From an uncultured Flavobacteriales bacterium (lineage in GTDB: Bacteria; Bacteroidota; Bacteroidia; Flavobacteriales_G; Salibacteraceae), in the NCBI GenBank assembly GCA_905181855.1, contig CAJIZE010000015.1, forward strand, positions 1 to 64,000: DNA of 64,000 nucleotides, written 5' to 3'. This document shows, in pieces, positions 1-64,000 of the stretch (the first letter of the stretch is position 1; each line of letters opens with the position of its first letter). The notes beneath the pieces are model-generated. The model ran no database searches. It saw only the letters and a list, made by a program, of their open reading frames with translations, and was not told the origin of the DNA. A program made the translations under genes and the position numbers.

Positions 1-1125
1 ACCAGGCACAGCAACAGATATAGGGTTTGATAACCCTCTGTAAAAAACATTCATTTTAGTAGGTGAAACAACTAAACTTGGCTCCGCAGCAGTAAAAACG
101 CTAGAAAAGGGATAACTAATTAAATCACCGTTTGGTTTTTGAACTCTTAATACACCACCCCACTCATATTCTCCAGCGCTTTTTGGCACTACAGCATAAG
201 TTGCAATTCCATTATTATAACTTACATTAGTTGAATCAGGATTATCAACTTTAAAACCTACAGAGTCAGTTATTTCTCCAATATCCAAAATAGGATCAGA
301 AGTAGTACTATATGCAGCAATCAAAACTTCTGCTTTGAACGAATCTCCGACGGTTATGTAGGTTCCATTAGTAGGTTTAACCGCTATTTTAAGGTTATCG
401 AATGTAAAATCATCTGCACTTATTTTACTAAATAAAGTTCTAAGTACTTCTGCTTCTACATTCTTAATTTCTGCTTGTAATCTTGTCATATTCGTGATCA
501 CTGAAGCTATGGGCATGTGGTAAAAATTACCTACCAACCAAGTAACAGTTTGATCACCTTCTGACATATCATCCATCTTTATTTCAAGATCCATTCCTTC
601 AACATCCTCGATAGGTAATACATCAGAAATATATTGCCTAATGGTTTTGTTAAAATTATCCAATCTCATCATCAATGCAACTCCAGATTTCTCATGATTT
701 ACGGGGTTATTTGCATCAGGTCCAATCAACAAACTAGTAGGCACATCATGATTATCTTTAGACGCTACCATCATCAAATCTATAGTATCAGCAACCTCAT
801 ATGGTATTTGTTCAACTTTTGAAATTATCGTACTTTTTAGATCCCTAATAAACTCATCAGCTTCTTTCGATAAGTCTCTTACTTGTTTTGCCGCGATATA
901 ATACTTTCGCACTTTTTCAGGATCTAACGCAGCCTTTTTTCCAAACTCAGCCATGGTATAAGCGTTTTTATGCTCAAAGCCCTCGTTTGTTCTTTCTAAT
1001 CCATCATTGATAATAACAAATGAATTTAAGATCTCTTTAGACACATTCATTGCGAGAAGTGCTAAAAGTACCAAATACATCATACTAATCATTTTTTGCC
1101 TTGGAGGCAAATCACCCATTGACAT
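1..1125 (-). CDS. gldM: GldM, T9SS motor/ring protein (C-terminus outside window)
   Basis: GldM spans the inner membrane and periplasm and, with GldL, forms the proton-driven motor of type IX secretion and gliding. Only the first 375 codons are inside the window; the gene runs off the left edge. The N-terminus reads MSMGDLPPRQKMISMMYLVL, then a single hydrophobic segment and a conserved SKEILNSF stretch, then a long periplasmic part. Taking the first ATG puts an arginine at residue 9, matching the functionally important Arg9 I recall from Flavobacterium johnsoniae GldM; this supports that start over the ATG two codons later. It follows gldL by 42 bases in the usual K-L-M order, so gldN is expected to the left. 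Confidence 0.95.
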   Translation of the reverse strand, partial: MSMGDLPPRQKMISMMYLVLLALLAMNVSKEILNSFVIINDGLERTNEGFEHKNAYTMAEFGKKAALDPEKVRKYYIAAKQVRDLSKEADEFIRDLKSTIISKVEQIPYEVADTIDLMMVASKDNHDVPTSLLIGPDANNPVNHEKSGVALMMRLDNFNKTIRQYISDVLPIEDVEGMDLEIKMDDMSEGDQTVTWLVGNFYHMPIASVITNMTRLQAEIKNVEAEVLRTLFSKISADDFTFDNLKIAVKPTNGTYITVGDSFKAEVLIAAYSTTSDPILDIGEITDSVGFKVDNPDSTNVSYNNGIATYAVVPKSAGEYEWGGVLRVQKPNGDLISYPFSSVFTAAEPSLVVSPTKMNVFYRGLSNPISVAVPG

Positions 1126-1167
1126 AAGCTAGTCTTTTAAAATTTAAAAATAGTATAAATTAATATG

Positions 1168-2031
1168 TTACCCTCTTGTATTCATTGCAGTTAGCATATT
1201 ACCATAAACGGTATTTAGCTGACTTATATTCTCTGATAATTCCGCAATATTCTCTCTATATTTCTTAGAGTCCTCAACAGAGGCATTTAAGTTTTCCAAA
1301 AGGCCACTGATACCACCAAATAATTCTGAAGATGATTCTAGTTGATTATTTGCTTCTTTCAATTGCATTTCATAAGTAGCATTTAATGCGCCTAAATTCT
1401 TTGATATTGTACCCATATGCTCTCCTATCTCAGAACCGGCTGTGCTTGATTCAGATATACTAACTAAACTCGATGCTGCTTTTTCATAAGTAGTAGATAA
1501 TTCCCCAACTTTAGTTGAAGCGTTTCTCACATTCTCCACATAATCATTCGTTGCTAAGCTCGCATCTGAAATATCAGAAATATTTTTTGCTTGACTAGAG
1601 AAGTTTCTCAAACCATCGCCTAAACTTTCCATTAAATCAGGACCAATTTTAGCTTCCTCAAGCATATTATCTAATTGCTGTGTTATTGGCAATTCATCAT
1701 CGTTATTTGATTCTTTTAGTACAACATCAGCAACTTCATGTGAATCTCCTTCTGCTTCCTCATCTCCTTCTTCATGATGAGCCAATTCCGGATAAACTTT
1801 AGACCAATCCGTAGACAGGTGTTGTGGTTCTATTGATCCTACAGCAAATAAAAACGCTTCAGTCAATAGCCCAATAATCAACATCATACTTGCACCAGGA
1901 TAATGCTGAATTTTAAACAATGCACCAACAATTACAATTGCTGCACCATAACTCATCATATAATTTACAATTTTCTTTCCTTTTAGGGTTCCGTATAAAT
2001 AATGCGATAATCCACCTTTTTTTCCTGACAT
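1168..2031 (-). CDS. gldL: GldL, T9SS inner-membrane motor protein
   Basis: GldL is the cytoplasmic-membrane partner of GldM in the T9SS/gliding motor. The 287-residue protein has two transmembrane helices at about residues 22-40 and 47-66. They enclose the family motif GALFKIQHYPGAS and are followed by a long, acidic, helical cytoplasmic tail rich in S, E and N. Glu58 in the second helix (LLTEAFLF) lines up with the Glu of the LLTEA motif described as the proton-path residue (Glu49) in F. johnsoniae GldL; that match is from memory. The gene lies 32 bases after gldK and 42 before gldM, consistent with one transcript. Confidence 0.95.
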   Translation of the reverse strand: MSGKKGGLSHYLYGTLKGKKIVNYMMSYGAAIVIVGALFKIQHYPGASMMLIIGLLTEAFLFAVGSIEPQHLSTDWSKVYPELAHHEEGDEEAEGDSHEVADVVLKESNNDDELPITQQLDNMLEEAKIGPDLMESLGDGLRNFSSQAKNISDISDASLATNDYVENVRNASTKVGELSTTYEKAASSLVSISESSTAGSEIGEHMGTISKNLGALNATYEMQLKEANNQLESSSELFGGISGLLENLNASVEDSKKYRENIAELSENISQLNTVYGNMLTAMNTRG

Positions 2032-2063
2032 ATTCTTTTACTTATTAATTATTATTTCCTATT

Positions 2064-3374
2064 TTAAATATTTGATTTACCCATTCCAAGATAGCTCATT
2101 ACCGTTCTAAAACCGATATAACTTTTAGCAGTATCTTGGTATTCATATGTTCGAGTGCTTGTCTGAATATAATATCCTATATCTTTCCATGAACCACCAC
2201 GAATTGTTTTTCTTTTAAGCACAGGTGGATCGTCATCTTTCGCTTCATATACATAATCCATGTTTAAGTCATGCGCAAAATCATACGACGATTCATCAAA
2301 TGCATTACTTGTCCATTCTGCAACATTTCCTGCCATACAATAAAGACCAAAATCATTAGGATCATATGAATAAGCAGGCACAGTATGAATACCCCCATCA
2401 TCATAATAATTACCTCGTAGCGGTTTGAAGTTTGCCATAAAACAACCTCTGGTATTTCTTATATAAGGTCCACCCCAAGGGTAACTGGAAATAGCCAACC
2501 CACCACGTGATGCATACTCCCATTCTGATTCGGTAGGTAATCTAAAGTTTTGAACTGCGTTAACTCCAACACCACCTCTGTAACTATTAAGAAGCTGACT
2601 TCTCCATATAGAAAAAGCTCTAGCTTGCTTCCAACTAACCCCAACTACCGGGTAGTCATCATAAGACGGGTGCCAGAAATACATGTTTGTTAAAGGCTCA
2701 TTGTATGAATATGTAAAGTCATGAATCCAACACAATGTATCCGGGTAAACGTTAATCACATCTCTTTTAATAAAAATCGAACGATCAGTTAAGCCTCTTT
2801 CTCGTAGCTCATCTCCATTAATTGTCGGACTTTTTCTTGCAGCATCTTTGAAGTCAATCCAAAAATACTCATAGTCCAATTTTCTTGTATCTATATCCCT
2901 ATGCCCATAAAACCTTTCGTACTCAGGCAAAAACATAACCTCTAAAGCTTCTCTTTCATCTGGCTCATTCCAACTAATATCTTCATCCCAATTAATTTTT
3001 GGAGGCTCAATATCTTCATCATATTCATTAACGAAAACCAAATGTTCTTCACTAACTTCCTCACCTAAGATTCGATGAGCAATTGAATCTCTTACCCAAA
3101 AAACAAACTGACGGTATTCGTTGTTTGTAATCTCAGAGTCATCCATATAAAAGGGAGAAACAGAAACTGTTTTACTTTTTGTGGTATATGATGTTGGCAC
3201 ATCAACGTCATTTTGCCCCATTACGAAGCTCCCTGGAGGAATATACAAAGTTCCATAAGGATCCGCTTGATACCATTGAGGTCTACCTGAAACACCGGTC
3301 AACTGACCACTGTCTGTAGTTCCACAACTGCTCAACGCAGTCAATCCTGTTAATATATAAAGCAACTTTTTCAT
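2064..3374 (-). CDS. gldK: GldK, T9SS outer-membrane ring lipoprotein
   Basis: GldK (PorK) is a lipoprotein of the formylglycine-generating-enzyme/sulfatase-modifying fold that forms the periplasmic ring of T9SS with GldN. The 436-residue product has a lipoprotein signal (MKKLLYILTGLTALSSCG, Cys17 as the lipidation site). The FGE-like features begin at about residue 46 (IPPGSFVMGQNDVD) and include PVVGVSWKQA, RLPTESEWEYASRGG and GNVAEWT, ending with a RGGSW and GFR block near the C-terminus. Family members are structural, not enzymatic. A TAnnTTTG element lies 24 bases upstream (3399-3406), so gldK may have its own promoter although PorP/SprF precedes it on the same strand. Confidence 0.95.
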   Translation of the reverse strand: MKKLLYILTGLTALSSCGTTDSGQLTGVSGRPQWYQADPYGTLYIPPGSFVMGQNDVDVPTSYTTKSKTVSVSPFYMDDSEITNNEYRQFVFWVRDSIAHRILGEEVSEEHLVFVNEYDEDIEPPKINWDEDISWNEPDEREALEVMFLPEYERFYGHRDIDTRKLDYEYFWIDFKDAARKSPTINGDELRERGLTDRSIFIKRDVINVYPDTLCWIHDFTYSYNEPLTNMYFWHPSYDDYPVVGVSWKQARAFSIWRSQLLNSYRGGVGVNAVQNFRLPTESEWEYASRGGLAISSYPWGGPYIRNTRGCFMANFKPLRGNYYDDGGIHTVPAYSYDPNDFGLYCMAGNVAEWTSNAFDESSYDFAHDLNMDYVYEAKDDDPPVLKRKTIRGGSWKDIGYYIQTSTRTYEYQDTAKSYIGFRTVMSYLGMGKSNI

Positions 3375-3398
3375 TTGTTACACAATTTGAAAATCGGT

Positions 3399-3406
3399 CA
3401 AAAATA
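3399..3406 (-). promoter_or_regulatory. Candidate -7 box of gldK
   Basis: Read on the minus strand this is TATTTTTG, a full match to the Bacteroidota TAnnTTTG box. It lies 24 bases before the gldK ATG, which would give a short leader. I see no good TTG at the usual -33 distance, so confidence is limited. Confidence 0.42.
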
Positions 3407-3440
3407 CCTTTTTTTATTAAACTACTAAAAAAATTTAACT

Positions 3441-3456
3441 TTAACTAATTAGTTAA
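3441..3456. repeat. 16-bp perfect palindrome upstream of gldK
   Basis: TTAACTAATTAGTTAA is self-complementary over all 16 bases. It sits about 35 bases upstream of the candidate gldK -7 box, between the PorP/SprF stop and gldK. An adjacent AGCAC/GTGCT inverted repeat (about 3456-3475) lies next to it. It could be an operator for gldKLMN; function is inferred from position only. Confidence 0.45.
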
Positions 3457-3488
3457 GCACCTTTTATAACGTGCTGATTGAATTATTA

Positions 3489-4430
3489 TTAAAGGTAACG
3501 TACGGATTTATGTCTTGTAATTTTCATCTTTTTAGGAATGTTAAAACAGTAATTTAATACTATTTCATGAGAACCTGTGCTTCCAGAGCTCAATTTATTG
3601 GTAGTAACATCATATGCATACCCAAATCGTAAAGTCCCTCCGGCAATACCAGTACCACTTAATCCATAATCAACACCTGCCATTATAGACACCGCATCTT
3701 GAAACCTATATGTAAGTCCTCCAAAAAACAGATCATTGTATACTGCAATTGCATTTAAATCCATTTGAGCATGAGCTCCATCAGACTTCACAAATATTGA
3801 AGGTTGTAACTCTATTGATTGCGTTAAAGGCATAGAATAACCTGCCATTAAATAATAATGTCTAGCAATTCTAAATGCAGCGCTTTTTTCAGCCACCGTC
3901 GCTGATGGAACATGTGTAGATGATATACCAGCATATACTTTATCATTAGAAAAATAAACCCCTAAATCTAAATCAAACACAGATTGAGCAATACCAGCAA
4001 CAGGAATTTGAGCATCAGGTAAATTGGTAGGCGGAATCCAGGCTGTACCTATTGTTTTTTGAACCATTCCTAACCCTATTCCTCCATTTATTTCACCAAA
4101 AGGAAAACTATGATGATAGGAATAACTAGCCTTTAAGTGCAAATCAGATATTTGAGCTAAGTTATCTTGAGCAATTGACAAACCAATGCCACCATGCAGA
4201 AGCTTAACCGGACCATGTATTGAAAACAAATATGTTTGAGGTCTTCCTTCAAAACCAACCCACTGCTCACGACCTAACAAAGTAGCACAAATAGAACCAT
4301 TGGCTCCAGCAACAGCTGGGTTAGGAAATAACTTATTGTACATGTTCTGTGTAAACTGAGGGTCTTGCTGGCCATACGAATATGACACTGAAAAAGACAC
4401 CACAATAATTAACAACAATAATTTCTTCAT
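3489..4430 (-). CDS. PorP/SprF family outer-membrane protein
   Basis: This 313-residue protein belongs to the PorP/SprF family, outer-membrane beta-barrels linked to T9SS (anchoring of PorK/PorN-type rings or secretion of specific adhesins). It has a Sec signal peptide (MKKLLLLIIVVSFSVSYSYG) and the family start QQDPQFTQNMYNKLFPNPAVAG, then alternating strands with many glycines and aromatics. The Pxx(F/Y)TQxMxNxxxxNPAxAG pattern is diagnostic. Its position directly upstream of gldK matches the porP-porK-porL-porM order of Porphyromonas, so PorP is a reasonable reading, but the family has many paralogues. Confidence 0.9.
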   Translation of the reverse strand: MKKLLLLIIVVSFSVSYSYGQQDPQFTQNMYNKLFPNPAVAGANGSICATLLGREQWVGFEGRPQTYLFSIHGPVKLLHGGIGLSIAQDNLAQISDLHLKASYSYHHSFPFGEINGGIGLGMVQKTIGTAWIPPTNLPDAQIPVAGIAQSVFDLDLGVYFSNDKVYAGISSTHVPSATVAEKSAAFRIARHYYLMAGYSMPLTQSIELQPSIFVKSDGAHAQMDLNAIAVYNDLFFGGLTYRFQDAVSIMAGVDYGLSGTGIAGGTLRFGYAYDVTTNKLSSGSTGSHEIVLNYCFNIPKKMKITRHKSVRYL

Positions 4431-4532
4431 GAACTTTTTTTATTCCAAAAATTGGAAGTGGCTAAAATATGCAAAATAATAAATTTACAAAATTTGTTTT
4501 CTAGAATCGGGTTTAAAACATATAACCTGCTG

Positions 4533-5687
4533 CTATATAAGCTTTTGAAAAGTTTTTATCCACCTCTCAGGCATCTCATCATTACAGGCTAAAACATAAT
4601 CTGAGTATGAACATGGAACCATCTGATGTCTTTTAAACTTTAATACGTCGTTTTTAGGATGTGGAATATCCATCCACCAACGATCTGTTTTCACGTTTTT
4701 AAGGAAAATCAATTCCCTTTCATTCTTATCTGAGTTAACCCTGTATTTTAAATAGTTGTTTTTATTAATTTCCGGAATTTCACCTTTTCGATGTCCAAAC
4801 CCTTCAATAAAGTACCAAACCATTTGAGCTAAAAGAAAGGCTGTTTGCCCAAAATCTTTTACCAAAGGATTAAATTCATAAAACCCTATAGAGCTAACTT
4901 TATCACTAATACCAGCATAACGAGCTAATGCACAAGCATCTTCACCATAAAAACCATTGGGCGTAACATTTTTATTAGCTGGAGCATCCGAATTCCTTAT
5001 TGCCGATAAATCAAAACTCACCAAATCTGCATTTCTAATAATTGGTTCAGCTTCCTTAAGGTCTGCTTTTATTTCACCTAGCCTAGTACAATCAAAGTGA
5101 AGTTTATCCATTAAATTACGCTCCTCCTGAGTCACAAAATAAGATTGATACCCAAGGTTAGAAAAATTAAAAAGATAGCTAGGTTGGTGTAAAATAATTT
5201 TATTTACATAGCCGTTTGACGTTATCGGTTCACCTACATCCCCAATATCAAACGATGGATCAATTGTTACAACATTTATTACTTGCTCTAACTTTTCGTA
5301 TGCTTTAAAATTGGCGAAAGTTAAATCTTGGCTCCCTCCAATAATTATAGGAACAACTTTGTTTTCCAATAATTCAGCAAGTACAATTGCCAATCCAATA
5401 TAGGTATCGTCAACTGTCTTTCCTGGAATTAAATTACCCAAATCAATTATCTGCAGATTTGAATGTACCGTTGTTAATTGATAAAAATACTCACGAAATT
5501 CATCGGCTCCCTTATCACAACCCTTGTTTCCTATGCTATTTCTATCTTCAGGAACACCTAAAATTGCTAAAGAATATGACTTAAGATCAGCATTCTCAAT
5601 ATTAAAATCAATTTGATTCCCTAAAAACCCTTCCAGAAACTGTGCTTTTTCTTTGTTAACAGGCTTAAGAAAACTACGAATCTGCAT
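4533..5687 (-). CDS. Arginase-fold protein with degenerate metal site (formimidoylglutamase-like)
   Basis: The 384-residue product has the ureohydrolase (arginase/agmatinase/formimidoylglutamase) fold pattern, but the metal-binding motifs are altered. The usual GGxHD is GGSQD at 117-121 (His to Gln). The usual DAHxD is DPSFD at 143-147 (His to Ser). The usual SxDxDxxDP is SFDLSAIRNSDAP at 224-236 (second Asp to Ser). Three of six expected Mn ligands are therefore missing while the flanking glycines and aspartates are kept. Such proteins are often named formimidoylglutamase by similarity; from the motifs a catalytic role is doubtful. It starts immediately after the topA stop with no intervening base, so the two are co-transcribed, and it lies between topA and the T9SS genes. 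Actual function unknown. Confidence 0.85.
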   Translation of the reverse strand: MQIRSFLKPVNKEKAQFLEGFLGNQIDFNIENADLKSYSLAILGVPEDRNSIGNKGCDKGADEFREYFYQLTTVHSNLQIIDLGNLIPGKTVDDTYIGLAIVLAELLENKVVPIIIGGSQDLTFANFKAYEKLEQVINVVTIDPSFDIGDVGEPITSNGYVNKIILHQPSYLFNFSNLGYQSYFVTQEERNLMDKLHFDCTRLGEIKADLKEAEPIIRNADLVSFDLSAIRNSDAPANKNVTPNGFYGEDACALARYAGISDKVSSIGFYEFNPLVKDFGQTAFLLAQMVWYFIEGFGHRKGEIPEINKNNYLKYRVNSDKNERELIFLKNVKTDRWWMDIPHPKNDVLKFKRHQMVPCSYSDYVLACNDEMPERWIKTFQKLI

Positions 5688-7994
5688 TTACTTAGTCTTT
5701 TTGGTTTTAGTTTTCGGTTTCGAATCTTGAGCCTTTATTAATTCATTGCAATCTGCAAGGGATAGATCTTTAGGTTCTACATCTTTTGGTATTCGATAAT
5801 TCTTCTTTCCAAATTTAATGTATGGACCATATCTTCCGTTTAACACTTCAATGTTTTTATCCTCATCAAATTGTTTAATCATTCTATTCGCTTCAACTAG
5901 TTTCTTCGCTTCAATTAATTCTGTAGCTTGATCCTTGGTTAAAGTCATGGGGTCCTGATCCTTTGGTATGGATACAAACATCTTTTCATACCTCACATAA
6001 GGTCCAAATCTTCCTATACCAACATTAACATCAACACCTTCATACTCTCCAAGAGATTTTGGTAATTGAAAAAGTTTTAAAGCTTGCTCAAGTGTTACTG
6101 ATCCTATGGACAATGGTGATTTTAGTGACGCGAATTTTGGTTTATCCTCACTTTCAGTGTCTCCGATTTGAATCATCGGTCCATATCTTCCAATTTTTGA
6201 AAATACATTCAACTTCGTCTTAGGATCTATCCCAAGCAACCTTTCTCCATTAGCTTTTTCTGAATTTTCTTTAGCAAATTCAACATCTTTATGAAATGGC
6301 TCATAAAACTCACCAATCATTTTTTGCCAAGCGACATCACCATTGGCAATATCATCAAATTTCTTTTCGACATCTGCAGTGAAATTATAATCCAAAACTT
6401 TATTGAAATTTTCAACTAAAAAATCATTTACTACAATTCCAATATCTGTTGGAAATAACTTTTTCTTTTCAGCGCCAGTGTTCTCCGTATTAACCTTGTT
6501 GCTTTGATCAAAGTTCTTATCAAGAGTTACTACTTCAAATTCTCTTTTAAACCCATCTCTATCTTCCTTAACAACGTATCCTCTTTTTTGAATGGTTGAA
6601 ATAGTAGGTGCATAAGTAGAAGGTCTGCCGATTCCTAAGTTTTCTAACTTTTTCACCAAACTTGCCTCTGTGTATCTTGGTGGATGATGAGAAAACCTTT
6701 GAGTTGCAGTAAGGTCTGAAAAGTTAACTTTTTCACCTTTATCTATAGGAGGCAATAAAGTACCATAAGCAGAATCTTCTTCTCCGTCATCTTTAGATTC
6801 AGAGTAGATTTTCAAGAAGCCATCAAATTTTAAAACTTCACCAACCGCTTGAAAATTAATTGAATTATTAGAAATAATTACTGTAGTTTTTTCCAATTTA
6901 GCTTCACTCATTTGAGATGCAATAGCTCTTTTCCAAATTAGAGAGTATAATTTCTCTTCTTGATTGGTGCTTCCTGCCTCTGAATTTTTGAAATACGTTG
7001 GCCTTATGGCCTCGTGCGCCTCTTGAGCTCCCTTTGATTTAGTTGCAAATTTTCGTGGCTTAGAATAGCTTTCGCCATAATTAGCTGTTATTTCATCTTT
7101 AGCACTTCCAACTGCCAGTTCTGACAAGTTCACAGAATCCGTTCTCATGTAAGTAATATGTCCTGCTTCATATAATTTCTGAGCTACTGACATTGTTTGC
7201 CCAACAGAATAACCAAGTTTCCTTGAAGCTTCTTGTTGCAAAGTAGATGTTGTAAACGGTGGAGCTGGATTTCTCTTAGTTGGTTTTTTATCAATTGAGC
7301 TAATCTCATAAGGCCCTTTCTTCACCAAATCTAAAATCTGGTTTAATTCTTCATTATTTTTAGCGTTTTTTGAATACTCACCAATTAATTTCTCACCTGA
7401 GGCTAAGAGAAAATTGACTTTTATTTTAAACGAAGACTCTGATTTGAAATTTTCAATTTCACGTTCACGCTCAACTATAATTCGCACAGAAACGCTTTGC
7501 ACTCGCCCTGCCGAAAGTGATGGCTTAACTTTTCTCCACAATACCGGAGATAATTCGAACCCTACAAGTCTGTCTAGAATTCTTCTAGCTTGTTGGGCAT
7601 TTACCAAATTGTAATCTATGGATCTTGGATTTTTAATTGCATTCTGTATAGCAGTTTCAGTTATTTCATGAAAAACAATACGTCTTGATTTCTCCTCCTT
7701 TAATTTCAAAACATCTGCAAGATGCCAAGAAATTGCTTCTCCTTCACGGTCCTCATCCGTTGCTAACCATACAGTATCTGCTTTGTCTGATAGTATTTTA
7801 AGCTCTTTAATGATTTTCTTTTTATCAGGTAAGACCTCGTACATAGGTGTGAAATTGTTCTCTTTGTCTATTGACTTTTCACTCTTTGGTAAGTCTCTAA
7901 CGTGACCATAGCTCGATTTAACGGTAAATCCTTTACCTAAAAATTTTTCTATGGTTTTTGCCTTAGCTGGTGACTCTACAATTACTAACTCCAT
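5688..7994 (-). CDS. topA: DNA topoisomerase I
   Basis: Type IA topoisomerase that relaxes negatively supercoiled DNA. At the N-terminus the Toprim domain shows the catalytic Glu7 (VIVESPAKAKTI) and the acidic metal triad in DEDREGEAISWHL (residues 80-84). The active-site tyrosine is in HITYMRTDSVN at about residue 282. Domain IV has SAGRVQSV near 161. Instead of zinc ribbons, the C-terminus carries three glycine/aromatic repeats (consensus IGRYGPMIQIG / IGRFGPYVRYE / NGRYGPYIKFG), each followed by a short helix, the Topo C-terminal repeat type. The tail is lysine-rich. Length 768 residues is normal. The downstream gene starts on the next base. Confidence 0.97.
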   Translation of the reverse strand: MELVIVESPAKAKTIEKFLGKGFTVKSSYGHVRDLPKSEKSIDKENNFTPMYEVLPDKKKIIKELKILSDKADTVWLATDEDREGEAISWHLADVLKLKEEKSRRIVFHEITETAIQNAIKNPRSIDYNLVNAQQARRILDRLVGFELSPVLWRKVKPSLSAGRVQSVSVRIIVEREREIENFKSESSFKIKVNFLLASGEKLIGEYSKNAKNNEELNQILDLVKKGPYEISSIDKKPTKRNPAPPFTTSTLQQEASRKLGYSVGQTMSVAQKLYEAGHITYMRTDSVNLSELAVGSAKDEITANYGESYSKPRKFATKSKGAQEAHEAIRPTYFKNSEAGSTNQEEKLYSLIWKRAIASQMSEAKLEKTTVIISNNSINFQAVGEVLKFDGFLKIYSESKDDGEEDSAYGTLLPPIDKGEKVNFSDLTATQRFSHHPPRYTEASLVKKLENLGIGRPSTYAPTISTIQKRGYVVKEDRDGFKREFEVVTLDKNFDQSNKVNTENTGAEKKKLFPTDIGIVVNDFLVENFNKVLDYNFTADVEKKFDDIANGDVAWQKMIGEFYEPFHKDVEFAKENSEKANGERLLGIDPKTKLNVFSKIGRYGPMIQIGDTESEDKPKFASLKSPLSIGSVTLEQALKLFQLPKSLGEYEGVDVNVGIGRFGPYVRYEKMFVSIPKDQDPMTLTKDQATELIEAKKLVEANRMIKQFDEDKNIEVLNGRYGPYIKFGKKNYRIPKDVEPKDLSLADCNELIKAQDSKPKTKTKKTK

Positions 7995-8025
7995 GCTATT
8001 TCTTTGATTTTTTATTTGTTCTAAA

Positions 8026-8140
8026 TATGCTGCAAAGAAAAAAATTTTTACAAGAATCTGTCGGAATAAGATTTTTTAGTTGCTCAAAGACTTCTATGCT
8101 GGCATATAAATTCATGAATCTTTATGCATATTTCTATGCC
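8026..8140. promoter_or_regulatory. Cluster of TATGC/GCATA half-sites between topA and miaB
   Basis: Within the divergent topA/miaB intergenic region, the pentamer TATGC or its complement occurs at 8026-8030, 8095-8099, 8102-8106, 8123-8127, 8126-8130 and 8135-8139. These form a TATGC-TG-GCATA inverted repeat (8095-8106), a TATGCATA palindrome (8123-8130) and a wider GGCATA...TATGCC pair (8101-8106 with 8135-8140). A separate ATTCATGAAT palindrome is at 8110-8119. The cluster ends four bases before the miaB -33 element, where a repressor or activator could act. No regulator is identified. Confidence 0.4.
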
Positions 8141-8143
8141 AAA

Positions 8144-8175
8144 TTGACATAAAACATGAGGTTTGGTTAGTTTTG
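8144..8175 (+). promoter_or_regulatory. Promoter of the miaB-secG operon
   Basis: TTG at 8144-8146, a 21-base spacer and TAGTTTTG at 8168-8175 give a full match to the Bacteroidota housekeeping consensus (TTG-N17-23-TAnnTTTG). Transcription should start near 8182, leaving a leader of about 20 bases to the ATG at 8202. The alternative in-frame TTG at 8163 lies inside this promoter, so it cannot be the start codon if this promoter is used. Confidence 0.7.
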
Positions 8176-8201
8176 CATGCTTATTAACAGTACATGACTT
8201 A

Positions 8202-9623
8202 ATGAATAAAGATATAATAGAAGAATTTCAAGGTTCAGCATTGGATATTCCTAAATCCACAGGTGGCACAAAAAAGCTTTATTTGGAAAGTTATGGCTGC
8301 CAAATGAATTTTTCGGACAGTGAAATAGTTGCTTCAATTCTATCGAAAGATGGTTTTGACACCACCCAAGACCCCAAAGAGGCTGATGTTGTTTTACTAA
8401 ACACATGCTCTATTAGAGAGAATGCTGAAATTAGAGTGCGGAATAAATTAAAACAATTCAATAAGGTAAAAAAAGACAAACCAGAACTAGTTGTTGGGGT
8501 GCTCGGCTGCATGGCTGAACGATTAAAAATACAATTACTAGATGAAGAGAAACTTGTAGATATTGTTGCTGGCCCAGATGCTTACAGAGATTTACCTAAC
8601 CTTATAGAAGAAGTTAATGACGGCAGAAAAGCTGTAAACGTTTTACTATCTAGAGAAGAAACTTACGAAGACATTAGCCCAGTCCGTTTAGATTCTAATG
8701 GAATAAGTGCTTTCATTTCAATAATGAGAGGTTGTGATAACATGTGTTCTTTCTGTGTTGTTCCCTTTACAAGAGGTCGAGAAAGGTCAAGGAGTCCTGA
8801 ATCGATTATTAAAGAAGTTGAAAGTTTGGTTTCATCAAGCTACAAAGAAGTTACTCTTCTAGGTCAAAATGTTGACTCGTATAGATGGAACATGACGAAA
8901 AAAGGCGAAATTATTGACCCTAACAAACCTTCTCTTGACTTTGCTGATTTAATGGAAATGGTTGCCTTGGTTTCACCTGAGATTAGGGTTCGTTTTTCTA
9001 CTTCTCATCCAAAGGATTTGACCAAGAAGGTTGCTGTGACAATGGCAAAACATGAAAATATTTGTAATTACATCCACCTTCCTGTTCAATCGGGAAACAC
9101 GGAGCTTTTGTCAAAAATGAATCGAAATTACAGTCGAGAATGGTACTTAGACAGAATCAGCATGATTAAAGAAACAATTCCTGATGTTGGATTATCAACA
9201 GATATGATATCCGGGTTTTGTTCTGAAACTGAAGAGCAACATAAAGAATCAATGTCGTTAATGGAAGACGTAAAATTCCATTTTGCTTACATGTTTAAAT
9301 ACTCTGAACGACCAAAAACTTTGGCCGAAAGAAAGTATGAAGATGATGTACCTGAAAAAGTAAAGGCAAAACGTCTTCAAGAAATCATTGCACTGCAATC
9401 AACCCACTCGTTGTATCAAAACACAAAAATGCTTGGGAAGAAATATAAGGTCTTAATTGAAGGCACATCAAAACGATCAAAAGAAGAATTGTACGGAAGA
9501 ACCACTCAAAATGTGGTAGTAATTTTTGGTAAAGAAAAATATAAGAAAGGTGATTACGTTATTACCGAAATTGAATCCTGTACCGCAGGTACTTTAAGGG
9601 GAAAAGCATTAGGATATGCCTGA
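8202..9623 (+). CDS. miaB: tRNA-2-methylthio-N6-dimethylallyladenosine synthase
   Basis: MiaB is a radical-SAM methylthiotransferase that converts i6A37 to ms2i6A37 in tRNAs reading UNN codons. The UPF0004 domain at the N-terminus has the three cysteines for the auxiliary cluster ([27 protein letters not shown]). The radical-SAM triad is [20 protein letters not shown], followed by a C-terminal TRAM domain. The start is placed at the ATG at 8202 (473 residues) instead of an upstream TTG, because a consensus promoter overlaps that TTG and MiaB homology begins after the ATG. It overlaps the next gene by 8 bases, so it heads a five-gene operon. Confidence 0.96.
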
Positions 9624-10863
9624 TTATAACATTCAAAGTATCAAACAGCGTTTCGGAATTATTGGAAACTCGAATTTATTAAATCGAGCTCTCGATGTGG
9701 CTATCCAAGTAGCACCTACTGATTTATCCGTTTTAATTAATGGAGAAAGCGGCGTAGGCAAAGAGAGAATGCCTCAAATTATTCATCAATTATCTGCTCG
9801 TAAACACAATAAATATATTGCTGTTAACTGTGGAGCTATTCCTGATGGAACAATTGACTCCGAGCTATTTGGACACGAAAAAGGATCATTTACCGGAGCT
9901 CAAGCTATGCGGAAAGGGTATTTTGAAGAGGCTGATGGAGGAACAATATTTCTTGACGAAGTTGGCGAGCTTCCTTTACAAACACAAGTGAGGCTATTAA
10001 GAGTACTAGAAACAGGTGAATTTATAAAAGTTGGTACTTCAAAAGTTCAAAAAACCAATGTAAGAATCGTTGCAGCTACAAACGAAGATGTTCCTGTCGC
10101 CATTTCTAAAGGGAAATTCAGAGAAGATTTATTTTATAGATTAAACTCAGTGCCAATAAAAATGCCCTCGTTAAGGGAAAGAAAAGAAGACATTCATCTG
10201 TTGTTTAGAAAATTTGCTTCTGATTTTTCGGAAAAATACAGAATGCCTGTAATTAGGCTTACCCCAGATGCCACGCTGATTCTTGAAGCTTATGGCTGGA
10301 AAGGAAACATCAGGCAATTAAAGAATTTAGCTGAGCAAATATCTGTTATAGAAAGCACCAGAATCATTACTCGTGAGGTTCTGCTTAATTACCTTCCTGA
10401 TCATGGCGACACCAAACTTCCAGCGGTTTACAAGAAACCAGAAGACACTGATTTTTCAGAAAGAGATATTCTTTATAAGTTTCTTTTTGATATGAAAAAA
10501 GATTTAGGTGATCTTAAAAAGGTTGTTTTTGAGTTGGTTGATGGTGGAGGCAGCATTAATAAACCAGAGAATAAAGATATTATTGATAGAATTTATAATG
10601 AAGTGGAAAAACCAAGCCCTGCGTTCAATCCATTGCAACTAAACCCTCATCAAAGTAATTCTGATTACCAAATTAACAGAGCTGACGAAATAGAACACCA
10701 TGAAGAGGTGGTTGAAGAAAACCTTTCTATTGAAGAAAAAGAAAAAGAATTGATTAAAAAAGCGCTTGAAAAATACCATGGACGTAGAAAAGGTGCGGCC
10801 AAAGAACTTGGCATTTCTGAACGAACCCTTTACCGTAAAATAAAAGAATACAACTTAAATTGA
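9616..10863 (+). CDS. Sigma-54-dependent activator lacking a receiver domain
   Basis: This 415-residue AAA+ bacterial enhancer-binding protein activates RpoN promoters. The central domain begins almost at once: Walker A GESGVGKE at 43-50, the sigma-54 contact loop as GSFTGA at 90-95 (canonical GAFTGA with Ala to Ser), Walker [13 protein letters not shown], and an [10 protein letters not shown] arginine region. After an insert of about 100 residues of no recognised type, a Fis-type HTH ends the protein ([20 protein letters not shown]). There is no N-terminal receiver, GAF or PAS domain, so activity must be controlled by expression or a partner protein. It overlaps miaB by 8 bases and lptE by 4, an arrangement I recall as common in Bacteroidota. 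Confidence 0.93.
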
Positions 10864-11363
10864 AATTTCACAACTCCATATTGTTTTTGATTGTGGTTGG
10901 TCTAACTGGCTGCAAAGTAAACTACTCGTTTACTGGAGCTAATATCAGTCCTGACGTAAATACAATTTCAATTGCAACTTTCCCGAATTACGCTCCTCTT
11001 GCTCAACCAACTTTAAGTCAAGTGTTTAGCGAAAGCTTAAAGGATTATTTTGTTTCTCAAACATCTTTATCCTTGGTAAAGCAATTTGGCGATTTAACGA
11101 TTGAAGGCGAAATCAAAGATTACAGAACTTCACCTTTAGGCATTAGTCAAAATGAAACTGCCGCAGAAAACAGACTAACTATTATAATAGCAGTTAGGTA
11201 TGTAAACACCAAAGATGATTCTCAAAGTTTTGAAAAAACCTTTTCAAGGTTTGAGGACTATTCAAGTGCCAAGAGTCTATCTGAGGTGGAAGATGATTTA
11301 ATTTCTTTAATAAACGAGCAACTTATTCAGGATATTTTTAACGAAAGCGTAGGAAACTGGTAA
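10860..11363 (+). CDS. lptE: LPS assembly lipoprotein LptE
   Basis: LptE plugs the LptD barrel that inserts lipopolysaccharide into the outer leaflet. The 167-residue product has a lipoprotein signal ending in LTGC, followed by the Bacteroidota LptE start KVNYSFTGANISPDVNTISI, then a small alpha/beta body ending in LINEQLIQDIFNESVGNW. The start is a TTG that overlaps the upstream stop as TTGA, implying translational coupling; no ATG is available before the signal peptide. The same neighbours surround this gene in other Bacteroidota, which supports the assignment. Confidence 0.85.
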   Translation: MKFHNSILFLIVVGLTGCKVNYSFTGANISPDVNTISIATFPNYAPLAQPTLSQVFSESLKDYFVSQTSLSLVKQFGDLTIEGEIKDYRTSPLGISQNETAAENRLTIIIAVRYVNTKDDSQSFEKTFSRFEDYSSAKSLSEVEDDLISLINEQLIQDIFNESVGNW

Positions 11364-12208
11364 TGAATCCAAATGAATTCAATTCTTTAATTGTTGGAAC
11401 TAAACCTAGTACAGATAAGGATTTAGCCCAGTATCAAAACGTCAATGAGTTTCCATATTGTCAGTTGTTTCACATTGTTGATGCGAAAATATCTGAACAA
11501 AACGATTCGATAGACTTAAGTACTAAAATATCAAAGGCGGCTTTATATGCGTCAAGCAGAACTAGCTTATTCAATTTTATATTTAAAGAAACACTTCAAA
11601 AAAGTTTAGAATTAGCTGAACAAAACAGCAATTCAGAACCACTATCAATTGATTCTGAAAAATTAGAAGACGAAAAAACGATTGAACCTGTTGAGGCACT
11701 TAATATTAAAAAAGAATCCGATGAAACAGAAAGTTTCGATAAAGCGGAACTTTATAAAAAATTAGAAACTCAAATTTTAGCAAGTGCTGTATCATCTAGC
11801 ATTTTACAAGAAGTATCTGAAGCGGCAGGCAGCGATTTAGTCGAAGCTCTGCCTATCGAAACAAAAGTTAGCTCAGAACCTAAAGTTTTTTCTGACTGGT
11901 TAAAAACCTTATCAGGTAAAGCCGAAAAAAAGCCGAAATTTGACAAACAACTAATTGACAAGTTCATCCAAAACGATCCTCAAATAACTCCGAGTAAAAC
12001 AGAATTCTTTTCACCAATTGAAAAAGCAAAGCTCAGTTTAGCTGAAGACGAAACGTTTGTTACAGAAACATTGGCTAAAATATATGCTCAACAAGGCAAT
12101 TTTAAAAAAGCCATTACAGCATATAAAAATTTGATGTTGAAATATCCCGAAAAAAAGCGTTTATTTGCAGCCCAAATTAAAAATCTGGAATCTCTAATTA
12201 AAAAATAA
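11363..12208 (+). CDS. TPR-repeat protein of unknown function
   Basis: A 281-residue soluble protein without a signal peptide. Residues 1-100 hold no motif I recognise. The middle (about 100-240) is acidic and probably disordered, with a KWL-like stretch (FSDWLKTLSGKAEKKPKFDKQ). The last 50 residues form one tetratricopeptide repeat (TLAKIYAQQGNFKKAITAYK, then LMLKYPEKKRLF). The start overlaps the lptE stop by one base (TAATG) and secG follows after 6 bases, so it is embedded between envelope-biogenesis genes and may serve them. I can give no specific function. Confidence 0.85.
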   Translation: MNPNEFNSLIVGTKPSTDKDLAQYQNVNEFPYCQLFHIVDAKISEQNDSIDLSTKISKAALYASSRTSLFNFIFKETLQKSLELAEQNSNSEPLSIDSEKLEDEKTIEPVEALNIKKESDETESFDKAELYKKLETQILASAVSSSILQEVSEAAGSDLVEALPIETKVSSEPKVFSDWLKTLSGKAEKKPKFDKQLIDKFIQNDPQITPSKTEFFSPIEKAKLSLAEDETFVTETLAKIYAQQGNFKKAITAYKNLMLKYPEKKRLFAAQIKNLESLIKK

Positions 12209-12214
12209 ATTATC

Positions 12215-12553
12215 ATGTTATACACAATTATCGGAATCTTAATTTTCATTGACTGCCTTTTATTGGTAGGTATTATTTTAGTTCAAGAATCAAAAGGTGG
12301 AGGTCTTTCTTCAAACTTTGCTTCATCAAACCAGGTAATGGGTGTTAAACGTACTGGTGATTTCTTAGAAAAAGCTACTTGGACATTAGCAATTGTTTTA
12401 TTAGGACTTAGTTTGGTTGCTGCTGCAGTTCAAGCTCCAGATACTGCTGTTGGAAATGCTCAAGAAAGTGAAATTAAAGACTTTATTGATGGAGAGCCTG
12501 TTTTACCTCCTAGTGGATTTCAAAACAACCCTGCTCCTAAGCCTGCTAACTAA
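12215..12553 (+). CDS. secG: Preprotein translocase subunit SecG
   Basis: SecG is the small SecYEG component that assists SecA-driven export. The 112-residue protein has two membrane helices (about residues 2-22 and 52-72) around the conserved cytoplasmic loop [21 protein letters not shown], followed by LEKATW. The C-terminal tail is proline- and acid-rich ([17 protein letters not shown]), a frequent extension in this phylum. It is the last gene before a strong terminator. Its motor partner secA is at 27205-30591 in the same window but is not linked transcriptionally. Confidence 0.93.
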
Positions 12554-12573
12554 ATCACATAAAATGTCATTTT

Positions 12574-12610
12574 AAATGTCAGTATGTCACTACATACTGA
12601 CATTTTTTTT
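12574..12610 (+). terminator. Rho-independent terminator after secG
   Basis: A perfect 14-bp stem (AAATGTCAGTATGT at 12574-12587 with its complement at 12592-12605) around a CACT loop, running into a tract of T. It separates the miaB-secG operon from groES. Confidence 0.9.
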
Positions 12611-12690
12611 GCCATAAACTTTAATACGTTAATTGGCACAAAATTCGAATGGTCATGGTTAGATTAAATTTTAATTTTAAAACCAAAAAT

Positions 12691-12969
12691 ATGTCACAAA
12701 TTAATTTTAAACCAAACGAAGATCGAGTGCTGGTTGAACCATCAGCGGTTGAAGAAAAAACAGCAGGTGGAATTTACATTCCTGATACTGCTAAAGAAAA
12801 ACCACAAACTGGAACTGTTATAGCAATAGGATCAGGTAAAAAAGATGAACCTATTACAATTAAAGTAGGTGACGTTGTTTACTATGGTAAATATTCAGGA
12901 ACTGAAATCAACATTGAGGGCAACGATCTTTTGATCATGAGAAACTCAGATATATTAGGAAGTAAATAA
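12691..12969 (+). CDS. groES: Co-chaperonin GroES
   Basis: GroES caps the GroEL chamber during ATP-driven folding. The product (92 residues) shows the family core: [12 protein letters not shown], the mobile loop [21 protein letters not shown], and [18 protein letters not shown]. The start is set at the ATG at 12691; an upstream in-frame ATG at 12649 would add 14 residues with no homology. No CIRCE inverted repeat (TTAGCACTC-N9-GAGTGCTAA) is present in the 80-base leader, so HrcA control is not indicated. groEL follows after 28 bases. Confidence 0.95.
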
Positions 12970-12976
12970 TCCATAA

Positions 12977-14641
<1,665 letters not shown>

Positions 14642-14665
14642 AAGTCAGTTTTATTTATAAAATTT

Positions 14666-14702
14666 AAAGCCCGTTGAGCAATGCTCAGCGGGCTTTTTTT
14701 AT
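14666..14702 (+). terminator. Rho-independent terminator after groEL
   Basis: AAAGCCCGTTGAGC (14666-14679), loop AAT, then GCTCAGCGGGCTTT (14683-14696) with one G-U pair, followed by a T tract. It ends the groESL transcript. Confidence 0.9.
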
Positions 14703-14753
14703 ATTTTAACGCCAAAACACATAGCCGATTGAAACTAAATAAAACCGTTTATC

Positions 14754-14767
14754 GGGTAATTATTACC
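14754..14767. repeat. Inverted repeat GGTAAT-T-ATTACC upstream of susC
   Basis: A 6-bp inverted repeat with a one-base centre (14755-14767; 14754 is also G), about 100 bases before the SusC-like start in a very AT-rich leader without a clear TAnnTTTG box. The same half-site, GGGTAAT, recurs upstream of serS (46887-46905) with a 5-base centre. Operator role is speculative. Confidence 0.3.
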
Positions 14768-14868
14768 ATTTAATAAAGAGCCTATTTAATAATTATTATT
14801 TAATATTGATATAACAAAAATTTATTAAACTGTTTATTTAATTGTATAACCCCTTAAAAATCAAACTT

Positions 14869-17800
14869 ATGAAGATGAGAAAGTTGTTCTCACTGCTGGC
14901 TTTAATGGCCTTCAGTATTTTTACTATTGCTCAGACTAGATCTATTTCTGGGAAGATAAAGTCTTCCGAAACAGGAGAAGGCCTGCCTGGAGCAACAGTA
15001 TCTGTTAAAGGAACCACCAATGGTTCAATTACGGATGTTGACGGAAACTTTAAAATTGAAGTAGGATCAGATGACCCTATTCTATTATTCACTTTTATTG
15101 GATTCGAATCAAAAGAGTTAGCCGTTGGCAACCAATCTACAATCAATATTTCACTTGAGTCTGACTCAAGGGTATTAGATGAATTTGTTGTAACTGCATT
15201 AGGTATCTCTAGAGAGAAAAAATCTTTAGGTTACTCTTCTCAAACTGTTTCTGCTATGGAACTCAATGGCGTTAAAGACGTTAACTTCATGAGTAACCTA
15301 TCAGGTCAAGTAGCAGGAGCTCAAATTAAAAATAGTGGCACCATGGGCGGGTCTGCCAACGTAATTATTAGAGGCTACAAATCTATCGGAGGAAACAACC
15401 AGCCTCTTTATGTTGTTGATGGAATTCCAATTAGAAATGACGTTACTAATACCGGTAATCAAAATACAGGTAGAGGTGGATACGATTATGGTAACTCAGC
15501 AATGGACATTAACTCTGAAGACATTGCGTCTGTTGAAGTTCTTAAAGGTCCCGCTGGAACCGCTTTGTATGGCTCTAGGGCTGCTAATGGTGTTTTAATT
15601 ATTACGACTAAAAAAGGAAGCAAAAAAGCTAACAAAGGTCTTGGGGTAACAATCTCCTCCAGCATTTTGGTTGGGCAAATAAATAAAAACACAATGCCAT
15701 TATATCAAAAAGATTATGGCCAAGGTTATGGAAAGTATTATGGCCCTGACACTGTTTTTAGTGGTGAAGTATATAATGGCTATGTTGAAGAGGTAGATGT
15801 TGATGGAGATGGAGTTCTTGATGGTTTGTCTACACCAATGGGTGAAGATGCGTCATTTGGATTAGCATTTTCTGAAGCTGATAAATTATTGACCTGGGAA
15901 TCTGTTCACCCTGAATTAACAGAAACCTATTTAAAACCTCAACCGTATGAGGCTGCTGAAAACGATGCTAGCACTTTTTATAGAAATTCATTAATGTTAA
16001 GTAACAATGTAGCTATTGATGGAGGAAATGAAAACGGAACTTTTCGACTAAGTTTAAGCGATACCCAAACCAAAGGTATTGTTGACAATAGTTCATTAAA
16101 GAAAAATAATGCTGCTCTTAATATTAATTATAATTTAAACGAAAAAGTGTCCGTAAGCTCTTCTATTAATTACGTTCAAAATAGTGGTCGTGGTCGCTAC
16201 GGAACTGGTTACGATAGCCGTAATCCTAATCAATCATTCAGACAATGGTATGGAGTTAGTACCGATATGTTAGCTCAAAAAGATGCCTATGAAAGCACAG
16301 GTAAAAATTTAACTTGGAATCCTTACGGTTTCCAAGCTGGAGAGGCAAATAGAGCTAATCCTCATTATTTTGACAACTATTATTGGACTGTAAATGAGAA
16401 TTATTCAACTGACTCACGTAATAGGTTAATCGGTAATTTTGTGGTAAACTATCAACTTACCGATTGGTTTAACATAATGGGTAGAGTTAGTAATGACACC
16501 TATAATGAAATTCGTGAAGAAAGAATTGCCGTTGGATCTACAGATCCTGCAAGCTATTCTAAATACCAAAGAAGTTTTACTGAAAGAAATTATGATTTAA
16601 TCGGATCTATTAAAAAAGATCTTTCATCTGATTTAAATTTAAATGCCGATGTAGGATTAAACATTCGTAGAGAATCATGGAATCAAACTACAGCCGAAAC
16701 AAATGGAGGTTTGGTTGTTCCTAATGTATATTCATTCAGTAATAGTGTTAGCTCAATGGAGGCCCCTTCCGAAGTTGAGGCTCAGCGATCAGTTGATGGT
16801 TATTTTGGTAGAGCTTCACTTGGATACAAAAGATTTTTATTTTTAGATGTCTCAGGCAGATATGATATCAGTTCTACTTTACCTGATGGCGAAAATGCCT
16901 ATTTTTATCCAGCAGTTGCTTTAAGTATGGTTTACTCTGAAATTCTAGGAATTTCAGGAATGGATTTCGGGAAAGTGAGAGTAAATTTTGCTCAAGTTGG
17001 TTCTGATGCACCAGTACAATCTATAAATCCTGTATTTACTTTAAATACTCCTGTATCAGGTATTGCTTTGGCCAGTGCTACAAATACAAGACTAAACGCT
17101 AATTTAAAACCTGAAGTCACTACAGGTTTAGAACTTGGTTTTGAAAACAAATTTGCAAACAACAGATTGGGTTTTGATTTAACCCTATACCAATCAAATA
17201 CAGCTAATCAAATTTTAGCAGCAAAAGTTAGCAGTTCATCTGGTTCTTACTATAAATATATCAATGCAGGTGATATTCAAAATCAAGGTGTTGAATTATC
17301 TCTTTATGCTGACATAGTTAAAACAGAAGATTTCATGTGGACTACCAAAGTTAACTGGGCTAAAAACGTAAATGAAGTAGTTGCATTAGATGGTGATCTT
17401 ACAACTTACCAACTTGCATCGGTTCAAGGTGGTATTACTGTTGAAGCAGAAGTTGGCCAGCCTTATGGCGTAATAAAAGGAACAAATTTTGTTTTAGATG
17501 GTGCTGGTGAAAGAATTGTTCATGATCACCCTTCAGGTGGTGTTCGCTATGCCAAATCTTCTGAACCAGAAGTTATTGGTAACATGTTGCCAGATTGGAA
17601 TGCAGGTTGGTCTAATACATTTAGATACAAAAATGTTTCGGCTAGTGCATTAATTGATATGCAAAAAGGTGGTCAGTTCTTTTCTCTTGATACTTGGTAT
17701 GGTTACGGTACAGGTATCTATGATATTACTGCCGGTACAAACGACAAAGGAAACCCTGTTCGTGATGCTGTTGAAGACGGCGGAGGAATAAACATTGGTG

Positions 17801-18201
17801 GAGTTGTAGCTGCAACTGATGCTGACGGTGCTTTTATCTTAGATGATGATGGCAACAAAACTTCTGACGGAACAGTAAATGAAGTTTACGGTTATATGGG
17901 TAGCTATTCTAACGCATTAGGTTGGGCGACCGCTCCGGGCGCTCTTCATGTGCATGATGCAACTTATATCAAGTTACGTCAAGTTTCGATAGCTTATACA
18001 ATTCCACAAAGTAAATTAGAAAAAATACCTTTTACTGCAGTTACCGTTGCTATCATTGGTAAAAATCTAGCTATTTTGCATAAAAATGCTCCTTATACTG
18101 ATCCTGAATCAGGTTTAAGTGCAGGGAATATTCAAGGCTATCAATCCGGCGCGTATCCTACAGTCAGAGAGATTGGTTTAAACTTAACTCTTAAATTTTA
18201 A
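14869..18201 (+). CDS. SusC/RagA family TonB-dependent outer-membrane transporter
   Basis: TonB-dependent importer of the SusC class, 1110 residues from the ATG at 14869 (an upstream TTG at 14842 would only extend the signal peptide). In order: signal peptide (KLFSLLALMAFSIFTIAQ), carboxypeptidase-regulatory-like domain at about 25-100 (SGKIKSSETGEGLPGATVSV), plug domain at about 105-245 with VIIRGYKSIGGNNQPLYVVDG and KGPAGTALYGSRAANGVLIITTKKG, then the beta-barrel ending in GLNLTLKF. The susD-like gene follows after 5 bases. No glycoside hydrolase, ECF sigma or hybrid two-component regulator is nearby, so the substrate cannot be named. Confidence 0.95.
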   Translation: MKMRKLFSLLALMAFSIFTIAQTRSISGKIKSSETGEGLPGATVSVKGTTNGSITDVDGNFKIEVGSDDPILLFTFIGFESKELAVGNQSTINISLESDSRVLDEFVVTALGISREKKSLGYSSQTVSAMELNGVKDVNFMSNLSGQVAGAQIKNSGTMGGSANVIIRGYKSIGGNNQPLYVVDGIPIRNDVTNTGNQNTGRGGYDYGNSAMDINSEDIASVEVLKGPAGTALYGSRAANGVLIITTKKGSKKANKGLGVTISSSILVGQINKNTMPLYQKDYGQGYGKYYGPDTVFSGEVYNGYVEEVDVDGDGVLDGLSTPMGEDASFGLAFSEADKLLTWESVHPELTETYLKPQPYEAAENDASTFYRNSLMLSNNVAIDGGNENGTFRLSLSDTQTKGIVDNSSLKKNNAALNINYNLNEKVSVSSSINYVQNSGRGRYGTGYDSRNPNQSFRQWYGVSTDMLAQKDAYESTGKNLTWNPYGFQAGEANRANPHYFDNYYWTVNENYSTDSRNRLIGNFVVNYQLTDWFNIMGRVSNDTYNEIREERIAVGSTDPASYSKYQRSFTERNYDLIGSIKKDLSSDLNLNADVGLNIRRESWNQTTAETNGGLVVPNVYSFSNSVSSMEAPSEVEAQRSVDGYFGRASLGYKRFLFLDVSGRYDISSTLPDGENAYFYPAVALSMVYSEILGISGMDFGKVRVNFAQVGSDAPVQSINPVFTLNTPVSGIALASATNTRLNANLKPEVTTGLELGFENKFANNRLGFDLTLYQSNTANQILAAKVSSSSGSYYKYINAGDIQNQGVELSLYADIVKTEDFMWTTKVNWAKNVNEVVALDGDLTTYQLASVQGGITVEAEVGQPYGVIKGTNFVLDGAGERIVHDHPSGGVRYAKSSEPEVIGNMLPDWNAGWSNTFRYKNVSASALIDMQKGGQFFSLDTWYGYGTGIYDITAGTNDKGNPVRDAVEDGGGINIGGVVAATDADGAFILDDDGNKTSDGTVNEVYGYMGSYSNALGWATAPGALHVHDATYIKLRQVSIAYTIPQSKLEKIPFTAVTVAIIGKNLAILHKNAPYTDPESGLSAGNIQGYQSGAYPTVREIGLNLTLKF

Positions 18202-18206
18202 AAAAG

Positions 18207-19634
18207 ATGAAAAAAATATTAATATCAATTTTAAGCTTAATACTTATTTGGGGTTGTACGAAGGATATAACTTCGGTTAATAAAAACCCAAAAGCTCCAG
18301 AAGTAGTTCTTGCCAACAGTTTGTTTTCAAATGCTCAAAAGGAATTATTTGATTACATGGCAAGTCCTAATGTAAACGTCAACACATTTAGATTATGGAG
18401 CCAACACTGGACCCAAACAACTTATGTTGATGAATCTAATTATGAACTATTAGAACGTAATATTAATGGTGAGGTGTTTGATAGATTATACGCTCGAATT
18501 CTTCGTGATCTTGCTGAAGCTAGAGTTATCATGGATGCTGATGAGTTCTTATCTGACGCAGATAAAGCTAATCAATTAGCAATGATTACCGTTTTAGAAG
18601 TTTACAGTTACCATGTTTTGGTTGACATATTTGGCGATGTGCCTTATTCAGAAGCACTGGATGGTAATAACAATGTAACTCCTGTTTTTGATGATGCAGC
18701 TGGTATTTATAAAGACTTATTCACCAAATTAGACGGTGCAATAACAGCTTTAGGTGCAGGTTCTGCAGGTAATTTAGCTGATGGAGACTTCATCTATGGT
18801 GGTGACGCTGCTTCTTGGCAAACTTTTGCTAGTTCATTGAAACTTAAACTTGCATTAAGAATGGCAGATATTGATCCTGCTATGGCTCAATCTGCGGGCA
18901 GTGCAGCTCTTGCTAATGTTATTAGTAGAGATGGACAAAGTGCTCGTTTTTCTTATCAGAACAGCACACCTAATACCAACCCTCTCTGGGAAGATTTAGT
19001 TCAAAGTGGACGTACTGATTTTGTTGTGGCTAATACTTTAGCTGATGTAATGAACAGTAGTGAAGATCCAAGACGTGGTGTATATTTTCGTGAATTAGAT
19101 TCTCTAGGTGCTCTTATAGGTCTAGCTCACGGAGCTGGTGGTTCATATTACACCCATTCGCAACCGGGTGATGCACTTGAAAATAAAACTTTACCAGGTG
19201 TTTTAATGGACTATACAGAAGTATTGTTTTTACAATCTGAAGCTGCTGCACGTGGCTGGGGTGGTGATGCTTCAGCTTTATATCAAGCTGCAGTTAACCA
19301 ATCTGTAACTGATTGGACAGGTACTGCTGCTACTGCAGCATTTTTAAATAAGGTTCATTATGATTCTTTAATGGCTGCTCCAAACAATAAAACTTGGAAA
19401 GAAGTAATTGCTACTCAAAAATGGGTTGCTTTATACAATAGAGGCTTTGAGGCTTGGTCTACATGGAGATTATATGATGCTCCTACAATGAATGTTTCTG
19501 CTGAGGCAGGAACAACTCCTCCAACACGATATAACTATAGTGTGGATGAATATTCAATAAATGGCACAAGCGTTAGCGCTGCCAATAGCGGTTCTGATCT
19601 AGTAACTGATAAAGTTTTCTGGGACGTAAACTAA
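18207..19634 (+). CDS. SusD/RagB family nutrient-binding outer-membrane lipoprotein
   Basis: Surface lipoprotein of 475 residues that acts as the lid of the SusC-type transporter encoded just upstream. The lipoprotein signal is MKKILISILSLILIWGC with the lipidated Cys at 17. The N-terminal helical TPR-like part has SLFSNAQKELFDYM and ALEVYSY-type helices, then DIFGDVPYSEAL, and the C-terminal part has KWVALYNRGFEAWSTWRLYD. This resembles the SusD-like-2 subgroup. Only these two genes form the unit, closed by the terminator at 19655. Confidence 0.93.
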   Translation: MKKILISILSLILIWGCTKDITSVNKNPKAPEVVLANSLFSNAQKELFDYMASPNVNVNTFRLWSQHWTQTTYVDESNYELLERNINGEVFDRLYARILRDLAEARVIMDADEFLSDADKANQLAMITVLEVYSYHVLVDIFGDVPYSEALDGNNNVTPVFDDAAGIYKDLFTKLDGAITALGAGSAGNLADGDFIYGGDAASWQTFASSLKLKLALRMADIDPAMAQSAGSAALANVISRDGQSARFSYQNSTPNTNPLWEDLVQSGRTDFVVANTLADVMNSSEDPRRGVYFRELDSLGALIGLAHGAGGSYYTHSQPGDALENKTLPGVLMDYTEVLFLQSEAAARGWGGDASALYQAAVNQSVTDWTGTAATAAFLNKVHYDSLMAAPNNKTWKEVIATQKWVALYNRGFEAWSTWRLYDAPTMNVSAEAGTTPPTRYNYSVDEYSINGTSVSAANSGSDLVTDKVFWDVN

Positions 19635-19654
19635 CTTTAATTAACTATTCTATT

Positions 19655-19690
19655 AAAGCCCTTGCATGCAAATGTAGGGGCTTTTTATTT
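19655..19690 (+). terminator. Rho-independent terminator after the SusD-like gene
   Basis: AAAGCCCTTGCAT (19655-19667), a 4-base loop and ATGTAGGGGCTTT (19672-19684) with two G-U pairs, followed by a T-rich run. The next gene begins only about 10 bases after it. Confidence 0.8.
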
Positions 19691-19698
19691 TAATATGT

Positions 19699-20973
19699 TT
19701 GTTTGTGCTTTCAACATTATATAAAAACAAACCTTTACTAGCAATCGTATTCTTTGGAATAATCACAAAACTGGTTTATCTAGTGGTTGTTCAAAACATC
19801 AACCCTAATTCAGTTTTCCTTGCTGACTCGAACGGATATGTTAGACTTGGTGAAAACCTATACAATCATTTAATCTTTTCTCAATCCGGTGATTCTAATC
19901 TGTTAAGACCGGATTCTATGCGGCTTCCGCTCTATCCTCTTTTAATATCGCTTCTCTACTGGCTGGATTTAAGTATTTTATATTTATTAGTATTTATCAT
20001 CTTACTTACGGGGATTTGTACCCTTTTTATTTACCAAATCACTTTTAAAATGACTGGTAAATACAAATTTGGTTTGTTAGCCGCTAGTCTATATTGTTTG
20101 GATCCAATAACCTTATATTTTTCAAATACTGTGTTGACTGAAACATTATTTCAGTTTCTGGTGTTGTCTTCAATTTGGTTGGTATTAATTCCTCAATATA
20201 AATCAAAATACATTTATGCTGCCTTAACCTTTGGTTTGGCTTTGTATTTAAGACCTGTAATTGTTCTTTTACCGATATTGTTGTACACCTATTGGGCGGT
20301 TAAAAATAAAAACTCAATACAATCAAAATCAATAGTTCATTTGGCAATAGCCATTTATTTAATGTTCCCTGCAGTATGGATAGCAAGAAATTACATCACA
20401 TTTAATCAACCATTCTTGAGCACAGTTTTAAGTATCAACTTGTTTCATCATTTTATACCACAGCTAATTGAAAACAATGAGGAACAAGTCCTGTACAATG
20501 CCAAATATCAAGAAATCGAATCGATTGAAACAGTCCAGGAATTTAGGCTAAAAACACAGGAGTATTATTTAGAAGCTATTCTAAAAAAGCCCTTTAAGTC
20601 AGTCCTAATTATAGCTAACACCAGCTTAATGGTTCTAATAAAACCTTTAAATGCTTATTTTGACCTTCAACTTAATTTCAAAAACGATCGAGTCGGAATA
20701 AATAAACTATTTCATGGGCATACTTTCACCTTGTTTATGACCTGGTTACAAATTCCGATAGTTGCACTATTTTTAGTGTCATTCCCCTTTAATTCATTTA
20801 AAAATGATTGGGTAATTGTACTGTCTCTTGCTGCCTTTTACTTTATCATTTTAAGTGGCATCTCAGTTCCAGATGCGCGATTTAAAATACCGTCTACTCC
20901 ATTTTTCGCTATTTTAACTTCAACAGGTTTATATAATTTTATAAATTGGTATGAAACAAAAAAACAAGCCTAG
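19699..20973 (+). CDS. Multispanning membrane glycosyltransferase (GT39/ArnT-like)
   Basis: A 424-residue membrane protein with around ten hydrophobic segments. The first extracytoplasmic loop has an ADSNGY motif (acidic residues typical of GT-C enzymes that use polyprenyl-phosphate sugars) followed by RLPLYPLLISLLYWL, the pattern of the dolichyl-phosphate-mannose/ArnT family. The acceptor is unknown. The start is a TTG at 19699 (or GTG at 19705); the nearby ATG at 19695 is out of frame and closes after a few codons. It sits directly behind the SusD terminator with no obvious promoter. Its 3' end overlaps the next gene by 23 bases. Confidence 0.75.
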   Translation: MFVLSTLYKNKPLLAIVFFGIITKLVYLVVVQNINPNSVFLADSNGYVRLGENLYNHLIFSQSGDSNLLRPDSMRLPLYPLLISLLYWLDLSILYLLVFIILLTGICTLFIYQITFKMTGKYKFGLLAASLYCLDPITLYFSNTVLTETLFQFLVLSSIWLVLIPQYKSKYIYAALTFGLALYLRPVIVLLPILLYTYWAVKNKNSIQSKSIVHLAIAIYLMFPAVWIARNYITFNQPFLSTVLSINLFHHFIPQLIENNEEQVLYNAKYQEIESIETVQEFRLKTQEYYLEAILKKPFKSVLIIANTSLMVLIKPLNAYFDLQLNFKNDRVGINKLFHGHTFTLFMTWLQIPIVALFLVSFPFNSFKNDWVIVLSLAAFYFIILSGISVPDARFKIPSTPFFAILTSTGLYNFINWYETKKQA

Positions 20974-21637
20974 TTTAAATCTTTACATTGCATTAAGCAG
21001 CCTTTTTGTTGCTGCTTTGATTGTTTGCAACCTAATCGCAAATAAATTCATTTCAATTGATTTGGGTTTTAAAACTTTCATTATTTCGGCAGGTGTGTTA
21101 CCCTATCCTCTTACTTTTTTAATCACGGACATTCTTTCTGAAACATTTGGAAAAAAACTAACTACTAAAGTGGTAATTACCGGATTTATTTCTTCGATAG
21201 TGGTTTTGATTATCTTATGGTTAGGAAATCAATTTAACGCTATAGAAAATTCACCAGTTTCAGATCAATCGTATGAAATGATTTTTCAAAACTCTTACCG
21301 TGTCATTTTCGCCTCTATGGCCGCTTACTTGAGTGCTCAAATGATAGACGTAAAGATTTTTCACTATTGGAAAAGGAAAACCAATGGTAAACACCTGTGG
21401 TTAAGAAACAATCTTTCCACCGTTTTTTCACAATTGGTCGATACCACTTTGGTGGTCGTTGTTTTATTTGCTGGGGTTTTAGAAACATCAATAATGATAG
21501 AATACATTATTGATGGATGGTTATTTAAAGTGCTTTGTGCTTTGGTTGACACCCCTATTTTCTATTTCGCAGTAGCAACTATAAGAAAACACTTTGGATT
21601 AGCAATTAATGAGGAAATTGGTATTACAGCTGACTAA
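20951..21637 (+). CDS. Queuosine precursor transporter (VUT/YhhQ family)
   Basis: A 228-residue protein with about six membrane helices. The N-terminus (LVCN-type helix ending ANKFISIDLGF, then GVLPYPLTFLITDILSETFGKK) is the signature of the YhhQ/QueT-type importer of 7-deazaguanine precursors (preQ0/preQ1) for queuosine. Later segments SAQMIDVKIFHYWKRKT and FSQLVDTTLVVVV also fit the family. It overlaps the upstream glycosyltransferase by 23 bases; the two functions are not obviously linked. Confidence 0.88.
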   Translation: MKQKNKPSLNLYIALSSLFVAALIVCNLIANKFISIDLGFKTFIISAGVLPYPLTFLITDILSETFGKKLTTKVVITGFISSIVVLIILWLGNQFNAIENSPVSDQSYEMIFQNSYRVIFASMAAYLSAQMIDVKIFHYWKRKTNGKHLWLRNNLSTVFSQLVDTTLVVVVLFAGVLETSIMIEYIIDGWLFKVLCALVDTPIFYFAVATIRKHFGLAINEEIGITAD

Positions 21638-21666
21638 ACAAAATATAAATCTTTATTTCAGATTGC

Positions 21667-21674
21667 TACCTTTG
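21667..21674 (+). promoter_or_regulatory. Candidate -7 box of the dsbD-like gene
   Basis: TACCTTTG matches TAnnTTTG and lies 26 bases before the ATG at 21701. No convincing -33 TTG is seen at 17-23 bases, so this is a partial promoter match. Confidence 0.4.
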
Positions 21675-21700
21675 AATTACTTAATTTTCATCAAAGATAT

Positions 21701-24139
21701 ATGGCGGTTATACGAATCTTAACGTTACTTCTCTTTTTACCCTTTACAGTTCTCACTCAAATCCATACACCAGTTACTTGGTCTTATTCTCATAAGCAAA
21801 TTTCTGACACCGAATTTGAGTTGTATTTAAAGGCCATTATTGACAATGGTTGGCACCTTTATTCTCAATTCTTACCAAGTGATGATGGGCCAATAGCCAC
21901 ATCTTTTACCTTTAACGATAATACTGAGGTTCAACTTATTGGTAAAGTGACAGAACCTAAGGCTCATACAGAGTATGATCCAAATTTTGAAATGGACCTT
22001 AGTTTCCATTCAAATTCGGTAACCTTCACCCAGAAGGTTTCAATTGCGTCCAATTCAGCAAGTGTTAGCGGTGAGTTAGAGTTTATGGTTTGCGATGACA
22101 AAATGTGCTTACCTCCTGAAATTGAAGAATTTACGTTTGAATTAAAAAAGACAACTCAGAATAAAGCACCTCCAACTAAGACAGATACAAAATCAATTGA
22201 TGAAACACACCAAGAGCCAATTAATCAAATTTATGAACCCGTTATTTGGAACTATTCAGTAGTTGAAAAAGAAGGTGAATACTTTATTAAACTAAACGCA
22301 ACAATACAAGAAAATTGGCATTTGTATGCTCTAGAGTTACCGCGTGACGATGGTCCTAATAAGACTGAAATAATTTTTTTTGAATCAGATGATTTTAAAA
22401 CAGTAGGAAAACCTACTTCGGAAGGGGAAGTTCATAATGAGTATGACCCTAATTTCGAAATGGAATTAACCTTCTACTCAAACCAAGTTACGTTTTTACA
22501 AAAAATTGAACCTCTTAAAGCAAATGCTATTGTTAAAGGTGAAGTTTATTTCATGGCTTGCGACGATAAAATGTGCATTCCTCCAGCAGCTGAAGAATTT
22601 GAGCTCGCTTTAAACAATAAAGAAGTAGCAGGCACCTCCGTAACATCAAATAGCGATGAACCAACAGTTTTTGAAAATGAAACCCAAAAAGAATCAAAAA
22701 AAGGTTTGTGGGCCATTTTCGTTTTCGGATTTATAGGTGGCTTTGCAGCCTTGCTAACACCTTGCGTTTTCCCTATGATTCCGCTTACAGTAAGTTTTTT
22801 CACAAAGCAGAGCAAAACAAGAGCTAAAGGAATTTCAAATGCTCTTTTCTATGGTGCTTCAATTATTCTGATTTATGTGTTGTTAGGTTTTGGCGTAACC
22901 TCAATATTTGGAGCTGATGCACTAAATGTGTTGTCAACTGATCCCTATTTCAACATTTTCTTCTTTTTACTATTATCAATTTTTGCCATCTCCTTTTTAG
23001 GTGCATTCGAAATTACATTACCAAATTCGTGGGTAAACAAAATGGATAGCGCCTCCGATAAAGGAGGTATGATTGGTATCTTCTTTATGGCTTTCACCCT
23101 TTCATTGGTGTCATTTTCATGTACAGGACCAATTATCGGAACCTTGTTAGTTGAAGCTGCAGTAAACGGGGGCGTGCAAGGTCCACTTATCGGTATGTTT
23201 GGCTTTTCATTGGCTCTTGCATTACCTTTTGGATTGTTTGCTGCTTTCCCAGGATGGTTAAACTCTCTGCCTCAATCAGGTGGATGGTTAAACACTGTTA
23301 AAGTAGTTTTAGGGTTTTTAGAATTGGCGCTTGCTTTAAAATTCTTATCAAATGCCGATTTAGTTTTACAAGCAGGTTATCTAAAAAGAGAGGTTTTTAT
23401 CGCAATATGGATCGGTATTTTCATGATGCTTACCCTGTACTTACTTGGAGTGTTCAAATTACCGCATGATTCGCCACTTGACAAACTATCAGTTGGAAGA
23501 GCGTTGTTTGCTTCTGTTGTCTTAATTTTTACCATTTATCTTATCCCGGGTTTATGGGGAGCTCCACTTAAAATAATTTCTGGATTTCCACCACCAATGT
23601 TTTATTCAGAATCACCGAAAGGGCTAGTAACATCATCAGCAAGCACAGCAATAATTTCGGCTACACCCGATGGAGAAGTTGTTGGCGAACCCGATCATTG
23701 TCCACACGGTTTAAATTGTTTTCATGATTATGATGAAGGACTAGCTTATGCGAAAAAGGTAAACAAACCAGTTATGCTTGATTTTACTGGATGGGCTTGT
23801 GTGAATTGTCGTAAAATGGAAGAACAAGTTTGGAGCGATCCCAAAGTTCTTAAAATTTTACGCGATGAAGTGGTACTAATCTCACTTTATGTGGATGAAA
23901 AATTAGAATTACCTAAGGAAGAGCAAATCGAAGTTACTATTGGTACGAAAACCAAAAAACTCAAAACAGTTGGTAACAAATGGAGTTACTTTCAAGCCGA
24001 TCGATACAAAACAAACAGCCAGCCTTATTATGTGATTCTTGATTTGGATGAAAATCAACTGAATGAAGCGGCATCGTATGATCCAGATATTGAGTTATTC
24101 ATTGATTGGCTAAATGATGGGGTTGAAAAATTCAATTAG
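21701..24139 (+). CDS. dsbD: DsbD-like thiol:disulfide interchange protein with two N-terminal domains
   Basis: DsbD carries electrons from cytoplasmic thioredoxin to periplasmic thiol proteins. This 812-residue version has a signal peptide, two tandem alpha-type sensor domains (about 22-150 and 175-305), eight or so membrane helices (about 340-640) and a C-terminal thioredoxin domain. The two N-terminal domains share WHLY, the DDGP motif, EYDPNFEM and a cysteine pair CDDKMC (MVCDDKMCLPPE and MACDDKMCIPPA), a clear internal duplication. The membrane core has the paired cysteines LLTPCVFPMIPL and SFSCTGPIIG. The thioredoxin active site is WACVNCRKM. Classical DsbD has one alpha domain, so the doubling is the odd feature. 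Confidence 0.92.
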   Translation: MAVIRILTLLLFLPFTVLTQIHTPVTWSYSHKQISDTEFELYLKAIIDNGWHLYSQFLPSDDGPIATSFTFNDNTEVQLIGKVTEPKAHTEYDPNFEMDLSFHSNSVTFTQKVSIASNSASVSGELEFMVCDDKMCLPPEIEEFTFELKKTTQNKAPPTKTDTKSIDETHQEPINQIYEPVIWNYSVVEKEGEYFIKLNATIQENWHLYALELPRDDGPNKTEIIFFESDDFKTVGKPTSEGEVHNEYDPNFEMELTFYSNQVTFLQKIEPLKANAIVKGEVYFMACDDKMCIPPAAEEFELALNNKEVAGTSVTSNSDEPTVFENETQKESKKGLWAIFVFGFIGGFAALLTPCVFPMIPLTVSFFTKQSKTRAKGISNALFYGASIILIYVLLGFGVTSIFGADALNVLSTDPYFNIFFFLLLSIFAISFLGAFEITLPNSWVNKMDSASDKGGMIGIFFMAFTLSLVSFSCTGPIIGTLLVEAAVNGGVQGPLIGMFGFSLALALPFGLFAAFPGWLNSLPQSGGWLNTVKVVLGFLELALALKFLSNADLVLQAGYLKREVFIAIWIGIFMMLTLYLLGVFKLPHDSPLDKLSVGRALFASVVLIFTIYLIPGLWGAPLKIISGFPPPMFYSESPKGLVTSSASTAIISATPDGEVVGEPDHCPHGLNCFHDYDEGLAYAKKVNKPVMLDFTGWACVNCRKMEEQVWSDPKVLKILRDEVVLISLYVDEKLELPKEEQIEVTIGTKTKKLKTVGNKWSYFQADRYKTNSQPYYVILDLDENQLNEAASYDPDIELFIDWLNDGVEKFN

Positions 24140-24143
24140 ATTA

Positions 24144-24341
24144 TTATAAAGAACAATCGTAATCATTCGATTCAAATTGTTCTTTTTCGTCTATAAGACA
24201 CGTTTCTTCAACTACTGTTTCTTTAATTGTGTCTCCGCTAACAATTACGTCAACCGTATATGAACACTCCCAACATTGACTGCAAGAATGCAGGACTAGC
24301 AGTGTTAAAATAAAAATCCCTTTTTGAATAAATTTTATCAT
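24144..24341 (-). CDS. Small cysteine-rich lipoprotein, unknown
   Basis: A 65-residue predicted lipoprotein. The signal [12 protein letters not shown] places a lipidated Cys at about residue 20. The mature part is only about 45 residues, with four more cysteines (QCWECSY, ETCLID, YDCSL) and many acidic residues. It converges on the dsbD-like gene with 4 bases between stops and diverges from gmhA. The cysteines next to a DsbD are suggestive but may be chance. No homologue recognised. Confidence 0.6.
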
Positions 24342-24363
24342 TTTTGAGTCAAGCTTAAATTCT

Positions 24364-24945
24364 ATGTTCGAAGATATTCAAAACGAGTTAAAAGACGCTA
24401 CAAGATGCCTTGAAGAGTTTTCAAACAACCAAGATAATTTACATTTAATTCAAAATGCAGCACAGGTTTTCACACAAGCTATTGATTCAGGCCATAAAAT
24501 AATTAGCTGTGGTAATGGAGGCTCAATGAGCGATGCTATGCATTTCGCTGAAGAACTTACCGGAAGATATAGAGATTCAAGAAAATCATTATCTGCCATT
24601 GCTATTTCAGACCCAGGATTTATAAGCTGTGCTGCCAACGATTTTGGATATGAGCATGTATTTGAACGGTTTATTGAAGGCATGGGTAAATCAGGCGATG
24701 TGTTGTTGGCAATCTCTACTAGCGGAAATTCTGAAAATATTCTTTTAGCAGCTAAAAAAGCTAAAGAATTAAATATAAAGGTAATTGCCTTAACAGGCAA
24801 AGATGGGGGTAAGTTAGCGGCTTTAGCTGATGTTGAAATAAGAGCTCCTCATAGTGATTATGCCGACAGAGTTCAAGAAATTCACATTAAGGTAATTCAC
24901 ATTTTTATTCATCTAATTGAAAAAAGTTTAGGTTTAAATGGTTGA
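24364..24945 (+). CDS. gmhA: Phosphoheptose isomerase
   Basis: GmhA converts sedoheptulose 7-phosphate to D-glycero-D-manno-heptose 7-phosphate, the first step to LPS core heptose. The 193-residue SIS-domain protein follows the E. coli enzyme almost throughout: [20 protein letters not shown] (with the catalytic Glu and zinc-type His), [44 protein letters not shown] and [11 protein letters not shown]-like [11 protein letters not shown] with the second catalytic His. The 3' end overlaps the following glycosyltransferase by 8 bases, supporting a shared role in surface polysaccharide. Confidence 0.94.
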
Positions 24946-25687
24946 TGGTAAAAAAGTAGTTGTAGTAATGCCAGCATACAATGCATCACCTACTCTAAAA
25001 AAAACATACAATGAAATCCCTTTTGATGTTGTTGATGACGTAATATTAGTTGATGACCATAGTACAGATAACACATCTGAAGTTGCACGAGAAATTGGCA
25101 TCAAACACATCATAGAACATCAGCAAAACTTAGGTTATGGTGGTAATCAAAAATCATGTTACAACAAAGCCTTAGAAATTGGAGCTGACATTGTAATTAT
25201 GGTGCACCCAGATTATCAGTATACTCCTAAATTAATAAAATCGATAGTGTATATTATCTCAAATGATTTATACCCTGCAGTTTTAGCATCAAGAATACTG
25301 GGAAAAGGTGCATTAAAAGGTGGAATGCCAATTTACAAATACATTGCCAATCGGATACTTACCTTAACTCAAAACATATTAATGAATCAGAAGATGAGTG
25401 AATATCATAGTGGCTATAGAGCTTTTTCTAGAACCATTCTGGAAAGCATTAACTACAATATAAATTCGAACGATTTTGTTTTTGATAATCAAATGCTAGC
25501 CCAAATCTTTCACAAAGGATTTGAGATTGGTGAAATAACATGCCCTACCAAATATTTTGAAGAAGCATCAAGTATTAACTTTAAAAGAAGTAGTATTTAT
25601 GGTTTAGGCGTTCTTAAAACAGCCATGCTTTATTTTCTATCAAAATCAGGAATATATACCTCCAGAATTTTCAAAGAGCAGACTTAG
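24938..25687 (+). CDS. Family 2 glycosyltransferase (polyprenyl-phosphate sugar synthase type)
   Basis: A 249-residue GT-A enzyme without the C-terminal membrane helices of GtrB. It has the GT2 start [17 protein letters not shown], the nucleotide-binding [13 protein letters not shown], and [13 protein letters not shown] in place of a standard DxD loop. These features fit synthases that load a sugar onto polyprenyl phosphate (DPM/DPG type), which would supply the GT-C enzymes encoded nearby (19699 and 27201). It overlaps gmhA by 8 bases and its stop overlaps the convergent gene by 4. Confidence 0.85.
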
Positions 25688-27201
25688 TTGTTTTTAAGTG
25701 TGAAAACTTTTACTTCTCCATGAGTTAGAATCTCTTCATCAACAAAAGACCTCAAGTAATCTTTTTGTTCCTCTCCCACTTGATTTACTACCAAGTATTT
25801 TGTGCCTTCGTTAATTCTTTTGTTCACGGAATCTTGCTCTAAATGAACATCATTGTAATACGTGAAACCTTTTTGGTTCATTAAGTACAAGGATAAATTA
25901 GTCGTTTCATCCGGAACAGAGATCACTAAATCGGTGGACTTAATTCCATGTTGACGTAATACTGGCTCAATATCAAACAGGTCAGTACTAACATGTGGTT
26001 CGTTCATCCAACTTGTATATCGAACTGTTTGTCGTTGAGCAGAATAAGTTGTACTTAAATACAAAAATAGAACTGCCGCAATCTTTAATGTTCTATAAAT
26101 ATATTTGTTAGAATATTGCTGTAATTGAAGTACTGTAAAAGAAAAAATAAAAGGAACTAGAATAAAAACATTGATTGTGTAGTAATCATGGTAATTAAAA
26201 GCAATGAAGAATATTAAGCAGTAGGAAACAATTCCAAAAACCACGAATAAAAGAAGAAGCCCATGGAGTCTGTGTTTTTTAGTATACAACAGAGTAAGCG
26301 AAGCAAGTAGCATCATTCCATAAACGATGGCTTGGTAATCAACTAGAAATTCATCAAGCCACATTGTTCTTACCTGCTCAATGGTATCTAAAACATCTTG
26401 AAAACTCATCTTCCATATTGGAAATAATTTGGCTGACAAGTAGTCATCAGCAGAAGGACCCGCGGCATACCAAGCCGTAAAGGAATACCATGAAAACGCC
26501 ACCAAAAATGGAATTAATAGAACATAATATTCATTTATAATGCTTTTTAACTTTTGCTTTGAAACAAACAACTGATGAATTGAGCCTGCTCCCAGTAACG
26601 CAAAATAGGTGATTAATGCAGGTGCTTTTACCCAGCCAGCTATTGAAAATAGAATTACGGTTAATGCTAAATTGAGTTTCTTTTTGTCTTCGGTATACCT
26701 ATAAAAGTAATACCAGGCCATAAACACAAAAGCCATTGCCGGTGTGTTTGGTAAAAAATTAGGAACATAAAACACAATTACCGGAACAGTAAATGCAGTA
26801 CTTGTTATCATCACTGCCCAGAAGTCGTCTTGTAATAACTTTCTCAAAAGCTTAAACAAGTGGAACAATCCAACAATCCAGATAAGCAGCCAGAACCCTC
26901 TATATACGGTTTCATCTGCTCCAAATATTGCGTACAAAACACTTACGGCGTAATACAATATTGGTCCTTCACCAAGAGTTACCCCATTGGTATTAAACTG
27001 ATTGTGGAGTCTAGGTTTGAATGGGTTTAACCCATCTTGATAGTAGTTAAGAGCAAATGACGTACAATCCGTTTGCCTCCAAACATGAGTTGATTGTGGT
27101 CGTAATTGTAATATTTCAAGGTAATTGTATGAATATGCTTGTGCTAATATTACAAGCAGTAGAATACAAGGTGCAATGAACTTTGTTAATCTGCTTTTCA
27201 T
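25684..27201 (-). CDS. Multispanning GT-C glycosyltransferase (ArnT/PMT-like)
   Basis: A 505-residue membrane protein with about eleven hydrophobic segments and a C-terminal extracytoplasmic domain of about 110 residues. The first loop holds RPQSTHVWRQTDCTSFALNYY, in which R-Q-T-D provides the acidic residue typical of GT-C catalysis, and LYYAVSVLYAIFG follows. The pattern fits the ArnT/PMT-like family that uses lipid-linked sugars. Donor and acceptor are unknown. It lies 3 bases behind secA on the same strand, so it may be read from the secA transcript. Confidence 0.75.
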   Translation of the reverse strand: MKSRLTKFIAPCILLLVILAQAYSYNYLEILQLRPQSTHVWRQTDCTSFALNYYQDGLNPFKPRLHNQFNTNGVTLGEGPILYYAVSVLYAIFGADETVYRGFWLLIWIVGLFHLFKLLRKLLQDDFWAVMITSTAFTVPVIVFYVPNFLPNTPAMAFVFMAWYYFYRYTEDKKKLNLALTVILFSIAGWVKAPALITYFALLGAGSIHQLFVSKQKLKSIINEYYVLLIPFLVAFSWYSFTAWYAAGPSADDYLSAKLFPIWKMSFQDVLDTIEQVRTMWLDEFLVDYQAIVYGMMLLASLTLLYTKKHRLHGLLLLFVVFGIVSYCLIFFIAFNYHDYYTINVFILVPFIFSFTVLQLQQYSNKYIYRTLKIAAVLFLYLSTTYSAQRQTVRYTSWMNEPHVSTDLFDIEPVLRQHGIKSTDLVISVPDETTNLSLYLMNQKGFTYYNDVHLEQDSVNKRINEGTKYLVVNQVGEEQKDYLRSFVDEEILTHGEVKVFTLKNN

Positions 27202-27204
27202 AAA

Positions 27205-30200
27205 TTACTCAACCAATTGCCATTGCCCTTTTCCAATCAGAGCTTCCGCTTGTTTGAATTTCAAATCTTGTGTTTCACCTGTAGTTATATGAGCAATTTT
27301 CACTTTATCGTTACGCCCAATCTTTTTTTCTACGATAATAGGTTCCTTTTTCTCTGGTCTTTTTCCCGGGTCATGAGCATCTTTTCCTGAATGTGTAGGT
27401 AGTTCAGCTCTAGATTCATTGGTCCTAGTTTCTCCTCTTGATTTTTCGAATTCGGCATTTCGAATTGCCGATTTGTTGGTGTTCGGTAAGATGGCTTTAA
27501 TTAAAAAGGAAACAATATTGCGATTAACCTTATCGAGCATTTGCTTGAACAATTCAAAAGACTCGAACTTATAAATTAACAATGGATCTTTTTGCTCATA
27601 TACAGCACTTTGAACGGATTGTCTCAGATCATCCATCTCACGTAAGTGTTCTTTCCATTCCATATCAATCATAGCAAGAGAAACACTTTTTTCTAAAGAT
27701 TTTATTAATTCTTTTCCTTCACTATTTACTGACTTTTCAAGATCAGCAACAATTTGTAATGACTTACGACCGTCAGTAAACGGAACTTGAATCTTTTTGA
27801 ATGAATTTTCAGGGTTATCCCAAACATCGGTTAAAACAGGCATTGCAATTTTTGCAACAAACTCTGATTTATTTCGATAATGAATTGAAGAGGCTTCGAA
27901 TACTTTTTCAGTTATTTCATCACCCGTAAGGTTAATAAACTCATCAGCATTAACTGGAGACTCGATACTCAAAACTGTTAAAAGTTCTATTTTAAATCCG
28001 TCAAAATCCCTTAAATCTTGGTATTCTGTTACGATGCTTTCGGCAACTTCATAAAACGAATTTGCAATATCAAGGCTAAGTCGATCACCAAATAATGCAT
28101 GACGTCTTTTCTTGTAAATCACCTCTCTTTGTGAGTTCATTACATCATCATACTCAAGTAATCTTTTACGAACCCCAAAGTTATTTTCTTCTACTTTTCG
28201 CTGAGCTCTTTCTATAGATTTGGTAATCATTCCACTCTGAATGACTTCACCATCACCTAATCCCATTCTGTCCATCAGTTTTGAAATTCTCTCTGATTGA
28301 AACAAACGCATTAAATCATCTTCTAAAGACACAAAAAACTTAGTTGACCCTGGATCACCTTGACGACCAGAACGACCTCTTAACTGTCTATCAACACGTC
28401 TTGAATCATGTCTTTCAGTACCCACAATGGCTAAACCACCCGCTTCTTTAACTTCTTTGGCTAACTTAATATCAGTACCCCTACCTGCCATATTGGTTGC
28501 AATGGTTACTGTACCAGGCTTACCCGCTGCTGCAACAACTTCTGCCTCACTTTGATGCAGTTTTGCATTTAATACCTGATGTGGAATGTTCTTTCTTTTT
28601 AACATTCTGCTCAATAGTTCTGAAACTTCTACAGAGGTTGTACCAACCAACGATGGTCTTTTTGAATCTCTTAGTAATGCAATTTCTTCAACAACAGCAT
28701 TGTATTTTTCTCTTTTGGTTTTAAAAACCAAATCATTTTCATCGTTCCTAACAATAGGACGGTTAGTCGGAATTACAACAACATCCAATTCATAAATACT
28801 ATGAAACTCTCCTGCTTCTGTTTCAGCTGTTCCGGTCATACCAGAAAGCTTGTCATACATTCTGAAATAATTCTGTAAAGTAACCGTAGCGTACGTTTGA
28901 GTTGCTGCCTCAATTTTTACTTTTTCTTTTGCTTCAATTGCTTGATGCAAACCATCAGAATATCTTCGGCCTTCCATTATACGGCCTGTTTGCTCATCAA
29001 CAATTTTAACCTTGTTTTCCATTACAACATAATCAACATCTTTTTCAAACATTGAATATGCTTTTAAAAGTTGATTTATTGTATGAATACGCTCTGCTTT
29101 AATAGAGTAGTTTCTGATTAGCTCTTCTTTCTGTGCAAGCTTATCTTTCTCATCTATCTCAGAGCTTTCAATTCTATTCGTTTCAACTGCGACATCTGGT
29201 AAAATAAAGAATTCCTTGTCTTCTGAGTTTCCTGTAATTAAATCGATGCCTTTTTCAGCAAGATCTACCGAGTTTTGTTTTTCTTCAAATACGAAATACA
29301 ATTCGGCATCGGCATTTGGCATTTCCTTAGAATTGTCAGCCAGATGGAAGTTTTCAGTTTTCATTAGCTGCTGCTTTACACCAGGCTCACTCATGTATTT
29401 AACCAAGGCGTTGTTCCTTGGCATCCCACGGTGCGCTCTTAACAATGCCAATCCGCCCTCTTCGTGCATTTTCGAAAGTTCTTTTTTACTTGATACTTCC
29501 GATTCAGTTAAGGCCAACTTCTTTTTTGCTTCTATTAAACAATTGTTAACGTACTTACGCTGAGTATCGATGAGCTGTTCAACTTTAGGTTTTAACTCGC
29601 TAAACAGCTGCTGGTCTCCTTTTGGTGTTGGGCCAGAGATAATTAAAGGTGTTCTAGCATCATCAATTAAAACTGAATCTACCTCATCTACAATAGCATA
29701 GTTGTGCTTTCGTTGAACTAAATCATCAGGGTTTCCTGACATATTATCTCTTAAATAATCGAAACCAAACTCATTATTAGTACCATAAGTAACATCTGAC
29801 AAGTAAGCCTGCCTTCTTTCTTCTGAATGCGGCTTGTGTTTGTCAATACAATCAACTGTTAACCCATGAAATTCAAAAATTGGACCTATCCATTCTGAAT
29901 CACGACGTGCTAAGTAGTCGTTAACAGTTACAAGGTGAACTCCTCTACCGCTCAAAGCATTCAGATATATTGGCAAAGTGGCTACCAATGTTTTACCTTC
30001 ACCTGTTGCCATCTCAGCAATTTTACCTTGGTGTAGCACTGTACCTCCAATTAGCTGAACATCATAGTGAGTCATATTCCACTCAATTTCACCGCCTGCA
30101 GCAAGCCATTTGTTCGACCATATTGCTTTGTCGCCTTCGATGGTGATGTTTACCTTATTCGCAGATAACTCCTTATCCATTTCAGTTGCTGTAACAACCA

Positions 30201-30591
30201 ATTTACCGTTTTCAGATAATCTTCTAGAGGTTTCTTTTACTACAGCAAAAGCCTCCGTATGAATGTCGGCAAGAATCGATTCAACCTGATCGTAAAGTTT
30301 TTTATCTAGCTCGTCAACCTGCTCATATATTTCTTCCTTTTTAAAAGGGCCAATATTATCAGCATTAGCCTCATCCTTTAACTTTTTAATCTCAGCTGTA
30401 ATCTCAGCCGTCCCATCTTCAATAGCCTTTTTAAAACTCGACGTTTTCTCTCTTAATCCATCATCGGTTAGTAAGGTTACATTGCTAAAATGATCATTCA
30501 TTTCAGCTACTAAAGGCCGTATTAAATCTATATCTTTATCAGACTTATTGCCAAATATCTTGTTCAATAAGTTGTTTACAAAATCAATCAT
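27205..30591 (-). CDS. secA: Preprotein translocase ATPase SecA
   Basis: SecA drives proteins through SecYEG. The 1128-residue protein is longer than E. coli SecA (901). The N-terminal motor has [14 protein letters not shown] (Walker A), NDYLARRD, the Walker B/DEAD-like [20 protein letters not shown], and then extra sequence at about 330-480, the large insertion usual in Bacteroidota. The second RecA fold has [12 protein letters not shown] and [18 protein letters not shown]. The scaffold and wing regions follow ([27 protein letters not shown]). The C-terminus lacks the zinc-binding cysteines and ends [10 protein letters not shown] after a basic linker. A TAnnTTTG box is 22 bases upstream. Confidence 0.98.
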   Translation of the reverse strand: [1128 protein letters not shown]

Positions 30592-30613
30592 TTGTTGTGC
30601 GTAATTTGGGGTG

Positions 30614-30621
30614 CAAAAATA
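30614..30621 (-). promoter_or_regulatory. Candidate -7 box of secA
   Basis: On the minus strand this is TATTTTTG, 22 bases before the secA ATG. I find no TTG at the right distance upstream. Confidence 0.4.
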
Positions 30622-30757
30622 AGTTAATTTAAGGCACTAAGAGTGATATAATTAGCGTCGTTGGATTAGACTATTACCATTTAGTAAGCCAATCAGAAAT
30701 TACGTCAAAAAGTCAGAGGTTCTTTTCAGAAAAGCTGGAATTAATATTATTTAAAAA

Positions 30758-32164
30758 CTACTCCCCTTCCGAGTCTGGGTCGTGTTCATCAAATTCTTCT
30801 TCCTTTTCTTTTGCAGGTCGTTTCTTTTTCTTTTTAGAAGCACCAATTTCATCTAATTGCTTTAACCTTTCTTGTATTAAAAACTGTTCTGCTTCATCAA
30901 TCGGTATCTTCCTATCGTAATTAAAAGCCACAATAAAGGCATCTTCTACTCCTATAATTTGTATTTTATCTCTGTATTCTGCTGCATCGCCATAGCTTCT
31001 AAATGAGCCTATGCTTAAAACCGTAAAGTCGTTTACTTTGGTTTCTTTTATCTTGTCAATAATTAGATATTGCCTGGCCAAGTGTTCCGGAATCTGTTCT
31101 TTAAATGCTCCTATTTGAACTCTAAAATCAACCTTACCTGTTATTCTTCTATTGATTGACTCATCACCAATGGTTACAACTTCTTCAGAGTATTTATCTC
31201 CATTAATATCAACTATAAAAGCATCAGAATAATTGGCAGCTTTCACATATTCCAAAAGTTTCTCCGCCTGAGTTTTATATGAAAACCTTCCTATCACATA
31301 CCTAAAAACGCCGTTTTGATCAATGTAAACATCTACGTTTTTTAGATTAGGGAAATCTCTAGTAAATTTTGGTTCAATAAACGCTGCAACTTGAACACCA
31401 TACAATATCGAAGATGTTGAGTATTTAATGGTTTTAGTAACTACTCCTGTTTTTTCTCTGTCGACAGGAACCGGCTTATACGTATTTGTTTCTTTATCCT
31501 CTTCCACCATCATTAAACGATCCTTAAAAGGATTATTCTCTGGCTGATCAATAGTTTCAATCGCTTTAGGTTTACTATCAACTTTAGCAACCTCTTGACT
31601 TAGGCTTTCTACTGACTCAGTGTTCTCAATAGGTAATTCCGATAATTTTTCCACGACTTCTTCTTTTGTTGAGTCCTCTTTATCTCTCCAGTTTTTCGTT
31701 CCACATTCACGTAACCATTTCTGACCCTCAATCAAATACCATTCATCGTAATACGAATAGATTTCGTAAAATTTATTGAGTTTACTTTTAGCTTCATCAC
31801 ATTGCCCATCAAGACTGTAAGCAATTATTAAATAATAAAAAACATATTCAGAAACTCGTTTTTCGTTCAATGATGTTGGGTCGTATTCTTCAGAATAACT
31901 TCGTGAAGCTTTCTCTAATAAACCAATAGCTCGATCAATATTTTTTTCTTGCTTAACGTAACAATATCCAAGTAAATAGGCAATATTCGAATTGCCTTTA
32001 TCAACTTTTAACAACTCTTCTAAAATTGGAATTGCCAAATCTTCCTTGTGGTTTGCCAAGTGCAGTTTTACTTGTTTAAATTCTTCAAGAAACTTCTGAG
32101 CTTGCGCTTGAGCTGAGTTAAATGAAACAATAATCGCAAAAAGGGCTATGAATAGTCTAGTCAA
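30758..32164 (-). CDS. TPR and SPOR-domain exported protein
   Basis: A 468-residue exported protein. A signal peptide (LFIALFAIIVSFNSAQAQAQ) is followed by TPR-like helices at about 25-150 (LPIL-type NSNIAYLLGYCYVKQEKNIDRAIGLL region), an acidic linker, and two SPOR-like repeats at about 250-325 (ILYGVQVAAFIEPKF) and 345-425 (DFRVQIGAFKEQIPE). It ends in a lysine-rich then acidic tail. SPOR domains bind septal peptidoglycan stripped of stem peptides, so a division-site role is likely. The start is a TTG; no ATG exists before the signal peptide. Only 3 bases separate this start from the divergent ATG at 32168. Confidence 0.85.
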   Translation of the reverse strand: MTRLFIALFAIIVSFNSAQAQAQKFLEEFKQVKLHLANHKEDLAIPILEELLKVDKGNSNIAYLLGYCYVKQEKNIDRAIGLLEKASRSYSEEYDPTSLNEKRVSEYVFYYLIIAYSLDGQCDEAKSKLNKFYEIYSYYDEWYLIEGQKWLRECGTKNWRDKEDSTKEEVVEKLSELPIENTESVESLSQEVAKVDSKPKAIETIDQPENNPFKDRLMMVEEDKETNTYKPVPVDREKTGVVTKTIKYSTSSILYGVQVAAFIEPKFTRDFPNLKNVDVYIDQNGVFRYVIGRFSYKTQAEKLLEYVKAANYSDAFIVDINGDKYSEEVVTIGDESINRRITGKVDFRVQIGAFKEQIPEHLARQYLIIDKIKETKVNDFTVLSIGSFRSYGDAAEYRDKIQIIGVEDAFIVAFNYDRKIPIDEAEQFLIQERLKQLDEIGASKKKKKRPAKEKEEEFDEHDPDSEGE

Positions 32165-32167
32165 AGT

Positions 32168-32692
32168 ATGAATGTTTTTCGGAATCTAAATTACCTATTG
32201 TGTTTCCACCAAAATGAACAGCTTTGCATACTTTTAAACACAACTTTTTTAAAAGCTTTGGAAGCCTATTTTGGATTGTTTTTTTCTGCTCTTATAGCAG
32301 CAACAGTAGTGCCAATGAGTGCTGATGTTGTTTTATTCGGGTTGTTGGAATTAGGCTACAATCCGTTTTGGTTAATCATAGTTGCTACTTTAGGGAATAC
32401 TATTGGCGGGTTATCCTCTTACCTGCTTGGGTATTTGGCAAAATGGAAATGGATTACTAAATATTTAGGTGTTAAAAAAGAAAAAGTTTATTCTTTAAAA
32501 ACCAAGGTTTATAAATATGGATTTTTGCTCGCAGGTTTTGTTTGGGTGCCCCTTATTGGCGATTTGTTTGCAGTCGCTTTAGGTGTTTTCAGAAGCAAGT
32601 GGTTGCCAGTTTTAGTATTTATGACCATTGGAAAGGCTGCTCGCTTTGTTTTGATTTACTATTTAAGCACTTTGGTTGAAACTTGTTTGTAG
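32168..32692 (+). CDS. YqaA/DedA-like small membrane protein
   Basis: A membrane protein of the SNARE-associated (DedA) superfamily, YqaA branch. Signature segments are SALIAATVVPMSADVVLFGLLE, TLGNTIGGLSSYLLGYLAKWK, GFVWVPLIGDLFAVALGVF and GKAARFVLIYYL, about four membrane-embedded helices. DedA relatives are implicated in lipid-carrier flipping; for YqaA itself the role is not known to me. The start is uncertain: the ATG at 32168 gives 174 residues with about 27 non-homologous at the N-terminus, while a TTG at 32258 gives 144, close to E. coli YqaA (142) and leaving room for promoters between the divergent genes. Confidence 0.8.
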   Translation: MNVFRNLNYLLCFHQNEQLCILLNTTFLKALEAYFGLFFSALIAATVVPMSADVVLFGLLELGYNPFWLIIVATLGNTIGGLSSYLLGYLAKWKWITKYLGVKKEKVYSLKTKVYKYGFLLAGFVWVPLIGDLFAVALGVFRSKWLPVLVFMTIGKAARFVLIYYLSTLVETCL

Positions 32693-32770
32693 ATTCTTTT
32701 CATGATTGAGGAAAAGAAAATTATTTATTGTATTTCGATAACGAAAGTGGAAATAACATAATTTACAACA

Positions 32771-32800
32771 TTGTGTCTCGGGATTTCGACAATCTCAGCC
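32771..32800. repeat. Possible degenerate dispersed intergenic element
   Basis: TCTCGGGATTTCGACAATCTCAG (within this span) resembles the CTTCGACAAGCTCAG-type motif scattered in many bacterial genomes. It lies in the 135-base gap between the convergent yqaA-like gene and mfd, the usual place for such elements. Only one copy is seen here. Confidence 0.2.
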
Positions 32801-32827
32801 ACCATAGAATGGAAACCAATGGCAATT

Positions 32828-35800
32828 CTATTCACTTTTAACTAGCCCACTAGAAGCTATTCTACTCAAATGATAAATAGCTTTTTGAACTGAACTAACT
32901 TCTCTGAACACTACTCTTAAAAGTTCGCCTTTTTGTTTCATCTCCATTAAGCGAGGGTTGATTTTTATGTAATCAAGTATCGACATAAAAACAGGTGATT
33001 CAGCAAAATTCGCATTGGCAACCGCAGGGAAATGGCAAAACATTCTGCCCATTTTAAGTACAATTTTATCGAAACCTAACTCTTTACCCAACCATCTTAA
33101 ACGCATGGTTTCTAATAATGCCAGGGCTTGTTTAGGTAACTCGCCAAATCGATCAATTAAATCTTTTTCAAACTCCAACAACTTGGCTTCCGTTTCAATA
33201 TCAGATAAGGTGCGGTAAAGGCTTAAACGTTCCTCAATATTATCAACGTAGTCGTCGGGCAACATAATTGCTAAATCAGTATCTACTTGGCAATCATTAA
33301 CAAAGCCAGTTGGTTCTTCTTCTTCACCAGCAAACAAATCTTTAAATTCGTTTTCCTTTAATTCTTTAAGGGCTTCATTTAAAATTTTCTGATAGGTTTC
33401 CAAACCAATATCAGCCATAAAGCCACTTTGCTCTCCTCCTAAAAGATTTCCAGCACCACGAATATCCAAATCACGCATAGCGATGTTAAAACCAGAACCC
33501 AAATCCGAAAATTCTTCCAATGCCCGAAGTCTTCTTCTTGAATCTGGAGGTAAGGTTGCTAGTGGAGGACATATCAAATGACAAAACGCTTTCCGGTTGG
33601 AACGCCCCACTCTACCTCTCATCTGATGTAAATCACTTAACCCAAAATTTTGTGCGTTGTTGATGATAATGGTGTTTGCGTTTGGAATATCTAAGCCTGA
33701 TTCAATGATGGTTGTTGAAACCAATACATCAAACTCATGCTCAATAAATTCCATCATTATTTCTTCGAGCTGCTTGCCTTCCATTTGTCCATGAGCTGCT
33801 TTTACTCGAACTTCAGGACATAGTTTCTTTATTAAGTTGGCAACTTCCTGAATGTTTTGAATTCTATTGTGCACAAAAAACACTTGTCCTTCTCTACTTA
33901 TTTCATAGTAAACGGCATCACGAATGGTTTCTTCGTTAAATGATTTTATTTCAGTTTGAACGGGGTGTCGATTTGGTGGCGGCGTGTTAATTATACTTAA
34001 ATCGCGCGCTTTCATTAGCGAAAACTGTAGCGTTCGAGGAATAGGGGTTGCAGTAAGAGTTAAAGTATCAATATTTGCTTTTATCGTTTTAAGCTTGTCT
34101 TTAACACCAACACCGAATTTTTGTTCTTCATCAATAATCATCAAGCCCAAATCTTTAAACTTAATATCTTTACCTACAATTCTGTGCGTTCCAATCAATA
34201 CATCTATCTCACCTGACTCAAGTTTTTTCTTAGTCTCAGTTTGTTGTTTTGCCGTTTTAAAACGGTTTATGTAATCTACCGTAATAGGAAACTCTTTTAA
34301 TCTATCTCTAAATGTTTTGTAATGCTGCAATGCCAAAATAGTTGTTGGTACTAATACTGCAACCTGTTTTCCGTCAGTAGCAGCTTTAAATGCCGCGCGA
34401 ATAGCAATTTCAGTTTTCCCAAAACCAACATCACCACAAACCAACCGATCCATCGGGATTTCCTTTTCCATATCAAATTTAACATCCGAAGTAGCAGTCA
34501 TTTGATCAGGAGTATCTTCATAAATAAAGGAACCTTCCAGTTCATGCTGCAAATAAGTATCAGGATTAAATTGAAACCCTTTTTGGGACTTCCGTTGGGC
34601 ATATAGTTTTATTAAATCGTAGGCAATCGCTTTTACTTGTTTTTTGGCCTTTGTTTTAAGGTTGCTCCAAGCTTTGGTTCCTAGTTTGTTTACCGATGGG
34701 TGCGTACCTTCTTTGCCTGTAAATTTTGCTATGCGGTGCAGTGAGTGAATACTTACATAAAGCAAGTCCCCGTCTTTATAGATAATTCGCAAAGCTTCTT
34801 GTTGCTTTCCGTTTGCATCGATTTTTTCCAATCCATCGAAACGCCCAACACCATGATCAATATGAGTTACAAAGTCTCCTTTTTGCAGGTTGGTAAGCTC
34901 TTTAATTGTTAGTGTTTGCTTTGTTTTAGCAAACCCTTCTTTAAGCCTAAATCTATGGTATCTATCAAAAATTTGATGATCTGTGTAAACCAATACTTTC
35001 AATTGATTGTCGACATAACCTCGATGCAAATTGGTTAACAATGTGGTATAAACAAGGTCCTTTTCTATGTCGTCAAATATGCGATGGATACGATCTATTT
35101 GCTTAGCTGAATTAGCGACTAAAACCAATTGATACCCTTGCTTTTGATAGTTGTGTAAGTCTTCACTTAACAGATCAAAATTCTTATTAAAACTAGGTTG
35201 AGGGTTTTGGCTAAACACAAAATGATTGCTTGTCTTAATCTGATTTTTACCAGATATATCAAAGACAGGATGTATTTCTATTTGTTGGATAAAATTATCG
35301 GCATGAACGTAAAGCTCTTTTGGTGGTAGATGAATTTCTTTAGTGCTTAGTTTATTAAAAGCTTCTTCAGCTTTACTAAACTCAAGTTCGATTTTTTGCT
35401 TGGTTAATTCGAAATCTTTTATCCAAATAGCCGTACTTGGGGTAAGAAATTCCATAAACGACTCGCGTTGCTCTTTAAGCATACTTGTTTGCACATTCGG
35501 CAAAATGCTAACCTTGGCATGCGGCGCTAACGACAATTGAGATGACGGATCAAAAGTTCTTATTGAATCAACTTCATCTCCAAAAAACTCTATTCTGTAC
35601 GGCGTCTCATTAGCAAAAGAAAACACATCAACTATACCCCCTCTAATTGAAAATTGCCCAGGCTGATAAACAAAATCAACTCGTTCAAATTCAAGATCTA
35701 TCAATAAATCAAGAATGAAATCAATCGAGTATTCTTCTCCTTTTTTAATCTCTAATGTGTGCTTTCGAAGTAATTTTTTAGTTACTACTTTTTCAACTAT

Positions 35801-36190
35801 CGCTTCAGGATAGGTTACTACAATACATTTAGATTTTCGTTTACTAAGCAGTTCTAAAGTTTCTGCTCTTAGTAAAATATTTGTATTATCGGTTTGGTTG
35901 TCCTGATAAGGGAATCGATACGAGGATGGAAAAAATAAAACGTTTTTCTCTCCCATTAAGCTTTGCAAATCGTTGAATTGATATGCTGCCGATTCTTTGT
36001 CAGGAAGTACTATCAGATTAAATCCGTCGGTCTGCTTAACAATTGAATTTATAACAAACGACTCACCTGAACCACGCAAGCCTTCTAACGATAACTTTGG
36101 GTTTTTATCGTTCCTTGATTTAATTAAAATTTCCTGTATTCCTTTTAGCTCGTCATACGACGCAACTAATTCTGAAAGTGTAATCGACAT
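32828..36190 (-). CDS. mfd: Transcription-repair coupling factor
   Basis: Mfd displaces RNA polymerase stalled at lesions and recruits UvrA. The 1120-residue protein has the UvrB-like N-terminal part (RGGIVDVFSFANETPYRIEFFGDEVDSIRTFD at about 185-215), the RNA-polymerase-interaction domain (LQKGDFVTHIDHGVGRFDGL at about 440), a RecG-like translocase with Walker A GDVGFGKTEIAIRAAF, DEEQKFGV box, TLTATPIPRTL, and Walker-type helicase motifs IIESGLDIPNANT and QMRGRVGRS. The C-terminal TRCF domain is present. It has its own -7 box 5 bases before the start, despite fbp upstream on the same strand. Confidence 0.98.
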   Translation of the reverse strand: MSITLSELVASYDELKGIQEILIKSRNDKNPKLSLEGLRGSGESFVINSIVKQTDGFNLIVLPDKESAAYQFNDLQSLMGEKNVLFFPSSYRFPYQDNQTDNTNILLRAETLELLSKRKSKCIVVTYPEAIVEKVVTKKLLRKHTLEIKKGEEYSIDFILDLLIDLEFERVDFVYQPGQFSIRGGIVDVFSFANETPYRIEFFGDEVDSIRTFDPSSQLSLAPHAKVSILPNVQTSMLKEQRESFMEFLTPSTAIWIKDFELTKQKIELEFSKAEEAFNKLSTKEIHLPPKELYVHADNFIQQIEIHPVFDISGKNQIKTSNHFVFSQNPQPSFNKNFDLLSEDLHNYQKQGYQLVLVANSAKQIDRIHRIFDDIEKDLVYTTLLTNLHRGYVDNQLKVLVYTDHQIFDRYHRFRLKEGFAKTKQTLTIKELTNLQKGDFVTHIDHGVGRFDGLEKIDANGKQQEALRIIYKDGDLLYVSIHSLHRIAKFTGKEGTHPSVNKLGTKAWSNLKTKAKKQVKAIAYDLIKLYAQRKSQKGFQFNPDTYLQHELEGSFIYEDTPDQMTATSDVKFDMEKEIPMDRLVCGDVGFGKTEIAIRAAFKAATDGKQVAVLVPTTILALQHYKTFRDRLKEFPITVDYINRFKTAKQQTETKKKLESGEIDVLIGTHRIVGKDIKFKDLGLMIIDEEQKFGVGVKDKLKTIKANIDTLTLTATPIPRTLQFSLMKARDLSIINTPPPNRHPVQTEIKSFNEETIRDAVYYEISREGQVFFVHNRIQNIQEVANLIKKLCPEVRVKAAHGQMEGKQLEEIMMEFIEHEFDVLVSTTIIESGLDIPNANTIIINNAQNFGLSDLHQMRGRVGRSNRKAFCHLICPPLATLPPDSRRRLRALEEFSDLGSGFNIAMRDLDIRGAGNLLGGEQSGFMADIGLETYQKILNEALKELKENEFKDLFAGEEEEPTGFVNDCQVDTDLAIMLPDDYVDNIEERLSLYRTLSDIETEAKLLEFEKDLIDRFGELPKQALALLETMRLRWLGKELGFDKIVLKMGRMFCHFPAVANANFAESPVFMSILDYIKINPRLMEMKQKGELLRVVFREVSSVQKAIYHLSRIASSGLVKSE

Positions 36191-36195
36191 TCGGA

Positions 36196-36203
36196 CAAAT
36201 GTA
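36196..36203 (-). promoter_or_regulatory. -7 box abutting the mfd start
   Basis: Read on the minus strand this is TACATTTG, a full TAnnTTTG match, separated from the mfd ATG by 5 bases. Used as a promoter it would give a leaderless or nearly leaderless mRNA. No -33 TTG is evident. Confidence 0.4.
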
Positions 36204-36237
36204 ATGGTCTGATTTAAAAACAGCGATTAGATATTCA

Positions 36238-36256
36238 AATAAGATAACATCTTATT
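36238..36256. repeat. Hairpin between fbp and mfd
   Basis: AATAAGAT-AAC-ATCTTATT is a perfect 8-bp stem with a 3-base loop located 10 bases after the fbp stop. It has no T tract on the fbp-sense strand, so it may be a weak terminator or processing site. Confidence 0.4.
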
Positions 36257-36265
36257 AAAAGGCCT

Positions 36266-37273
36266 CTAACCAAATTCAGCAACAAACTCATGCGCTTTTT
36301 CAACCATTTTTTTTGAGCCAATAAACAGAGGAACTCTTTGGTGCAAATCGGTAGCCGGAATATCTAAAATAGCTCTTTTGCCATCTGTAGCAATACCACC
36401 TGCTTGTTCCATTAAAAAAGCCATTGGGTTGCATTCGTAAAGTAGCCTTAATTTACCATCTGGTGCTTTTGTGCTGTTCGGATAAATGTAAATACCACCT
36501 TTTATTAAGTTTCGATGAAAATCGGCTACCAAAGAGCCTATGTATCTGCCTGTGTAAGGTCTATGTGTTTCTATATCTTCCTCTTGACAATACTTTATAT
36601 ACTTCTTAACGCCATCAGGAAAATGAATGTAGTTCCCTTCATTTATAGAATAAATATTTCCCGTTTCTGGAATTATCATGTCAGGGTGAGAAAGATAGAA
36701 TACGCCAATCGATGGATCATAAGTAAAGCCATTTACGCCGCCGCCAGTAGTATAAACTAACATTGTTGATGAACCATAAATAACATAACCTGCTGCAACT
36801 TGCTTACGACCTTCTTGTAAAAAGTCTCCTAAAACTGCCGGTGTGCCTATTTGCGATACTCTTCTGTAAACGCTAAAAATGGTTCCTATGGAAACATTTA
36901 CATCAATATTTGATGAACCATCAAGTGGATCCATCAACAAAACATACTTACCGCTTTTAGAGTGCTCACTTTCAAAAGCTACAAAATCATCTTGTTCTTC
37001 AGATCCAATTCCACAAATATCTCCTCTTACACGAAGCGCTTCCATAAACTTTTCATCTGCAAAAACATCTAGCTTTTGTTGAGTTTCGCCTTGAATGTTT
37101 TCAACTCCGGTTTCTCCAATAATGTCGGCCAAGCCAGCCTTATTTACCTCTCTATTTACAATTCTAGAAGCCAACCGAATAGCTCCAAAAATTCGAGAAA
37201 GTTCACCGGTAGCGTATTGGTAATCACTTTGTCTTTCAATTAAAAATTCACCTAAAGTTTTGATTCCACTCAT
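36266..37273 (-). CDS. fbp: Fructose-1,6-bisphosphatase class 1
   Basis: Gluconeogenic enzyme hydrolysing fructose 1,6-bisphosphate. The 335-residue protein has the metal-binding sequence [24 protein letters not shown] (about 112-135), the upstream GSEEQD acidic site, and substrate-site segments [23 protein letters not shown] and [17 protein letters not shown]. Length and motifs are typical. It is followed by GNAT and aspartate kinase genes on the opposite strand, a neighbourhood I recall from flavobacteria. A TATATTTG box lies 19 bases upstream. Confidence 0.97.
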
Positions 37274-37292
37274 ACACTCGTTTTAAGGTGAG

Positions 37293-37300
37293 CAAATATA
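37293..37300 (-). promoter_or_regulatory. Candidate -7 box of fbp
   Basis: TATATTTG on the minus strand, 19 bases before the ATG. A TTTG at 37314-37317 is only 13 bases away, too close for the usual -33 element. Confidence 0.4.
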
Positions 37301-37383
37301 AAAACCTTAGTTGCAAAGTGACTGATGGACTGAGTTAATTGTAAACAACTATTTAACTTCGTGCAAACTGTAAAAAATGAACT

Positions 37384-37827
37384 ATGGTAAGAAAAGGGAC
37401 TAAAAAAGACATACCAGCGTTGTTGGCACTTATTACTGAATTAGCCATCTATGAAAAATCTCCCAACGAGGTTGTTGTAACAAAGGAAATTTTACTTTCG
37501 GATGGGTTTGGCAAGGACAAAATATTCGACTTTTTTGTGTACGAAACCAAAAATGGAATTTTAGGTATTGCACTTTATTACACGAAGTATTCTACTTGGA
37601 AAGGGAAGTGCATTTACCTTGAAGACATTGTTGTATCACAACAGCACAGACAAAAAGGAGTAGGCTCAAAACTATTTGATGCTGTACTTGAAGTTGCAAA
37701 AAACAAAAAAGTGAAACGCATGGAGTGGCAGGTATTAGACTGGAACGAACCTGCCATCAAATTTTACAAGAAATACAATGCCATATTAGACGAAGAATGG
37801 ATCAATGGAAAATTTGAGTTCAAATAA
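37384..37827 (+). CDS. GNAT acetyltransferase (diamine/thialysine N-acetyltransferase-like)
   Basis: A 147-residue GNAT-fold enzyme. It resembles spermidine/spermine and thialysine N-acetyltransferases throughout: LITELAIYEKSPNEV near the N-terminus, LSDGFGKDKIFDFFV, YYTKYSTWKGKCIYLEDIVV, the acetyl-CoA loop QQHRQKGVGSKL and VLDWNEPAIKFYKKYNA. The substrate is probably a small amine or lysine analogue. A near-perfect hairpin with one bulge (37827-37855, AACCATTA arms) begins at its stop codon but lacks a T tract. Confidence 0.85.
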   Translation: MVRKGTKKDIPALLALITELAIYEKSPNEVVVTKEILLSDGFGKDKIFDFFVYETKNGILGIALYYTKYSTWKGKCIYLEDIVVSQQHRQKGVGSKLFDAVLEVAKNKKVKRMEWQVLDWNEPAIKFYKKYNAILDEEWINGKFEFK

Positions 37828-37929
37828 ACCATTATTGTTCAAACAATTAATGGTTAGAAACATATCTTGAAATGTAAATAGAATGACCGAATAATGTTTT
37901 CCTTTCGAGCTACGAACAAATATAAATAA

Positions 37930-39204
37930 ATGAAAGTTTTCAAGTTTGGTGGAGCATCCATAAAAGATGCTGAAGCAGTAAAAAATGTTGGTGAAATAAT
38001 AACAGGTTACCCCGACCAGAAAATTCTTATTGTAATTTCTGCAGTCGGAAAATCAACGAATAAATTAGAAGAAATAACTCAACTATATATTGATTCAAAT
38101 TCTGAATTAGCTAGCAAAATAGCAACATTAAAGAAAGAACATATAAATATAGTTGAATCATTATCTAACGATCATAAAACGGATGAGACCAAAATAATTT
38201 TCGAGCAGTTAAAAGTTGACATTGAAAAAATATTTGGGTATTTAGAAAAGCTTTTTTCAAATGAGGCTAATCAAGATTATGATATTATCTACGATCAAGT
38301 TGTACCTGTCGGAGAATTATTATCAACCAAAATAGTTTCAGCATATTTAAATTCAATAAACCTCTTAAATAGTTGGACAGATGCTCGAAAGTTGATACTC
38401 ACTGACAGCTCTTTTCGCAATGCTGAAGTTGATTGGCAATTAACCGAAATGTCGATTCAGAATTTAGAATGGGAGGAAAACTTGATAGTAACTCAAGGGT
38501 TTATTGGAGGCACCAAAGGAAATTTCATGACCACATTAGGCCGAGAAGGTTCCGATTATTCAGCAGCAATTTTTTCAAACCTATTAAATGCGGAATCATT
38601 AACGATTTGGAAAGATGTTGATGGCGTTCTTAATGCCGATCCTAAATTTTTTAATAATACAATTAAGCTAGATAATATCTCATATAAAGAAGCTATTGAA
38701 TTGGCTTATTTTGGTGCATCAGTTATTCATCCTAAAACAATAAAGCCTGTTCAAAATAAGAATATTCCTTTATGGGTAAAATCATTTATTAATGCTAACG
38801 AACCTGGTACGTTAATTAATGATAATACTGATAAAGACGATGAAATCACGAAATACATTTTTAAAAGCGATCAAGTATTAATGTCTTTCTCACCAAAAGA
38901 TTTTTCTTTTATTAAGGAGAAAAACATAAGTGAAATTTTTGATGCTCTGGCAGGCCAAAAATTGGAAGTAAGTACTATTCAGAATTCTGCTATCAATTTT
39001 TCAATTAGCGTTGATTACGATAAAAATAAAATTGAAAAGCTTCTACAAACGCTTCAAGAGAAGTACACCATAAAATACAACCAAGGATTAGAATTACTTA
39101 CTATAAGACATTTTGATGATGAAATATTGGCAAAACTCATTAATGGCCGACAGGTTTTTCTAGAACAAAAATCTCGAAATACAGTACGCGTTTTAATGTA
39201 TTAA
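37930..39204 (+). CDS. Aspartate kinase
   Basis: Catalyses aspartate phosphorylation, the entry to lysine (hence diaminopimelate), threonine and methionine. The 424-residue monofunctional enzyme starts MKVFKFGGASIKDAEAV (the KFGG nucleotide site), has TLGREGSDYSAAIFSNLL and the uridylate-kinase-like IWKDVDGVLNADPKF, then SVIHPKTIKPVQ. A divergent ACT-like regulatory region ends NTVRVLMY. It is the usual single-domain type of Bacteroidota. The reading frame closes directly before a gene remnant (39204). Confidence 0.93.
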   Translation: MKVFKFGGASIKDAEAVKNVGEIITGYPDQKILIVISAVGKSTNKLEEITQLYIDSNSELASKIATLKKEHINIVESLSNDHKTDETKIIFEQLKVDIEKIFGYLEKLFSNEANQDYDIIYDQVVPVGELLSTKIVSAYLNSINLLNSWTDARKLILTDSSFRNAEVDWQLTEMSIQNLEWEENLIVTQGFIGGTKGNFMTTLGREGSDYSAAIFSNLLNAESLTIWKDVDGVLNADPKFFNNTIKLDNISYKEAIELAYFGASVIHPKTIKPVQNKNIPLWVKSFINANEPGTLINDNTDKDDEITKYIFKSDQVLMSFSPKDFSFIKEKNISEIFDALAGQKLEVSTIQNSAINFSISVDYDKNKIEKLLQTLQEKYTIKYNQGLELLTIRHFDDEILAKLINGRQVFLEQKSRNTVRVLMY

Positions 39205-39362
39205 AATTTGGCGGCTTTATAGGCTGGTTTACTTGGATGTTTGTACACCTTATGCTACTTGTCGATTTCAGAAGCAGGCTTGTTGTTTTTATTAATTGGG
39301 AGTGGAGCTACATCAATTACGATAAAGGAACTCGACTTATTATCAGAAAGTTCAAGAAGTAA
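39204..39362 (+). pseudogene. Orphan C-terminal fragment of type II NADH dehydrogenase (NDH-2)
   Basis: Directly after the aspartate kinase stop, and in a different frame, 52 codons from AAA at 39204 to TAA at 39360-39362 translate as KFGGFIGWFTWMFVHLMLLV, then DFRSRLVVFINWEWSYINYD and KGTRLIIRKFKK. This is the membrane-anchoring C-terminus of flavin NADH:quinone oxidoreductases of Bacteroidota. No flavin- or NADH-binding part precedes it, and there is no credible start codon, so it is a remnant. Its last 11 bases overlap the 3' end of the convergent dehydrogenase gene. The reading frame itself is intact, which suggests a recent event. Confidence 0.7.
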
Positions 39363-40290
39363 AATTTTCTAAAATTTTCGAAGCCAAATAATCTGAAAGT
39401 TTGTAATATGACTCTGTTGTCCAGCCAGCTACGTGCGGGCTCAACACTACGTTGTTTTGGGTTCTAAAAAAAGCCAAAGCCTTTTCAAGGTTTGAGTCAA
39501 GATTTTCAAAGGAAGCAGATTCATACTCCAACACATCCAAACAGCAACCAATTACTTTTTTCATTTTCATAGCATCTATAAGATGCTTGGTATTAACTAT
39601 TTTTCCTCTCGATGTATTGATTAAATAAATGGGTTTTTTAAATTGTGCTAAATAGTTTTCATCGCACATAAAAAGCGAACTTTCATTTAATGGAACATGG
39701 AAACTCAATACATCAGTTTGTTCAAAAATGGTTCGGTAATCAGCCTCTTTGGCAAATTGATTAGAATAATTGCTCTTATATTTATCGTAAGCTAATACTT
39801 TGCATCCAAAACCTGAAAGTCTTTTGGCAATGGCATTGCCCATCACACCAAATCCTATTAACGAAACAGTTTTTCCCTTCAGCTCAACTCCGCGGTTTTT
39901 TTCACGGTTCCATAATGAATTTAGTACCTCAGAATGACCTCTATTTATATTATTGAACAAACCCAGCAACATACCCAAGGCATGTTCAGCCAGAGCGTCT
40001 CTATTACCTTCAGGTGAATTAAAAACAGTTACGTTATTTCTATTGGCACATTCAAGATCGATGTTTTCCAGACCTGACCCTGAACGAGCAATGAACTTTA
40101 ACTTTTTTGCTTTTTCAAATACAGGTTCGTTAAAAGTGAATTTCGATCGAATTACAACACCATCGAATTCATTAATAATCAACAAAATTTCATCAGCTGA
40201 TTTAGAGGCTGCATCAACACAAGTAAACTTATTTTTCGTTAATCTATTCCAAAGAATTGGATGTACAGAATCAATAAACAGAACCTTCAC
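39352..40290 (-). CDS. D-2-hydroxyacid dehydrogenase (phosphoglycerate dehydrogenase-like)
   Basis: NAD-dependent 2-hydroxyacid dehydrogenase of 312 residues. The Rossmann motif is LIGFGVMGNAIAKRL at about 140-155. The catalytic Arg is in INTSRGKIVNT and the catalytic His in LSPHVAGWTTESY near 285. The substrate domain has VIRSKFTFNEPVFEKAKKL and FIARSGSGLENID. It resembles SerA-type enzymes without the ACT domain, so 3-phosphoglycerate is possible but unproven. The start is a GTG; no in-frame ATG is upstream. Its 3' end overlaps the NDH-2 remnant. Confidence 0.88.
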   Translation of the reverse strand: MKVLFIDSVHPILWNRLTKNKFTCVDAASKSADEILLIINEFDGVVIRSKFTFNEPVFEKAKKLKFIARSGSGLENIDLECANRNNVTVFNSPEGNRDALAEHALGMLLGLFNNINRGHSEVLNSLWNREKNRGVELKGKTVSLIGFGVMGNAIAKRLSGFGCKVLAYDKYKSNYSNQFAKEADYRTIFEQTDVLSFHVPLNESSLFMCDENYLAQFKKPIYLINTSRGKIVNTKHLIDAMKMKKVIGCCLDVLEYESASFENLDSNLEKALAFFRTQNNVVLSPHVAGWTTESYYKLSDYLASKILENFTS

Positions 40291-40326
40291 AGACTTTGAG
40301 TTAAGATCAATAAAACAATATAGAAT

Positions 40327-40746
40327 TTAGTTAAGGTACTTTTGAGTAGCCTCGTCAATTAAATCGTAGGGTACGTCTTTTCCAATGAATTTTTCCATAA
40401 CGGCTATTAAATCATCGGTAAGTGGAATGTTTATTCCCATCATTAAACCTATTCGTTTCACAAAGTCAATTTCGGTTCTTGCTATGTCGTCATCAACTTT
40501 CATTAAGTTCAATAAATCAACAAAACATTTGAATTTGTCTGCTTCATTTTTGGGTAAAGAAAATTTGAATCTTTCAGGATAGAATTTTACCTCGTCAAAC
40601 TCTTCGTCACTTAAATCAAGCCGATTAGCCACTTTTCGCATAAATTTATCTTCATTTATGTGCATTCTATTATCTGCCCTTGCAAGCTCTAATAGTAGAT
40701 GTAACTGGCTCTTTTTAATGTTTTTTTGTTCAGCAGTGTTTGGCAT
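40327..40746 (-). CDS. TerB-like protein
   Basis: A 139-residue all-helical acidic/basic protein with the TerB-type layout: QLHLLLELARADNRMHINEDKFM and later DDIARTEIDFVKRIGLMMGIN, two helical repeats with acidic residues that may bind metal. TerB domains were named from tellurite resistance but are widespread and of unclear role. The start is moved to the ATG at 40746; the TTG two codons upstream is less likely. A TATATTTG box precedes the gene. Confidence 0.75.
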   Translation of the reverse strand: MPNTAEQKNIKKSQLHLLLELARADNRMHINEDKFMRKVANRLDLSDEEFDEVKFYPERFKFSLPKNEADKFKCFVDLLNLMKVDDDIARTEIDFVKRIGLMMGINIPLTDDLIAVMEKFIGKDVPYDLIDEATQKYLN

Positions 40747-40762
40747 AATCAATCGCTTAAAA

Positions 40763-40770
40763 CAAATATA
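40763..40770 (-). promoter_or_regulatory. Candidate -7 box of the TerB-like gene
   Basis: TATATTTG on the minus strand, 16 bases before the ATG at 40746. No -33 TTG is seen at the expected distance. Confidence 0.4.
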
Positions 40771-40788
40771 TTAAATAAAGTACACCGA

Positions 40789-42141
40789 TTAAACATATAA
40801 CATTCTACCAATATAGAAATAGATAAACAAACCAAAAATATCGTTTAGTGTAGTAATAAATGGCCCAGTTGCCAAAGCAGGATCAATCTTATACTTGTTC
40901 AAAACCAACGGCACAATTGTACCAAAAAGTCCAGCAAATAAAATCACAATGAATAGAGCTATACTTACAGTATAACTTAAGCTTTGAGTATCACTAACCA
41001 CTGTATTGTAGGCAAATATTAATCCTGCACAGACAAAGCCATTTATAAGAGCTACTCCCAGTTCTTTCATTAATTTGATAAATGTTCCTTCCATACCTAA
41101 TGAATTATTAGCTAATCCTTGAACTATTATTGCTGACGACTGAACACCAACATTACCACCCATTGCCGCAATTAAAGGAATAAAAAAAGCCATTTCGGGA
41201 GCGATCCTCAGCTGTTCTTCATATACACCAATAACTTTTGCACCTAAAATTCCTCCAATTAACCCGAGAATTAACCAGGGCAACCTTGCACGAGTTAAAA
41301 TCCAGATATTATCAGATGACTCAACAGATTCAGAAAGTCCTGATGCCAATTGATAATCTTTATCAGCTTCTTCTCTTATTACATCAACTACATCATCAAT
41401 CGTAATCCTACCATTAAGTCTTCCTAAATCATCAATAACTGGAAGAGCTACTAAATCGTATTTTTCCATAATGGAAGCAACCTCTTCAGATGGTGTATTT
41501 GTTTTCACAGTTTTTAATCCCGTGGAATAAATATCGGCAATTTTAGTACTTGAGCCAGTTGTTAAAAGCTTTTTAAGTGACAACCTACCAAGCAAAACCT
41601 CCTTGTCGTTAATAACGTAAATGGTATAGATGTGATCTAAATCCTTTGCTTGCTTTCGCATTTCAACAACACACTGCTTAACACTCCAACTTTCATGAAC
41701 CTTCACTAGTTCTTTCCCCATTAAAGCACCAGCTGTTCCTTCTCTAAAGCCAAGTAAATGAACAATATCCTTCGCTAATTCTTGATCTTCAATGTTTGAT
41801 ATAACCTCTGCACGTTTTTTATCATTAAGTACCGAAATGACATCCGTTGCATCATCCGATTCAAGGTTCTCAATAAAAAGCTTGGCAATCTCTTTTGGAG
41901 TAAAAGAGCTAACATGTTTGTCTCTAATGTCTTCATCTAGGTTAGTTAAAACCTCAGAAGCGGTATTGCCATCTAAGTATGAGTATAGAAGTTTAGCATG
42001 ATTTAAATCTAGTTCTTCAACTATCTCAGCAATATCAGCAGCATGAATTTCTTCCAACAGAGCAACAACCTGACTTTCGTTGTTGGCCTCTAAACTGGTT
42101 TCAAGCTCAGATAAAAACTCTTTTGTTAGTTGAAATTGCAT
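40789..42141 (-). CDS. mgtE: Magnesium transporter MgtE
   Basis: MgtE is a Mg2+-gated channel of the inner membrane. The 450-residue protein has the superhelical N domain (about 1-130, ADIAEIVEELDLNHAKLLYSYLDG), paired CBS domains (about 135-255, VIDDLGRLNGRITIDDVVDVIREEAD), a connecting helix, and five membrane helices (about 285-450) with the pore segment IAAMGGNVGVQSSAIIVQGLA and TGPFITTLNDIFGLFIYF. All parts are intact. It follows rsmA by 28 bases. Confidence 0.95.
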   Translation of the reverse strand: MQFQLTKEFLSELETSLEANNESQVVALLEEIHAADIAEIVEELDLNHAKLLYSYLDGNTASEVLTNLDEDIRDKHVSSFTPKEIAKLFIENLESDDATDVISVLNDKKRAEVISNIEDQELAKDIVHLLGFREGTAGALMGKELVKVHESWSVKQCVVEMRKQAKDLDHIYTIYVINDKEVLLGRLSLKKLLTTGSSTKIADIYSTGLKTVKTNTPSEEVASIMEKYDLVALPVIDDLGRLNGRITIDDVVDVIREEADKDYQLASGLSESVESSDNIWILTRARLPWLILGLIGGILGAKVIGVYEEQLRIAPEMAFFIPLIAAMGGNVGVQSSAIIVQGLANNSLGMEGTFIKLMKELGVALINGFVCAGLIFAYNTVVSDTQSLSYTVSIALFIVILFAGLFGTIVPLVLNKYKIDPALATGPFITTLNDIFGLFIYFYIGRMLYV

Positions 42142-42157
42142 TTGTGACGAATTGCCA

Positions 42158-42165
42158 CAAAATTA
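42158..42165 (-). promoter_or_regulatory. Candidate -7 box of mgtE
   Basis: TAATTTTG on the minus strand, 16 bases before the mgtE ATG in the short gap after rsmA. No -33 match is seen. Confidence 0.38.
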
Positions 42166-42169
42166 AAAT

Positions 42170-42931
42170 TTATTTGGTGGGAAAAAGCTGATTAGTTAAA
42201 TCAATAAACTGTTGAACCGTAAGCTGCTCCGCTCGTTTGGCTAAAAGTACATCAGTAAGATCAGAAATCTCTAATCCTGACGACCTTAAGGCATTTCGTA
42301 ATGTTTTGCGTCTTTGACTAAAGGCACCTTTCACTACTCTTTTCAATTTAAGAAAATCTACATCCGGCAATTCTGACTTTCGAGTTAATTGAATAATGGT
42401 AGAAATCACTTTAGGTGCTGGGTAAAATGATTCCGGCGGAACGTCAAACAAAACTTCAGTATTGTAATAGGCCTGAGTAATAACAGACATAATTCCATAT
42501 TGCTTGCTCCCATGCGGAGAAGCGATTCTATGTGCTACTTCTTTTTGAAACATACCTACCATTTCAGGCACTGTTTCTTTGTTGTCCAATATTTTAAATA
42601 CTATTTGAGTGGAAATATTGTACGGAAAATTACCTGCAACAATAAATTGCTTGTCAAAATATTCTGTAAAATCAACTTTCAGAAAATCAGCAAAAACTAT
42701 TTGCTCAGATGAAAGAATTTTTTCATTCTTCAAATATTCCACTGATTCTAGGTCCAACTCTATAGCCTTAAATTCCGTAAAGCGCTCTTTCAAAAAACCA
42801 GACAATACGCCTTTTCCAGGTCCTACCTCGAGAATTGGTATGTCTATTGATTTAATTGAATCGGCTATTTGCTCGGTTATAACCAGGTTGGTTAAAAAGT
42901 GTTGACCGAGATGTTTTTTAGGTTTCACCAA
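42170..42931 (-). CDS. rsmA: 16S rRNA (adenine1518/1519-N6) dimethyltransferase
   Basis: RsmA (KsgA) dimethylates two adjacent adenosines in helix 45 of 16S rRNA. The 253-residue protein starts VKPKKHLGQHFLTN, has the SAM motif EVGPGKGVLSGFL, the acidic EL-D site (FKAIELDLESVEYL), and the catalytic NFPYNIST (family N[LIF]PY). The C-terminal part has FYPAPKVISTI and FSQRRKTLRNALR. Initiation is at TTG (42931) or the adjoining GTG (42928); neither is ATG. It starts one base after the DUF4286 stop. Confidence 0.95.
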   Translation of the reverse strand: MVKPKKHLGQHFLTNLVITEQIADSIKSIDIPILEVGPGKGVLSGFLKERFTEFKAIELDLESVEYLKNEKILSSEQIVFADFLKVDFTEYFDKQFIVAGNFPYNISTQIVFKILDNKETVPEMVGMFQKEVAHRIASPHGSKQYGIMSVITQAYYNTEVLFDVPPESFYPAPKVISTIIQLTRKSELPDVDFLKLKRVVKGAFSQRRKTLRNALRSSGLEISDLTDVLLAKRAEQLTVQQFIDLTNQLFPTK

Positions 42932-42932
42932 A

Positions 42933-43232
42933 CTAAAGTTCTTCTAAAAGGGTTCTAAAAGCAACAAATTTTCCATCGAATTTATCAGTATGTTCTTTTT
43001 GTAGTTTAACTGCATCATGCACTTGGTACATGTGTAAATCTTTCATTGTATTACACCGGTATTGAATAGAATAATTCACACCTTCTTCATCATCAATTAA
43101 GATTTTACAAATTTTATAATCTACAAAATGACCTGTTTTTATCACATCTTGAATGTGATTATTTTTCATCCAATCCAACCATTCTTGATGAACCGAATGG
43201 TCAATTTTTACTGTTACGTTGTAAATTATCAT
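42933..43232 (-). CDS. DUF4286 family protein
   Basis: A 99-residue protein of the DUF4286 family, small ferredoxin-like alpha/beta proteins frequent in Bacteroidota. Recognisable segments are MIIYNVTVKIDHSVHQEWLD at the start and YSIQYRCNTMKDLHMYQ in the middle. Function unknown. The start overlaps the stop of the upstream TPR gene by 4 bases, so it is part of the serS-to-rsmA run. Confidence 0.85.
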   Translation of the reverse strand: MIIYNVTVKIDHSVHQEWLDWMKNNHIQDVIKTGHFVDYKICKILIDDEEGVNYSIQYRCNTMKDLHMYQVHDAVKLQKEHTDKFDGKFVAFRTLLEEL

Positions 43233-45085
43233 GGTTCCAAATTATTAAAATCGCCACGAAGATTTCGAAACCTTTTACGTGCGTCGATTACGAACATACT
43301 GTTTGAATATTCCAAAAGGAGTTTTTGATAATACTCCATCGCTTTTTCCGTATCGTTAAAATGATTTTCATAAAGCAAGCCCAATTTAAACACGGCATCA
43401 TCTGCTGTGATGTCGGTTCCATGTTCAGCAATGATCTTTTCTAGGTATACTTTAGATTGCTCGTAAGCCCCTTTTTTGTAATTTAAATCATATTTCAACA
43501 TGTAAATTTCATCCGTTAACGCATGCCCAGGATACTGTTCTGTAATAGAATCAAGAACGATGTTTACATCATTGTGCTTATGTTGATATAAAAATAAATC
43601 AGCTTTAGCAAATAACTCTAGTGGATGTTCGGTGGTATCAATTCCTGTGTTGTCTGTAATAAGCAATGAAAGATCCATAGCATCATTTGAAATCAATTTT
43701 GCCGTTGAGCCTTTTAATACATCAAGTTGAGCTTTTGCCCATTTAAAGTCACCCATATAATATGAAATTCGAGCGTTTTTAAACTTAGCGGTTTCGCCAA
43801 GCACATCATATTTAAAATCTTTATCAACTTGGCTGTACAACAAAGAAGCATCCCAAATGTACCCTTGAATTACATAAATATCCGCTAGTTCTAATTTTGT
43901 TAGTGCTTTTTCTTGTGCTGAAACCCGACCAAGCGTAAGCGCTTTTTCGATAATGATTATTGCCGTATCAGGGTTATTTAAATAAAAAGCCTCAATATGT
44001 CCTAAATCACGGTAAACTTTAACAGTTTGTTGGTTTAACCCTAGCTCATCAAGAGTTGATAAATAGGAGGCTTCCAACTTTTTAGCATCTGATGGTGAAA
44101 AATAAAAGCCTGAAGTTAATTTTTTATTCAACACATCCAAAAGGCCAACTCTTGCTGAAATATAAAAAGGGCCTTTCCCTATATTAACAATGTAATCATA
44201 AGCATCTATTGCTATATCATATTGCTTTGCTGATTTGGCTAGCCCAGCCAAATTAAGCACCCTCTGACCTTCTCCTTTTGTACGTTTATCTAGTGCTTTT
44301 GTATGAACCAGAGCTTGCTGGTAATTTTTTTCTTGAATAAACACCCATGTTAAGAGTTCGTAAAACACATTTTGGTTAGGCTTGCGCTGAATTGTTTGGA
44401 GTAAAGTTTGTTTCAGAATTGTATTCTGAGCGCTTCCTTCTTCAAACGCCAAATTTCTAGCTAGCTCATTCTGAATTGATTGCAAATAATTAGATGTAAT
44501 TTCAAGTAGCCCTAAATACTCGTTAAACATATTTTCATATTGGCCTAAACTGCCAAAAAGTTTAGCCTTTTCAATATTAAATGGATGATTTCCGTTTAAT
44601 AGCTGATCTCCTTTTGCGTAAGTTTTTAATGCGAAATCATATTCTTTGGCTGCAGAAAAAGCATTGGCTAAAGCTATAATGTTGTTTGTAACAGGTTGCA
44701 ATCTATCAATGGCCGCATTGAATTCTTTCTTGGCCTTTTTATCTTCTCCCTCGGCTTTGTATACTTCGCCTAAATCAATTTGATAGGTTGTATTACCAGG
44801 ATAAAACTTGAGTTGATTTTTAACTACCTTTTTAGCTCTTTTGAAATCGTCTAATTTAAAAAGACATTGTAAAAAGTAACTGTAAAAAAAGTCAGAGTTG
44901 CTTTGTAAATAAAGCTTCTCGTAATATAGAGCTGCTTTTTGAAAATCATCTTCTTGAAAATAAAATGCAGCTAATTGCTGATCAGTAGTAGGTTGCGCAT
45001 TGCTGTAGAGAGAGCCTAATACTAAACAGGCTGCAATTACAACAACTTTATTTAGAATGTTCTTCAAGAATTTTCTCAACTTCAA
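43229..45085 (-). CDS. Large exported TPR-repeat protein
   Basis: A 618-residue exported protein composed of tetratricopeptide repeats. A signal sequence (NKVVVIAACLVLGSLYSNAQ) is followed by helices such as AAFYFQEDDFQKAALYYEKLY and further repeats up to the C-terminal TEKAMEYYQKLLLEYSNSMFV. It is likely a periplasmic scaffold; no enzyme domain is present. Translation must begin at a TTG (45085, or 45067), since no ATG precedes the signal peptide. This overlaps the preceding lipoprotein gene by 38 or 20 bases. Confidence 0.8.
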   Translation of the reverse strand: MKLRKFLKNILNKVVVIAACLVLGSLYSNAQPTTDQQLAAFYFQEDDFQKAALYYEKLYLQSNSDFFYSYFLQCLFKLDDFKRAKKVVKNQLKFYPGNTTYQIDLGEVYKAEGEDKKAKKEFNAAIDRLQPVTNNIIALANAFSAAKEYDFALKTYAKGDQLLNGNHPFNIEKAKLFGSLGQYENMFNEYLGLLEITSNYLQSIQNELARNLAFEEGSAQNTILKQTLLQTIQRKPNQNVFYELLTWVFIQEKNYQQALVHTKALDKRTKGEGQRVLNLAGLAKSAKQYDIAIDAYDYIVNIGKGPFYISARVGLLDVLNKKLTSGFYFSPSDAKKLEASYLSTLDELGLNQQTVKVYRDLGHIEAFYLNNPDTAIIIIEKALTLGRVSAQEKALTKLELADIYVIQGYIWDASLLYSQVDKDFKYDVLGETAKFKNARISYYMGDFKWAKAQLDVLKGSTAKLISNDAMDLSLLITDNTGIDTTEHPLELFAKADLFLYQHKHNDVNIVLDSITEQYPGHALTDEIYMLKYDLNYKKGAYEQSKVYLEKIIAEHGTDITADDAVFKLGLLYENHFNDTEKAMEYYQKLLLEYSNSMFVIDARKRFRNLRGDFNNLEP

Positions 45086-45584
45086 CTTTTAATGTATTGA
45101 ACTTTTCAAAAGTACCACTATACCACGATATTAATTGGTCTGCATTTTCATCTAATCGACTTATGGCCTCTTTCTCTGAAGAATAGTACTCCTTAAACAA
45201 ATCATCAACAACCAAACCATTGTCGATGTCTTCCACAAGGTTCTCTAATTGAACTCTAGTATAGCCAAATTGCTCAAATTGAAAACTAGCATTCTCACGT
45301 ATTTGAACTAACGACTTTCGGTATCTTTTGAAATCAGAAAAAACAAACATTTCTTCTTTCAAGAGGGTATCTTTTAAAAGATCGTTTACATTGCTAATCA
45401 ATTTCTCATTGATTGATATTAGCTGGTTAATCTTAACAATATCAACTTGTTGCATTTTTGCTTCAAGCATATTTAATTGAACAACCAAGCTATCTACTTT
45501 ATCTCCTTTTCCTAGTTCATCTGAAGTACATGAACTACCAAAAAACAAACTCGAAACAACTAATATTATTAATATATACCTCAT
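45048..45584 (-). CDS. Predicted coiled-coil lipoprotein, unknown
   Basis: A 178-residue predicted lipoprotein with the signal YILIILVVSSLFFGSSC (Cys at about 19). The rest is almost wholly helical with heptad-like spacing (SLVVQLNMLEAKMQQVDIVKI and later helices). No named family is recognised. Its ATG overlaps the serS stop by one base (TAATG), and its 3' end overlaps the TPR gene, indicating tight coupling of serS, this gene and the TPR protein. A joint envelope role for the two exported products is an inference. Confidence 0.75.
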   Translation of the reverse strand: MRYILIILVVSSLFFGSSCTSDELGKGDKVDSLVVQLNMLEAKMQQVDIVKINQLISINEKLISNVNDLLKDTLLKEEMFVFSDFKRYRKSLVQIRENASFQFEQFGYTRVQLENLVEDIDNGLVVDDLFKEYYSSEKEAISRLDENADQLISWYSGTFEKFNTLKVEVEKILEEHSK

Positions 45585-46855
45585 TAGTCTATCATTGAAA
45601 AACCTGTAAAAGGTTGCAATACCTTAGGGATTTTTATTCCTTTTTCAGTTCTGTTGTTCTCTAACAAAGCAGCAACAATTCTTGGTAAAGCTAATGCACT
45701 TCCGTTTAATGTATGTACTAATTGCGATTTACCTTCAGCATTTTTGAATCTTAGTTTTAAACGATTTGCTTGAAACGTTTCGAAATTTGAAACAGAACTA
45801 ACCTCCAGCCATTTATCTTGACCTGAAGCATAAACCTCAAGGTCATAAGTTAAAGCCGAAGTAAAGCCCATATCACCACTACACAATCTTAAAACTCGAT
45901 ATTTCAAACCAAGTTTAGTCAACAACGATTTAGCATGTTCCAGCATTTCTTCTAAAACCTGATACGATTGGTCAGGGTTTGCAACTTGAACAATCTCAAC
46001 TTTATCAAATTGATGTAACCTATTTAGACCGCGAACATCTTTACCGTACGAACCGGCTTCTCTTCTAAAGCATGGTGTATAAGCTGTTACTTTTATTGGG
46101 AGTTCAGATTCTTGTACAATTGTATCCCTAAACATATTGGTTAAAGGAACCTCAGCAGTTGGGATCATATATAGATTATCAACTTTCATATGGTACATCT
46201 GACCTTCTTTGTCAGGCAATTGACCCGTACCATAACCAGACGCTTCATTTACCATCAGAGGTGTCTGAAATTCAGTATACCCAGCTTTGCCTGCTTCAGT
46301 TAAAAAGAAATTAATCAATGCCCTTTGAAAGATAGCTCCTTTGCCTTTATAAAAAGGGAAACCTGCACCTGCTACTTTGTTTCCGAGTTCAAAATCAATA
46401 ATATCATACTGCTTTGCTAAATCCCAATGCGGCACATTTGCTTCTTGCGCATTATTTATTTCACCTTCTTCGTAAATAGTTTGATTGTCATCAGCTGCCA
46501 AACCAATCGGAACAGAACTATGAGGAGTATTAGGTAATGAATACAACAATTCTTGTATTTTACCTTCAAGTTCCGCCTGCTTATCAGTAGTTGACTTATT
46601 CAATTCCTTTAGCTCTGCAGTTCTTGCTTTTAAACCGTTTGCCTTTGCTGCTTCGCCATTTTTGAAAAGCATACCAATTTGCTTGGCAAGTTGATTCGAC
46701 TCTGCTTTGTGCGTTTCAAAGTCGTTTTTACAACCTTTTATTGCTTTGTCAAGCTCAAGAATTTCAGTTACAGTTTCAGCTGCATCAAAGTTTCTTGCTT
46801 TTAATCTTTCAACAATAAATTCAGGGTTATCTCTTAAAACTTGAATTTGTAACAT
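45584..46855 (-). CDS. serS: Seryl-tRNA synthetase
   Basis: Class II aminoacyl-tRNA synthetase charging tRNA-Ser (and tRNA-Sec where present). The 423-residue protein has the N-terminal antiparallel coiled-coil arm (about 25-105), motif 1 (GAIFQRALINFFLTEAGKAGY), motif 2 (TPCFRREAGSYGKDVRGLNRLHQF) and motif 3 (LNGSALALPRIVAALLEN). Complete and typical. An inverted repeat at 46887-46905 and the rpmA terminator at 46912 lie upstream. Confidence 0.98.
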   Translation of the reverse strand: MLQIQVLRDNPEFIVERLKARNFDAAETVTEILELDKAIKGCKNDFETHKAESNQLAKQIGMLFKNGEAAKANGLKARTAELKELNKSTTDKQAELEGKIQELLYSLPNTPHSSVPIGLAADDNQTIYEEGEINNAQEANVPHWDLAKQYDIIDFELGNKVAGAGFPFYKGKGAIFQRALINFFLTEAGKAGYTEFQTPLMVNEASGYGTGQLPDKEGQMYHMKVDNLYMIPTAEVPLTNMFRDTIVQESELPIKVTAYTPCFRREAGSYGKDVRGLNRLHQFDKVEIVQVANPDQSYQVLEEMLEHAKSLLTKLGLKYRVLRLCSGDMGFTSALTYDLEVYASGQDKWLEVSSVSNFETFQANRLKLRFKNAEGKSQLVHTLNGSALALPRIVAALLENNRTEKGIKIPKVLQPFTGFSMID

Positions 46856-46886
46856 TCTTTGTTCTCTTTAAAATCGACATAAAATT

Positions 46887-46905
46887 GGGTAATTGTATAT
46901 TACCC
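46887..46905. repeat. Inverted repeat upstream of serS
   Basis: GGGTAAT-N5-ATTACCC is a perfect 7-bp inverted repeat, about 32 bases before the serS ATG and just past the rpmA terminator. It could be an operator or a leader hairpin; there is no antiterminator-like or T-box sequence. Confidence 0.4.
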
Positions 46906-46911
46906 TAAACA

Positions 46912-46937
46912 AAAAAATCCCGTAAACGGGATTTTTT
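46912..46937. terminator. Terminator after rpmA
   Basis: AAAAAATCCCG-TAAA-CGGGATTTTTT is a perfect 11-bp stem. With A and T runs on both sides it can work on either strand; here it ends the rplU-rpmA transcript (minus strand) before serS. Confidence 0.85.
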
Positions 46938-46966
46938 AAATTACTTAAAGATTTTCGCTTGTAAAG

Positions 46967-47227
46967 TTACTGAGCAATAGACTCAACCGATACATACGAC
47001 TTGTTATCTTTTTTCTTTTTGAAAATTACTTTACCGTCCGTTAAAGCAAATAGAGTATGGTCTTTTCCAATACCTACGTTTTGTCCGGGATTATGTTTAG
47101 TTCCTCTTTGGCGAACAATGATATTACCTGCAATGGCCGCTTGACCACCGAAAATTTTAACACCTAATCGTTTTGATTCCGATTCTCTACCGTTACGTGA
47201 ACTACCGACACCTTTCTTATGAGCCAT
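46967..47227 (-). CDS. rpmA: 50S ribosomal protein bL27
   Basis: bL27 reaches toward the peptidyl-transferase centre. The 86-residue protein starts [20 protein letters not shown] and keeps [24 protein letters not shown]. The N-terminus begins directly with AHKKG, so no Firmicutes-type cleavable extension is present. It follows rplU by 5 bases. Confidence 0.98.
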
Positions 47228-47232
47228 GGTCT

Positions 47233-47724
47233 TTAGTTTTTAGTTTCTTCGTTTTTAACTTCAGCTTTTGGAGCTGCTTCTTTTTTCTCTACTGCTTTTT
47301 TTGGCTCTGCAACTTTTTTAGGAGCAGCCTCTTTTTTTACAGTTTTCTTCGCTTCAACAGCTTCTTCAGCAGGAGCTTCTTCCTTAATCTTGGCAGGAGC
47401 TGCTTTTTTCGCTGGTTTACCGATAGTCTCAATTAAGATTTCGGTTAATTGTTGGCGATGACCATTTGACTTTTGATAGCCTTTACGTCTTTTCTTTTTA
47501 AATACTATTACTTTATCACCTTGTAAGTGACGGACTACCGAAGCATTTACGGAAGTACCTTTGATAACTGGGGCGCCAACTTCAATTTTTCCTTCGTTGT
47601 CCACTAATAAAACTTCATCAAATGAAACTTTACTACCTTCTTCGTTACTTAAACGATGAACAAAAATTTGTTGGTCTTTCGCTACTTTAAACTGCTGCCC
47701 TGCTATTTCTACAATTGCGTACAT
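47233..47724 (-). CDS. rplU: 50S ribosomal protein bL21 with charged C-terminal extension
   Basis: bL21 binds 23S rRNA domain V region. The core (residues 1-104) is complete: [57 protein letters not shown]. About 60 further residues follow, made almost only of Lys, Ala, Glu, Pro and Val ([19 protein letters not shown] and so on), probably disordered. Standard bL21 is about 103 residues. A consensus promoter lies 36 bases upstream; rpmA follows. Confidence 0.97.
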
Positions 47725-47760
47725 GTTTTTTGTTTTAAAACCTTTTTAAAAAATGGCTTG

Positions 47761-47791
47761 CAAAAGTAACCATTAAACATTCAAAAGCAAA
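47761..47791 (-). promoter_or_regulatory. Promoter of rplU-rpmA
   Basis: On the minus strand: TTTG (47791-47788), a 19-base spacer, TACTTTTG (47768-47761). This is a full match to the Bacteroidota consensus with its most typical spacing, and it leaves a leader of about 30 bases before the rplU ATG. Confidence 0.72.
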
Positions 47792-47841
47792 TTAGTTTTT
47801 GAGATGAGTAATTTGAAATTATATTTCATTCTCACTTTTGG

Positions 47842-48723
47842 TTAATTCTTCACCAAGTAAACACCACCAAGAAGAAGACCCATAAAAGCCATTTGAGCTG
47901 AAGTTATCATTTCCCCATCAACCAAACCCCAACCCAAAGCAACCACTGGTATTAAATAGGTTACAGATGACGCAAAAATTGCCGTGGTTTCTTTTACTAA
48001 TGCATTAAAAAGTAATACTGCTATGGCAGTACCAACGATTCCTAGAACTGCTATGTAGGTTAATGGTGGTATTGCATCAACCGTAAAGGTTTGCAAAAAC
48101 TGAGTAGAGTTAAAAAGTAAATAAACTAACGAAAATGGCCCAATAAACATAAAGGCAATTGAGGTTATAGCCAATGGACTTACATTACCCAAATAGTATT
48201 TAATAACGTTTACACTTGAAGCGTAACAAAGCGTTGCAATAACTATAAGCAAAGGATAATAGGATAGATTAGAACCAAAAGAAAATCCACTTTGCGCAAC
48301 CACCAACCCTATGGCTCCTATAAATCCTAATACTACACCAAAAATGCTTTTTTGTTTGGTTTTTGATTTAAACAGAATCACCCCCATTATTAATGTGAAT
48401 ATGGGCACCATCGAGTTCAGCATTCCGCTAAGGGAGCTCGGCAGCACAGTTTGTGCAGTGGTAAACAAGTAAGCAGGCAAGAAATTCCCAAAAAAACCAA
48501 CCCAAAAAATTGGAAAATAATGCTTGGAATGAACCTTCCTAAAATATCTCATCCCAAGTGGCAACATCACTACTGAAGCAAAAAATATTCTTAAAGAGGC
48601 CACTTCGAAATTTGAATAATACTCTAATCCGCGTTTCATTAATATAAATGAACTTCCCCAAACAAGGGCTAAAACGGCCATTGTTGACCATTGTAGGTAT
48701 CTATTTTGTAATGTCCATTTCAT
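47842..48723 (-). CDS. EamA/DMT family permease
   Basis: A drug/metabolite-transporter superfamily membrane protein with ten predicted helices in two EamA halves. The first half starts LALVWGSSFILMKRGLEYYS and has LFTTAQTVLPSSLSGMLNSMVPIF; the second has YVAVLGIVGTAIAVLLFNAL-type sequence and ASSVTYLIPVVALGWG. Substrate unknown. The start is placed at the ATG at 48723 (293 residues); a GTG 36 bases upstream would put the -7 box at 48729 inside the gene. It is divergent from the ABC gene. Confidence 0.85.
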   Translation of the reverse strand: MKWTLQNRYLQWSTMAVLALVWGSSFILMKRGLEYYSNFEVASLRIFFASVVMLPLGMRYFRKVHSKHYFPIFWVGFFGNFLPAYLFTTAQTVLPSSLSGMLNSMVPIFTLIMGVILFKSKTKQKSIFGVVLGFIGAIGLVVAQSGFSFGSNLSYYPLLIVIATLCYASSVNVIKYYLGNVSPLAITSIAFMFIGPFSLVYLLFNSTQFLQTFTVDAIPPLTYIAVLGIVGTAIAVLLFNALVKETTAIFASSVTYLIPVVALGWGLVDGEMITSAQMAFMGLLLGGVYLVKN

Positions 48724-48728
48724 TGCGG

Positions 48729-48736
48729 CAAATGTA
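48729..48736 (-). promoter_or_regulatory. -7 box abutting the EamA start
   Basis: TACATTTG on the minus strand, 5 bases before the ATG at 48723, the same arrangement as at mfd and the ABC gene. It supports the ATG over the upstream GTG. No -33 TTG was found. Confidence 0.4.
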
Positions 48737-48810
48737 TGTTGGCTAACCAGATGATTCACTTAAACTTTAAATGATTGCTCTATACTTTATCAATTCCGTT
48801 TATGTAATGA

Positions 48811-48843
48811 TTGTTTTCAGGTAAAAATCAAGAATTACATTTG
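48811..48843 (+). promoter_or_regulatory. Promoter of the LolD-like ABC gene, leaderless layout
   Basis: TTG at 48811-48813, a 22-base spacer and TACATTTG at 48836-48843, with the ATG only 4 bases further. If used, the transcript starts at or just after the start codon. Confidence 0.55.
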
Positions 48844-48847
48844 TTTT

Positions 48848-49528
48848 ATGGATGCAGTATTAGAACTTGAAGGAATAACTAGACACTTTAAAGTTGGAAC
48901 TCAGGTTGTAAAAGCTTTACAAGGAGTTGATTTAACCATAAACAGAAATGAATATGTTGCCTTAATGGGTACATCTGGTTCAGGTAAATCAACATTAATG
49001 AACATTATTGGTTGCCTAGACACGCCTACGGCAGGAAAATACAAATTGAACGGAACAGATGTTTCTAGATTAATTGATGATCAACTGGCAGAAATCAGAA
49101 ATAAAGAAATAGGATTTGTTTTTCAAACATTCAACTTGTTACCTAGATATACTGCTCTTGAAAACGTTGCATTGCCTCTTGTTTATGCTGGCTACGCAAA
49201 AGCAGAAAGAAACGATATTGCTAACGGTGTGCTAGAGCAAGTTGGGTTATCTGATAGAATGGACCATAAACCAAATGAATTGTCAGGTGGACAACGACAG
49301 AGGGTTGCAGTTGCTAGAGCTTTAGTAAACAAACCATCACTAATTCTTGCTGATGAACCAACAGGAAACTTAGACACAAAAACCTCTCATGAAATCATGG
49401 AGTTGTTTCAGAACATTTATGAATTAGGCAATACCATAGTTGTTGTAACGCATGAGGAAGACATTGCCAAAAAATGCAAACGTGTTGTGCGAATGGTTGA
49501 TGGCATAGTTGGAAGCTACGGTAATTAA
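48848..49528 (+). CDS. ABC transporter ATPase (LolD/MacB type)
   Basis: A 226-residue ATPase with Walker [21 protein letters not shown]-loop [19 protein letters not shown], signature [15 protein letters not shown], Walker [13 protein letters not shown] and the switch VVVTHEED. The sequence belongs to the MacB/LolD/FtsE group that works with mechanotransmission permeases. No permease is adjacent, so its partner lies elsewhere. The adenosyltransferase gene follows after 12 bases. Confidence 0.92.
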
Positions 49529-49540
49529 AACTATTAAGTT

Positions 49541-50083
49541 ATGAAAATTTACACAAAAGGTGGCGATAAAGGTACTACTTCACTTTTATCAGGCAAACGA
49601 TTAAAAAAGTACAATGTACGTATTGAAGCTTACGGAACAGTTGATGAGCTTAACAGCCATACTGGGTTATTAATTGATTGGATTGACAATAAAAATGTAA
49701 AAACCGAACTTCAAAAAATACAGAACACTTTATTCAATATTGGTTCGCACCTTGCAGCGGATAAACCTCCAAAAGGATTCACTTTGCCTGAGGTAACCAA
49801 CAACAATGTAATAATGCTTGAAAACAGCATCGATGAAATGGACAAATCACTTGCTCCAATGGATTCATTTATTCTTCCGGGTGGCCATCAAAGTGTGTCA
49901 CAAAGCCACATTTGCAGAACAGTTTGCCGACGTGCAGAACGTAGAATTATAGAATTGTCTGATGAGCAAGAAATTGACAATGTTTTAGTAGTTTACCTAA
50001 ACCGCTTGTCCGATTATTACTTCACATTGGCCAGATATCAAAGCCAAATACTTGATATTCAGGATATTAAATGGTCAAAATAG
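49541..50083 (+). CDS. ATP:cob(I)alamin adenosyltransferase (PduO type)
   Basis: Makes adenosylcobalamin from cob(I)alamin and ATP. The 180-residue helical-bundle protein has the ATP-binding N-terminus IYTKGGDKGTTSLLSGKRLKKYNVR, EAYGTVDELNSHTG, and the C-terminal RTVCRRAERRIIELSDEQ with VYLNRLSDYYFTLAR. In the first motif Gly replaces the usual Thr (TKGGD instead of TKTGD). It is probably co-transcribed with the ABC gene, 12 bases upstream. No cobalamin riboswitch is seen. Confidence 0.92.
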   Translation: MKIYTKGGDKGTTSLLSGKRLKKYNVRIEAYGTVDELNSHTGLLIDWIDNKNVKTELQKIQNTLFNIGSHLAADKPPKGFTLPEVTNNNVIMLENSIDEMDKSLAPMDSFILPGGHQSVSQSHICRTVCRRAERRIIELSDEQEIDNVLVVYLNRLSDYYFTLARYQSQILDIQDIKWSK

Positions 50084-50098
50084 TGTTAAAAAAATTAC

Positions 50099-50128
50099 TT
50101 TGAAAAGTCATAATTAAAATTAATTTTG
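50099..50128 (+). promoter_or_regulatory. Promoter of the DUF2795 gene
   Basis: TTTG at 50099-50102, 18 bases, then TAATTTTG at 50121-50128. This is a full match to the Bacteroidota consensus, leaving about 23 bases of leader before the ATG at 50158. Confidence 0.7.
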
Positions 50129-50157
50129 CAGAAATAACTACTTTAAAAAGAAACCAC

Positions 50158-50379
50158 ATGTATTGGACTCTTGAATTAGCATCCTACTTAGAAGATGCAC
50201 CTTGGCCTGCTTCGAAAGATGAATTGATTGATTACGCGATTAGAACAGGAGCGCCTTTAGAAGTTGTTGAGAATTTGCAGGAACTTGAAGAGGAGGGAGA
50301 TAACTTTGAAAACATCGAAGATATTTGGCCGGATTACCCCACTAAAGAAGACTTCTTCTTTAACGAGGATGAATATTAA
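50158..50379 (+). CDS. DUF2795 family small acidic protein
   Basis: A 73-residue acidic protein of the DUF2795 type. The N-terminus has LASYLEDAPWPASKDELIDYAIRTGAPLEVVENL, resembling the DUF2795 helical motif, then a tail rich in Glu, Asp and aromatics (WPDYPTKEDFFFNEDE). Function unknown. It has its own promoter and terminator, so it is a single-gene unit. Confidence 0.8.
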   Translation: MYWTLELASYLEDAPWPASKDELIDYAIRTGAPLEVVENLQELEEEGDNFENIEDIWPDYPTKEDFFFNEDEY

Positions 50380-50394
50380 ATAACACTAAAACAT

Positions 50395-50433
50395 AAAAAA
50401 GCCTCGTGAAAACATTTTATCGGGGCTTTTTTT
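50395..50433. terminator. Bidirectional terminator between DUF2795 and yqeY
   Basis: AAAAAAGCCTCG (50395-50406) pairs with CGGGGCTTTTTT (50421-50432), with one G-U pair and an AT-rich loop of 14 bases. It separates the convergent DUF2795 gene and the yqeY end of the dcw operon. Confidence 0.75.
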
Positions 50434-50456
50434 ATTCTATTCGTTGGGTAATACTA

Positions 50457-50906
50457 TTAGGTTAGTTCTTCTTTTACCAATTTAGAAATTGTTTTCCCAT
50501 CGGTTAATCCGGCAAGCTTTTTCATCAACATTCCCATTACCTTTCCCATGTCGCCAGGGCCAGAAGCTCCTGTTTGAGCAACAGCTTCTTTCACATGAGT
50601 TCGCACATCACCTTCACTCATCTGTTGAGGTAAATAAGCTTCAATCACAGCCGCTTGGCTTTCCTCATTTTCGGCAAGATCTGCTCTATTCTGCTCGCGG
50701 TATAAAGTGGCAGAATCTTTTCGCTGCTTAACTAATTTCTGTACTATTTTTAATACCGTTTCATCCGACACCTCTATACTTGCACCTTTCTCTGATGCTG
50801 CCAATAAAATAGCGGCTTTTACTGCACGTAAAGACTCAAGCTTTTCACGTTCTTTAGCCTTCATTGCAGATTTTATATCCTCGTTAATTTGTTGCGCTAT
50901 ACTCAT
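50457..50906 (-). CDS. GatB/YqeY domain protein
   Basis: A 149-residue YqeY protein, related to the tRNA-binding tail of the amidotransferase subunit GatB. It contains INEDIKSAMKAKEREKLESLRAVKAAI, the Q-rich middle YLPQQMS and GPGDMGKVMGMLMKKLAGLTDGK. The start is the ATG at 50906 (SIAQQINEDIKSAM); a longer frame to 51035 would lie inside ftsZ and has no family match. It starts one base after the ftsZ stop, so it is the last gene of the dcw run. Confidence 0.9.
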   Translation of the reverse strand: MSIAQQINEDIKSAMKAKEREKLESLRAVKAAILLAASEKGASIEVSDETVLKIVQKLVKQRKDSATLYREQNRADLAENEESQAAVIEAYLPQQMSEGDVRTHVKEAVAQTGASGPGDMGKVMGMLMKKLAGLTDGKTISKLVKEELT

Positions 50907-50907
50907 A

Positions 50908-52623
50908 TTAATCAACGTTATCGTGTAAAAACGAATTATTTGGTTTAATCTCAGTTCGCTTGTTGCCATCCTCATCCTCTGATTCAGACAAAGTGTATCT
51001 TGAAACTTGTGACTCTGATGAATGTGCAACATCATTTAAAGTAACCTTTCTACGAACATAAGCTGGCTCATTTTCCATTTCTGTAACTCCATTTGGAGTT
51101 TTTAATCTTACGCTAAGGTTCTTCAACCTCATCATACGTTCTTCTGCTCTTTTCTGACGCTCGTCATCAGTTAAATTCATAATAGACTCAACTTCTGCGG
51201 AAACCTCTTTGGTTACTAAAGTTGGCTCTTCAATAATTTTATCCTGGTTTTCTTCTTCGAAACCATCTACTATTTCTGACTTAGATTCCACCTCAGGCTC
51301 TTTTACCTCTTCAATATCACCGAGTTGATAAATAATTGGTGGTTTGATGCTATCCGTACTTTTAGGCTTCAAAAATGGCTCTTCAGATTTTTCTTCTTCT
51401 GGAGGTTCAATTTTAGCTGGCTTGAATGCTGGGGCCGAGTTACTTAAATCAAACTCTATAGAACCTTGAGTTGTTTGATTGTTATCCTTACTTATTAAAT
51501 TTGGTTCTTCCTCTTCTTTCTTCTCTTCAACTTTAGGAGTACTCCTAATTTTTGCCTTGAATGGATCAGTTAAAGTTGTTTTAACTTCATCATCAATGGT
51601 ATAAACCTTTGTTTTTGGAACGTTTGATGTCAGTACATTTTCGCTGGTGGTTCCTTTTTCTTTAAAACCTGTCGCAATTAAAGTAACCGAAATTTGATCA
51701 CCTAACGACTCATCTTTACCGTAACCCCAAATAATATCGGCTGATTCACCTGCTTCATCTTGGATGTAATCTGTAATATCAGAAATTTCATCCATGAGTA
51801 ACTCTTCAGTTCCGAATGAAATATTTAATAATATGTATTTAGCGCCACGTATGTTATTGTCGTTAAGAAGTGGTGAAGTTAACGCATGTTCAACCGCTGT
51901 AATTGCTCTGTTTTCACCTCCTGCTGCTGCCGACCCCATAATCGCAACGCCGCCTTCAGACATAACAGTTCTTACATCTTCAAAATCAACGTTGATATAA
52001 CCAATTCTGGTGATTATTTCAGCTATTCCTTTTGAAGCTGTCGTTAATACATTATCGGCATGATCAAAAGCCGCACCTACCGAAAGGTTGCCGTAAATCT
52101 CTCTCAGCTTGTCGTTGTTTATGACAAGCAGCGTGTCAACATATTGCTTAATTTCTTTGATACCTTCTGATGCCTGAAGCTTCCTTTTACGGCCTTCAAA
52201 CGCAAATGGTAAGGTAACTATGCCCACGGTTAGAATACCTAGCTCTTTAGCTGCCTCAGCTATAATTGGAGCTGCGCCAGTACCAGTGCCACCCCCCATT
52301 CCAGCTGTAATAAAAACCATCTTGGTGTTGGTTTTTAAAATTTCGCGGATTTGGTCAATGTTTTCTATAGCTGCATTCTTACCAACTTCAGGAATTGAGC
52401 CTGCTCCTCTGCCTTCAGTTAAGGTTGAGCCCAACTGAATTTTATGAGGAACTGGGCTTATATCCAAAGCTTGTTGATCGGTGTTACAAACTAAGAAATC
52501 AACTCCGTCGATTCCTTGACTAAACATATGGTTTACGGCATTGCTTCCACCGCCTCCTACTCCAACTACCTTAATAATTGAAGATTGGTTTTTTGGTAAA
52601 TCAAATTTCATCTTGTCTGACAT
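50908..52623 (-). CDS. ftsZ: Cell division protein FtsZ
   Basis: Tubulin-like GTPase that forms the Z ring. The 571-residue protein has GVGGGGSNAVNHMF, the GTP-binding GGGTGTGAAP motif near residue 110, and the T7 synergy loop NVDFEDVRTVM. After about residue 330 comes an acidic, disordered linker of about 180 residues. The end carries NEPAYVRRKVTLNDVAHSSES, the Bacteroidota version of the C-terminal peptide that binds FtsA, then another 40 residues. It follows ftsA by 15 bases. Confidence 0.98.
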   Translation of the reverse strand: MSDKMKFDLPKNQSSIIKVVGVGGGGSNAVNHMFSQGIDGVDFLVCNTDQQALDISPVPHKIQLGSTLTEGRGAGSIPEVGKNAAIENIDQIREILKTNTKMVFITAGMGGGTGTGAAPIIAEAAKELGILTVGIVTLPFAFEGRKRKLQASEGIKEIKQYVDTLLVINNDKLREIYGNLSVGAAFDHADNVLTTASKGIAEIITRIGYINVDFEDVRTVMSEGGVAIMGSAAAGGENRAITAVEHALTSPLLNDNNIRGAKYILLNISFGTEELLMDEISDITDYIQDEAGESADIIWGYGKDESLGDQISVTLIATGFKEKGTTSENVLTSNVPKTKVYTIDDEVKTTLTDPFKAKIRSTPKVEEKKEEEEPNLISKDNNQTTQGSIEFDLSNSAPAFKPAKIEPPEEEKSEEPFLKPKSTDSIKPPIIYQLGDIEEVKEPEVESKSEIVDGFEEENQDKIIEEPTLVTKEVSAEVESIMNLTDDERQKRAEERMMRLKNLSVRLKTPNGVTEMENEPAYVRRKVTLNDVAHSSESQVSRYTLSESEDEDGNKRTEIKPNNSFLHDNVD

Positions 52624-52638
52624 TTTATAATTATGGGG

Positions 52639-53961
52639 TTATTCTATATAATCGTCTTTTAACCATCCGGTTGTTTTAATGATAAAATCATCTAAAAAAG
52701 TAGATTTTTTTCGGACTTGAGGCTTCACCTCTTCAATAACTTCTTCTATTTTAGATTGCTCATCTTCTTTCATTTCAATTTTTTCGTTAGAAAAATGATT
52801 AGCGCTTCTTCTTAAATTTTCATATCCTACCAAAATCAATCCTACACCGGTTGAAAACATTGGTGAAGTAACCTCTTCTGAGCCACTGGCAACGTGCTCT
52901 GTAGGAAAGCCGATTCTTGTCGGCATTCCTGTAATATACTCAAACAATTGAGCTATATATTTTAGCTGCGAGCCACCGCCTGTAATAACTATACCTGCGA
53001 TTAGTTTCTTAGCATAGCCTGAAATTTTAATTTCATAGTAAATTTGCTCTATTATCTCTTCCATTCTTGCCTCAATAATACTAGCAAGGTTCTTTAAAGA
53101 AATCTCTTTTGGTTCGCGACCTCTTAAACCCGGAATGGCTACAATTTCATTGTCTTGATTTTCGGATGTTAAAGCAGATCCAAATTTCACTTTTAACAAT
53201 TCAGCTTGTTTTTTAATTATTGAACAACCATCTTTTATGTCTTCTGAAATGATATTTCCTCCGAAAGGAATAACAGCTGTATGACGAATTATGTTTTCTT
53301 GAAAAATTGCTACATCAGTAGTTCCGCCACCAATATCAACCAATACTACACCAGCTTCTTTTTCTTCTTCACTTAGAACCGAATCGGATGACGCAAGAGG
53401 TTCTAAAGTAATACCTGCTATTCGCAAGCCAGCCTTTTCAACACACTTTGTAATGTTTTTTACTGCTGCAACTTGAGCTGTAATAATATGAAAGTTAGCC
53501 TCTAAACGACGTCCTGACATACCTATAGGGTTTGACAAGCCTCTTTCGTTATCTACAGTATAATCTTGTGGAATTACATTGATAATTTCCTCTCCAGGAA
53601 GCATCACCAATTTATACATATCTTCAACCAAGGCATCAATATCGTCTTGTGTGATTTCCTCATCGTAGCTAGGCCGAGTAATTATACCATGATGTTGTAG
53701 CGACTTTATATGCTGTCCTGCTATTCCTACATTTACCGTTTTAATCTTATATCCTGATTTTTCTTCTGCTTCGTTAACTGCCTTTACAATAGCATCAACT
53801 GTTGGAGTAATATGTGTTACCACACCACGCGTAACTCCAGGAGATGAAGATTTACCCATCCCTAAAATTTCCAATTTGTTGTGTTCGTTTTTCTTTCCAA
53901 CGAGACAAGCAATTTTGGTAGTTCCTATATCTAATCCTACAACTATTTCAGTTTTCTGCAT
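52639..53961 (-). CDS. ftsA: Cell division protein FtsA
   Basis: Actin-like ATPase that tethers FtsZ to the membrane. The 440-residue protein starts EIVVGLDIGTTKIACLVGKK (phosphate-1), has the SHS2 (1C) insertion (THITPTVDAIVKAVNEAEEKSG), phosphate-2 VLVDIGGGTTDVAIF and the adenosine motif GIVITGGGSQLKYI. The C-terminus has FLDDFIIKTTGWLKDDYIE as a candidate amphipathic membrane anchor. Spacing: 4 bases after ftsQ, 15 before ftsZ. Confidence 0.97.
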   Translation of the reverse strand: MQKTEIVVGLDIGTTKIACLVGKKNEHNKLEILGMGKSSSPGVTRGVVTHITPTVDAIVKAVNEAEEKSGYKIKTVNVGIAGQHIKSLQHHGIITRPSYDEEITQDDIDALVEDMYKLVMLPGEEIINVIPQDYTVDNERGLSNPIGMSGRRLEANFHIITAQVAAVKNITKCVEKAGLRIAGITLEPLASSDSVLSEEEKEAGVVLVDIGGGTTDVAIFQENIIRHTAVIPFGGNIISEDIKDGCSIIKKQAELLKVKFGSALTSENQDNEIVAIPGLRGREPKEISLKNLASIIEARMEEIIEQIYYEIKISGYAKKLIAGIVITGGGSQLKYIAQLFEYITGMPTRIGFPTEHVASGSEEVTSPMFSTGVGLILVGYENLRRSANHFSNEKIEMKEDEQSKIEEVIEEVKPQVRKKSTFLDDFIIKTTGWLKDDYIE

Positions 53962-53965
53962 GGCG

Positions 53966-54841
53966 CTAAATTTTTATACAAACCACTTGGTTTTTATATT
54001 TTAAATTAATCTTTGAATACTCATTCCATCCGGTTTTATTCAAACCATCTTTGTAAAACAACTTCAGTTTCGCAAATTTCTTATCCAATTTTTCAACTTC
54101 TCCAAGTATAATCTGATGGTTCCCCACCCTTGGAATCAATTCAAAATCTCCCGAGTTATTAACATAGATCTGCGATATCTGGGCATTCCAGAATTTATCA
54201 GCAGCTATAAATTTCGCTAACTCGTACAATCCCACGTATTGCTTGAAAGAACGGATAGAATCAATTTCTTCAGAGCGCAAATTCTCTATTTTATTCATGG
54301 AATTCAATAGGCCTTCAGTAAACTTATCAATACTCCACTTTTGATTCTTTGACAATCGATACAGTGAATAGTAGTCTGTATCTATGTTTCCGTTGGCTAC
54401 AACCACTCTTGCAGTATAACTAAAAGATAAAGGCATTATGACTCCACTTTCATCCAAATAGAAACTTTCTCCTTTCATATTGAAAATTCTAATCAACGGT
54501 TTACGCTGTTGAACGTCAACCCTTAATTCACCATTAATCGTGGTATAAACATCTGCATTTTTCACAAATGGATTGTCCTTTAAAAAAGTCTCTATTTCTT
54601 GAATATCAATAGATTCTAACATCCTGTTACTATCAGCCTTGTAACCCAAATTATTAAGAATACCTAGGACATCATCTTCAAGAATAAAATAGTTATTGTG
54701 GACTCTATTTATTAGAATTTTAATATCCGTTATGGGGGTTTTACTTTGCTTAGCATTGGTAAACCCCAACACCACTAGCACGCCAATGAAAGCAGAGCTC
54801 CACCCTAATATATTTAACCATTTAATTACCGTAGCGTTCAT
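53966..54841 (-). CDS. ftsQ: Cell division protein FtsQ
   Basis: Bitopic divisome protein of 291 residues with one N-terminal helix (ILGWSSAFIGVLVVLGF) and periplasmic POTRA-like and beta domains (SIDIQEIETFLKDNPFVKNADVYTTINGEL, then VQQRKPLIRIFN and the LDESG motif). Sequence divergence is normal for FtsQ, but position between murC and ftsA and the FLKDNPFVKNA motif are convincing. Its start overlaps the murC stop by 20 bases. Confidence 0.92.
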   Translation of the reverse strand: MNATVIKWLNILGWSSAFIGVLVVLGFTNAKQSKTPITDIKILINRVHNNYFILEDDVLGILNNLGYKADSNRMLESIDIQEIETFLKDNPFVKNADVYTTINGELRVDVQQRKPLIRIFNMKGESFYLDESGVIMPLSFSYTARVVVANGNIDTDYYSLYRLSKNQKWSIDKFTEGLLNSMNKIENLRSEEIDSIRSFKQYVGLYELAKFIAADKFWNAQISQIYVNNSGDFELIPRVGNHQIILGEVEKLDKKFAKLKLFYKDGLNKTGWNEYSKINLKYKNQVVCIKI

Positions 54842-56168
54842 CTATTGCAATTTTTATTGGTTCAACAATTTGATCAATATCACCGGCTCCCATGGTCAAT
54901 ATTATTTCATTTGAATCTGTTGTTGCTTTTCTAATGGCCTCCGATTTTGAAACTACTTTTTTTGATGAAGATTTAATTTTATTTAAAAGCCATTCACTGG
55001 TTACGCCCTCCAATGAAAGTTCCCTTGCAGGGTAAATGTCAAGTAACAAAACTTCATCTAAAACGCTTAAAGCAATCGCAAACTCATTTACAAAATCACG
55101 TGTTCTAGTATATAAATGAGGCTGAAATATTCCTGTTATTTTTCTTGAAGGATACATTTCTTGAACTGAACCTAAAAATGCTATTAACTCCGTTGGATGA
55201 TGTGCGTAATCATCAATGTAAATTTTTTGAGAATACTTGCAGTGTGTTTCAAAACGCCTCTTAATTCCTGCAAAAGACTTTAAGCCCCTAATTAACTGGG
55301 AAGCAGTGCCCCCAAGTTCAAGAAAAACCGCGGAGGCAACTGTAGCGTTTTCGACATTGTGTCTACCCGCTATACCTAATTCGATATCAAAAACCTTACT
55401 GGCAGGTGTTTGAATATCAAAAAAGTACGAACCATTTTCAACTTTAATATTACTTGCTTTACAGTTTGCTTCACCCTTAATTGAATATGTCAAGCTCTTT
55501 TTCATATCTATTTCAGCTGATGAATTAACCCATGATTTTGATTCAGCAAGTGCAACAAATTGCCCAAAGGTTTCTTCTATATCTTTCTTTCCTGAATATA
55601 TATCCAAGTGGTCCTGATCAGTAGATGTAAGAACGGTATAAGCAGGTTTTAGCCTTAAAAAAGATCGATCAAATTCATCCGCTTCTATAACCTGAATTTC
55701 AGGTTTATCTGACAAAATTAAATTTGAATTATAGTTTGATGAAACTCCACCAATGAATGCGTTTACTTTAAAGTTTGATGCCTTTAGTAAATGAGCCAAC
55801 ATACACGTAACCGTAGTCTTACCATGTGTTCCCCCAACGGCAATGGTTGGATACATTGCGCTAATTTCACCTAAAACCTCAGCTCTTTTTTTACAATTGT
55901 ATTGATACTTTAAAGCAAATTTTAACTCCATATTTTCTTTTGGAATAGCTGGCGTATAAACAACCAAATCTGAAGCATTAAGGTGTCCTTCATCTTCATT
56001 ATAATAAACAACTATTCCTTCCGACGCTAGCGTTTTAGTTAATGGAGTTTCGGTTTTATCGTAACCACTTACTTTAATGTTATAATAATTAAAATAGCGA
56101 GCAAGCGCACTCATACCTATGCCACCGATGCCAATAAAATAAACACTATTTAAATTATTCAGATTCAT
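54822..56168 (-). CDS. murC: UDP-N-acetylmuramate-L-alanine ligase
   Basis: Adds L-alanine to UDP-MurNAc, the first amino acid of the stem peptide. The 448-residue protein has a Rossmann start VYFIGIGGIGMSALARYF, the ATP site VGGTHGKTTVTCMLAH, the central EADEFDRSFLRL, and C-terminal DDYAHHPTELIAFLGS. It is complete. Its start overlaps murG by 4 bases (ATGA) and its end overlaps ftsQ by 20. Confidence 0.98.
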   Translation of the reverse strand: MNLNNLNSVYFIGIGGIGMSALARYFNYYNIKVSGYDKTETPLTKTLASEGIVVYYNEDEGHLNASDLVVYTPAIPKENMELKFALKYQYNCKKRAEVLGEISAMYPTIAVGGTHGKTTVTCMLAHLLKASNFKVNAFIGGVSSNYNSNLILSDKPEIQVIEADEFDRSFLRLKPAYTVLTSTDQDHLDIYSGKKDIEETFGQFVALAESKSWVNSSAEIDMKKSLTYSIKGEANCKASNIKVENGSYFFDIQTPASKVFDIELGIAGRHNVENATVASAVFLELGGTASQLIRGLKSFAGIKRRFETHCKYSQKIYIDDYAHHPTELIAFLGSVQEMYPSRKITGIFQPHLYTRTRDFVNEFAIALSVLDEVLLLDIYPARELSLEGVTSEWLLNKIKSSSKKVVSKSEAIRKATTDSNEIILTMGAGDIDQIVEPIKIAIDERYGN

Positions 56169-57274
56169 TGTTTTATCAAGGCCAATACTTCTTTCGCAAT
56201 TATTGTAGCCGAATTTTCTTTCGCCAGTTTTTCAATATTATTTGACAGCTCTTGCAGCTTCTCTTTATTTGCAAGTAACTGAATAGATTCTTTTACTAAA
56301 TTTTGATTTGCTTGTGCATCAGTTACCATTAAAGCTGCTTCATTATTTACTAATGACCTAGCATTTTTAGTTTGATGATCTTCGGCGGCGTGAGGAAACG
56401 GAACCAAAACACTAGGTTTCTTTGTTAAACACAACTCAGAAACTGCGATAGCACCTGCTCTTGAAATTACTAAATCTGCAACTGCATAAGCTAAATCCAT
56501 TTCCTTTATAAACTGATGAACTTTTACTCCCTTGTCTGAAAAGGGCTTTGCCTCAAAATTCATTTCTTCATAGGTGAATTCCCCTGTTTGCCATACCAAC
56601 TGAATCCCATTTTCAATGAATTGCTTAAGTCCGTCCTTAATGGCAATATTAACCGCTCTTGCTCCTAGAGATCCACCAACCACCAATATGGTGGGCTTAT
56701 CAGAATTTAACCCAAAGAATTTCAAAGCTTGTTCTCTTTTTCCTTTAATCTGTATTACGTTCTGACGAACTGGATTACCCGTAAACACAATTTTATTAGC
56801 TGGAAAAAAGCTTTCCATATCTGGATATGCAACACAAATTTTTGCAGCATTTTTTGCAAGTAATTTATTAGTTATACCTGCATATGAATTTTGCTCTTGA
56901 ATAACAGTTGGAATATTGCTTGCTCCTGCCATTTTAAGTACGGGTCCGCTCGCAAACCCTCCTGTTCCAACTGCGACGTCAGGTTTAAATGCTTTTATGA
57001 TTTTTCTAGCATTCCATAAGCTACTTATTACTTTAAATGGAAAACTTAAATTCTTTAATGTCAAACTTCGTTGCAAACCGCTAATCCACAAACCTTTTAT
57101 AGGATATCCGGCTTCAGGGACTTTTTCCATTTCCATTTTACCTTTAGCTCCAACAAAAAGAATCTCTGAATTAGGATTAATTGCTTTAATAGCATTTGCA
57201 ATAGCAATTGCCGGAAAAATATGTCCCCCGGTGCCTCCACCACTAATAATTACTTTAGGCGATTGCGAACTCAT
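56165..57274 (-). CDS. murG: UDP-GlcNAc:lipid I glycosyltransferase MurG
   Basis: Forms lipid II by adding GlcNAc to lipid I at the inner face of the membrane. GT28 enzyme of 369 residues from the ATG at 57274 (an upstream TTG would add seven residues inside ftsW). Motifs: VIISGGGTGGHIFPAIAIAN, VGTGGFASGPVLKMA, VVGGSLGARAVN and the donor site VISRAGAIAVSELCLTKKPSVLVPFPHAAEDHQTKNA. Its start overlaps the ftsW stop by 20 bases. Confidence 0.97.
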   Translation of the reverse strand: MSSQSPKVIISGGGTGGHIFPAIAIANAIKAINPNSEILFVGAKGKMEMEKVPEAGYPIKGLWISGLQRSLTLKNLSFPFKVISSLWNARKIIKAFKPDVAVGTGGFASGPVLKMAGASNIPTVIQEQNSYAGITNKLLAKNAAKICVAYPDMESFFPANKIVFTGNPVRQNVIQIKGKREQALKFFGLNSDKPTILVVGGSLGARAVNIAIKDGLKQFIENGIQLVWQTGEFTYEEMNFEAKPFSDKGVKVHQFIKEMDLAYAVADLVISRAGAIAVSELCLTKKPSVLVPFPHAAEDHQTKNARSLVNNEAALMVTDAQANQNLVKESIQLLANKEKLQELSNNIEKLAKENSATIIAKEVLALIKQ

Positions 57275-58448
57275 TCTCTTTTGATTCAGGTTCAACTTCT
57301 TCTTTTACGGTTTTAGAATTCGATTTAGCATCAAACTCGCGGCTTACGGATAAAATAATTCCAATGGCTATTGAAGTGAACCAAATGGAGGTTCCTCCCA
57401 TACTTACAAAGGGCAATGGCTGACCAGTTACAGGCAGTAAATTAACTGCCACAGCCATGTTGATTAGTCCTTGAAAAACCAATATAAATGATACGCCGAC
57501 GACCAGAAGCGAGCCAAATGTTTTTTCTGTTCTCATTACAATCCGCATAGCTCTAAAAAAGAGCATGAGGTATAAAAAAAGTATTCCTAACCCACCTATT
57601 ATCCCATACTCTTCAATTACAATTGCATAAATAAAATCAGAATAAGGATGTGGTAAAAAATTTCGTTGTGTACTGCCTCCTGGACCCTTACCTGTTAAGC
57701 CTCCGGTGGCAATAGCAATTTTAGCCTGCTCAACTTGGTAGTTTCCTTTCGTGTCCTGTTTCGAGAAATTCTCAATTCGTTTAACCCATGTTTCGGCCCT
57801 TGGAAATAAAGCGGGAGCATAGTTGGCAACTAACAATGAAAACAAAACCATAACAATACCTACAGAAGCCACACCTAACAAATGACGAATTGGGGTTCTG
57901 CCAATAAACATGAGTACCATACATGATGCAAACAATACGGCGGCGGTTGAAAAGTTTGCCGGAAATATTAACCCACAGACAATAAAAACTGGGATTATGA
58001 TGGGTAAAAATCCTTTTGTGAAATCTTGAATTTCGTCTTGTTTAATAGAAAGCATCCTAGCAACATACATCACCAAAAAAAGCTTAGCTAAATCAGAAGT
58101 TTGAAAGGATTGATTAATCACCGGAATAGTTAACCATCTACTGGCATCGTTAATATTAGTGCCAACCAGAAGTGTTAGCAACAATAGTGGTATTGATATA
58201 ATTACTCCAATTTTTGAGATTTTGGAGAAGTACGTGTATTTAATATTATGCGTAATAAAAATAATGACAAAACCTGACAAAAGGAAAAAGCCATGTCGAA
58301 ATAAATAGCGTAAAGTATTACCCTCGTAATGCTTGTATGCTAAAGTAACAATAGAACTATAAACAAGTAACATAGAAGCCAATGCTAATAATAATGTAAT
58401 CATCCAAACAGCACGATCACCTTTTATGTATTTGTTTATTAACTCCAT
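57255..58448 (-). CDS. ftsW: Lipid II polymerase FtsW (SEDS family)
   Basis: SEDS glycosyltransferase that polymerises septal peptidoglycan with its partner penicillin-binding protein. The 397-residue protein has ten predicted helices and the motifs VGTNINDASRWLTIPVINQSFQTSDLAKL, IATGGLTGKGPGGSTQRNFLPHPYSDFIYA and NLLPVTGQPLPFVSMGGTS. Its start overlaps the stop of the MurD-domain gene by three bases (TAATG). ftsI, the expected partner, is at the far end of the cluster (63015). Confidence 0.96.
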   Translation of the reverse strand: MELINKYIKGDRAVWMITLLLALASMLLVYSSIVTLAYKHYEGNTLRYLFRHGFFLLSGFVIIFITHNIKYTYFSKISKIGVIISIPLLLLTLLVGTNINDASRWLTIPVINQSFQTSDLAKLFLVMYVARMLSIKQDEIQDFTKGFLPIIIPVFIVCGLIFPANFSTAAVLFASCMVLMFIGRTPIRHLLGVASVGIVMVLFSLLVANYAPALFPRAETWVKRIENFSKQDTKGNYQVEQAKIAIATGGLTGKGPGGSTQRNFLPHPYSDFIYAIVIEEYGIIGGLGILFLYLMLFFRAMRIVMRTEKTFGSLLVVGVSFILVFQGLINMAVAVNLLPVTGQPLPFVSMGGTSIWFTSIAIGIILSVSREFDAKSNSKTVKEEVEPESKENEFAIA

Positions 58449-58954
58449 TATAAATTATCCACCAAATTGGTAAAATCGTTTCCTCTTGATTGATAAGTAT
58501 CTAATGTTTGATAACCTGGGCAGGCCGGTGAAAAAAGTACCGTATCTCCCTTTGTTGCCAACGAATTAGCAGCAGCCAATGCTTCGTTTAAAGAATGCAG
58601 CCTAATGGTGTTTTCAACCAACCCTTTGCAGCTCATTTGCAATGATTCGTTTACGGTTTCAGATAAATATATGATGTTCGATACTTTAGTTTTAAGAATT
58701 TGCTTAAGGCTAATAAAATCTTCCATCAATTGAAGATCAGAAGTAATCCAAACAACATTGCCGTCGCATTGCTTGATAGTTTCGATACTCATTGTTGTGT
58801 TGGCCGATTTTGCATCGTTAACGAAATCAACATCATTTAAATTACGAACCAACTCCATTCTAAAAGCTGAACTGTTAACGAACTCTAATGTCTGTTTACG
58901 AGCAGAAATTAAAGGGTTTTCAATCTTAACCGAAGTTTTTTTAATGCTTTCCAT
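58448..58954 (-). CDS. Free-standing MurD C-terminal-domain paralogue
   Basis: A 168-residue protein homologous over about 120 residues to the C-terminal domain of the MurD encoded just upstream. Matching blocks are FVNDAKSANT against MurD YINDSKATNI, VVWITSD against IVWIVGG, TKVSNIIYLSE against QKVKTIICLGL, the SLNEALAAANSLATKGDTVL run against SMSEAVAYAYQSASKGESVL, and SPACPGYQTLDTYQSRGNDF against SPACASFDLFDNYEDRGRQF. The N-terminal UDP-binding and central ATPase domains are absent. The GGVDKG motif is replaced and the Phe of the SPAC loop is lost, while the Lys of NDSK is kept. It begins 9 bases after murD and overlaps ftsW, so it is translated as part of the dcw operon. A tandem partial duplication is the likely origin; function unknown, ligase activity excluded. 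Confidence 0.85.
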   Translation of the reverse strand: MESIKKTSVKIENPLISARKQTLEFVNSSAFRMELVRNLNDVDFVNDAKSANTTMSIETIKQCDGNVVWITSDLQLMEDFISLKQILKTKVSNIIYLSETVNESLQMSCKGLVENTIRLHSLNEALAAANSLATKGDTVLFSPACPGYQTLDTYQSRGNDFTNLVDNL

Positions 58955-58963
58955 AATTAAGTT

Positions 58964-60298
58964 TTAAAGTGACCTTACTGATTCTTTAAATTGACGACCT
59001 CTATCTTCGTAATTATCAAATAGGTCAAAGCTTGCGCAAGCAGGTGATAATAAAACAGACTCACCTTTACTTGCTGATTGATAAGCGTAAGCTACTGCTT
59101 CGCTCATTGATTTCGATTCGATAATAGTATCAACCACATCACCAAAGGCTTCCTTAATTTTCTCGTTATCTAAGCCTAAGCAAATGATAGTTTTTACTTT
59201 TTGTTTTACAATTGGTAATAAAGTAGAGTAGTCGTTTCCTTTATCCACACCACCAACTATCCAAACGATTGAAGATTGCATAGTTTCTAAAGCAAACCAT
59301 GTTGAATTTATATTGGTTGCTTTTGAATCGTTAATGTAATCGATACCACTTACTGTTACTACATGCTCAAGACGATGCTCAAGACTCTGGAAATCAGTTA
59401 ATGAATCACGGATTACTTCTTTGCGGATATCAAGAATTCTACCGGTAATTCCTGACGCCATTGAATTGTAAATGTTGTGCTTTCCTTGTAGGGCTAAATT
59501 TTGAATTGACATAGTTAAAACTGTTTGGTGAACGTTTATATTTATATGATTACTTATTATTTCTGCTCCTTTTTTTTGGGGTTTGGTTAGTGAAAAAGGA
59601 AATTGAACTGCTTTAGATTCATTAGTTAAAAGCTCCTTTGTAATTACTTCATCGTCCGAACAAAACACAAAGGCATCTTCTTCGGTTTGATTTTGAATAA
59701 TTCTGAATTTGCTGTTGATGTAATTCTGGAACTTATACTCATATCTATCCAAATGATCTTCAGTGATGTTCATTAAAATTGCAACATGCAACCTTGTTTT
59801 GAACATTCCATCAAGCTGAAAACTACTTAGTTCGATTACGTAATACTCATGTTCTTTTTCTGCAATTGAACCCGCAAAGCTTTTGCCAATGTTACCTACC
59901 AAAGCCACGTTGTAGTTGGCGTTTTTTAGTATGTGATAACACAACGAAGCCGTTGTAGTTTTCCCGTTTGAACCAGTTATACCTATCAGTTTTGCATTGG
60001 TATACCTAGCTGCAAACTCGATTTCAGAAATCACTTCAATTCCTTTTTGCTTTAACGATTTAATTAATGGAATATGGTCAGGAATACCCGGACTTTTTAC
60101 CACTGAATCAGCTTGCAGAATCTCAGTTTCAGAATGTTTATCTTCTTCGAATTTTACCCCAATATTTATAAGAACTTCTTTATTCTCTTTACTAATTGTT
60201 CCTTTATCAGATACCAATACTTGCCAACCTTTTTTAGCTGCAAGTTTTGCTACTCCAATTCCGCTTTCGCCGGCGCCTAAAACCACTAGTTTTTTCAT
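58964..60298 (-). CDS. murD: UDP-N-acetylmuramoyl-L-alanine-D-glutamate ligase
   Basis: Adds D-glutamate to UDP-MurNAc-L-Ala. The 444-residue protein has all three Mur-ligase domains: LVVLGAGESGIGVAKLAAKKG at the start, ATP loop GITGSNGKTTTASLCYH, central MNITEDHLDRYEY, and C-terminal YINDSKATNINSTW with LLSPACASFDLFDNYEDRG. It is intact, in contrast to the domain paralogue that follows 9 bases downstream. It begins 3 bases after mraY. Confidence 0.98.
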   Translation of the reverse strand: MKKLVVLGAGESGIGVAKLAAKKGWQVLVSDKGTISKENKEVLINIGVKFEEDKHSETEILQADSVVKSPGIPDHIPLIKSLKQKGIEVISEIEFAARYTNAKLIGITGSNGKTTTASLCYHILKNANYNVALVGNIGKSFAGSIAEKEHEYYVIELSSFQLDGMFKTRLHVAILMNITEDHLDRYEYKFQNYINSKFRIIQNQTEEDAFVFCSDDEVITKELLTNESKAVQFPFSLTKPQKKGAEIISNHININVHQTVLTMSIQNLALQGKHNIYNSMASGITGRILDIRKEVIRDSLTDFQSLEHRLEHVVTVSGIDYINDSKATNINSTWFALETMQSSIVWIVGGVDKGNDYSTLLPIVKQKVKTIICLGLDNEKIKEAFGDVVDTIIESKSMSEAVAYAYQSASKGESVLLSPACASFDLFDNYEDRGRQFKESVRSL

Positions 60299-60301
60299 AA
60301 A

Positions 60302-61555
60302 CTATCTTAATTTCAGAGTAATGATTGTTAGTAGCGCTAATGCAACTCCTACAATCCAAAACCTTGAAACTATTTTTGATTCGTGAATACCTAATTTTTG
60401 ATAATGATGATGTAATGGTGACATCAAAAAGACTCTTCGACCTTCGCCGAATTTCTTTTTGGTGTACTTGAAGTAACCAACCTGAATCATTACAGAAAGA
60501 TTCTCTACTAAGAAGATTCCACATAGAATTGGAATCAATAGTTCTTTACGAATAGCTATCGCGAAAACAGCGATAATTCCACCTAAAGCCAAACTACCTG
60601 TATCGCCCATAAATACTTGTGCAGGATAAGAGTTGTACCACAAAAACCCAACACATGAACCAACAAAGGCAGCCATAAAAATTACTAGCTCGCCAGAGCT
60701 TGGTATAAACATTATGTTTAGATAATCTGCAAAAACGTAGTTTCCAGAGAGGTACGCCAACACACCAAGAGTTAATCCAATAATGCCAGAGGTTCCTGTA
60801 GCTAAACCATCGATTCCATCAGTGATATTAGCACCATTTGACACTGCGGTTACAATTAAAATAACCATTGGAATGAAAACCAGCCAAGCGTATTTCGCGA
60901 AACCTGCTCCCAACCAAGCAATCAGCCATGCGTAATCAAACTCATTATTTTTAACAAATGGTATTGTGGTTAATGTAGACTTAGCATCAACCCATGAGTA
61001 AGTGTCGCCGCTTTTATTGTCTGCTTGACTGTAAGTGATTTCTTCAACAGCCGATTCTTGAACTGCATGATAAACTTTTTGTTTTACTACAACATTGTCG
61101 TTAAAGTATAAGGTTGCTCCAGCTATTATCCCAATTCCAACTTGACCAATGATTTTAAATTTACCAGCTAATCCTTCTTTATTTTTCTTAAATACTTTTA
61201 TATAGTCATCAATAAAGCCAATAGCTCCTAGCCATAAAGTAGTAACAATCATTAAAATAATATAGGTATTGTGTAGCTTAGCAAAAAGAAGAGTTGGAAT
61301 AAGAACCGCTGCTAAAATGATAACACCACCCATTGTAGGTGTTCCTTGTTTTTCAATTTGACCTTTTAACCCTAAGTCACGAACGGTTTCACCTACTTGC
61401 TTGTTTCGCAAGAACTCGATTAACTTACCTCCAAATACTGCAGAAATCAGTAGTGACAGTATCAAGGCCATAGCCGCTCTGAAAGAGATGTATTGAAACA
61501 CACCGGCTCCTGGTATATCAAGCTCGTTTAAGTATTGAAATAAGTAGTATAGCAT
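60302..61555 (-). CDS. mraY: Phospho-MurNAc-pentapeptide transferase MraY
   Basis: Transfers phospho-MurNAc-pentapeptide to undecaprenyl phosphate, making lipid I. The 417-residue multispanning protein has [12 protein letters not shown]-like [16 protein letters not shown], the catalytic [31 protein letters not shown] and [13 protein letters not shown], and [12 protein letters not shown]. It is longer than the E. coli enzyme (360) because of a hydrophilic insertion of about 50-60 residues at about 165-215, as common in Bacteroidota. Its start overlaps the murE stop as TAATG. Confidence 0.97.
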
Positions 61556-63018
61556 TATGTAGTGATTTCAAAAAGATTAATAATTTCTTGCATGTCATCA
61601 AATGGGTGTTTAACTCCATTGATGTCTTGGTGTTTTTCATGGCCTTTACCTGCAATTAGAATTATATCTCCCGGAGCAGCATAACCTACCGCTGCTTTAA
61701 TCGCCTGTTTTCTGTTTTCAATTGCTAGGGTTTTCACATAATCTTCTGACTCTACCCCTTTTTCCATTTCTTGAAGAATAGTTTGAGGGTCTTCAGTTCG
61801 AGGATTATCTGAAGTAAAAACAACTTTGTCTGATCGCTTACAGGCTATTTTAGCCATTAATGGCCTTTTGTCTTTATCGCGGTCGCCGCCGCAGCCAACC
61901 ACTGTAATCAGTCTACCTTGACCGCCTCTAATATCATTGATGGTGTCAAGCACATTTTTAAGTGCGTCAGGGGTATGAGCGTAATCTACTACAGCTACAA
62001 TGTCATTTGTACTTTTAACAAAACTGAATCTACCCTCAACTGGTTTCAACTTTGATAAGTCAGTGAGTATTTCTAAGTCGTTTTGCTTTAAAAGCTTTGC
62101 CACAGCATAAACGGTAAGTAAATTATAAGCGTTAAAAGTCCCAACTAATTGGGTGTAAACTTCACTTCCATCAATACTTAGCACCAATCCATCAAAATGA
62201 TTTTCCAGCACTTTACATCTAAAGTCAGCTAATGAGCGAACCGCGAAAGTGTATTGCTTAGAATTGGTATTCTGCAGCATAACTTCAGCATGAAAGTCAT
62301 CGTTATTAACCAATGAAAAAGCTTCTGAAGAAAGTCCATCAAAAAATTTCTTTTTAGCTGTAATGTAGTTGTCGAACGTTTTATGATAATCCAAATGATC
62401 GTGGGTAATGTTGGTGAATACTCCACCTGTAAATTCTAGCCCTGCTATTCGATGCTGTTCAATTGCATGCGAACTAACTTCCATAAAACAGTAAGTACAC
62501 CCAGCATCTACCATCCAAGACAATAGCTTGTTAAGCTGGATTGGGTCAGGGGTGGTATGAGTGCTAACTATATCGTGATTGTGAATCTTGTTACCAATAG
62601 TTGATATTAATCCAACTTTGTAACCCAAAAACTTAAACAACTGATATAGCAAAGACGAAACGGTGGTTTTGCCATTTGTACCTGTAATGCCTACAAGTTT
62701 AAGGTTTTCTGAAGGTCGATTGTAAAAATTAGAGGCTATAAACCCTAAAGCACGTTGTGAATTTTTTACTTGAAGGTAGGTTACGTTATCCTTTAATTGG
62801 TCAGGCAATTGCTCACATACAATTGCAAGCGCTCCTTGCTCAATTGCTTTTAATATAAAAAGATGACCATCAACCTGGGTTCCATTTACAGCAATAAAAA
62901 GAGAAAAATTATTCGCTTCTCTTGAGTCAAAACAAATGTTGTCAATGGCAACATTTGTTGAACCAATAACTTGTTCAATACCTGACTTATATGCAATGTC
63001 TTTCAGCAGCTTTGTCAT
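61555..63018 (-). CDS. murE: UDP-MurNAc-tripeptide synthetase (meso-DAP-adding)
   Basis: Adds the third stem residue. The 487-residue protein has [14 protein letters not shown], the ATP loop [45 protein letters not shown] and [16 protein letters not shown]. The third-residue specificity motif is DNPR ([10 protein letters not shown]), which marks meso-diaminopimelate enzymes. Start ATG overlaps the ftsI stop by 4 bases (ATGA). Confidence 0.98.
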
Positions 63019-64000
63019 ACTAATTCAATTGTGATTTTCATTTCTCGCTGTACTTTGAGTCCTGACTTTATTGACTGTTTTTTTACAGTTCCTCTTCCGT
63101 TTACCTCGACTACCAAACCCGCGTTTTCAAGTAGATAAACAGCATCTTTAAGGTTAAGACCCAATACGTTAGGCACTAATCCTTCAATTATTTTCCGGCC
63201 ATACAACTCAACATTTGTAGGCCCTGTTTTTGAGCTAACAAACTCAGCTTCCGTATTCACTGTGTTCTTAACTCCAATTTCGTTAAACACCGCTATAATA
63301 TCAGTAAGAGCACCATTTTTACTAACAGGTATTCTGATTTTTGAGGACGATATAGTTTCAGTAAGCTGGGAATGAATCCCAACGCTTGACGCATAAACTT
63401 TATCAGCTATCTCTTTAAAAATTGGACCTGCTACTAGATTTCCGTAATACACATTTCTTGAAGGAGCATTTACAACTACTATACAGGTGTATTTTGGGTT
63501 ATCAGATGGAAAATAACCACAGAAAGAAGCTTGATGACTAACTTTTGACTCATAGCTATAACCATATTTAGCATTAGCTATTTGCGCTGTTCCTGTTTTA
63601 CCAGCAATTGGATAATTAGAGTTTCTTAAATTTCTTGCTGTTCCGTATTCAACAACTGCATTAAGCATCTCATGTACTTTTTTAATTGTTGCTTTTGAGC
63701 AAATAGCTTCGTTCACAACAATGGGGTCAAAAGTTTCAATGACTTTATCATACTTTCGGATTTCTTCAGCAAATTTTGGCTTAACCATTACTCCGTCATT
63801 GGCAACTGAATTGTAAAATGCCAGAATCTGCAGTGGTGTCATCTGCACCTCATATCCGTGAGACATCCAAGGCAAACTAATTCCTGACCAAGAAGGATCA
63901 TCGGCTGATTTAATTTGAGGTTTGCCCTCACCAAAAATTTCAATACCTAAAGGCATATGGAGATTCATTTTGTATAACCTATCTATAAAAGCCTGCGGGT
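63015..64000 (-). CDS. ftsI: Penicillin-binding protein FtsI/PBP3 with PASTA domain (N-terminus outside window)
   Basis: Septal peptidoglycan transpeptidase. The frame stays open to the right edge (reads PAFIDRLYKMNLHMPLG there), so 328 C-terminal codons are seen and the N-terminus, including the SxxK active serine, is outside. Visible features: GYEVQMTPLQILAFYNSVANDG, the KTGT box GKTGTAQIANAKYGYSYE, and a C-terminal PASTA domain (VPNVLGLNLKDAVYLLENAGL). PASTA domains on FtsI-type proteins are usual in this phylum. It is the first dcw gene of the window and overlaps murE by 4 bases. Confidence 0.95.
   Translation of the reverse strand, partial: PQAFIDRLYKMNLHMPLGIEIFGEGKPQIKSADDPSWSGISLPWMSHGYEVQMTPLQILAFYNSVANDGVMVKPKFAEEIRKYDKVIETFDPIVVNEAICSKATIKKVHEMLNAVVEYGTARNLRNSNYPIAGKTGTAQIANAKYGYSYESKVSHQASFCGYFPSDNPKYTCIVVVNAPSRNVYYGNLVAGPIFKEIADKVYASSVGIHSQLTETISSSKIRIPVSKNGALTDIIAVFNEIGVKNTVNTEAEFVSSKTGPTNVELYGRKIIEGLVPNVLGLNLKDAVYLLENAGLVVEVNGRGTVKKQSIKSGLKVQREMKITIELV

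Follow-up and report, generated by a model that had tools for sequence, protein, structure and literature searches.

What does a detached C-terminal domain of MurD do between the essential cell-wall genes murD and ftsW? Few bacterial gene clusters have been studied as closely as the division and cell-wall cluster. In the window, the 64,000-nucleotide stretch of DNA from an uncultured Flavobacteriales bacterium that was analysed here, this cluster lies on the minus strand in the order murE, mraY, murD, X, ftsW, murG, murC, ftsQ, ftsA and ftsZ, where the last three are presumed from position and sequence. X is used as a working name for the stand-alone MurD C-domain gene of the window (Table 1) and for its homologues. 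The frame has 168 codons, starts with ATG, and is intact. A gap of 9 nt separates its start from the murD stop codon, and its own stop codon shares one base with the ftsW start codon (TAATG). The gene is thus in frame, uninterrupted and tightly packed, as the preliminary description of the locus had stated. A search of the window's own genome finds a single X.

Table 1. Features of X and its neighbours (positions in the 64,000-nucleotide window).
Feature	Coordinates	Strand	Evidence
X, stand-alone MurD C-terminal-domain paralogue, 168 aa, very probably non-catalytic	58448..58954	-	Pfam, NCBIfam, BLASTP, PDB, AF2 fold, syntenic homologues, dN/dS
X N-terminal extension, residues 1-38; predicted helix at residues 14-29; matches the linker helix preceding the MurD C domain	58841..58954	-	AF2 secondary structure, local pLDDT 64-89; alignment with MurD linker
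NDAKSAN block, X residues 46-52 (E. coli MurD 316-322, NDSKATN); Asp317 and Lys319 equivalents present, Thr321 replaced by Ala	58799..58819	-	
Degenerate GGxDKGxDY loop, X residues 72-80, SDLQLMEDF; Lys348 equivalent is Leu76	58715..58741	-	
SPAC...RG block, X residues 142-158; Ser415 equivalent is Gly147	58481..58531	-	
murD, intact, every C-domain catalytic residue present	58964..60298	-	Pfam/TIGR01087 matches, residue alignment
ftsW, start codon overlapping the X stop codon	57255..58448	-	
murG, same cluster, downstream	56165..57295	-	

The proposed homology to the MurD C-terminal domain, and the significance of the Mur ligase C profile match on which it was to be judged, are both upheld. 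Mur_ligase_C (PF02875) is the sole Pfam domain in X (E 6.4e-7, 30.7 bits, above the cut-off of 28.4). The TIGR01087 murD profile matches only over positions 296-440, its last third (E 1.9e-23), with 83.2 bits against the 211.95 required of a full-length MurD. X and the adjacent MurD share 33% identity over 137 aa (BLASTP E 2e-23), in an alignment that spans the conserved blocks named in the preliminary description, and X also matches the sequences of solved MurD structures in the PDB (E 2.8e-7). Judged by these scores, the match is far above chance. The UDP-binding and central ATPase (P-loop) domains, which X had been said to lack, are found in the adjacent MurD; in X, the profile search gives no Mur_ligase or Mur_ligase_M domain and no match to PF08245, PF21377 or PF21799. 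A family model specific to X is not found, with only PF02875 matching in Pfam and only TIGR01087 in NCBIfam.

The predicted fold of X is that of a MurD C domain. The AlphaFold2 model, built from a 33-sequence alignment, has a pLDDT of 86 and a pTM of 0.78, and MurD ranks first in the structure comparison (7ti7, Z 19.6, 2.1 A, 136 residues). Foldseek matches the model to 4buc (E 1.7e-8), and the model of one more X, encoded in a related MAG of the Flavobacteriales, matches 7sir with a Z of 23.9. The alignments included MurD C domains, so that these results are supportive and not independent. A Mur-ligase C domain is able to fold alone, as in the structural match 3mvn (123 residues). In the model, the N-terminal helix of X, which has low local confidence, superposes on residues close to the P-loop helix of MurD.

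The preliminary description had called for a search of related genomes for the gene at the same site, and this search recovers it. The order murD-X-ftsW is present on one strand in all 59 genomes measured, which belong to 17 families of the class Bacteroidia, and the X homologues are 155-230 aa long. The median gaps in these genomes are 14 nt between murD and X and 12 nt between X and ftsW; certain large gaps and overlaps in this neighbourhood set are artefacts of choosing the start of the longest frame. In an 18th family, X is found beside ftsW only. Among the 60 relatives surveyed, those with a second short MurD C-domain homologue beside murD include members of the window's genus, of some genera of its family (f1), of its order, and of further families of Bacteroidia. 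A species of the window's genus has X at the same place. In a Cryomorphaceae MAG, two different X genes stand in tandem between murD and ftsW with a 4 nt overlap (L207:3986-4513 and 4510-5031).

In the class-wide sample, 57 of 247 genomes, with at least two matches, are counted as X carriers, and the neighbourhood was inspected in 46 of the 57. G248 is left out of this count as it contains a split murD and not X. The families that carry X are f1, f3, f6, f10, f11, f13, f14, f22, f26, f29, f31, f33, f38, f42, f43, f45, f47 and f56. Presence is mostly constant within families that have several sampled members (for example, seven of seven in f38). The carriers that have names are MAGs (uncultured Flavobacteriales, a Cryomorphaceae bacterium and other Bacteroidia), and carriers seem to be mostly uncultivated. 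Apparent truncations or frameshifts of X occur only in G034, at a contig edge, and in G027, in an assembly that also breaks mraY. At this G027 locus (L052), the X C terminus is altered and mraY is in three pieces, probably through assembly or sequencing frameshifts.

Many relatives lack X, among them most genera of f1, the family of the window. In several of these f1 genera, murD directly adjoins ftsW. X is also absent from f16, f37, f41, f55 and f64, which are families of complete, contamination-free genomes, and from the viral contigs of IMG/VR. In approximately 150 genomes of the phylum outside the class, X is not found; two of these genomes (G291 and G436) have two matches each, which were rejected as X because they are pieces of a split murD.

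In the rooted tree of 88 C domains, with 12 MurDs of other classes as the root, 41 of 43 X sequences form one clade (99/97 support) that lies outside the MurD clade of the class. The MurDs of the class form another clade (87/85), and the two remaining X sequences, both from f13, are placed beside them without resolved branching. In the unrooted tree of 83 rows, all 43 X sequences fall on one side of a branch (91/87). With 139 columns, many inner forks are open, and the window's X, on long branches, has no resolved placement among the other X sequences in either tree. None of 63 X sequences is nearest to the MurD of its own genome. Because of this and the single clade of 41, the divergence of X is placed before the radiation of the class's MurDs, which points to an early duplication whose place was retained and which was followed by many losses. 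A recent duplication was rejected on the same two observations. In f13 (L135, L136, L137 and L051), X is far more conserved than the adjacent MurD and also closer in appearance to the typical MurD of the class; a replacement of murD may have taken place in this family, or its copies of X may have a separate origin.

The dN/dS of X, which had also been proposed as a check, is 0.014-0.14 in nearly all species pairs with measurable dS, compared with approximately 0.03-0.16 for whole MurD; many dS values are above 1, so that these ratios are rough. The pair G124-G223 is higher for both genes (0.23 for X and 0.35 for MurD). X evolves faster than MurD in most pairs, yet is constrained. This is reversed in f13, where X has a dN of 0.033 and MurD a dN of 0.233 (G051-G127). 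The window's X is among the fastest-evolving, with 45% identity to its congener compared with 69% for MurD, and the dN/dS range comes from other lineages since the window's genus provides one pair only, in which the dS of X is saturated. By these ratios and by its breadth of occurrence, X is not a decaying duplicate; it is under strong purifying selection. The preliminary description had likewise seen no obvious decay, and relatives in 18 families with dN/dS well below 1 agree with it.

Residues that determine the fold and residues that bind ligands have diverging fates in X (numbering of E. coli MurD; 63 X sequences and 87 MurDs of these genomes). Arg302, Asp317, Lys319, Thr321, Lys348 and Ser415 are kept in 86-87 of the 87 MurDs. 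In X, Asp317 is retained in 52/63 sequences, Ser415 in 44/63, Thr321 in 43/63, Arg302 in 40/63, Lys319 in 39/63, and Lys348 in 8/63. The window's X has equivalents of Arg302, Asp317 and Lys319 and lacks those of Thr321, Lys348 and Ser415. In MurD, Lys348, Thr321, Ser415 and Phe422 bond D-Glu mimetics, with Lys348 bonding their carboxyl (PMC3527612), and Arg302 acts as the handle when the C domain closes (PMC4816537). The fold residues Glu304, Asn316, Pro411, Gly426 and Phe429 are fixed in 61-63 of the 63 X sequences (62-63 for all but Phe429). Across 41 positions that are invariant in MurD, 15 are kept in at least 90% of X sequences and 11 are lost (retained in about half or less). At two positions, the families of X share a state that differs from MurD: Ser instead of Ala329 (0.78) and Phe instead of Leu409 (0.76). 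As the substrate residues are relaxed while the fold residues are fixed, X is, on sequence grounds, a pseudo-domain or pseudoenzyme-type paralogue, with the fold kept under purifying selection and the catalytic residues eroded.

The MurD beside X is intact in the carriers. In ten carriers, no truncated Mur ligase without a C domain is found, and each protein with a PF08245 hit has an open frame of at least 409 codons. The number of PF08245 proteins in carriers equals that in two non-carriers (7-8); the window's assembly, which is only 55% complete, contains 5. The idea that X supplies a C domain to a truncated ligase was rejected because no such ligase is found in the ten carriers.

In three families (f6, f47 and f43), a second, more divergent stand-alone copy of the MurD C domain lies away from the cell-wall cluster. 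Copies at L256:6783-7322, L257:6617-7156, L258:6695-7333 and L261:6871-7488 are more degenerate, and an aldehyde dehydrogenase gene is adjacent in f6 and f47. In one genome of f43 (G081), the cluster itself is broken between murD and X (L260:5493-7262 and L106:2074-3417). One fragment ends with murE-mraY-murD, and X lies elsewhere, directly upstream of ftsW, without murD or murG. In this single genome, X stayed with ftsW and not with murD. The gene after ftsW on this fragment is presumably PD40/OmpA-like and the gene before X HPt-domain-like, both named by eye. No more broken clusters are found in the orders of G081, G239 and G044, which hold few genomes.

Established Mur ligase chemistry argues against catalysis without UDP- and ATP-binding domains. 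Because X is missing both, it is very unlikely to be an enzyme in its own right. The preliminary description had suggested a binding partner or brake of MurD, a carrier for its product, or a scaffold. A role as a carrier of D-Glu or of the MurD product is unlikely, since the D-Glu-binding Lys348 is lost in 55 of 63 X sequences. A protein-protein role fits a fold under selection, lost ligand residues, and linkage to ftsW. We tentatively prefer, at somewhat less than even confidence, the reading that X is a non-catalytic cytoplasmic adaptor in the FtsW/MurG/Mur-ligase machinery. It would act non-enzymatically by binding other proteins of the machinery that leads from precursor to membrane. Most likely, it would sit on the FtsW/MurG side and dock or coordinate the Mur ligases, and it may be made together with FtsW through translational coupling. 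FtsW/MurG would be the first choice of partner and MurD the second. The G081 linkage mildly favours a scaffold on the FtsW side over a brake on MurD. Against an adaptor, the link to ftsW without murD comes from one genome, the absence of X from many relatives means that the machinery works without it, and the second copies far from the cell-wall cluster mean that its role is not strictly tied to FtsW.

A rather unlikely alternative, though the strongest, is that X brakes or activates MurD by binding it, for example by standing in for its mobile C domain or pressing against it, and so tunes the rate of D-Glu addition. X adjoins murD, keeps the C-domain fold, and derives from a domain that moves in MurD and must swing closed for catalysis (PMC4816537); inhibition of MurD by a protein partner has a precedent in MigC of Acinetobacter, proposed to tune it (PMC12208494). 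However, the residues that face the central domain and ATP (R302, K319 and K348) are not conserved among X sequences, which makes a common mimicry of the closed interface unlikely, and in G081 X is with ftsW and away from murD. It is improbable that X senses a small molecule (ADP/ATP, D-Glu or the UDP-MurNAc dipeptide) and so informs the divisome of precursor supply. The frequent retention of Asp317 and Ser415 and the three equivalents present in the window's X would fit such a sensor, but no ligand residue is kept throughout, Lys348 least of all, and most nucleotide and UDP sites of MurD are in domains that X does not have.

It is very improbable that X is functionless, whether as a decaying or as a selfish duplicate. 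Its patchy presence, its fast evolution in the window's genus and its loss in many sister genera are offset by an open, syntenic frame in many families, an early origin, low dN/dS in most pairs, and apparent lesions only at the contig edge and in the assembly with a broken mraY. Least probable of all is a role mainly at the level of the transcript or operon, through murD-ftsW spacing or translational coupling, and not as a protein, since the tight spacing and ftsW overlap that suggest it are outweighed by protein-level purifying selection, conserved fold residues, and second copies outside the cluster.

The adaptor reading can be set beside known systems. MurD and X share a fold, clear sequence homology, adjacent genes and the fold-determining residues; X differs in having no UDP- or ATP-binding domains, in relaxed Lys348, Arg302, Lys319, Thr321 and Ser415, and in forming a separate clade with its own conserved states. 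MurT, which is among the structural matches of X, is also a Mur-ligase relative and works together with GatD in a complex of two proteins, the lipid II amidase MurT-GatD, but its chains in these matches have approximately 390-400 residues compared with approximately 170 in X. MigC, a COG0523 GTPase, has likewise been proposed to tune MurD as its protein partner (PMC12208494); unlike X, a MurD paralogue inside the cell-wall cluster, it is an unrelated zinc-binding GTPase. MurG-based Mur scaffolds are known in Bordetella (PMC6420597) and organise Mur ligases non-enzymatically at the membrane, as is proposed for X, but there the scaffold is MurG itself and not a dead ligase domain. The preliminary description knew of no described role for such a protein, and searches of open-access papers (subscription papers were outside the search) give neither a role nor a description of a stand-alone MurD C domain or of an extra gene between murD and ftsW.

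X is thus a member of the cluster with no description found in the open-access literature; at least 17 families keep it in one place, and it is under strong selection. It is conceivable, and slightly more doubtful than the adaptor role itself, that X is an early, dedicated, non-catalytic Bacteroidia protein derived from MurD, one that serves FtsW-MurG and the Mur ligases as an adaptor or regulator, was lost in the families best represented by complete genomes, and so apparently went unnoticed. That its carriers are mostly uncultivated is a possible reason why X was missed. The organisation of the Mur ligases as a complex is an old open question, on which X would offer a natural, dispensable handle. 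X may point to a layer of control or assembly, so far unrecognised, that acts between the making of soluble precursors (MurD) and the polymerase in the membrane (FtsW). If so, it would be a new kind of control factor of peptidoglycan synthesis, built from a detached enzyme domain.
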